Positions 1 through 34,164 of a stretch of DNA of 34,164 bases are shown here, one piece after another. The translations under genes were made by a program, and so were the position numbers. The notes beneath the pieces are model-generated. The model saw nothing but the letters and a program-made list of their open reading frames with translations. It was not told where the DNA came from and made no database searches. Within the stretch, counting starts at the first letter, position 1; each line of letters starts with the position of its first letter. The stretch is from Candidatus Methylomirabilis sp. (GTDB lineage: Bacteria > Oederibacteriota > PGYV01 > DYJU01), in contig DYJU01000018.1 of NCBI GenBank assembly GCA_020722985.1, positions 1 through 34,164 on the forward strand, read 5' to 3'.

Positions 1-1008
1 CCAATCTTAGATGATTTTGAAGGAGGAGATTTTGATATAAACAACTGGGGAGGCTTATGGACGCAATGGGCAGCAACAGGGAGTAATATAACAAGGGCAG
101 TGACAACAGATGCAGGAGCAGGGACTTATGCAGGGGTGATAAGTGGAGATGTAATAGGGAGTGGCTGGCCATCAATAGCGGTGTCATCAGATTTAAATGC
201 GAGTGGGACAGAGATGGATTTAAGTAGCACACAAGGGATAAGGTTATATATGAAAGGAAACAAAGGAAGCGGGACAGCAGTAGATTTTCTAATACAATTA
301 GTGTCAACAAATATAGAAGATTTTTCATACTGGAGATATAGTTATACACCGGCGAGTAATTGGGGGTATATAGATTTGCCGTGGAGTAGTTTTGTATCGC
401 CGGGATGGGGTCAGGGAGCGACATTAACGATAACAGATGTATTGCAGCATATAAGGACAATACAATTTGCGATATCAGATACAACAGGAGGGACAGCAAA
501 CAACACAGGGAACAACTGGTATATAGATGAGATAGAGATATACAGTGCAGGGACGGCGACAGAGACGGAAACTTTTACTGCGTCAAATACACCTACATTT
601 ACAAACACTGTTACAGGGACACAACCTGCAACATGGACTCCAACTCAAACATCAACTGCAAGTGCAACTGTGACACCAACAGAATCTGATAAATTAGAGA
701 TAATACAGGAAACGCCTGTTATAGTATATCCTAATCCTGTAATAAGTAAAAAATCTGATATAAAAATTAAGTTTGCAATAACTAAATCAGCAGATAAATT
801 TACAATCAGGATATATACAGCAGCAATGCGTCTTATAATGGAAAAGGTAGTTGAAACTAAATTACAATTGGGATTAAATGAAGAAATATTAGAATCAAAA
901 TTTATAAAGAATTTAGCGCGTGGGACATATTATTATATAATTATAGTAGAAGACGCAAAAGGTAAAATGGCAAAGAGTAAAGTTGAAAAGATGATAATAC
1001 TATTTTAA
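1..1008 (+). CDS. Secreted carbohydrate-binding-like protein with C-terminal sorting-type domain (5' end missing)
   Basis: The reading frame is open from base 1, so the true start lies upstream; the GTG at 100 is inside the gene. About 335 residues are visible. Residues 1-182 begin with a DDFEGGD motif and are rich in Trp, Gly and Ser (WGYIDLPWSSF, NNWYIDEIEIY near the end). This resembles CBM11/CIA30-type jelly-roll domains. A Thr/Pro/Ser linker follows (nt about 553-690), then a roughly 100-residue C-terminal domain starting VIVYPNP and containing ARGTYYYIIIVED, like type IX/FlgD-like secretion sorting domains. The protein is probably exported and surface-attached or released. The first 550 bases use GGG, ACA, GCA and AUA codons heavily and are less AT-rich than neighbouring genes. 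The overall architecture matches the C-terminal half of the large GH8 protein at 29412-33944. Any catalytic domain would lie outside the window. Confidence 0.75.
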   Translation, partial: PILDDFEGGDFDINNWGGLWTQWAATGSNITRAVTTDAGAGTYAGVISGDVIGSGWPSIAVSSDLNASGTEMDLSSTQGIRLYMKGNKGSGTAVDFLIQLVSTNIEDFSYWRYSYTPASNWGYIDLPWSSFVSPGWGQGATLTITDVLQHIRTIQFAISDTTGGTANNTGNNWYIDEIEIYSAGTATETETFTASNTPTFTNTVTGTQPATWTPTQTSTASATVTPTESDKLEIIQETPVIVYPNPVISKKSDIKIKFAITKSADKFTIRIYTAAMRLIMEKVVETKLQLGLNEEILESKFIKNLARGTYYYIIIVEDAKGKMAKSKVEKMIILF

Positions 1009-1030
1009 AAGTATTGGCAGGTGTAAGATA

Positions 1031-1092
1031 CCGATTGCCGATTGAAATAAATTCAAAGTTCAATGTTTTAGGATTAAAAATAAAAAAGTTTG
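1031..1092. repeat. Degenerate module shared with 17231-17299
   Basis: The stretch from CCGATTGCCGATTG through TTCAAAGTTCAATG to a terminal GTTTG aligns by eye with 17231-17299, which has TGCCGGTTGATGATTG, TTCAAAGTTCAAAG and GTTTG in the same order. In both places it lies on the left side of a palindromic element. It may be an outer part of that element or an independent low-complexity repeat. Confidence 0.35.
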
Positions 1093-1176
1093 TTTTTACG
1101 AGGAATATGAACGATTAATATTGTTTTATAAACTTAAATTGTCAAACTTGACGACTTGCCCCCCTCAAAGTTTTAG

Positions 1177-1370
1177 GTAATAGTTCAGCCACAAGGAGTT
1201 CACTTGTAAAAGTGTAGTTGCCAGTAAGTAAACACCTGGCGGTGTCATTCTTAGGAAGCCGAAGGAAAAGTTAAGAAGGGAAAATAAAGGCGTATGAGCC
1301 GAACGAAGCAATCTTGCAGTTTAAAAGCGGCAAGAAGACAAGGCGAGAAGGCAATCGGTGATACTATTAC
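1177..1370 (+). repeat. Palindromic interspersed element, copy A1 (internally deleted)
   Basis: The left end is GTAATAGTTCAGCCAC (1177-1192), the family's terminal inverted repeat, followed by TGTCATTCTTAGGAAGCC and then CGAAGCAATCTTGCAG. The copy stops at ACTATTAC (1363-1370), which is the extreme right end of the family. The right arm (AGCAAGATTGCTTTGTC through ATGACAAC) is missing, so at 194 bp it looks like an internal-deletion derivative of the 389-bp copy at 25114-25502. Confidence 0.65.
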
Positions 1371-1381
1371 AAAAAGAAGTT

Positions 1382-1531
1382 CCTTCTCCCCAGAGGGGAG
1401 AAGGATAGGATGAGGGGGTTTTGTTGTTGCGGTTGGTATACAGCAGGAAATAATAAAGAGGGTGTGATGGAAAAGACACTTAACGAATGCAATACCCCCT
1501 CACCCTTGCCCTCTCCCCAAGTGGAGAGGGG
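1382..1531. repeat. Paired C/G-rich hairpins forming a second small inverted-repeat element
   Basis: The left hairpin is perfect: CCTTCTCCCC (1382-1391), loop AGA, GGGGAGAAGG (1395-1404). The right hairpin has CCCTCTCC (1509-1516) pairing with GGAGAGGG (1523-1530). The two hairpins are themselves inverted copies, since TGAGGGGGT (1411-1419) pairs with ACCCCCTCA (1494-1502). The result is a roughly 150-bp unit with hairpin ends. A single related hairpin recurs at 25513-25535 in the same position relative to the first element family. C/G-rich hairpins of this type recur between genes in many bacteria; no coding potential is seen. Confidence 0.6.
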
Positions 1532-1756
1532 AAAAAAGAAAAATAAAGGGTGGACGACGAACCGAACGAAGCAATCTCGCAGTTGAAAAACGAAAGAAGA
1601 CAACATTAAAAGGCGATCGGTAGTAAAAGCAAGATTGATTTGTCAGGCTCAATGAACGGTAGAATAGAAGACAAAGGGCATCGTTCGCCTGACTTTAAAA
1701 TGACAACAGAAAAAATTTATTGATCAATTTTGTTCTACCAGTGGCTAAACTATTAC
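1532..1756 (+). repeat. Palindromic interspersed element, copy A2 (right part)
   Basis: It carries the family core CGAAGCAATCTCGCAG (near 1568), then AGCAAGATTGATTTGTC, CGCCTGACTTTAAAATGACA and the right terminal repeat GTGGCTAAACTATTAC (1741-1756). The left terminal repeat is absent and is replaced by the C/G-rich hairpin unit. The same replacement is seen at 25503-25756, so this chimeric form is probably a subtype rather than a one-off break. Confidence 0.65.
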
Positions 1757-1758
1757 TA

Positions 1759-1780
1759 ACCATGTCTACACTTATTTCCA
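1759..1780 (+). promoter_or_regulatory. 22-bp block upstream of the tRNA-Gly promoter
   Basis: ACCATGTCTA followed by CACTTATTTCCA. The same block with three substitutions is at 26571-26592. In both places it ends exactly 18 bp before a predicted -35 box and starts 63 bp before the -10. It could be a regulator binding site or upstream promoter element, but this is only inferred from the conserved spacing. Confidence 0.45.
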
Positions 1781-1798
1781 TTAATAAAAATTTTCGTC

Positions 1799-1827
1799 TT
1801 TACAACAAATAAAAAAAACTTTATAAT
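1799..1827 (+). promoter_or_regulatory. Sigma70-type promoter of the tRNA-Gly / lysS-lol-clpC run
   Basis: TTTACA at 1799-1804 and a consensus TATAAT at 1822-1827, separated by 17 bp. The expected start of transcription is about 1834, some 15 bases before the mature tRNA. No terminator is seen between the tRNA and the next gene, so this promoter may drive the whole co-directional run. Confidence 0.7.
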
Positions 1828-1848
1828 TATACGAAATTTTAAAGAGAT

Positions 1849-1922
1849 GCGGGCGTAATTCAATGGTAGAATACGAGCTTCCCAAGCTTGGTACGTGGGT
1901 TCGATTCCCATCGCCCGCTCCA
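1849..1922 (+). tRNA. tRNA-Gly (anticodon CCC)
   Basis: A full cloverleaf can be drawn over 74 bases. The acceptor stem GCGGGCG/CGCCCGC has seven pairs, the D arm is AUUC/GAAU, and the anticodon stem is CGAGC/GCUUG with loop UUCCCAA, giving anticodon CCC at positions 34-36. The T stem is GUGGG/CCCAU with loop UUCGAUU. The discriminator base is U, as expected for bacterial tRNA-Gly, and the CCA end (1920-1922) is encoded. It reads GGG, a codon used often in the gene at 1-1008. Confidence 0.95.
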
Positions 1923-1963
1923 AAAATAAAAAATGGACCAATTTAATAACATTCGGAGATAAG

Positions 1964-2797
1964 ATGGAACAAAAATATGCAGATTTACATATACATACTA
2001 ATAAATCAGATGGATTATATACTGTTGAAGAGATTTTTAAAAAAGCAAAAGAAGCAGAGTTATCAGCAATTGCCATTACTGACCACGATACAGTTGCAGC
2101 GGTAGAAGAAGCAATCCATTTTTCAAAGATTTATAACATAGAATATGTTCCTGCTGTTGAACTTTCTGCGATGTTTGAAGAAAAAGAAATCCACATAGTA
2201 GGACTTTATATAAATTGGCAAGATAAAGAATTTTTAAAAAAACTTTCTCATTTTCAGAAAAAAAGAGTTGAACGCGCTATGAATATAGTAGATAAATTAA
2301 AAGAAAACAAAATTTTAATAGAGTTTGAAGAATTGTATGAAATGACTGATAATTTGAACAACATAGGCAGGTTGCATATCGCAAGGTTACTTTTAAAAAA
2401 AGGATATATTAAAAATATAAAAGAAGCTTTTGAAAAATTTTTATCAGAAGGAAAGCCAGCATATATAGAAAAGGCAAAATTATCAGTAAGTGAAGCGATA
2501 GAACTAATAAAACATGCAAATGGGATTTCTATCCTTGCCCATCCTGGAATTTTTAATAAAGACGATATGATTGAAATCTGGAAGAAACAAGGTTTAGATG
2601 GTATAGAAGTTTTTCATCCAGACCATACAAATGAAGATTCTTTACGTTATTTTGATTATGCTAATAAATATAATTTATTAGTAAGTGGTGGTTCGGATTT
2701 TCACGGAGAGATAAGAGAGTATTCTTTGATTGGCAGGATAAAACTTCCTTATGAATATTATGAAAGAATAAAAGAAAAAGTAATAACAAAAATTTAA
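1964..2797 (+). CDS. PHP-domain metal-dependent phosphoesterase (TrpH/YciV-like)
   Basis: 277 residues. The start at 1964 is chosen because GGAG (1955-1958) sits 5 bases before this ATG; an upstream in-frame start at 1895 would overlap the tRNA. PHP metal-binding motifs appear in the expected order: DLHIHT (D7, H9, H11), TDHD (D40, H41), E66, H77, AHPG (H193) and SDFH (D245, H247). Residues about 95-170 form the helical insertion typical of the TrpH/YciV subfamily. Characterised relatives hydrolyse 3',5'-nucleoside bisphosphates or act as 5'-3' RNA exonucleases; which substrate this one uses cannot be read from sequence. It probably shares the tRNA promoter and lies 17 bp before lysS. Confidence 0.85.
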   Translation: MEQKYADLHIHTNKSDGLYTVEEIFKKAKEAELSAIAITDHDTVAAVEEAIHFSKIYNIEYVPAVELSAMFEEKEIHIVGLYINWQDKEFLKKLSHFQKKRVERAMNIVDKLKENKILIEFEELYEMTDNLNNIGRLHIARLLLKKGYIKNIKEAFEKFLSEGKPAYIEKAKLSVSEAIELIKHANGISILAHPGIFNKDDMIEIWKKQGLDGIEVFHPDHTNEDSLRYFDYANKYNLLVSGGSDFHGEIREYSLIGRIKLPYEYYERIKEKVITKI

Positions 2798-2814
2798 AGT
2801 AAAAGGTGAAAAAT

Positions 2815-4305
2815 ATGGAAGAAATGAATGAAAAAAGTGAATCTGAAATTTTAAAAAGCAGGGAAGAAAATTTAGAGTTTTTATTCCAAAGAGGGGTTTT
2901 GCCATATAAATATGAATTTTTACGGACGGGAACAATAAAAGATGTCCTTGAAAAAAATAGAGAATTAAAAGAAGGCGTTGAAAGCGAAAATACTGAAAGG
3001 TTAGCAGGTAGATTAATAAGTATAAGATTGCATGGTAAAACGATTTTTGGCCATATAAAAGACAGTGAGAAAAAAATTCAGATATATGTCCGTAAAGATG
3101 ATATAAAAGAAGAACAATTTGAAATTTTTAAAAAATTAGATATTGGAGATATCGTAGGTGTGGAAGGTAAAATTTTTAAGACAAGGACTGGAGAGATAAC
3201 AGTTAAAGTGGATAAATTTGAAATTCTTACCAAATCACTTTTACCTTTGCCTGAAAAATGGCACGGACTTAAAGATAAAGAAATAAGATACAGGAAAAGA
3301 TACCTTGATTTAATTGCAAATGATGACGTGAAAAAAAGTTTTGAGATAAGGACAAAGATAATAAGAGAAATAAGAAGTTTTTTAGATTCAAAAGGATTTT
3401 TAGAGGTTGAAACTCCAATGATGCATGTAATACCAGGCGGGGCTAAAGCGAAACCTTTTCTTACACATCACAATGCACTTGATATGGATCTTTATTTAAG
3501 GATAGCGCCAGAACTTTATTTAAAGCGTCTTTTAGTTGGTGGCTTTGAAAAAGTTTATGAAATAAATAGAAATTTCAGAAATGAAGGTATTTCCATAAAA
3601 CATAATCCTGAATTTACAATGCTTGAATTATATGTTGCATATGCGGATTATAAAGTGGTAATGCAGATAGCCGAAGATTTAATAGTAAATATAGCAGATA
3701 AAGTTTTGGGAACAAGGGTTATTGAGTATCAGGGAGAAAAAATTGATCTATCGCCACCATGGAAAAAGAAAAAAATGACAGATGCTATAAAAGAATACGC
3801 TGGTATTGATACTGAAAAAGAATCAGAAAAAGAACTCATAGACAGATTAAAACAAAAAGAAGTTGAAATACGAGATGGAATAACCAAAGGTGAATTAATT
3901 GCTTTAATTTTTGAAGAGTTTGTAGAAGAAAAACTGATTCAACCGGTATTTATAACTGATTTTCCTGTTGAAGTGTCTCCGCTTGCAAAAAAAAGCAGAG
4001 AAAATTCAAAATTTACTGAAAGGTTTGAACCATATATTTTTGGAAGGGAAATAGGAAATGGTTTTTCTGAATTGAATGATCCAAAAGAACAGGAAAAGAG
4101 ATTCAGAGAACAGATAGAAATGGATACAGAAGGCGAAGTTGCAAGGGTTGTAGATAAAGATTTTATTGATGCCTTAAAAGTCGGGATGCCACCTGCTGGT
4201 GGTTTAGGGATAGGGATTGATAGATTGGTAATGTTTTTTGTTAATGCCCCTTCTATAAGGGATGTTATTTTATTTCCCCTTTTAAAGCCAGAAGGAGATA
4301 AATAG
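2815..4305 (+). CDS. lysS: Lysine--tRNA ligase, class II
   Basis: 496 residues. ATG 2815 is preferred over GTG 2806 because AAAAGGTG (2801-2808) makes a Shine-Dalgarno for the later start and overlaps the earlier one. An N-terminal OB-fold anticodon-binding domain (about 60-140) precedes the class II catalytic core: motif 1 around FLEVETPMM (195-203), the motif 2 region VYEINRNFRNEG (247-258) followed by PEFTMLE, and motif 3 GLGIGIDRLVM near 463-473. These match LysRS rather than AspRS/AsnRS. It charges tRNA-Lys in the cytoplasm. The stop codon abuts the lolC start; lysS followed by lolC and lolD is a gene order seen in several diderm lineages. Confidence 0.95.
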   Translation: MEEMNEKSESEILKSREENLEFLFQRGVLPYKYEFLRTGTIKDVLEKNRELKEGVESENTERLAGRLISIRLHGKTIFGHIKDSEKKIQIYVRKDDIKEEQFEIFKKLDIGDIVGVEGKIFKTRTGEITVKVDKFEILTKSLLPLPEKWHGLKDKEIRYRKRYLDLIANDDVKKSFEIRTKIIREIRSFLDSKGFLEVETPMMHVIPGGAKAKPFLTHHNALDMDLYLRIAPELYLKRLLVGGFEKVYEINRNFRNEGISIKHNPEFTMLELYVAYADYKVVMQIAEDLIVNIADKVLGTRVIEYQGEKIDLSPPWKKKKMTDAIKEYAGIDTEKESEKELIDRLKQKEVEIRDGITKGELIALIFEEFVEEKLIQPVFITDFPVEVSPLAKKSRENSKFTERFEPYIFGREIGNGFSELNDPKEQEKRFREQIEMDTEGEVARVVDKDFIDALKVGMPPAGGLGIGIDRLVMFFVNAPSIRDVILFPLLKPEGDK

Positions 4306-5541
4306 ATGCCTAAAAGTTTTAATTACTTTATTGGCTTACGTTATCTTAAATCAAAAAAACAGGGTTTTATTTCTCTTATAAATTTTATTTCCATAGCAGG
4401 AATATCAATTGGTGTTATGGCTTTAATAGTTGTTATATCTGTCATGAATGGTTTTCATCAGGATATCAGGGATAAAATAATAGGAGCAAATGCACATGTT
4501 ATAGCCTCTTCCTATTTTAAAGATGGTCTTTCTGATTATGAAAAAAAATTAAAAGAGATAAATAAAATAGAATATATAAAAGGTGTTGCTCCTTATTTTA
4601 TGGGACAGGTCATGTTAAAAACTCAGGATAAAGTAGAAGGGATTTTGCTCTGGGGAATAATTCCCGAAAGCATATCAAAGGTAAATAATTTGAATAAAAA
4701 TATAATCAAAGGCGATATAGATTTTTTAACAAAAGAATTGCCTGATGACAAAATAGGAATTTTACTTGGTAAAGAACTTGTGGCAAAACTTAACGTGGAT
4801 TTAGGAGATGATATTTTACTTATTTCACCTGTTTTTAAACAAACGCCCGCTGGACTTATGCCAAAGATATATAAAATGAAAATTGTTGGTATTTTTGAAG
4901 CAGGGATGTATGATTATGATTCTACTTTTGCCTATGTGTCATTGAAAAATGCCCAACAGATATTCGGTAAACCTGATGTAATAACAGGCATAGCAATAAA
5001 AGCAGATAAACTGGAAAATGCAAAATATATAGCAACAGAGATTCACAGGAAATTTAAGGATTTATGGGCAAGGGATTGGATGGCAATGAATAAAAATTTA
5101 TTTGCGGCATTAAAAATAGAAAAATTGACCATGTTCATTATTCTCACTTTAATAATTCTTGTGGCTGCTTTTAATATTGCAGGAACATTAATAATGATAG
5201 TTATGAGAAAAACAAAAGAAATAGGAATACTAAAATCAATAGGTGCGAGTAATAAAGATATAATGAATATTTTTATAATACAGGGAGTTGCGACCGGGAC
5301 AATTGGCGCTATTATTGGATTGATTTTAGGAGTTGCGATGTGTATTTATCTTAAATTATATCCAATTTCAATGCCAGGTGGTGGAAGTGTCTATTATATT
5401 GATAAATTGGCAGTTGCAATGGAGTTAAGAGATTTGATTATAATACCTGTTGCGGCTATTTTACTTTCATTTTTTGCAACGCTATATCCTGCATATCACG
5501 CTTCAAAAATGGACCCTGTTGAGGCAATAAGATATGAATAA
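4306..5541 (+). CDS. lolC: Lipoprotein-releasing ABC transporter permease (LolC/LolE family)
   Basis: 411 residues. The N-terminus FIGLRYLKSKK is the family signature, followed by a first transmembrane helix (about 22-46), a large periplasmic domain (about 47-270) and three C-terminal helices (about 275-300, 320-345, 370-402), the last ending in YPAYHASKMDPVEAIRYE. This is the MacB/FtsX-type permease layout. With LolD it would extract lipoproteins from the inner membrane for transfer to the outer membrane. Only one permease gene is present, so the complex may use two copies of it (a LolF-like arrangement) or a partner elsewhere. The ATG follows the lysS TAG directly, and the last 8 bases overlap lolD. 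Confidence 0.9.
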   Translation: MPKSFNYFIGLRYLKSKKQGFISLINFISIAGISIGVMALIVVISVMNGFHQDIRDKIIGANAHVIASSYFKDGLSDYEKKLKEINKIEYIKGVAPYFMGQVMLKTQDKVEGILLWGIIPESISKVNNLNKNIIKGDIDFLTKELPDDKIGILLGKELVAKLNVDLGDDILLISPVFKQTPAGLMPKIYKMKIVGIFEAGMYDYDSTFAYVSLKNAQQIFGKPDVITGIAIKADKLENAKYIATEIHRKFKDLWARDWMAMNKNLFAALKIEKLTMFIILTLIILVAAFNIAGTLIMIVMRKTKEIGILKSIGASNKDIMNIFIIQGVATGTIGAIIGLILGVAMCIYLKLYPISMPGGGSVYYIDKLAVAMELRDLIIIPVAAILLSFFATLYPAYHASKMDPVEAIRYE

Positions 5542-6229
5542 TTTACTTATTACAAGACAGATTAAAAAGGCATTCATAAATGGAAAAAACACATTGAGTG
5601 TTCTAAAAGATATAAATTTAGAAATAGGAGAAGGCGAAATTGTAATGATTGTAGGACCATCTGGGGCAGGTAAAAGCACTTTGCTTTCTGTTATGGGTGG
5701 TTTGAGCAGACCAACATCAGGTGAAATACTTTTAAATGATATAAATATATATAAATTAAATGATGAAAAATTAGCAGAGTTAAGAAATAAAAAAATGGGA
5801 TTTATCTTTCAATTTCATCATCTTTTACCGGAATTAACCGCATTAGAAAATGTTATTTTGCCATCTTTAATAACGGGGGAAAATAAAAAAGTTGCATCTG
5901 AAAAAGCAAAAAAAATATTGATAAGTATGGGATTAGGTGGTAGATTATTACATAGACCATCTGAATTATCTGGTGGTGAACAGCAAAGAGTAGCAATAGC
6001 GAGGGCGCTTATCAATGATCCTGATATTATATTTGCAGATGAACCGACAGGAAATTTAGATAAACAGAATTCAGAACTTATAAACAAAATAATTTTAGAT
6101 CTTAATAAAAATTTAAAACAGACATTTGTTATTGTAACACATAATGAGCAACTGGCTTCTTATGGGAATAAAATAATTCACATAGAAGACGGAGCAATAA
6201 AGAATATAGTGAAAAGAGGAGGAATCTAA
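5534..6229 (+). CDS. lolD: Lipoprotein-releasing ABC transporter ATP-binding protein
   Basis: 231 residues, the normal length for LolD. Walker A is GPSGAGKS (41-48), the Q-loop is Q93, the ABC signature is LSGGEQQR (145-152), Walker B is IIFADEP (165-171) and the switch His is H203. The MacB/LolD subgroup is supported by the motif GLSRPTSGE and by the permease just upstream. It powers release of lipoproteins from the inner membrane. The start overlaps the lolC stop by 8 bases, implying translational coupling. Confidence 0.93.
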   Translation: MNNLLITRQIKKAFINGKNTLSVLKDINLEIGEGEIVMIVGPSGAGKSTLLSVMGGLSRPTSGEILLNDINIYKLNDEKLAELRNKKMGFIFQFHHLLPELTALENVILPSLITGENKKVASEKAKKILISMGLGGRLLHRPSELSGGEQQRVAIARALINDPDIIFADEPTGNLDKQNSELINKIILDLNKNLKQTFVIVTHNEQLASYGNKIIHIEDGAIKNIVKRGGI

Positions 6230-7108
6230 ATGTTAATAAATTTAAATGGAAATCTGGTTCCAAAAGAAGAAGCAAAAATTTCTGTTTTTGACCATGGACT
6301 TTTATACGGTGATGGTGTTTTTGAAGGAATAAGAATTTATTCTGGGAATATTTTTAAATTAGTAGAACATATAGATAGATTATATGATTCTGCAAAATTT
6401 ATAAATTTAGAAATACCCATTTCTAAAAAAGAGATGATAGATGAAGTTGTAAAAACTGTATCAGCAAATAAATTAAGTGATGGATATATTAGATTAGTTG
6501 TAACGCGCGGAGAAGGGGATTTAGGGCTTGACCCTAAAAAATGTAAAAAAGTCACTTATTTCATTATAGCAGATAAAATTATTCTTTATCCGAATGAATT
6601 TTATAAAAATGGACTTAAAATTATTACAGTTGCAATACGCAGAAATGTGAGCGAAGCATTAGACCCGCGTGTCAAATCATTAAATTACCTTAATAATATT
6701 CTTGCAAAAATAGAAGCAAACAACGCTGGTAGTCTGGAAGCGATTATGATAAATCAACAGGGCTATGTTGCAGAAGCAACGGGAGATAATATTTTTATAA
6801 TTAAAGGAAATAATTTGATTACACCTTCACTTTTTTGTGGCGTATTAAATGGTATAACACGCGCAACTGTTATTGATATTGGAAAAAAAATAAAAATGAA
6901 TGTGATTGAGCAAACACTTACGAGATACGATTTATATACAGCAGATGAATGTTTTTTGACAGGAACAGCTGCAGAAGTTATTCCTGTTGTTGAGATAGAT
7001 ACACGGAAAATAAATGGTGGTGTTCCAGGCAAAAAGACTAAAATTATTATCCGTGAATTTAAAAAGTTTACTAAAAAATTAGGAGTTAAGATAAAATATA
7101 ACTCTTAA
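6230..7108 (+). CDS. ilvE: Branched-chain-amino-acid aminotransferase (class IV PLP enzyme)
   Basis: 292 residues, with a GAGGAGG Shine-Dalgarno just ahead. Fold-type IV signatures: SVFDHGLLYGDGVFEGIR (18-35), the PLP lysine K149 in DPRVKSLNYLNNILAK, and the cofactor-binding segment VAEATGDNIF (180-189). The KSLNYLNN context and the FEG.R motif favour a branched-chain aminotransferase over D-alanine aminotransferase or aminodeoxychorismate lyase, though sequence alone does not exclude side activities. It catalyses the last step of Val/Leu/Ile synthesis with glutamate. It starts immediately after the lolD stop. Confidence 0.87.
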   Translation: MLINLNGNLVPKEEAKISVFDHGLLYGDGVFEGIRIYSGNIFKLVEHIDRLYDSAKFINLEIPISKKEMIDEVVKTVSANKLSDGYIRLVVTRGEGDLGLDPKKCKKVTYFIIADKIILYPNEFYKNGLKIITVAIRRNVSEALDPRVKSLNYLNNILAKIEANNAGSLEAIMINQQGYVAEATGDNIFIIKGNNLITPSLFCGVLNGITRATVIDIGKKIKMNVIEQTLTRYDLYTADECFLTGTAAEVIPVVEIDTRKINGGVPGKKTKIIIREFKKFTKKLGVKIKYNS

Positions 7109-7130
7109 AGTTATTTTAAGGAGTAATTGA

Positions 7131-9566
7131 ATGTTTGATAAGTTTTCAGATAGAGCAAGAAAGGTAATTGCTTTTGCAAAAGAAGAAGCCTTAAGGTTAG
7201 GACATGATTTTTTAGGGACGGAACATATTTTACTCGGACTTATCAAAGACGGGTCAGGTGTTGCTATTGCAGTTTTAGAGAGGTTAGGTGTTAATACAGA
7301 AGAGTTAAAACTTGATATAGAAGAACGGGCTTTAGGTAATAAAACAAATACAATGGTAGTGGGAGAAATACCATTTATGCCGCAGACAAGAAAAGTATTT
7401 GAATTTGCAGCAGAAGAATCCCAACTTTTAGGGCATAACCATATAGGAACAGAACATCTTCTTTTAGGACTATTAAGAGAAACAGATGGTATAGCATATC
7501 TGGTTCTTACAGATGCAGGTGTTACATATGGAAAAGCAAAAGAAGAAACAATAAATATATTAGGGTCCAGTGCACCTCCTAAATTTTCTGTATTTTCGCA
7601 TTCACATAAAACAAATACGCCAACGCTTGATAATTTTGGAAGAGATTTAACACTTCTTGCAAAAGAAAATAAGTTAGACCCTGTGATAGGAAGGGAAGAT
7701 GAGATAGAAAGGGTAATTCAGATATTGAGCAGAAGAACAAAAAATAATCCAGTTTTAATTGGTGAACCCGGTGTGGGAAAAACAGCAATTGTAGAAGGTC
7801 TTGCCCAAAAAATTGTAAAATCAGAGGTGCCAGAACTTTTATTTAATAAAAGGGTTGTGGCTCTGGACCTTGCGGCGGTTGTTGCTGGAACTAAATATCG
7901 TGGCGAATTTGAAGAAAGATTAAAGGCAATAATAAACGAAGTTAGACATGCATCAAATACAGTTATTCTTTTTATAGATGAATTGCATACTCTGGTTGGC
8001 GCAGGGGCTGCAGAAGGGGCTATAGATGCCTCAAATATGTTAAAACCTGCTTTATCGCGAGGAGAATTTCAGTGTATAGGTGCTACAACTTTTAATGAAT
8101 ACAGAAAATATATTGAAAAAGATGGTGCGTTAGAACGCAGGTTTCAACCAATTTTTGTAAAGGCGCCCACAGTTGATGAAACAATAGAAATAATAAAAGG
8201 TTTACGGGATAAGTATGAGACCCATCATAAAGTAAAAATATCAGATGATGCAATTGAAGCTGCAGCTAAGCTTTCAAACAGGTATATAGCGGATAGATTT
8301 TTGCCTGATAAAGCAATTGATGTTATTGACGAAGCCGGTGCTCGAGCGCGTTTATATGCAACAACTATTCCTGAAGAAATAAAATCAATTGATAAAGAAA
8401 TTGAAGGAGTGATAAGATCAAAGGAAGATGCAGTAAAATCCCAGGAATTTGAAAAAGCCGCAAATTTAAGAGATAAGATAAATGAGTTAAAAAGAAAAAG
8501 AGAAGAAATGAGAAGAAATTTTGAAACCTCAAAAACAATTAATATTCCGGTTGTAAAAGCAGAAGATATTGCTTACATAATATCAAAGCAAACGGGAATA
8601 CCTATTTATAAATTAGAAGAAAAAGAATCAGAAAAACTTTTAAAAATGGAAGATGAATTGCATAAGAGAATTGTGGGACAGAATGAAGCCATAGAAGCAA
8701 TTTCAAAAGCTATAAGAAGATCCAGATCCGGAATGGCGGATCCAAATAAACCTATAGGTTCTTTTGTTTTTTTAGGTCCAACAGGAGTTGGTAAAACAGA
8801 AGTTGCCCGCGCATTGGCTGAGATACTTTTTGAAGACAGAGATGCTTTAATAAGGATGGACATGTCTGAATTTATGGAAAAATTTGCAGTATCAAGATTG
8901 GTTGGGGCACCACCAGGATATGTCGGTTATGAAGAAGGAGGACAATTAACTGAAAAAGTAAGAAGAAGACCGTATTCTGTTGTCCTATTTGATGAGATAG
9001 AAAAGGCACATCCAGAAGTATTTAATATACTTTTACAGATATTGGAGAGCGGTAGATTAACAGATTCTGTTGGCAGGGCTATTGATTTTAAAAACACAGT
9101 TATAATAATAACTTCTAATATTGGATCTAAATATATTGAACGAAATAAAGAACTTGGGTTTAAAAAAGAAACCGAAGAGGATATTTCATACGATAAATAC
9201 AGGCAAAGAATAATTGAAGAAGTAAAAAAAGTTATGAATCCGGAATTTATAAACAGAATTGATGAAATAATTGTTTTCCATCCATTAACAAAGGATGACT
9301 TAAAAAAGATTATAGATATTATGCTTGAGGATGTAGTTAAACGCCTTTCAGAAAAAAATATTAAAATAATCTTAACCGATAATTCAAAAGAGTTTCTGAT
9401 AGAAAAGGGCTATGACCCTGTTTATGGAGCAAGACCATTAAGAAGAACTATACAAAAGTATATTGAAGATCAGATGGCAGAAAAACTGCTTTCAGGGGAG
9501 ATTTTTGAAAATAAAACAGTTGAAATAGAAAGAGTAAATGATGGTCTCCAGTTTATATCAAGATAA
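7131..9566 (+). CDS. clpC: ATP-dependent Clp protease ATPase subunit ClpC
   Basis: 811 residues. Two N-terminal Clp-N repeats (about 1-145) are followed by AAA+ domain 1 with Walker A GEPGVGKT (211-218), pore loop KYRGEFE and Walker B VILFIDE (278-284). A UVR/middle domain (about 425-465) distinguishes ClpC from ClpA. AAA+ domain 2 has Walker A GPTGVGKT (549-556), pore loop GYVGY (596-600) and Walker B VVLFDE. The tripeptide LGF (675-677) is the ClpP-docking loop, so it should feed substrates to ClpP, which is not in this window. AAGGAG lies upstream of the ATG. Its role is protein quality control and regulated proteolysis in the cytoplasm. Confidence 0.95.
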
Positions 9567-9590
9567 GATAAATTAAAGGTTTTTTATTCA

Positions 9591-12500
9591 ATGAAAATAA
9601 TCCAGAAAATATTTTTTTTGATTTTACTCGTATTTTTTTTAATATTTCTCTGTTTTATAATAATTGCTAGGGTTCCGGCGTTCACATCTATTATCACTGA
9701 TTATATAAATTCTGAAATTTATAAAGCCACCGGGAAAAATATAATAATAAACAGAATTGAATTTGGACTTATAGATAATATAAAAATTAAAAATATTTTA
9801 GTGCCACTTAAAAGAATATCCCGGGATGGGGAATTCGCAACGATAAAAGAAATTGATTTAAGATTTAATATTTTAGATATTATAAAAAATAAAAAAGAAA
9901 TAAACAAAGCTCTGTCAAAGATAATAATAAAATCGCCTGTATTTTATATTTATAAACAAAATAACAGATTGAATATTGAAGATTTTTTTTATAGTTTTGT
10001 AAAGAAAGAAAAAAAAGAAGGGCAGAATAACATTTTATTTCCACTGCCATTTTTTAGGATTATCATTGAAAATGGTAGACTAATTTATGGAGATAAAGAT
10101 ATAAAATATTTTGATTCTTTGGAAAATATAAATGGCGATATTTTTTTAGATATAGAAAAAAAAGTAATAAAAGCAAATTTTGATGCGAAATCAAAAGAAA
10201 AGGGTAAAGGGAAAATTTTAGTTGCGGGTGATTATTACTGGGAAAAAAATAAATTAAAAGCAAATTTAAAGACGGAAAGTTTAAATTTATATTCATTGAT
10301 AAATTACTTTGTTGATAGTAAAGAACAATCTGTAAAAATGACCGATATAACGTCAGATATAAATATTTTTTTTAGCGAGAAAATTGAAAATTTAAAATTA
10401 AATGGCTATGTTAAAATAAATGATGGGATTATTTTAAAAAATAATATTCCTATAAATAACATAAAAGGTGAATTTACAGTTACCAATGAAAAAATTTTAA
10501 TAAATTATTTTAATTTTAACATTTTTAAAAACCCTGCTTATATAAAAGGATATTTAAAAGATGTATTTAAAAAATTTGAATTCAATTTTGATTTAATAAT
10601 AAATGATTTTGATATAGTGAAGGTGGCTGAAAATTTTTTAAATGGCAAGGGAAGAATAACGCTTAATATTTTTGGTGATAAAGCAAATATAGAAGGCAGG
10701 GGACAATTGTTTTTAGATAGCGCAGAGGTTAATAAAATACCGATAAAAAATATAGAGGCAGATATTAAAATTAAGAAGGGGATATTTAGTTTAGACGGAA
10801 TGAAAGGTAAAATTGCAGAAGGAAATTTAAATGGAAATTTTTACGTTGATACCAAAAATAAAAATGCATTAAATGGTAAAATAAATTTAAATCGTTTAGA
10901 ATTTGAAAAATTGACAAACACAAAAGATTCATACGGTAAAATAAATATTGTTTCTAATATATCAGGTAAACTTGACCTGCCATATATAAAAGTTCAGATA
11001 AATTCTGATTCAATAAAATATAAAGAATATAGTTTAAAAAATATTAAAGGAAATATTATATATGATAAGAAGAATTTAGAAATCTTTTCCTATTTTGACT
11101 ATTCGGATTATATAGCACTTAAATTATATGGAAATATATTGTTTAATAAAGACAGAATAGATATTGTTAATTTAAGTATTAAAGAAAAAGCATCAGTTAT
11201 TTCAAGGACATCTGGATTTTTTAATCTGCACGATAAAGAGATAAAACTTGATACTGAATTTTTAAATATTATCCTAACAAAATTAAAAATTGAATATTTT
11301 AAAAATAAAAAAGTTGAAGCTGAGTTTAACGGAAAATTTGTTTTAACCGGGAAAATTGACAGCCCCGTCGTAGAACTTAAACTTATTACGAAAAAATTAT
11401 TGATAAGAGAAGAACCATATAATTTAATTATGGATGTTATTTATGAAAAGAATGCAATCAGTATAAAAGAACTTAATTTCAGTGATATAGTTACAGGAAC
11501 GGCAGAGTTTTCACTAAAAAAGAAACTTTTTGATATAAAAATAGATATTAAAAATTTAAAAGGAGATGTTTTAAAAGAGGTTTTGGGTTTTGATATTTTA
11601 GCTGATAGTAAAGTAAATGGAGCGGCTCAAATAAATAAAACTTTTGATGGATATAATGGATCAATTTTTATAGACACCTCTTATAAAGCTGGCATATACA
11701 AAAAATTTGAAATTGATATTTCAGGAGATAAAAATATTTTCAATATAAATAAATTTAAAATAAAACAAAAAGAGGGTTTTTTAAATATAACTGGTAATTT
11801 TAACATCAAGGAAGATAGTTATATCTTTCTTGATATAAATGGTAAAGCAAAAAATTATCAAATAAATGATAAATTAAAGGTGCAATTTGATCTGGAAAAT
11901 AAAAGCAAAGTTACATTATCAGATAAAATTTCGTCATCTAACAATTTAAAATTTACAGATATAAAATTTAATGGAAGCCAGTTAAAAGACCTTTTAATTA
12001 ATTTAAAAACAGAAAATATAGATATAACATCCTTAAAACTAAATTGGGGTGAGAATTATTCAATTCGGGGAAATTTATATTCTGATATATCAAAAATATA
12101 TTTAAGATTTGATTTTAAAGAAGCGGATTTTTTCCCTTTTTATGCTATCCTGAATATGAGAGAAAAAGGACTACCAAAAGATGCGCTTTTAAACGGTTAT
12201 TTAGAAATAAGCGGTCCTCTTGATAATTCTGATTTACTTTTATACATATCCCAGATAAAAGGGATTGCGCGGATAAATGGCAAAGTAAATTTTAATAAAA
12301 ATTTAAGTGTTTTTAAATTAAACAGATTAAATTTAGATTACAATATCTTAAATTGTGACCTTAAAAATTTTATTTCAATTTTTGTTGAAAAATTTGAAAA
12401 TACAGGTAGTTTAAATTCAAAAGGTAAAATAAAAGGCAATCCTGAAAATTTATCAAGCGAAGGAAATATAATTTTGTCAGGCGGAGTTTTACAGGGTTTT

Positions 12501-14855
12501 AATTATGAAAACGTTAATATAGATTATAATTTTAATGATAATAAATTATTATTTTCTAAATTTAATTTCTATTATAAAAATCAGTTTTTGGATCTTTCAA
12601 ATTCTTTTTTGAAAATAAAAAATAAAAATGAATTTTATTCTGATGTAAAAATGTTTCTAAAGGATTTTGTTTTTCGTGGAAATAAGTTAAATGGCAATCT
12701 TAATTTTTCTGGTGCGATAAGTAAGTATAATGATTTTAAAATAAATGGTTCAATATCTTCTGATAATTTTACTTTCTGCAGGCATACATTTGCACCTTTT
12801 ATAATAAACATAAATCTTGCAAATGATGAACTTTTGTTAAAAACGAGCGAAAGTATAAAGGAAAATAAATTATACGGGAATATAAAATTTTTTAAAAATA
12901 AAGTTTTTGTAAAAGAGTTTTCTATTGAAAACTTATCTCATAAATTTATATCTGCGCAAGGGTTTATTACATCTGGTGATGAAAATTCAGATTTCACCAT
13001 AGAGATGGTTGATTATGATCCGCAGGTAATAAGCAATTTACTTAACTGGACGCATGAATGGAGAGGATATTTAAATGGTAACATAAAAATTTCTCGTAAT
13101 ACTAAAAAAGGGCTTGCTTTTACAATTTATTTAAAATTAACGAATGGTTCTTTTAATAATTTAGAGTTTGATTTATTTACTGGACTTTTTTCTTTGAAAG
13201 ACAATTGGCTTGATATTGCACCCGCAGGGCCTACTATTCTTACAAAAGAAGGCAAATATGAGATAAAAGCAACAGGAAAAATACCGGTTCCAATGTCAGA
13301 AGAAGGTGTTCAAATAGTAAAAGGTGTTGAAATGGATATAACAGCGCAGGTAAGAGAAGGGGATTTATCAATAATTAAATTTATAAAATGGGTGGATACC
13401 GCAGAAGGCAGATTAGATGCGGATATTAAAATAAAAGGAACAAAAGAATTTCCTTCTATAAGCGGAAAAGTAAATGTAACGGATGGTTCTGCTTCTTTTA
13501 AATATTTATTAAAAGATATAAAACATATATTTGCTAATATTTTAATTAAAGATAATGTTATTGATATATATAGTTTAAAAGGTGATTGTGGAAAAGGGAT
13601 TTTAAAAATATCCAATTTAAATGATGAAAAAAAAGGCGGATTACTTAAAGAGTATAAAATATATGAAGCAAACTGGAAGATTGAAAATATTGGCGATAAA
13701 ATAAAAATATCAGATACTAAATATATGGAATTTTTAAATGGAGATGCTGACCTTAACCTTGAAATGACAGGGCAGATTGAAAATCCTTTAATTAAAGGTG
13801 AAATTAAACTTTCTAATACAAAATATACATATCCCACTAAAATAATGTCTGATAAAGGAGAAGAAGTTAAGGATTTAAAAAACAATTATGCAAAGCAGAT
13901 AACATGGGATGTTAATGTTTATTGTAAAGAAAATTTCATGTATTACAGCATATACGGAAATAATTATGCGGAAGTTTTTATAAGACCATCCGATTCACCT
14001 ATAACTTTTATGGGGAAGGGAAATGACCTTAAAATTACAGGTAATGGACTGATACAGCGTGGAACATTTAAATATATGAATACTGACTTTTCATTTGATG
14101 AGATGAAAGAATCAAAAGTTGTTTTTGATAGTGATAGACGGCCAGTTTTAGATATAAATGCAAAAAGTAAAATAAAAAGAATAAAATTAAATGAATATGA
14201 TGAAGAAAAAGATGTTGATGTTTATTTAAAAGCCTACGGTAGAGTTGGTGATGTCCGGATAGATGTTTCGTCAGAACCATCACTTGACAGGAATAGGATA
14301 TTTTATATTTTAACTTTTGGAAGCGATGTGCCAAAAGGCATAGATTTAACACAGGTTGGCAAAGACGCGACAATGCTTGCTGCTGATGCTCTCGCAAATT
14401 ACTGGCTTAAAATTGGTGGACAGGAAATAAAAAAAAGAACGCCTTTAGATTATGTTGATATTAAATTAAAAGCAAGCGATTTTTTGGGAAGGGAGGATAA
14501 GGGTCAATCAAAGCAGGATTTGCCATCTAAAACCACAGAAACAGCAGATACAGGAGGAAATACTCCATCAGCAATTGTTCAGATAGGAATGGGGAAATAT
14601 TTAACCGACCAGATTTATTTTGGTTATGACCTGAAACTTTTCAAGCATGGAATAAATTTAAATTTAAATCAGCCAGGTGAAGTATATGATCTGCAACATA
14701 TTTTAGGACTTGAATATTTTCTTGACAATACTAAAAAATTAAAATTTTACAGAACTTTTGGTTCTCCTAATTTAGGACTTCAGGATGAAACATTTTTTGG
14801 TCTGGAAAGCCGAATATCTTTTGAAAGCTGGGATTCAAAAAATAAAGAAAAGTAA
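9591..14855 (+). CDS. tamB: Translocation and assembly module protein TamB (DUF490, AsmA-like)
   Basis: 1754 residues. A single N-terminal membrane anchor (about 5-28) is followed by a very long periplasmic body of alternating short beta strands with recurring LNG.I.L/IKG.. patterns, typical of AsmA-like lipid-channel proteins. The C-terminal 450 residues match the TamB domain: SEPSLDRNRIFYILTFG, then NYWLKIGG..., LKASDFLG and a terminal beta segment ending RISFESW. Family members form a hydrophobic groove bridging inner and outer membranes and are implicated in phospholipid transport and outer-membrane protein assembly. No tamA is adjacent; an Omp85-type barrel fusion lies at 20492-23395. 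The sequence is very AT-rich and Lys/Asn/Ile-heavy, like its neighbours. Confidence 0.9.
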   Translation: MKIIQKIFFLILLVFFLIFLCFIIIARVPAFTSIITDYINSEIYKATGKNIIINRIEFGLIDNIKIKNILVPLKRISRDGEFATIKEIDLRFNILDIIKNKKEINKALSKIIIKSPVFYIYKQNNRLNIEDFFYSFVKKEKKEGQNNILFPLPFFRIIIENGRLIYGDKDIKYFDSLENINGDIFLDIEKKVIKANFDAKSKEKGKGKILVAGDYYWEKNKLKANLKTESLNLYSLINYFVDSKEQSVKMTDITSDINIFFSEKIENLKLNGYVKINDGIILKNNIPINNIKGEFTVTNEKILINYFNFNIFKNPAYIKGYLKDVFKKFEFNFDLIINDFDIVKVAENFLNGKGRITLNIFGDKANIEGRGQLFLDSAEVNKIPIKNIEADIKIKKGIFSLDGMKGKIAEGNLNGNFYVDTKNKNALNGKINLNRLEFEKLTNTKDSYGKINIVSNISGKLDLPYIKVQINSDSIKYKEYSLKNIKGNIIYDKKNLEIFSYFDYSDYIALKLYGNILFNKDRIDIVNLSIKEKASVISRTSGFFNLHDKEIKLDTEFLNIILTKLKIEYFKNKKVEAEFNGKFVLTGKIDSPVVELKLITKKLLIREEPYNLIMDVIYEKNAISIKELNFSDIVTGTAEFSLKKKLFDIKIDIKNLKGDVLKEVLGFDILADSKVNGAAQINKTFDGYNGSIFIDTSYKAGIYKKFEIDISGDKNIFNINKFKIKQKEGFLNITGNFNIKEDSYIFLDINGKAKNYQINDKLKVQFDLENKSKVTLSDKISSSNNLKFTDIKFNGSQLKDLLINLKTENIDITSLKLNWGENYSIRGNLYSDISKIYLRFDFKEADFFPFYAILNMREKGLPKDALLNGYLEISGPLDNSDLLLYISQIKGIARINGKVNFNKNLSVFKLNRLNLDYNILNCDLKNFISIFVEKFENTGSLNSKGKIKGNPENLSSEGNIILSGGVLQGFNYENVNIDYNFNDNKLLFSKFNFYYKNQFLDLSNSFLKIKNKNEFYSDVKMFLKDFVFRGNKLNGNLNFSGAISKYNDFKINGSISSDNFTFCRHTFAPFIININLANDELLLKTSESIKENKLYGNIKFFKNKVFVKEFSIENLSHKFISAQGFITSGDENSDFTIEMVDYDPQVISNLLNWTHEWRGYLNGNIKISRNTKKGLAFTIYLKLTNGSFNNLEFDLFTGLFSLKDNWLDIAPAGPTILTKEGKYEIKATGKIPVPMSEEGVQIVKGVEMDITAQVREGDLSIIKFIKWVDTAEGRLDADIKIKGTKEFPSISGKVNVTDGSASFKYLLKDIKHIFANILIKDNVIDIYSLKGDCGKGILKISNLNDEKKGGLLKEYKIYEANWKIENIGDKIKISDTKYMEFLNGDADLNLEMTGQIENPLIKGEIKLSNTKYTYPTKIMSDKGEEVKDLKNNYAKQITWDVNVYCKENFMYYSIYGNNYAEVFIRPSDSPITFMGKGNDLKITGNGLIQRGTFKYMNTDFSFDEMKESKVVFDSDRRPVLDINAKSKIKRIKLNEYDEEKDVDVYLKAYGRVGDVRIDVSSEPSLDRNRIFYILTFGSDVPKGIDLTQVGKDATMLAADALANYWLKIGGQEIKKRTPLDYVDIKLKASDFLGREDKGQSKQDLPSKTTETADTGGNTPSAIVQIGMGKYLTDQIYFGYDLKLFKHGINLNLNQPGEVYDLQHILGLEYFLDNTKKLKFYRTFGSPNLGLQDETFFGLESRISFESWDSKNKEK

Positions 14856-14858
14856 TTT

Positions 14859-15605
14859 ATGGATAAAAAAATAGAAAGATTAATTGAAACAATAGAAACA
14901 AGTGAAAATGTAGCGGCTTTAACAGGTGCTGGCATCAGCACTTTATCAGGGATACCTGATTTCAGGGGGGCATATAATCCTTTATGGGATAAATTTCCGC
15001 AAGAAAAAGTTTTTGACATAGATTATTTTAAGAAAGACCCTGGTTTATTTTATGATTTTTTACGAGAAATTTTAAAAAAAAGTTATGAACCAAATATTTC
15101 TCATAAAGTTTTTAAATATTTAGAAGAAAAAGGGAAATTAAAAGGGATAATAACTCAGAATATTGATGGCTTGCATCAGCAGGCTGGGGTAAAAGCCGTA
15201 TATGAATTGCATGGTAGTATATATAAAAATTATTGTATTAAATGTAGAAAAGAAATAACTTATAATGATTTTATAAAAAAAATTAATAAAGAAAACGTCC
15301 CGTTATGTGAATGCGGTGGTGTTATAAAACCTGATGTTGTTTTTTTTGGAGAAGTTTTACCTGATTATGATTTAAAAATGGCTTTTAAATTAGCACAAAG
15401 TTCTGATTTACTTTTAATTGCAGGAACATCTCTCGTAGTTCAGCCGGCAGCGTATATTCCAACATTGACATTGAATAGTGGCGGAAAAGTTATTCTTATT
15501 AATCGTGGAGACACTTATATAAATGATAGGGCATTTTTAGTTTTTGAAGAAATAAAAGAAACATTTGAAGCAATAGCAGAATATTATATGAATAATAGGA
15601 GGTAA
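14859..15605 (+). CDS. cobB: NAD-dependent protein deacylase, Sir2 family
   Basis: 248 residues, a typical bacterial sirtuin length. The NAD-binding motif GAGIS (23-27) continues to GIPDFRG; TQNID (99-103) and the catalytic H118 in YELHGS are present. A zinc site is formed by C126, C129, C150 and C152. GTSL (189-192) and INRG (214-217) complete the Rossmann fold. It removes acyl groups from lysines using NAD. No acetyl-CoA synthetase or acetyltransferase is near, so the substrate is unknown. It starts 3 bp after tamB without a clear Shine-Dalgarno, suggesting coupled translation. Confidence 0.93.
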   Translation: MDKKIERLIETIETSENVAALTGAGISTLSGIPDFRGAYNPLWDKFPQEKVFDIDYFKKDPGLFYDFLREILKKSYEPNISHKVFKYLEEKGKLKGIITQNIDGLHQQAGVKAVYELHGSIYKNYCIKCRKEITYNDFIKKINKENVPLCECGGVIKPDVVFFGEVLPDYDLKMAFKLAQSSDLLLIAGTSLVVQPAAYIPTLTLNSGGKVILINRGDTYINDRAFLVFEEIKETFEAIAEYYMNNRR

Positions 15606-15608
15606 AAA

Positions 15609-16154
15609 ATGAATAAGAAATTTTTACTTTTAGCAGGTGGGGTTGATAAAAAAGGCATAGTGTATAAATTGACAGAAATACTAAAAAAGTATAAATTTAA
15701 TATAGAAGATTCTTCCATGGTTATGTTACGCAGAACATTTTCAATTATTATGTTGCTTACCAATAAAAATAAGATAAATGAAAAAAAATTTCAAAAAAAT
15801 ATCTGTGATTTTATGAATAAAAATCAAATGATGGTTGATATTAGATTGATAAGTAAAGATGAGATGAAAGAATATAAAGAAGAAGGACAGATTTATATGA
15901 TATTTATAAGTGGTAAAGATAAAATTGGTATTGTAAATAGAATTACAGATATACTTTATAAAAATAAGATTAATATAATTGATTTAGAGACAAAGAGTAC
16001 AGAAAGAATAATACCACACGCTTATTATATGCATTTAGAAGTTGATATTCCTAAAAATGTAGATATAAATAAACTTGAAAATAAATTAAAAAGTATTTGT
16101 AAGAAAATGGGGGTTAATATTAATTTAAAACCTGTTGCAAAGGAAATTTTATAA
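15609..16154 (+). CDS. Tandem ACT-domain protein (GcvR-like)
   Basis: 181 residues made of two ACT domains (about 5-80 and 94-175). Each begins with a beta strand followed by the GxDKxGIVxxxxxIL pattern: GGVDKKGIVYKLTEIL in the first, GKDKIGIVNRITDIL in the second. No DNA-binding or catalytic domain is attached. Known proteins of this build are the glycine-cleavage regulator GcvR and related amino-acid sensors. A regulatory role is inferred, and the ligand and partner are unknown. A strong GGAGG precedes the ATG. Confidence 0.8.
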   Translation: MNKKFLLLAGGVDKKGIVYKLTEILKKYKFNIEDSSMVMLRRTFSIIMLLTNKNKINEKKFQKNICDFMNKNQMMVDIRLISKDEMKEYKEEGQIYMIFISGKDKIGIVNRITDILYKNKINIIDLETKSTERIIPHAYYMHLEVDIPKNVDINKLENKLKSICKKMGVNINLKPVAKEIL

Positions 16155-16157
16155 ATT

Positions 16158-16652
16158 ATGAGAATATTATTATTTCCTGATGAAAAATTACGTTTAAAAT
16201 CAAAAAAAATAGAAAAGTTAAATGATGATGTTTTAAAATTTACTGAAAATCTAAAAAATTTTTTATATAAAAATAAAGGATGCGTTGGTATAGCTGCACC
16301 TCAAGTTGGTCGTTTTGAAAAAATAATAATTGTTGATGTTTCCAGGCATAAAAAAACGACTGAATGCAATGGTTTGCTAATAATGTTAAACCCGGAAATT
16401 GTTGAGCGTTCCGGAAAAAGTATTAACAGAGAAGGTTGTTTAAGTATCCCGGATTATACAGGAAATGTGGCAAGAAGTTTTTATATAAAAATAAAATATC
16501 TTACTCTGGATGGACAGGAAAAGACTCTTGCAACATCGGGATTTGAAGCAGTTGCCCTTCAGCATGAAATTGATCATTTAGATGGTATTTTATTTATTGA
16601 TAGAATAGTGGATTTAAAAAGGGATTTATTTAAAAGAAAAATTTATCAATGA
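16158..16652 (+). CDS. def: Peptide deformylase
   Basis: 164 residues. All three family motifs are present: GIAAPQVG (44-51), EGCLSIP with metal ligand C94, and QHEIDHLDG with H136, catalytic E137 and H140. It removes the formyl group from the N-terminal methionine of new proteins. The usual downstream partner fmt (methionyl-tRNA formyltransferase) is not next to it; a CPBP protease gene follows with a 4-bp ATGA overlap. Confidence 0.95.
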   Translation: MRILLFPDEKLRLKSKKIEKLNDDVLKFTENLKNFLYKNKGCVGIAAPQVGRFEKIIIVDVSRHKKTTECNGLLIMLNPEIVERSGKSINREGCLSIPDYTGNVARSFYIKIKYLTLDGQEKTLATSGFEAVALQHEIDHLDGILFIDRIVDLKRDLFKRKIYQ

Positions 16653-17212
16653 AATCTAAAAAATTTTTTTATATTTTTATAATTTTGGCAGAATTATCAC
16701 TTCCAGTTACTGGAATTTTTATTTTTTTTATTTTAAGAAAACCTTTAAATTCTATTTTCTTAATAAAAGATTCATTATTAAAACAAATTATTTTTGGTCT
16801 TATCTCTGGTTTTATGCTTGGTTATATATCATCAATAATAATTGATAAATTGAAGTTTTTTAAAATTATTAAAGAACTGGTTATAACTTTAATAAAAGAA
16901 TATAAAGTGAATTTATTTGATATATTTTTAATTTCTTTACTTGCAGGTATATGTGAAGAAATACTGTTCAGAGGTGTTTTACAACAATTAATAGGTTTAT
17001 TTTTGAGTTCATTTATTTTTATATTACTGCACGGATATTTTAATCCTTTTAATCTGAATTCAACTATTTTCGGATTATTTATGTATGTTTTGAGTTTAAT
17101 TATTGGAATCAGTTTTGAAAATTTGGGAATTTTATGTGCTATGATTTTTCATTTTTCTTATGATTTTATTGTGATTTTGTATTTTAAAACATTTCAGGCG
17201 AAAAGTAGATGA
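16649..17212 (+). CDS. CPBP-family intramembrane glutamic protease
   Basis: 187 residues, largely hydrophobic, with about five or six transmembrane segments. The CPBP (Abi/Rce1-like) motifs are EEILFRG (E103, E104, R108), a histidine in the next helix (H128, LLHGYFNP) and the third motif HFSYD (H168, D172). These residues form the active site in Rce1-type enzymes. The substrate cannot be predicted; bacterial members act in protein maturation, bacteriocin immunity or regulation. It overlaps def by 4 bp and is the last gene of the first run; no terminator hairpin is evident after it. Confidence 0.82.
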   Translation: MKSKKFFYIFIILAELSLPVTGIFIFFILRKPLNSIFLIKDSLLKQIIFGLISGFMLGYISSIIIDKLKFFKIIKELVITLIKEYKVNLFDIFLISLLAGICEEILFRGVLQQLIGLFLSSFIFILLHGYFNPFNLNSTIFGLFMYVLSLIIGISFENLGILCAMIFHFSYDFIVILYFKTFQAKSR

Positions 17213-17230
17213 TATAATAAGTGGTAGGTA

Positions 17231-17299
17231 GCAAATGCCGGTTGATGATTGAAAAATGTTCAAAGTTCAAAGTTCAAGGAGCAAAGATAAAAATGTTTG
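17231..17299. repeat. Degenerate module shared with 1031-1092
   Basis: TGCCGGTTGATGATTG, then a tandem TTCAAAGTTCAAAGTTCAA and a GTTTG end, in the same order as at 1031-1092. It sits directly left of element copy B. Confidence 0.35.
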
Positions 17300-17624
17300 A
17301 TAATAGATAGTTCGGTATTAAGGAGTAATCTTGTAAAAGATAGATCATTTATGGAAAACTTTTGAAGGGAATTATTCTTTGAATGCAGAAAGAAAAGCAA
17401 GGAAAGGAAAATAAGAATAATATAAGAATTAACGAAGCAATCTCGCAGTTAAAAATGGAAGAAAATAAGGAGAGAAGGCAATCGTAATAAAAGCAAGATT
17501 GCTTTGTCCGACGAAAGTTAAGGTAGAATAGAAGACAAAGGGCATAATTCGCCTGACTTTAAAATGACAGAACAAAAAATTTATTTATGGATTAATTTTG
17601 TTCTACCAGTGGCGAAACTATTAC
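17300..17624 (+). repeat. Palindromic interspersed element, copy B
   Basis: About 325 bp. The inner arms CGAAGCAATCTCGC (17433-17446) and GCAAGATTGCTTTG (17493-17506) are inverted copies. CGCCTGACTTTAAAATGACA and the right terminal repeat GTGGCGAAACTATTAC (17609-17624) are intact. The left end is diverged (a TAATAGATAGTTCGG-like start) and shares with copy D the segment GGAGTAATYTTGTAAAA then TCATTTAT, so B and D form a subfamily. The right end lies 21 bp from the -35 box of the next operon. Confidence 0.65.
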
Positions 17625-17645
17625 AAATTTCAGACAATATTTATA

Positions 17646-17674
17646 TTGACAAAGAAAGAATGGTATGATAATTT
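17646..17674 (+). promoter_or_regulatory. Sigma70-type promoter of the roadblock/FtsB/uppP run
   Basis: Consensus TTGACA at 17646-17651, a 17-bp spacer, and TAATTT at 17669-17674 preceded by an extended -10 TG. It leaves an AT-rich 5' leader of about 100 bases before the AAGGAGG (17766-17772) of the first gene. Confidence 0.6.
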
Positions 17675-17782
17675 AATACAAAATATTTAAAATAAATTAT
17701 ATATTTATTATATATATTAAGAGAGAGGAAGATATAATTATATTCAGGAGATTAGCCAAATTTTTAAGGAGGATTTTATTTT

Positions 17783-18979
17783 ATGGCGGATGTAATGGCT
17801 GAGATAGAAGAATTAAAGAAAAAAATATCCCAGAATCCTGACTCTCTCATTTTTGTTCCGCTTGCCGATGCTTATCGCAGAGCAGGTATGTTAGATGAAG
17901 CCATTGAAGTATGTAAAAAAGGTCTTGAAAAACATCAAAATTATACATCTGCCAGGGTAGTTTTAGGCAGGATTTATTCTGAAAAAAATATGTTAGATGA
18001 TGCAATTGCTGAATTTAAAAAGGTTGAGGCAGTTGATATTGACAATATAATGGTTCATTCAATGCTTGGTAATATATATTTAAAAAAAAAAAGATATGCT
18101 GAAGCAGTTGAACAGTTTCAAAGAGTTCTTTCATTAAATCCAGAAGACCTTGAAACACAGGAAAAATTAAAAGAAGCTCTTTCTGCAAAACAGGAACCAA
18201 TAAAGGCAGAATCAAAGATAGTTGAAAAATCAAAAACAGAAGAAAAGCCAAAAATAGAAGAAAAACCCAAAATAGAAGAAAAATCAAAAGTTGAACCAAA
18301 GGAAGATTTACAGAAAAGTTTAAAAGTAGCTGAAATTTATACGAAGAAAGAGGAATTTGATAAGGCAATAGAGATTTATAGAGAAATATTATCGAAAGAT
18401 CCTGAAAATATTTTCGTGCAGCAGAAATTAAGAGAGGTTTATAGTTTTCAAGAAAAGAAATTAGAAAAACTAAAACAAAAAAGTTCTTCTTCAGAAAAAA
18501 GCGAGAATGATAAAATAACAACAGAAGATATACTTGTTGTAATGAAAGATGCAATAACTGAAACTGAGAAAAAAGAACCTGCAAAAGTTGAAAAACAGGA
18601 AGCAAAATTTCTTTTTGATAGCAATAAAGCAAAAAAGATTGAAAATATTTTAAAGGATTTGACCAATACAGAAGGAATAGTTGGTGGAATTTTTTTACAG
18701 AGAGATGGTAAAATAGTTGCAAGTATTTTACCGCCAGACATTGATTCAGCAGAGATAGATAAAGATATAACTCAGATAGTGGATAAAACAGAAAAATCTA
18801 TTTTTAATATGAAACAGGGCAGACTGAATTACGCTATAATAGTGTCAGAAGTAGGACAACTTTTATTTACAGAAATCAGCAATGGCGTGCTTTTTATGAT
18901 AGGAAACGAAAAGATAAATATGGGTAAGATGAGTTATGTTTTAAAAGATGTGGTTGCTAAAATAAAGGCACTTTTTTAA
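17783..18979 (+). CDS. TPR protein with C-terminal roadblock/LC7 domain
   Basis: 398 residues with a strong AAGGAGG Shine-Dalgarno. N-terminal tetratricopeptide repeats (about 18-51, 52-85, 86-122; the third reads MLGNIYLKKKRYAEAVEQFQRVLSLNP) are followed by a Lys/Glu/Pro linker (135-178) with four 6-residue EKxKxE repeats, and another TPR (about 179-214). A charged stretch then leads to a roadblock/LC7 domain (about 283-398, starting KIENILKDLTNTEGIVGGIFLQRDGKIV). Roadblock domains dimerise and regulate small Ras-like GTPases such as MglA. A second, free-standing roadblock gene follows 35 bp downstream, so the two probably pair. No GTPase gene is nearby. There is no signal peptide, so it is cytoplasmic. 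Confidence 0.82.
   Translation: MADVMAEIEELKKKISQNPDSLIFVPLADAYRRAGMLDEAIEVCKKGLEKHQNYTSARVVLGRIYSEKNMLDDAIAEFKKVEAVDIDNIMVHSMLGNIYLKKKRYAEAVEQFQRVLSLNPEDLETQEKLKEALSAKQEPIKAESKIVEKSKTEEKPKIEEKPKIEEKSKVEPKEDLQKSLKVAEIYTKKEEFDKAIEIYREILSKDPENIFVQQKLREVYSFQEKKLEKLKQKSSSSEKSENDKITTEDILVVMKDAITETEKKEPAKVEKQEAKFLFDSNKAKKIENILKDLTNTEGIVGGIFLQRDGKIVASILPPDIDSAEIDKDITQIVDKTEKSIFNMKQGRLNYAIIVSEVGQLLFTEISNGVLFMIGNEKINMGKMSYVLKDVVAKIKALF
18224..18295 (+). repeat. 18-bp tandem repeat inside the TPR-roadblock linker
   Basis: Four in-frame 18-bp units encode EKSKTE, EKPKIE, EKPKIE and EKSKVE (residues 148-171). The two middle units are nearly identical at DNA level, consistent with replication slippage in a flexible charged linker. 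Confidence 0.75.
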
Positions 18980-19014
18980 GTTGAAAAGAAAAGCGATGGA
19001 GGAATATGATATAA

Positions 19015-19371
19015 ATGGATTTTAAAACATTGCTACAGAAAATAGTAGAAAATGTTGACGGCGCAATTGGGGCTGCTGTTATAGGAGAGGATGGCATAGC
19101 AATAGAACAATTTACAACAAAAGCAGATTTTGATATAACTGCTGCGGGTGCCGAATATTCAACAATAATAAGCAGTGCTAAAAAAGCATCAAAAAGTTTT
19201 GGACTTGGTAAAACAAACGAGGTTTTAATTTCAACTGAAAAAGCAACAATGATAATGATGATGATGGATAAAAATTTATTTGTAACTTTAGCTTTAAATT
19301 TAGATGGTAATTTAGGAAGGGGAAGGTTAGAATTAAAAAAAGCAATTCCTGAACTGGAAAAACTAATTTAA
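19015..19371 (+). CDS. Roadblock/LC7 domain protein (MglB-like)
   Basis: 118 residues, a single roadblock/LC7 domain. It starts with the helix FKTLLQKIVENVDGAIGAAVI, then GEDGIAIEQF, a central helix (YSTIISSAKKASKSFG) and the strand pattern NEVLISTEKATMIMMMMDKNLFVTLAL, ending in a helix. Such proteins dimerise and act as regulators of MglA/Ras-like GTPases in polarity and motility. GGAGG lies at 18998-19002. It follows the TPR-roadblock protein; the pair may form a heterodimer. No GTPase is encoded in the window. Confidence 0.83.
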   Translation: MDFKTLLQKIVENVDGAIGAAVIGEDGIAIEQFTTKADFDITAAGAEYSTIISSAKKASKSFGLGKTNEVLISTEKATMIMMMMDKNLFVTLALNLDGNLGRGRLELKKAIPELEKLI

Positions 19372-19374
19372 TTT

Positions 19375-20166
19375 ATGTTTCTTAAAGTTTTCAAAAGAAC
19401 ATTCTGGATATTCTATGATAATCTATTGAAAGGTATATTATTTAATTTTTTTATCTTTATTCTTGTGCTCATTCCTGCATTATTTACTTTTAAAATGAAA
19501 AAATATGAATTGATTTTTTTTATAGTAACTTTTTGGTATGTTTTTATTCCTGCTGTAATGGCTTATTTTATAAAAGTTATTAAAGTTGAGGAAACCAAAA
19601 GTTTTTTTTCTGAATTATTAAATGGTTTACGGCTTTTTACATTAAAAAGTATTCTGATATTATTAATAAATATTTTATTTGTTATAATTGCGCTTATAAG
19701 TATTAATTTTTATAAAAATATGACTCAGTTAAGACAGATTTCCATTATCCTCGGTGGATTGGGAATATGGATTTTTTTAATCTTTATTTTAATGCAAATC
19801 TATATACTACCTATTTTTGTTTTAGATGAAAAAAGAAGAATTTTTACTTCTTTTAAAAAAGCATTAATAATGGTAATGTCAGCCCCTTTTAGTTCTTTTT
19901 TTATTTTTTTAACAATTGCTTATTTAATGATTTTATTTTATCCTTTATTTTTAATTATATTTGGGAATAAAATATCATTTTTTCTTGCATTTTTATCACT
20001 TTTTCCTATTTTTTTATTGCCATTTATTAGTTTTACATTTATAATATTATTGCAATTAAACGCAACATTTTTAATTTACGAAAAACATAAAATTTTCCCG
20101 GATTTAACTGAAATCTGGGAAGAAAAAAGTTTGTCAAACATTTTTAAACCATGGGAGACAAAGTAA
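19375..20166 (+). CDS. Six-TM integral membrane protein of unknown function
   Basis: 263 residues, with about six predicted membrane helices (around 17-38, 44-67, 91-112, 121-150, 170-195, 198-230) rich in Phe, Ile and Leu. A short amphipathic N-terminus (LKVFKRTFWIFYDNLLKG) and a hydrophilic C-terminal tail (HKIFPDLTEIWEEKSLSNIFKPWE) follow the layout of the DUF624/YesL-like family, but I see no diagnostic motif. The gene starts 3 bp after the roadblock gene and ends 3 bp before the FtsB-like gene, so it is co-transcribed with them. Function is not assigned. Confidence 0.7.
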   Translation: MFLKVFKRTFWIFYDNLLKGILFNFFIFILVLIPALFTFKMKKYELIFFIVTFWYVFIPAVMAYFIKVIKVEETKSFFSELLNGLRLFTLKSILILLINILFVIIALISINFYKNMTQLRQISIILGGLGIWIFLIFILMQIYILPIFVLDEKRRIFTSFKKALIMVMSAPFSSFFIFLTIAYLMILFYPLFLIIFGNKISFFLAFLSLFPIFLLPFISFTFIILLQLNATFLIYEKHKIFPDLTEIWEEKSLSNIFKPWETK

Positions 20167-20169
20167 AAA

Positions 20170-20463
20170 ATGTGGAAGTCAAAAAGAATAACGGCAAAAT
20201 CTAGGAAAAAAGGTTTGATTATAATTTTTATACTAATTTTTTTCTCTTTTGCATTCATAAAAAGTTTTTATAAATTTGTTTCAATAAAAATAAAAGAAAA
20301 ACAGATGATAGAGGAGATAGAAATTTTAAAGCAAAAAAATGATGAAATTAAAAGAAAATTAAATAATATTTATGACAATAAGGATTTTATTGAAAAGCAG
20401 GCCAGACAGTTAAATCTGATAAAAGATGGTGAAATAATTTTTATAATAAAAAAAACCGAATAA
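20170..20463 (+). CDS. ftsB: FtsB/DivIC-family septum formation initiator
   Basis: 97 residues. A basic N-terminus is followed by one transmembrane helix (about 14-31), a coiled coil (about 35-68) and the family-typical tail DFIEKQARQLNLIKDGEIIFII. Length and order match FtsB/DivIC, bitopic proteins of the division complex that bind FtsL and FtsQ and help activate septal peptidoglycan synthesis. The gene is 3 bp after the six-TM protein. Sequence conservation in this family is low, so the call rests mainly on architecture and the C-terminal motif. Confidence 0.78.
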   Translation: MWKSKRITAKSRKKGLIIIFILIFFSFAFIKSFYKFVSIKIKEKQMIEEIEILKQKNDEIKRKLNNIYDNKDFIEKQARQLNLIKDGEIIFIIKKTE

Positions 20464-20491
20464 AAAAATATAAAATGGAAATTTCATAAAG

Positions 20492-23395
20492 ATGAAAAAA
20501 CTTATTTTATCATTGCTATTAATTCTAATCACAATTTCAAATGCCTTTGCGTTAAATAAGATTAGATATAAAGATTTTAAATGGTATATCTATGAAACGG
20601 AAAATTTCTATATTTATTATTATAAGGGGGCTGAGTTTTTAGCTAAAATGTCAGCAATTTATGCAGAAGAAGCTTATAACAAATTGAGTAGGGAACTTAA
20701 TTTTAAATCAAAAGAAAAAAATCCACTATTCATTTATGATTCACATCAGGCATTTACAACTACCAATATTACACAATCTTTTATAGGTGAAGGAACAGGC
20801 GGATTTACTGAAATGTTTAAAAACAGGGTGGTAGTGCCAACGAATGGTTCATTAAAGTCATTGAGGGAAGTTATCTTTCATGAAATGACCCATGTTTTTC
20901 AGTATAAAATAATATACGGCGAAGGAATGCTATCTTATGCGTCGTTATATAAAGATTTATTTATTCCTTTATGGGTTATGGAAGGTAGCGCTGAGTATTT
21001 TGCAGAAGATTTTGATACGATAGGTGATATGATTTTAAGAGATGCTGTAATTAATAACAGACTGATACCCATTGATAAATTGGATAGTTTTTCACATTTA
21101 GAAGAAGTTTATTTGGCTTATAAGGAAGCCCAGACTATTTTTATTTATCTTTCAAATAAATATGGAAAAGGGAAAATATCAGAATTCATAAATGGTTTTC
21201 GCGGAGATGCTGGTATGGATGCAATTTTTAAGAAAGTATTTAAAAAAGAAATCAGTGATTTTCAAAAGGAATACGAATTTTATTTAAAGAAAAAATACTG
21301 GTCACAGGTTCAGGGCAGAGACACGCCTGAAAAATATGGTCCTAAATTAACTGAAAATGATCATCGCCATATAGTTTATAATCAGGCGCCAACTTTTTCT
21401 CCTGACGGAAAATATATTGCTTTTATATCAACACGAGAAGGTAACAGGGCAATTTATATTATGCGTAATGATGGCAAAGAGTTAAAACAGGTTTTTAGCA
21501 ACAGGTTTGAAGGAATTTCTGTAGATGGGTTTCCAATATCGTGGGCTAATGATAATAAGACAATTTATTTTGTTTCAAAAGAAAAAGGGAAAAAATATAT
21601 ATTTAAAGGGAATATTGAAACTGGGGAATTAGAAAAAATCCTTATACCTGAATTTGATAATTTATTTTCTCCAGCAATTTCTCCTGATGGAAAATATATT
21701 GCTTTTATTGCTTTAAAAGATGGATTTTCGGATGTTTATTTATATAATATAGAAAAAAAAGAAACAATAAATATTACAAAAAACATATTTATGAATAATT
21801 ATGTCAGTTGGTCAGGTGACGGAAGTTCACTTATATTCACTGAAGAAAGAAATGATTATAGCAGATTGGTTATTTTGGAATTAAATACAGGAAATAAAAA
21901 ATTTATAACAAAACCTGTTAAATATGATTATTTGGCTCCACGGTTTTTAAATGAAAAAGAAATCGTATGTTTGTCTGATAAAACAGGAGTCTTTAATTTA
22001 TATAAAATAGATTTAAAAACAGGAAATGAATATCAGATGACAAACATTATAAATGGAATCTTTAATCCTTCTGTTTCTGATAATTATATTACATATGCTT
22101 ATTACGAAGATGCCTGTTATAATATTTATAAATATTTAATTTCAAAAAAGCAGAAATTTGTGGAAATACCACTTATTTATAATGAAGCACTTATTAAAAA
22201 TAAAGAAAAAGAGCAGGGAAAAATATTAAGATATGAAAAGAAATATGAATATAAATATGATATAAAAACGCCTAACGAAGGTGATGACGAAGAATTTAAA
22301 AAAGAGATAGAAAAAATTGCAGAAAAAATAATTAAAAATAATGAACAGTATTCATTAAAGTTTACTCCTGATATATTTTTTGCCCTACTTGGTTTTAGCA
22401 CTGATACAGGACCTGTAGGAGGTGCTTATATTTTAACATCAGACATGTTAGGCGATCATAATCTTGCTATTATTGCAAATTTTATACCTGGTTATTTTTC
22501 GCAATTTGATTTTAGTTATCTATTACTGAAATTGCCTTTTGATTTAGGTTTTAATTTTTTCTATCATCAGAATATTTACAAATTATATGATATAAATACG
22601 AATTCATTTTTTTCTCAACTTGATACAACAGAAATCGGCGGAAACTTACAGATGAGTTATCCTTTAAATTTATATGCAAGTTTAGGATTGATTTTAGGAA
22701 CAAAAAAAATAACAGATAAGTATATAAATTATGATACGAGTAGTATATATTTATTCAATGATAATGAAATCAATTTTTTAAATACTTTAACATTTTATTT
22801 TGTAAATGATTTTTCTTTCTGGCGGGATTTCTGGACATATTCAGGAGATTTTATTTTATTTTATGTTGAAATGGCGGATAAAATCTTTAGCGGGACAAAG
22901 ACATATACTATTTATGAAATGGATTTAAGAAAATATTTTGATCTGTCATCTTTTGTTTATAAAAATTTGAGTTTTAATTTAAGAATTTTAGGCGCAATGA
23001 CAGAAGGACCGGATAAACCATATTTTCTTTTGGGCGGATTAAATACAGTCAGGGGTTTAAAATACGGTGAATATGAAGGAGATAAAGTAATAATTACAAA
23101 TTATGAATTGAGATATACCCTTGCCCAGAATTTTAATTTCACAATATGGCCTTTGCAGTTTTTAATGTTTAAAAATTTAAAAATAGCATTTTTTGATGAT
23201 GCTGGTATTGTAAAAACAGGAATAATAGATAAATTAAGTAATGAAGAAATAAAAAATGGGATAGGGATAAGTTTGATTATTGATGCATTTTTAATTCAAA
23301 GACAGTTCTTACCTGTAAGATTTGACCTTGCAAAAAGGACAGATATAGGCGATGATTCATGGAAATTTTATTTTTCTTTGAGTACTGGATTTTGA
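20492..23395 (+). CDS. Outer-membrane fusion: peptidase-MA domain, TolB-like propeller, Omp85-type barrel
   Basis: 967 residues. A signal peptide (1-20, cleaving after AFA) is followed by a gluzincin-like domain (about 25-270) with HEMTH (130-134) and a downstream EGSAEY (E164/E168), the zinc-site layout of peptidase MA-like proteins. A PD40/TolB-like propeller (about 290-560) has repeats such as FSPDGKYIAFIS (302-313) and ISPDGKYIAFIA (396-407). A Lys/Glu-rich connector (565-620) leads to a beta-barrel (about 625-967) with the Omp85 signature GGLNTVRGL (848-856) and a terminal Phe as barrel-insertion signal. A role in handling or processing exported proteins at the outer membrane is plausible; the actual function is not known. 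No POTRA domains are recognisable. Confidence 0.83.
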   Translation: MKKLILSLLLILITISNAFALNKIRYKDFKWYIYETENFYIYYYKGAEFLAKMSAIYAEEAYNKLSRELNFKSKEKNPLFIYDSHQAFTTTNITQSFIGEGTGGFTEMFKNRVVVPTNGSLKSLREVIFHEMTHVFQYKIIYGEGMLSYASLYKDLFIPLWVMEGSAEYFAEDFDTIGDMILRDAVINNRLIPIDKLDSFSHLEEVYLAYKEAQTIFIYLSNKYGKGKISEFINGFRGDAGMDAIFKKVFKKEISDFQKEYEFYLKKKYWSQVQGRDTPEKYGPKLTENDHRHIVYNQAPTFSPDGKYIAFISTREGNRAIYIMRNDGKELKQVFSNRFEGISVDGFPISWANDNKTIYFVSKEKGKKYIFKGNIETGELEKILIPEFDNLFSPAISPDGKYIAFIALKDGFSDVYLYNIEKKETINITKNIFMNNYVSWSGDGSSLIFTEERNDYSRLVILELNTGNKKFITKPVKYDYLAPRFLNEKEIVCLSDKTGVFNLYKIDLKTGNEYQMTNIINGIFNPSVSDNYITYAYYEDACYNIYKYLISKKQKFVEIPLIYNEALIKNKEKEQGKILRYEKKYEYKYDIKTPNEGDDEEFKKEIEKIAEKIIKNNEQYSLKFTPDIFFALLGFSTDTGPVGGAYILTSDMLGDHNLAIIANFIPGYFSQFDFSYLLLKLPFDLGFNFFYHQNIYKLYDINTNSFFSQLDTTEIGGNLQMSYPLNLYASLGLILGTKKITDKYINYDTSSIYLFNDNEINFLNTLTFYFVNDFSFWRDFWTYSGDFILFYVEMADKIFSGTKTYTIYEMDLRKYFDLSSFVYKNLSFNLRILGAMTEGPDKPYFLLGGLNTVRGLKYGEYEGDKVIITNYELRYTLAQNFNFTIWPLQFLMFKNLKIAFFDDAGIVKTGIIDKLSNEEIKNGIGISLIIDAFLIQRQFLPVRFDLAKRTDIGDDSWKFYFSLSTGF

Positions 23396-23403
23396 TATAA
23401 AAA

Positions 23404-24228
23404 ATGGATTATATAAATTCATCAATTTTAGGTATAATTCAAGGGTTAACTGAATTTTTGCCGATAAGTTCAACTGCGCATCTTATAATAGTCCCTTTTT
23501 TATTAAAAATAAAAGAAGGATTATTAAAATCTTTGACTTTTGATATTTTTTTACATGGTGGAACTTTGCTTGCGGTTATTATCTATTACAGGGATAAAAT
23601 AATAAAATTAATTGTAAAATTTTTTGAAGGCATATTTGATAAAAATAAAAGAGACGATGTCAATTTTAAACTTTCTATTTTTATAATATTGGCAACTCTA
23701 CCTGCTTTTTTCTTCGGATATTTTTTTAAAGATTTGATTGAACAAATTTTCAGAACGCCAATTTTTTCTGCTTTATTCTTAATAATTTTTGCTATTTTAT
23801 TATTTATTGCTGATAGAATAAAAAACAAAAGCAAAGACATAGAAAAATTAAATTTTTTTGATGCTCTAATAATAGGATTTTTTCAGGCGATTGCGCTTTT
23901 GCCTGGCGTTTCGCGTTCAGGTATTACAATAACAGCGGGTCTTTTTTTGGGGTATAACAGAAAAGACGCAGCAGAATTTTCTTTTTTACTTTCCATTCCT
24001 GTTATTCTTGGGGCTTTAGTTTTTGGAATAAAGGATTTAGTTAAAAGTGGAATAAACGATAACTTTATTATATTGATAACAGGATTTATTTTTGCTTTTT
24101 TATCTGGAATTATAGCAATTAAATTTTTACTTTCCTATGTTAAAAGATTTTCATATCTTATTTTTATTATTTACAGAATAACTTTCGGAACTTTAATTCT
24201 TATTTTAATATTTTTAGGTAAAATATGA
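23404..24228 (+). CDS. uppP: Undecaprenyl-diphosphatase (BacA/UppP)
   Basis: 274 residues, integral membrane. Both family motifs are present: QGLTEFLPISSTAHL (13-27, with E17, S23 and H26) and LPGVSRSG (166-173, with R171). It dephosphorylates undecaprenyl pyrophosphate to regenerate the lipid carrier for peptidoglycan and surface polysaccharides. It lies 8 bp after the Omp85-type fusion gene and overlaps the next gene by 4 bp (ATGA). Confidence 0.95.
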   Translation: MDYINSSILGIIQGLTEFLPISSTAHLIIVPFLLKIKEGLLKSLTFDIFLHGGTLLAVIIYYRDKIIKLIVKFFEGIFDKNKRDDVNFKLSIFIILATLPAFFFGYFFKDLIEQIFRTPIFSALFLIIFAILLFIADRIKNKSKDIEKLNFFDALIIGFFQAIALLPGVSRSGITITAGLFLGYNRKDAAEFSFLLSIPVILGALVFGIKDLVKSGINDNFIILITGFIFAFLSGIIAIKFLLSYVKRFSYLIFIIYRITFGTLILILIFLGKI

Positions 24229-24989
24229 AAATAAAATTTTTAGGAACAGGAACTTCGCATGGCGTGCCTCTTATTGGGTGTAATTGTAAGACCTGTAGGT
24301 CAAAAAATAAAAAAAATATAAGATACAGAACTTCCATTTTAATTTTCGAAGATAATACGTATATACTTGTTGATACACCGCCAGAGTTTCGTTTGAGGGC
24401 GATTGAATATAAAATAAAAAAAATAGATGCAATTTTATTTACCCATGCTCATATGGACCATATCGCAGGTTTTGATGATATAAGAAGGTTTAATGAGATA
24501 CAAGGAAAAGTAATCAATGCTTATGCAGATAAAAAAAATTTAAAAGAGATAAAAAAAAGATTCAGTTATATATGGGAAAAAACGCAATTAGGAGGCGGAA
24601 AACCAAAAGTAAATTTAAAAGAGATAAAACCATTTGTAGAATTTAAAATAAATAATATAAAAATTCTGCCTTTCCCAGTTTTACACGGAGAAATTATTGT
24701 AATGGGATTTAGAATAAAAAATTTTGCTTATATAACAGACGTTTCAAAAATTCCTGATAAAGTATATAAATATTTAAATGATTTAGAAGTTTTAGTTTTA
24801 GATGCGTTAAGGATAGAAGAGCATCCAACACATTTTAATTTATCTAAAGCGATAGAAGAAGCAAAAAAAATAAATGCAAGAAAAACTTTTTTTACTCATA
24901 TAGCACATTCTTTAGAACATAATGAAACAGAGAAAATTTTACCTGAAAATATAAAACTTGCCTATGATGGGCTGGAAATTAAGTTATAA
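24225..24989 (+). CDS. Metallo-beta-lactamase-fold hydrolase (PhnP-like)
   Basis: 254 residues. The N-terminus GTGTSHGVPLIGCNCKTC carries the C19/C21/C24 cluster seen in PhnP-type proteins. The metal-binding motif HAHMDH (H74, H76, D78, H79) and further His/Asp positions (H154 region in VLHGE, D173 in ITDVS, H228 in FTHIAHS) complete the di-metal site. PhnP itself is a cyclic ribose phosphodiesterase of phosphonate breakdown, but no phn genes are near, so the substrate is unknown. Last gene of the second run; it overlaps uppP by 4 bp. Confidence 0.87.
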   Translation: MKIKFLGTGTSHGVPLIGCNCKTCRSKNKKNIRYRTSILIFEDNTYILVDTPPEFRLRAIEYKIKKIDAILFTHAHMDHIAGFDDIRRFNEIQGKVINAYADKKNLKEIKKRFSYIWEKTQLGGGKPKVNLKEIKPFVEFKINNIKILPFPVLHGEIIVMGFRIKNFAYITDVSKIPDKVYKYLNDLEVLVLDALRIEEHPTHFNLSKAIEEAKKINARKTFFTHIAHSLEHNETEKILPENIKLAYDGLEIKL

Positions 24990-25113
24990 TTAAAAAACAT
25001 TTCTGGATTTCGGTTGAAAACAATTTACAATTTGCAGTTTTTGATTTATAAATAAATCGTAAAGTAAAATTGTAAGGGGATTATTTAATAGTGGAAAAAT
25101 TTTTAAATTTGTA

Positions 25114-25502
25114 GTAATAGTTCAGCCACCAGAAGTGAATTTGTAAAAGTGTTGCTGTTAGTAAGTAAATGCCTGACGTTGTCATTCTTAGGAAGCCGAA
25201 AGATGGTGGCAGAAAGAAAAATAAAGGGTGGACGAAGATTAACGAAGCAATCTCGCAGTAAAAAACGGAAGAAAACAAGGCAATCGTAATAAAAGCAAGA
25301 TTGCTTTGTTAGGCTCAAATGACGAAATTATAGAAGGCAGAAGTTATCATTTGCCTGACATTTAGAAGGTAGAGACGCCCATCCTTGGGCGTCTGCACCC
25401 GGAGAATAGAAGATAAAAGGACTTGTTCGCCTGACTTTAAAATGACAACAGAAAAAATTTATTTATTGGCAAATTTTGTTCTACCTATGGTTAAACTATT
25501 AC
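25114..25502 (+). repeat. Palindromic interspersed element, copy C1 (most complete)
   Basis: 389 bp with both ends: left GTAATAGTTCAGCCAC (25114-25129), right ATGGTTAAACTATTAC ending at 25502, which are imperfect inverted repeats. Inside, TTGTCATTCTTAGGAAGCC mirrors the right-hand GCCTGACTTTAAAATGACAA, and CGAAGCAATCTCGC (25243-25256) mirrors GCAAGATTGCTTTG (25295-25308). The whole unit is thus a long nested palindrome with no coding capacity. A GCCTGAC-containing module is present twice, separated by a small perfect hairpin at 25373-25394. Size, terminal inverted repeats and intergenic placement fit a MITE. Confidence 0.75.
25373..25394. repeat. Perfect 9-bp hairpin inserted in element C1
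   Basis: AGACGCCCA (25373-25381), loop TCCT, TGGGCGTCT (25386-25394). It is GC-rich in a very AT-rich setting and absent from the other element copies, and it is flanked by two versions of the same element module. It may be a separate small repeat that inserted there. Confidence 0.6.
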
Positions 25503-25756
25503 AAAAAGAAGTCCCTTCTCCCCAGGGGGAGAGGGGAAAGGGAAATAAGGGCGGACGAGCCAGACGAAGTAATCAGGCAGTTGAAAAACGAAAGAAGACA
25601 ATAAAGAGGCGATCAGTGATAAAATCAAAATTACTTTGTCAGGCTCATTGAACGGTATAATAGAAGATAAGGGTCATCATTCGCCTGACTTTAAAATGAT
25701 AGAATAAAAAATTTATTTAGGGACTAATTTTATTTTACCAGTGGCTAAACTATTAT
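25503..25756 (+). repeat. Palindromic interspersed element, copy C2 (chimeric left end)
   Basis: Directly abuts C1. It starts with AAAAAGAAGTCCCTTCTCCCC and a C/G-rich hairpin (25513-25535), then continues with the family core (CGAAGTAATCAGGCAG, TCAAAATTACTTTGTCAGGC) and the right terminal repeat GTGGCTAAACTATTAT (25741-25756). The junction ACTATTAC followed by AAAAAGAAGTYCCTTCTCCCC is the same as at 1363-1391. Confidence 0.65.
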
Positions 25757-25874
25757 ACTATTGCGGTTTTAAATTCCTAATTTTTTATTGATTTTTCATT
25801 AAAAATATCTTATATTGACTACATAATCCAGAATTTGACCTTTAACAAATTGACATTATATCTATTTAAAAACA

Positions 25875-26088
25875 GAAGTTATAAAGTACTACTATAAGAA
25901 ACATAGATATAAAAAATTAAGAAACAAACTTGATTTGACACAGGAGCAATTTGTTTAGAAAATTAAAGTAATATTTTTTTACAGTAAATAGGTGGGAAAA
26001 AGGCATCCTCAAGCCGCATCCCTTTTTACTCAACAGGGTTATGGAAATGGTTGAAGGGGCTGGATGGAAGAATGTTGAAGATATATAA
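25875..26088 (+). pseudogene. Degraded XRE-family helix-turn-helix regulator
   Basis: Translation gives KKLRNKLDLTQEQFV, then a TAG stop (25956-25958), KIKV, a frame change near the T run at 25974-25980, and in the shifted frame NRWEKGILKPHPFLLNRVME ending at TAA 26086-26088. Joined, this is the classic XRE core (LTQEQFA...RWE.G..KP.P). One in-frame stop plus a one-base shift, and no convincing start codon, mark it as inactivated. It is wedged between repeat copies C2 and D, so its loss may be linked to their insertion. Its original target is unknown. Confidence 0.65.
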
Positions 26089-26089
26089 T

Positions 26090-26429
26090 GGTTTAGATTT
26101 TAGGAGTAATTTTGTAAAACGCCGGTCATTTATAGAAAACTTTTAAAGAGTATCATTGCAAGGAAGCCGAAGGAGAATTTTAGAAAAAAATAAAGGGTGT
26201 ATGAAACTGACGAAGCAATCTGGCAGTTAAAAACCGAAGGTAAAAGATAAAAGCAAGATTGCAACTATAACGCTCGCTTTTGATAAAATAATACCTGACT
26301 TTATGATGACAAAACTCTGTGAGTCTTTGAAATGATAATGATAAAAAAGGTTGTATAGGTATTAAATACAGACTTTTTAAAAAATTTATATATGGACGAA
26401 TTTCGTTTTGCCAGTGGTTAAACAATTAC
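26090..26429 (+). repeat. Palindromic interspersed element, copy D (diverged)
   Basis: About 340 bp. The left part, AGGAGTAATTTTGTAAAA and TCATTTATAGAAAACTTTT, matches copy B. The core CGAAGCAATCTGGCAG and AAGCAAGATTGC are kept, but the right arm is diverged. The right terminal repeat is GTGGTTAAACAATTAC (26414-26429). It starts within a few bases of the pseudogene's stop codon. Confidence 0.55.
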
Positions 26430-26570
26430 AAGAAATCGTACAGAAGATAGATATTTATTTCATTACTTCTATATTTATTAAATGCCTTTTCTTAATTTTG
26501 TTTTGTAATATTTTTTTAAGAACCAATATAGTCTATCTTTATTCATTATTTTTAACTTCTTTATGTGTAT

Positions 26571-26592
26571 ACCATGTCTATCCTTATTCCCA
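26571..26592 (+). promoter_or_regulatory. 22-bp block upstream of the PilZ promoter
   Basis: ACCATGTCTA followed by TCCTTATTCCCA, identical at 19 of 22 positions to 1759-1780. It ends 18 bp before the -35 box, as at the other site. The regions to its left are unrelated, so the block is not simply part of a longer duplicated segment. Confidence 0.45.
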
Positions 26593-26610
26593 ACTATTGT
26601 AAATTTTTTA

Positions 26611-26639
26611 TTGAAAATTGCAGTAAAAAATATTAAAAT
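26611..26639 (+). promoter_or_regulatory. Sigma70-type promoter of the PilZ-htpX pair
   Basis: TTGAAA at 26611-26616 and TAAAAT at 26634-26639 with a 17-bp spacer, about 30 bases before the PilZ start codon. Confidence 0.6.
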
Positions 26640-26670
26640 ATAAAAAAATAAAAAAGGAGATGATGGGAAA

Positions 26671-27042
26671 ATGCCAGAAGGAGAAATATTTATAGAAAGA
26701 AGAAAATATAAAAGAGTTGACAAAAAGTTTAAAGTAAATTACAAATTAGTTTCTATGCCAAATGAAATAAAGAATATAAAAGAAGAAGCCTTAAAAAAAG
26801 AGGCAGAATCAGCAAATATAAGTGTTGGTGGTATACAATTTATTGTTAATACTGAATTGCAGCCAGAACAAATATTAAGAATTGAATTTAAACCAGAAGA
26901 AAAACAAGAATCAATAATTACCTTTGCAGAAGTCAGGTGGTGTGCAAAGGATGAAAGTATAGGCAAATATAGGACAGGGATTGAATTTCTTGTTTTGAAA
27001 GAAGAAGATAAGAATTTTATTGCTAGATTAGTAGAAGAATAA
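26671..27042 (+). CDS. PilZ-domain protein (probable c-di-GMP receptor)
   Basis: 123 residues, preceded by AAGGAG (26654-26659). It has the PilZ signatures: an arginine-rich RRKYKR near the N-terminus (residues 10-15) and NISVGG (about 49-54), matching the (D/N)xSxGG motif, followed by beta strands and EVRWC...YRTGIEFL. This places it among cyclic-di-GMP-binding PilZ proteins. No enzymatic or output domain is attached, so it probably acts through a partner. Followed by htpX 43 bp downstream. Confidence 0.85.
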   Translation: MPEGEIFIERRKYKRVDKKFKVNYKLVSMPNEIKNIKEEALKKEAESANISVGGIQFIVNTELQPEQILRIEFKPEEKQESIITFAEVRWCAKDESIGKYRTGIEFLVLKEEDKNFIARLVEE

Positions 27043-27085
27043 TTAATTCTTATTTTTATAATTAATAAGGAGGTAGTTAAAATTT

Positions 27086-27919
27086 ATGAATTTTTTTAAA
27101 ACATTTTTTCTTATGGGGATTTTAACTGCTCTTTTTGTATTTATAGGAGATTTAATTGGTGGGCAGGCAGGTATGATTTATGCCTTTCTTTTTGCTTTGC
27201 TTATGAATTTTTTCAGTTACTGGTTTTCAGATAAGATTGTTTTAGCAATGTATGGCGCAAAACCAATAAAAAGAGAAGATTCGCCTGAAATATATTCAAT
27301 GATAGAAAGATTAACAATAAATGCAGGAATACCGATGCCAAAAGTTTATATAATTAATAATAGAATGGCAAATGCATTTGCAACTGGAAGAAACCCGGAG
27401 CATTCAGCTGTTGCTTTAACAACAGGGATAATTGACATTTTAGATAAAAGGGAATTAGAAGCAGTTATTGCTCATGAATTATCTCATATAAAACATTATG
27501 ATATTTTAACAGGAACTATTGCGGCAACCTTTGCAGGAGCAATTACAATGCTTGCGCGTATGGCTTTCTTTTTTGGTTTTGGTGGTAGAGATGATGATAG
27601 AGGAGGACTTGCATCTCTTTTACTCTTAATCCTCGCACCAATTGCTGCATTATTAATTCAATTAGCAATATCCCGTTCTCGTGAGTATGCTGCAGATACT
27701 GGTAGTGCAAAAATAACAGGGAGACCGCAGGATTTAATAAGTGCTCTTGAAAAATTGCATCAGTCAGTAAAGGCAAGACCTGCAAACATAGAACCATCAA
27801 CAGCACATATGTTTATTGTAAATCCCTTGAAAGGTGATTTTTTTGCTTCTTTATTTTCAACGCATCCCACATTAAAACAACGCATTGAAAATCTTAAGAA
27901 ATCAGGAAATTCTTTTTAA
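27086..27919 (+). CDS. htpX: Membrane zinc metalloprotease HtpX
   Basis: 277 residues, with AAGGAGG upstream. Two N-terminal transmembrane segments (about 4-22, 28-48) are followed by the M48 zinc site HELSH (130-134), with the third ligand E200 in SREYAAD, and two further hydrophobic segments (about 143-165, 175-196). It is an inner-membrane protease for misfolded membrane proteins. The last 18 bases overlap the 3' end of the convergent rsmB gene. Confidence 0.95.
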   Translation: MNFFKTFFLMGILTALFVFIGDLIGGQAGMIYAFLFALLMNFFSYWFSDKIVLAMYGAKPIKREDSPEIYSMIERLTINAGIPMPKVYIINNRMANAFATGRNPEHSAVALTTGIIDILDKRELEAVIAHELSHIKHYDILTGTIAATFAGAITMLARMAFFFGFGGRDDDRGGLASLLLLILAPIAALLIQLAISRSREYAADTGSAKITGRPQDLISALEKLHQSVKARPANIEPSTAHMFIVNPLKGDFFASLFSTHPTLKQRIENLKKSGNSF

Positions 27920-29236
27920 TCTGGCAATAAAAAAACCATCCATATTATGGGCATTGCCAGGTAAAGATAAAAAGAAATATTCTTTTATATAATTTTTTAA
28001 TCTTTGGTTTTTATTTAAAACACATAATTTGAAATTTTTATTTTGTTTTAAAAATTTTTTTATTAAATTTTCGTTTTCTTCCGGGTTTATTGTGCATGTA
28101 GAATAAAATAAAAAACCATCTTTTTTTATCCAGTTTTTAATATTATTTAATAATTTTAACTGTAGATCAGGGAATGAATTTAAAATTTCTTCTTTTAAAC
28201 ACCATTTTTTTTCTGGATGTCTTCTTATAACGCCAAGTCCAGAGCAGGGAGCGTCAAGAATTATTTTATCTGCTTTATCTTTAAAATTTGGTATATCATA
28301 AGTTGCGTCATGCTCTAATATTTCAACATTTTTAATACCGAGACGTAATAAATTTCCTTCCATCATCAATAATCTTTCTTTTTTTAATTCAATAGAAATT
28401 ATTTTTCCTTTATTTTTCATATTGATGGAAGAGTAGATGGTCTTGCCGCCAGGGGCACTGGCGATATCAATTATTATTTCATCACTTCTGGCATCAACGA
28501 GAGAACCCAATATTTGCGATGATAAATCCTGAATGTAAAATAGACCATTTTCAAATGCTGTTGTTTTAATTGGATCGCCTTTTTCAACTAAAAAGGCATC
28601 TTTTAAAAGTTTTACGGGTTTTATTAGAATATTTTCTTTTGTTAATTCGTTTTGCAATTGAGAACTTTTTATTTTTAATAAATTGGTTCGTATAAAAATT
28701 GGTGGTTTTGCATTTCCTGCTTTTAAAATATTTTCTGTGGTTTTCTCATCATAATATTTTAAAAAAAATTTAATCATCCATTGTTCAAAAGAATATTTAA
28801 TACTTAAATATTCAACATTATCTTTTGCATGTATTTTAACATTTTCATTTTTATATCTTAAAATATTTCTTAAGACGGCATTTACAAACCCTGATGTTTT
28901 AGGATGAACTAATTTTTTTGCTAGTTCCACGCATGTGTTAATAGCGGCATAAGGAGGAATAGAGTGCATATAATATAATTGATAATAACCAATTCTTAAA
29001 ATATTTAAAAGATTTATGTCATTTACAGGTTTTTTTATATATCTTGAAAGATAATAATCAATTAAATTTTTATTGCGTAAAATTCCATAAGTAAGTTCAT
29101 AGATTTTTTTTATATCACCATGTTTAATATCAATTATATCAATATTTTCTTCTATGGATTCTTTTGCCCAGCGATAAGTTTTAAAAACATCTGTCAATAT
29201 CTTTAAAGATATTGTTCTGAAATCATATTTAAGCAT
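27902..29236 (-). CDS. rsmB: 16S rRNA (cytosine(967)-C5)-methyltransferase
   Basis: 444 residues. The N-terminal NusB-like helical domain (about 1-130) includes the family phrase PPYAAINTCVELAKK and GFVNAVLRN. The C-terminal Rossmann methyltransferase has SAM motif DIASAPGGKT (257-266), the DAPCSG motif with C331, and YSTCTINPEENE with the likely nucleophile C381. It methylates C967-equivalent cytosine of 16S rRNA. ATG 29236 has no strong Shine-Dalgarno. It is convergent with htpX and overlaps it by 18 bp, leaving no room for a terminator between them. Confidence 0.92.
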   Translation of the reverse strand: MLKYDFRTISLKILTDVFKTYRWAKESIEENIDIIDIKHGDIKKIYELTYGILRNKNLIDYYLSRYIKKPVNDINLLNILRIGYYQLYYMHSIPPYAAINTCVELAKKLVHPKTSGFVNAVLRNILRYKNENVKIHAKDNVEYLSIKYSFEQWMIKFFLKYYDEKTTENILKAGNAKPPIFIRTNLLKIKSSQLQNELTKENILIKPVKLLKDAFLVEKGDPIKTTAFENGLFYIQDLSSQILGSLVDARSDEIIIDIASAPGGKTIYSSINMKNKGKIISIELKKERLLMMEGNLLRLGIKNVEILEHDATYDIPNFKDKADKIILDAPCSGLGVIRRHPEKKWCLKEEILNSFPDLQLKLLNNIKNWIKKDGFLFYSTCTINPEENENLIKKFLKQNKNFKLCVLNKNQRLKNYIKEYFFLSLPGNAHNMDGFFIARLKRIS

Positions 29237-29266
29237 AAGTTTGCTCTAAAATTTATTTGATTTCAA

Positions 29267-29295
29267 ATTATACTAAATAAAAAAAAGCAGGGCAA
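29267..29295 (-). promoter_or_regulatory. Putative promoter of rsmB
   Basis: On the minus strand, TTGCCC (29295-29290), a 17-bp spacer and a consensus TATAAT (29272-29267), 30 bases before the ATG. The -35 box is only a half match. Confidence 0.5.
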
Positions 29296-29411
29296 GGAAA
29301 TAAATTGGCATTTTGTAATTTATTGTGGTATGAAAGTTATTTTTAATCAGGAATCTATTCGCTGTTGCTGTTTTTTATCTGAAAGACAATATATGACAGC
29401 GAAATTTATTT

Positions 29412-32400
29412 TTATTGTCTTATTACAAATATCCTTCCTTTTTTAACTGTTCCTGTTTCTTTGTTTTTTATTATAAATAAATAGATTCCCGGTGCCGCGT
29501 CTTTTCCGTATCTATTTTTACCATCCCAGTAAACTATTATATGCTGTGCATATAAAGTATTTACCATCTCCCCTGATATTGTATAAATCTGTATCACTGA
29601 ACCAGGAATTATATTTTCAAATTTAAGTTTCTTATCCCTCGCGGTTTCTGGATTAAAGGGATTTGGATATACAACAACTTCTCCTATTGGGTAAAATGAC
29701 ATATCAGAAGTTATAGGCGGATGTTTGCCATAAGAAGGTATATAATAGTCATCGTTATAATCTACTGAAACCCTATTTGTAATTGGCAATCTTTCTGGAA
29801 TTATATTTTCTATTTCAACAGTAAATTCAATACTGATTATTTTACCGGGCTCAAGTGACTGTGATAAATCCCATCTTGCGACGTTATTATTTAATGAAAA
29901 ATTTGCTGAAGAAAATTTATTTTCTTTAAAAATAACTTCATCAGGCAAAGTATCCCAGACAGAGATATTTGTAATTGTTGTAGAAGAAGGATTTTTAATA
30001 TTGATGGTATAATTAATTTTAGCACCTGGTTTTGGATCTTCGCCAGAAGCAGTTAAGGTTATGATTAAATCAACAGGAGAAGGACGAGAAGTAGGAGTAA
30101 TTGTAGGAGTTGAAGTTCTCGTATGAGTGGAAGTAATTGTAAAAGAAGGAGTAAAAGTGCTGGTAAAAGTAAAGGTGTTTGTATGAGTAAAAGTAAAAGA
30201 AGGTGTAGCAGAACTGGTAAAGGTAGGAGTTAAAGTAAAAGTTAGAGTAAAAGAAGGGGAGAAAGTTACAGTAGAAGTATAAGAGGAAGTAGTAGAAGGG
30301 GTAGATGTAAAAGTAGGAGAATGAGTAAAAGTATTGGTATTAGTCCATGTAGGAGGTGGAGTGCCAGTGGTAGTATGAGTAAAGGTAAAAGAAAAAGTAG
30401 ATGTAGGAGTTGGAGTGTTAGAAGAAGTAGGAGTATAAGTTAAAGTATTAGAAGGAGTAGAAGTAGGAGAATCAGTGGTAGTATAAGAAGGTGTATTAGT
30501 TCTTGTATTGGTTGGGGAATTAGTATTAGTAAAAGAAGGGGTAGATGTAAAAGTAGGAGAATGAGTAAAAGTATTGGTATTAGTCCATGTAGGAGGTGGA
30601 GTGCCAGTGGTAGTATGAGTAAAGGTAAAAGAAAAAGTAGATGTAGGAGTTGGAGTGTTAGAAGAAGTAGGAGTATAAGTTAAAGTATTAGAAGGAGTAG
30701 AAGTAGGAGAATCAGTGATAGTATTAGAAGGTGTATTGGTACTGGTGTTTGTTGGAGAATCGGTGGGTGAATCAGTAAAAGTTGCAGTTGATGTAGTAGT
30801 AGAGGTGCTTGTGTTTGTTATAGTATTGGTCATGGTTGACGTTGCAGTATTTGTAGGTGTGTGGGTTTCTGTAGGCGTTGCAGTATTCGTTAGTGTACTG
30901 GTTCTTGTTGGAGATGGTGTATTTGTTGGTGAACCCTCAGGACATCTTAATATAACTGAAGCATCGTCTGAAACAGGAGCTTCTTTATCGCCTTTTATCC
31001 AGGCAATATTTCTTAAGTTTATATCAGAAACCGGGCAACCTGGGTCCTGGGCAATTGCATAATATTTTATCTGTCCGCACTGGTTAATTTGCATATTGCC
31101 AATATCACATTGTATTGTTCTATTTCCTAGATTGTATGTGCAGGTTCCACAAGTTGTGATGAAATTACCCCAGTTTAAATTAGCGGGCAGGGAATCATAA
31201 ACAATAACACCTGTTACTTCTCTTCCTGGCATTGGACCATTTCCAAAAACCCTTCGCCATGTATATCCATCCCATTCTTCTATAAGTATATTTTCAATTC
31301 TCGTTGTAGTTGTTTCACATGCATGTTTGTTTACTCTATCTAAATTAGTTCCAGGGGTGGCTGGTATACCATCAGTCCAATCAGGAGAAATAGGAAACAT
31401 CATTTCAGCCGGACCACCGACTTGAGTTGCAGACGTTTGTTGTGACCAGTCATCAGTCCAGTCCTGATTAAAATAGTTTGCAGTTATACGAACTTCAAAA
31501 TAAAGTGGTGATGTTGCAGTGCCAAGATGAATTCTTCCCATGTCGCCATAATAATTATATAAATGATGTGTTGGCGCAGAAGGAAGTGAAGCAGGCCTTA
31601 TCATAATTCTTTGATTCCAGTATTTGCCTGTAACAGTATCATAGCATGCTGTTGGCGTGCAAGCAGTGTAATCTTCTGTTGAGAGTATAAGGTTATGTCC
31701 GGCTGGTTGAATTGAATTTATATAAAGTTGCCAGTCAGAGCCATGATAAGGTGAATTTAAAAAATATGAAATTCTGTAATTACCCCAGTCAATAACCGGT
31801 TCTGCTGCTTCGTGATGTGCAGCAATATCAAGGTATAATTGATTACTGTCTGAACCCGGCAATCCATTTACACCACCTGCAAAAATAACGCCTGAATGAC
31901 CACCTTCTATCCAGCCTGCCTGCGAAGAATTACAAAAATCAATGGTATATGTAATTGTTTGTCCGGGATTTACAAGTGCAACACTTGCAGTTTTTGTAAT
32001 TGTAAGTGCTGCGGCAACTATATCAACGCAGTTAGTTTTTAATATTGTAGTTATTTCATTTGCTTCATCTGACGATGTCCAGCCGGTTCCATTGCTTGTT
32101 CTGATATCTGCTGAGTTGCAATATTTACCCTGCAGAGCATCCTGCCTAACTCTTACAACCAACGTTACTCCGCCCATTGTAGCACCATAATTCTGGTTTT
32201 GAAGTCCATTAACTGTAAAAGGTCCCCATTCATATATATTAGCAGCAGGATTAGAATTTCCTGTATTATAAGCAGGGGTTGAAGTTACATATTCAAAAGC
32301 AGATGGTAAAGTATCTCGTATATATACATCATTTGCAGTAACCGATCCATAATTTCTATAATTTAACCAGTAAGTTAAAGTTTCGCCAGGGAAAGTATAT

Positions 32401-33944
32401 GTTTTATCAACTGATTTATATATTTTCATATTTGCCTGTGGATTAAAGTGGCATGGACTTACATAATTACCTGTTAAAATTAATAATGCTAATACTCTAT
32501 AAAATCCATGAAAATAAGCAGGGACAGAAGATAAATAACCATCGCCAGGTGTCTCTACATCCCATTCTATCATTGATTCCCTGAACCATTGTCCCATTAA
32601 GTCAAAATTTTGGGATGCGACAATAGCAGCAGCAGATGAACCAAAAGTTTTTATTTGATGAAAAGTCCAGAAAGGGGAACCGTCTAAATTAAATTCAACA
32701 ATTGATGGTGAACCTTTATAGGTAACAGGAGATGAACCATAAGATTTACAACCATAAACTCCATAAGATTGCGGGTCATTTAAATAATTTGCAAGTTTTA
32801 TTGCTGCATCTCTTTCATAAGTATTTGATGCAGTGATAGTAACGTGTGCTACAGGATCCCACGATATATCCGGATTACCATAGAAAAGATAATCAAGTGC
32901 ATGTCTCCATGGAGTTCTAAAATCTTCTCCACCTGGATTTGCATTTGTAAAAGTAATATTAGTTCCATTTATAGAATATTTTCCAGCAAAGGTTGTTCTG
33001 TGAGAAGATGCAGCGAGTTGTCCCTGTGTCCAGTTCATGGCTGCCGCACTTCTTATAAATTGTGTTATGTTCCATCCTATATCTCTGGAGTCGCCATTTA
33101 ATTGTAATGCTTCTGCAAAACATCTAAAATAATAAGGTGCAGAATAGTCATACCATGTTTCTGTAGGACCAGAAAATTCTAAATTGTCAGGACCAGTATA
33201 CCAGTTTGTAACTTCACCCCAGGTATTTCCACCTTTTGTATAACCATCATATCCAATATCTCCTGATGTATATTTATTATTTGGGTCTAAATATTTTTCA
33301 ACTAAAAATCTCATCATATCAAGAGCCATATCCTTATATCTGATTGGTTGTCCATCCCAGCGAACATAACCTGTATTATCTCCCCATTGTCTCCATGCAA
33401 TTAAAGCAGCAAGAGCAATATCAACATCGCCATCTGTTGCAGAATCAGCACCTGCTCCATTCCAGCCAGGGACATGGATACCATATGCATAACCAGGTGA
33501 GCAGATTGTTCCATCACTATACCTTGGAATTTTATTAAACCAGCAATTATCATTTAAATAAAACCATAATCCATCAAAAGTTGTTTTATCACCCATAAGT
33601 GCAGCGGCGAGTAGAGCATAACCATGACCTTCTGAACAAAATGGACTTGATTCAAATATAATACCCTGAACGCCACAAATTGTTCCGCCTGCATAGTTTG
33701 CTCTGTTCATCATTATTTGATATGCATCACGTATCCATTTTTCCATTTCTGCATGTGATACTCCATCAGGCATATGAGTCCAATCTGCAATTGAATAAAG
33801 AGTTGTTTGACCGCCAGCAGGATAATTATTGAATTGTGGAAATGGCATTGCAGGGTTTCCAGAATTTATATTTACAGTAATTGCACTATATAATAAAGAA
33901 AGAATAAAAAAGAAATTGATTAAGAAAAAACTAATTTTTTTCAT
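29412..33944 (-). CDS. Secreted multidomain GH8 glycoside hydrolase with DUF11 repeats, Thr/Pro linker and sorting-type domain
   Basis: 1510 residues, with a signal peptide (1-20). The GH8 domain (about 50-500) carries the likely catalytic acid E105 in CSEGHGYALL and the GH8 signature ATDGDVDIALAALIAWRQW (169-187), so cellulase/chitosanase/xylanase-type activity on a beta-glycan is expected. Two DUF11-like regions follow (about 508-590; about 645-1000, the second interrupted by a long insertion). A roughly 285-residue linker made almost wholly of Thr, Pro, Ser, Asn and Phe comes next (about 1003-1287). A third DUF11 domain (about 1290-1375) and a C-terminal domain with VVVYPNPFNPE and APGIYLFIIKN (about 1420-1510) complete the protein; the last resembles type IX/FlgD-like sorting domains. 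A surface-bound or secreted polysaccharide-degrading enzyme is the likely role. Confidence 0.88.
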   Translation of the reverse strand: MKKISFFLINFFFILSLLYSAITVNINSGNPAMPFPQFNNYPAGGQTTLYSIADWTHMPDGVSHAEMEKWIRDAYQIMMNRANYAGGTICGVQGIIFESSPFCSEGHGYALLAAALMGDKTTFDGLWFYLNDNCWFNKIPRYSDGTICSPGYAYGIHVPGWNGAGADSATDGDVDIALAALIAWRQWGDNTGYVRWDGQPIRYKDMALDMMRFLVEKYLDPNNKYTSGDIGYDGYTKGGNTWGEVTNWYTGPDNLEFSGPTETWYDYSAPYYFRCFAEALQLNGDSRDIGWNITQFIRSAAAMNWTQGQLAASSHRTTFAGKYSINGTNITFTNANPGGEDFRTPWRHALDYLFYGNPDISWDPVAHVTITASNTYERDAAIKLANYLNDPQSYGVYGCKSYGSSPVTYKGSPSIVEFNLDGSPFWTFHQIKTFGSSAAAIVASQNFDLMGQWFRESMIEWDVETPGDGYLSSVPAYFHGFYRVLALLILTGNYVSPCHFNPQANMKIYKSVDKTYTFPGETLTYWLNYRNYGSVTANDVYIRDTLPSAFEYVTSTPAYNTGNSNPAANIYEWGPFTVNGLQNQNYGATMGGVTLVVRVRQDALQGKYCNSADIRTSNGTGWTSSDEANEITTILKTNCVDIVAAALTITKTASVALVNPGQTITYTIDFCNSSQAGWIEGGHSGVIFAGGVNGLPGSDSNQLYLDIAAHHEAAEPVIDWGNYRISYFLNSPYHGSDWQLYINSIQPAGHNLILSTEDYTACTPTACYDTVTGKYWNQRIMIRPASLPSAPTHHLYNYYGDMGRIHLGTATSPLYFEVRITANYFNQDWTDDWSQQTSATQVGGPAEMMFPISPDWTDGIPATPGTNLDRVNKHACETTTTRIENILIEEWDGYTWRRVFGNGPMPGREVTGVIVYDSLPANLNWGNFITTCGTCTYNLGNRTIQCDIGNMQINQCGQIKYYAIAQDPGCPVSDINLRNIAWIKGDKEAPVSDDASVILRCPEGSPTNTPSPTRTSTLTNTATPTETHTPTNTATSTMTNTITNTSTSTTTSTATFTDSPTDSPTNTSTNTPSNTITDSPTSTPSNTLTYTPTSSNTPTPTSTFSFTFTHTTTGTPPPTWTNTNTFTHSPTFTSTPSFTNTNSPTNTRTNTPSYTTTDSPTSTPSNTLTYTPTSSNTPTPTSTFSFTFTHTTTGTPPPTWTNTNTFTHSPTFTSTPSTTSSYTSTVTFSPSFTLTFTLTPTFTSSATPSFTFTHTNTFTFTSTFTPSFTITSTHTRTSTPTITPTSRPSPVDLIITLTASGEDPKPGAKINYTINIKNPSSTTITNISVWDTLPDEVIFKENKFSSANFSLNNNVARWDLSQSLEPGKIISIEFTVEIENIIPERLPITNRVSVDYNDDYYIPSYGKHPPITSDMSFYPIGEVVVYPNPFNPETARDKKLKFENIIPGSVIQIYTISGEMVNTLYAQHIIVYWDGKNRYGKDAAPGIYLFIIKNKETGTVKKGRIFVIRQ
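30294..30717 (-). repeat. 240-bp-period duplication within the Thr/Pro linker
   Basis: Bases 30294-30477 recur without a mismatch at 30534-30717, an offset of exactly 240 bp (80 codons), and then the two copies diverge. The first difference is at 30478 versus 30718. The frame is kept, lengthening the linker by 80 residues. Perfect identity over 184 bp, including silent positions, implies a recent duplication or gene conversion. Confidence 0.9.
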
Positions 33945-33978
33945 TTTTACCTTTTTTATTATATTTTTATTTATTATA

Positions 33979-34008
33979 ATTATATATCATAAATTTCATT
34001 TTATGCAA
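33979..34008 (-). promoter_or_regulatory. Putative promoter of the GH8 gene
   Basis: On the minus strand, TTGCAT (34008-34003), an 18-bp spacer and TATAAT (33984-33979), 34 bases before the start codon. AAAAGGT just before the ATG serves as Shine-Dalgarno. Nothing else recognisable is seen from 34009 to the end of the window. Confidence 0.5.
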
Positions 34009-34164
34009 CATCGTTTTTATCGTTTAAATTCGTTATTTTTAGACAATTTTACTTTAAAAAGGTTTCGTAAAATAGATTAAAATATGTTCAAAAATGTTTT
34101 ATGAAGATGTTTGCTCAAAAGAATAGACCCAAAAATCGCGTTAGAACCCGAGAATTAGATTAAA

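Follow-up and report, generated by a model that had tools for sequence, protein, structure and literature searches.

A WD40-Omp85-type outer-membrane protein with a strictly conserved, predicted zinc peptidase site

A single open reading frame (967 aa, ATG start) at positions 20492-23395 on the + strand of the window, the 34,164 nt stretch of Candidatus Methylomirabilis sp. DNA that was analysed, encodes a protein in which a predicted zinc peptidase of the gluzincin type, a TolB-like propeller and a 16-stranded Omp85-type barrel are joined. The reading we favour, with a probability of roughly 0.45, is that it is an accessory WD40-Omp85-type protein of the outer membrane whose predicted periplasmic zinc peptidase would serve quality control or processing of outer-membrane proteins (OMPs) or the envelope. 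The kind is already known, since the WD40-Omp85 subfamily was described in 2014 as one of ten Omp85 subfamilies and was likened to a BamA-BamB fusion (Heinz and Lithgow 2014, PMC4104836). Our protein resembles this subfamily in placing a TolB-like propeller ahead of an Omp85 barrel and in lacking POTRA domains, and differs in that a gluzincin domain precedes the propeller, whereas the main text of the survey gives the propeller alone as the N-terminal part and makes no mention of an N-terminal peptidase. A literature search of partial coverage found no paper on a peptidase-propeller-Omp85 fusion and, as far as the literature searched shows, the strictly conserved gluzincin site is undiscussed.

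WD40-Omp85 is one of several poorly characterised Omp85 subfamilies, and WD40-like members were still counted as not well characterised in 2024 (PMC11116518). An invariant N-terminal peptidase site turns a vague role, that of an attachment platform for BAM subunits, into questions open to test: whether the protein cleaves other proteins, which clients it has, and what phenotype follows when the catalytic Glu is mutated. The fusion may show how many diderm phyla carry out OMP quality control.

Gene and domain architecture

The initial annotation had described a peptidase MA domain, a TolB propeller and an Omp85 barrel lacking POTRA domains in one chain, flanked by ftsB and uppP. Pfam, NCBIfam and an AlphaFold2 model agree with this domain reading, and profile matches identified the neighbours as a DivIC/FtsB-family gene at 20170-20463 (7e-14) and UppP/BacA at 23404-24228 (Pfam, 1e-85). 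The sequence landmarks HEMTH (residues 130-134), E164, GGLNTVRGL (848-856) and the last residue, F967, were all located. As over 80 other genomes encode the same domain order as a single chain, the fusion is no assembly artefact. The features are as follows.

20492..20551, +, signal peptide, residues ~1-20, MKKLILSLLLILITISNAFA; basic start, hydrophobic core, AFA cleavage-like end; low pLDDT
20552..21355, +, predicted gluzincin (Peptidase_MA_2) domain, residues 21-288; Pfam 1e-12 to 8e-14, domain model pLDDT 87, Foldseek matches to M9 collagenase, M30, M1 and M61
20798..20827, +, GGFTEMFKNR, residues 103-112, predicted substrate-binding edge strand after a double glycine; conservation, model strand 105-107, analogy with ColG
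20879..20893, +, HEMTH (H130, E131, H134), predicted zinc ligands and general base; conserved 86/86, helix 121-142
20981..20995, +, E164-G-S-A-E168, predicted third zinc ligand E164 and supporting E168 on the gluzincin helix; conserved 86/86, helix 160-171
21362..22156, +, TolB-like beta-propeller, residues ~291-555; PD40 2e-23, TolB 5.6e-40, Foldseek matches to TolB structures
22157..22336, +, flexible linker and one helix, residues 556-615, POTRA absent; pLDDT <50 at 557-590, helix 600-613, least conserved part
22337..23392, +, Omp85-type 16-stranded outer-membrane barrel, residues ~616-967; 16 strands within 624-963, Foldseek matches to TamA (4c00) and BamA, Omp85_fam, PF01103 in relatives
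23033..23059, +, GGLNTVRGL, residues 848-856, Omp85 loop L6 motif (R854 G855); R in 85/86, G in 86/86, between strands 11 and 12

By its sequence, the export signal is a Sec-type signal peptide. Pfam matched Peptidase_MA_2 at residues 58-266 (E=1.1e-12) and PD40 repeats (E=2.4e-23), and NCBIfam matched a TolB propeller (5.6e-40) and Omp85_fam over 784-963 (2.7e-9), both under the equivalog or subfamily cut-offs of those models. In the profile scan of its own genome the protein was not matched by PF01103, which does match several relatives of identical architecture. Comparison with PHROGs returned nothing relevant. Just upstream of the ftsB-like gene, at 17783-19371, a TPR protein whose C-terminal part weakly matches roadblock is followed by a stand-alone roadblock/LC7 protein.

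The peptidase domain

Conservation of the HExxH residues among homologues, on which the initial annotation had staked its peptidase assignment, was complete. H130, E131, H134, W161, E164, G165 and E168 are identical in all 86 aligned full-length relatives, as are the edge-strand residues G104, F105, T106, E107, K110 and R112. Conservation of GFTExxKNR is partly by construction, because loci on genome contigs were fetched with that pattern; HExxH and E164 played no part in the fetching, and an alignment of 25 sequences from an unbiased search showed the same conservation of GFTExxKNR. The aligned relatives reach down to ~27-30 % full-length identity with the catalytic residues and edge-strand motif still unchanged.

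The AlphaFold2 model places HEMTH in a helix at 121-142, E164 in a helix at 160-171 and the edge strand at 105-107, after the double glycine G103-G104. E164 lies 30 residues past H134, with E168 one helical turn further on. Collagenases show a similar arrangement, with HExxH preceded by a double glycine and an edge strand, a Glu 28-30 residues further on as third ligand, and another Glu one helical turn later supporting this ligand (PMC3711286). When a separate model of the N-terminal domain (77 sequences, pLDDT 87) was compared with known structures using Foldseek, the best matches were the clostridial collagenases T, G and H (TM about 0.6; 0.62 to the query for the M9 collagenase), followed by M30 lugdulysin, M1 and M61. 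The M9 enzymes (ColG, ColH and ColT) are thus the closest solved fold and share the elements of the site, but identity is only 18-19 %, and they are secreted collagen degraders, while nothing suggests collagen as a substrate here. The relation to M9, M1 and M61 rests on the fold search, as searching PDB sequences with a profile of the peptidase domain gave no significant match (best E 0.11). The pattern that defines the gluzincins of clan MA, HExxH with a downstream third Glu ligand on a neighbouring helix, is present in the sequence and in the modelled helices, and we read the domain as an intact gluzincin on the strength of its sequence, the position of the helices and the fold that it matches.

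In the 14 genomes checked, Peptidase_MA_2 matches above the cut-off were confined to the fusion and were absent wherever the fusion was absent. A truncated paralogue with ~22 % identity and a family-like start (FGQNRVQYRTFNW) was found at a contig end (L002:1459-2370, contig C23 of G000). HExxH and GFTE are both missing, Pfam gave no match, and the sequence has the appearance of a pseudo-peptidase form that may stem from a different organism in the bin.

Distribution and inheritance

The gene was detected (E <= 1e-40) in 37 of the 45 genomes of the phylum, almost always as a single copy, and its closest relative, in a genome of the same genus, is 83 % identical. The fusion is dispensable, since every one of the eight phylum genomes without it retains Omp85/BamA. 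Contig C107 encodes a separate BamA-like protein of 775 aa, which PF01103 matches over its full length, and the POTRA array of BamA is missing from the fusion. Because a distinct BamA is present, the fusion is not the core BAM subunit.

A scan of species-genome contigs with the single protein gave no match, and an alignment-based scan recovered at least 562 relatives. The best 80 of these carried the labels Goldbacteria, FCPU426, Firestonebacteria, Elusimicrobia, Spirochaetes, Latescibacterota, Eisenbacteria, WOR-3/Stahlbacteria, Hydrothermota, TA06, Cloacimonadota, Zixibacteria, KSB1, Neomarinimicrobiota, Delongbacteria, Deferribacteres, Gemmatimonadota and Bacteroidota, the labels being those of the submitters and some bins probably misnamed. 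The phyletic survey proposed in the initial annotation thus found the fusion in roughly 20 phyla, mostly little-known ones. A tree of 79 sequences with 17 phylum labels required 21 label changes, against a minimum of 16 and a mean of 42 when the labels were shuffled, and on these sequences inheritance looks mainly vertical. The almost invariable single copy, the presence in 37 of 45 genomes and a tree that largely follows the phyla suggest that the fusion behaves as housekeeping genes do and not as a mobile effector would.

Gene neighbourhoods and alternative roles

The genes adjacent to the fusion vary by clade, yet are mostly envelope genes. UppP adjoins it in seven Goldbacteria-type loci, MurA lies upstream in Zixibacteria, and an LpxH-like phosphoesterase gene is divergently upstream in Marinimicrobia and WOR-3/Stahlbacteria. 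Downstream, MlaE is found close to the fusion in Marinimicrobia and a few other loci, and GWxTD proteins in KSB1. In six loci of an Eisenbacteria clade (L052, L054, L057, L058, L059 and L090) TamB is directly upstream, and a UvrD/PcrA-like helicase gene is directly downstream. The LpxH-like, MurA and UvrD names come from reading the sequences (with a Metallophos match for the LpxH-like protein) and are not equivalog assignments, and loci within one clade are not independent. As the neighbours differ between clades, no single partner stands out.

The window also encodes, at 29412-33944 (-) and 100-1008 (+), large secreted proteins that weakly match CHU_C/Por_Secre_tail (type IX-type C-terminal tails); the one of 1510 aa has further matches to glycosyl hydrolase 8 and DUF11. 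SprA_N gave very weak hits in this and other genomes of the phylum, which hint at a remote type IX-like system. A link between the fusion and a type IX apparatus was considered and rejected, because these hits do not track the fusion gene: one was found in a genome without the fusion (G024), and many fusion-bearing genomes have none.

The fusion could instead be a dedicated platform for processing and translocation, with the barrel passing specific exported proteins and the peptidase acting like a sortase or maturation protease to cut off a propeptide or signal. Omp85 proteins do include translocases (TpsB and Toc75), and the tails together with the SprA-like hits indicate that surface proteins are exported in these cells. 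We regard this as possible but doubtful, given that the SprA-like hits do not follow the fusion's distribution, that no linked substrate gene recurs across phyla, and that the neighbours are housekeeping envelope genes.

A TamB/AsmA-like gene (1754 aa) is also present in the window at 9591-14855, followed on the same strand by SIR2, ACT-domain, deformylase and CAAX-protease genes. Together with the Eisenbacteria loci it hinted that TamB might be a fixed partner, which was not borne out in other genera: TamB is adjacent to the fusion only in Eisenbacteria and nearby in the genus of the window, lies on a different contig in other genera of the same order, and adjoins BamA in three genomes (G014, G015 and G028). 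It is unlikely that the fusion is a TamA-like partner of TamB or of other lipid-bridge systems, acting in lipid transfer or outer-membrane homeostasis with a regulatory peptidase. Such a role would suit the TamB and MlaE neighbours and the work of PlpD in outer-membrane lipid homeostasis; the Eisenbacteria linkage, however, represents one clade, and lipid transfer leaves an invariant protease site unexplained.

Barrel topology, location and predicted role

The full AlphaFold2 model (mean pLDDT 82.8, pTM 0.82) has exactly 16 barrel strands within residues 624-963. R854-G855, conserved in 85 and 86, respectively, of the 86 relatives, falls between strands 11 (826-838) and 12 (865-882), which we take to be the position of Omp85 loop L6, as in BamA. 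In Foldseek searches the barrel fold matched TamA (4c00) and BamA, and the propeller matched TolB structures, the best-fitting with an rmsd of 2.6-3.1 A over ~237 columns. The Omp85 topology that the initial annotation had made a condition of its reading is borne out by the strands, the location of the Arg-Gly pair and the TamA and BamA matches. Two features of the Omp85/TpsB superfamily, the 16 strands and the L6 Arg-Gly, are therefore present, and a third, the POTRA domain, is absent. TolB itself is alike in propeller fold and sequence, but is a soluble Tol-Pal protein with neither barrel nor peptidase.

With an even number of strands, both ends of the barrel should face the periplasm. PlpD, the best studied of the Omp85 proteins that carry an N-terminal enzyme, has its enzyme domain in the periplasm (PMC11116518) and is a model for position here; it differs in carrying a patatin lipase and one POTRA domain in place of a zinc peptidase and propeller. 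From the even-stranded barrel and the PlpD precedent we infer that the peptidase and propeller are periplasmic. Of the functions first suggested, coupled recognition and processing of exported proteins remains reasonable, while surface export is unsupported, given the predicted periplasm-facing barrel ends and the periplasmic PlpD enzyme. A surface-displayed protease, its N-terminal domains threaded through the barrel to act outside the cell like an autotransporter, would recall the secreted collagenases and an early proposal for PlpD, but is highly improbable given the location shown for the PlpD enzyme, the two large folded domains preceding a barrel with periplasm-facing ends, and a single-copy, largely vertical inheritance unlike that of a secreted degradative enzyme.

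Under the favoured quality-control or processing role, the barrel would hold the chain in the outer membrane and, like other Omp85 barrels, may take up or loosen strands of its clients; the propeller would replace POTRA or BamB-type recognition of clients or partners; and the peptidase, which from sequence and model is probably active on the periplasmic face, would trim or degrade outer-membrane-bound clients presented along its edge strand. This role is suggested by the invariant catalytic and edge-strand residues and the fold match to active peptidases, by the Omp85 barrel, single-copy and largely vertical inheritance, confinement of Peptidase_MA_2 to the fusion in the genomes sampled, envelope-gene neighbours and separate BamA, and by the periplasmic PlpD enzyme and the precedent of BepA, a metallopeptidase acting on the BAM complex (PMC8423444). 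Weighing against it are the eight genomes that keep BamA but do without the fusion, and neighbours that vary by clade and so single out no partner. The protein would resemble BepA (M48) in predicted role, as a zinc metallopeptidase at the site of OMP assembly using an edge strand, whereas BepA is a separate soluble M48-TPR protein in E. coli and the fusion is unrelated to it. The whole could be seen as BepA, the BAM-associated protease and chaperone, merged in one chain with an Omp85 assembly factor and working beside a separate BamA. That it belongs to an undescribed and ancient class of self-contained outer-membrane proteolytic assembly factors, in which the propeller recognises, the gluzincin cleaves and the barrel inserts or translocates, replacing BepA/BamB-type accessories in many FCB-group and neighbouring candidate phyla, is a bolder version that we consider rather unlikely. 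A metal-dependent enzyme domain on an Omp85 barrel is also found in the 'Metallo' Omp85 subfamily, although that domain is PF00149, a calcineurin-like phosphoesterase and not a gluzincin peptidase (PMC4104836).

In the model there is no POTRA domain between the propeller and the barrel, as the linker is too short and is disordered at 557-590, with only the helix at 600-613 preceding the barrel. POTRA domains are usual but not universal, and the same survey accepts Omp85 subfamilies without them (PMC4104836). Three relatives (L026, L030 and L031) have an extra segment in the linker, and the two that were scanned gave a weak fn3 match; in L030 and L031, which belong to family f12 of the phylum, the propeller-barrel linker is replaced by a weakly fibronectin type III (fn3)-like segment.
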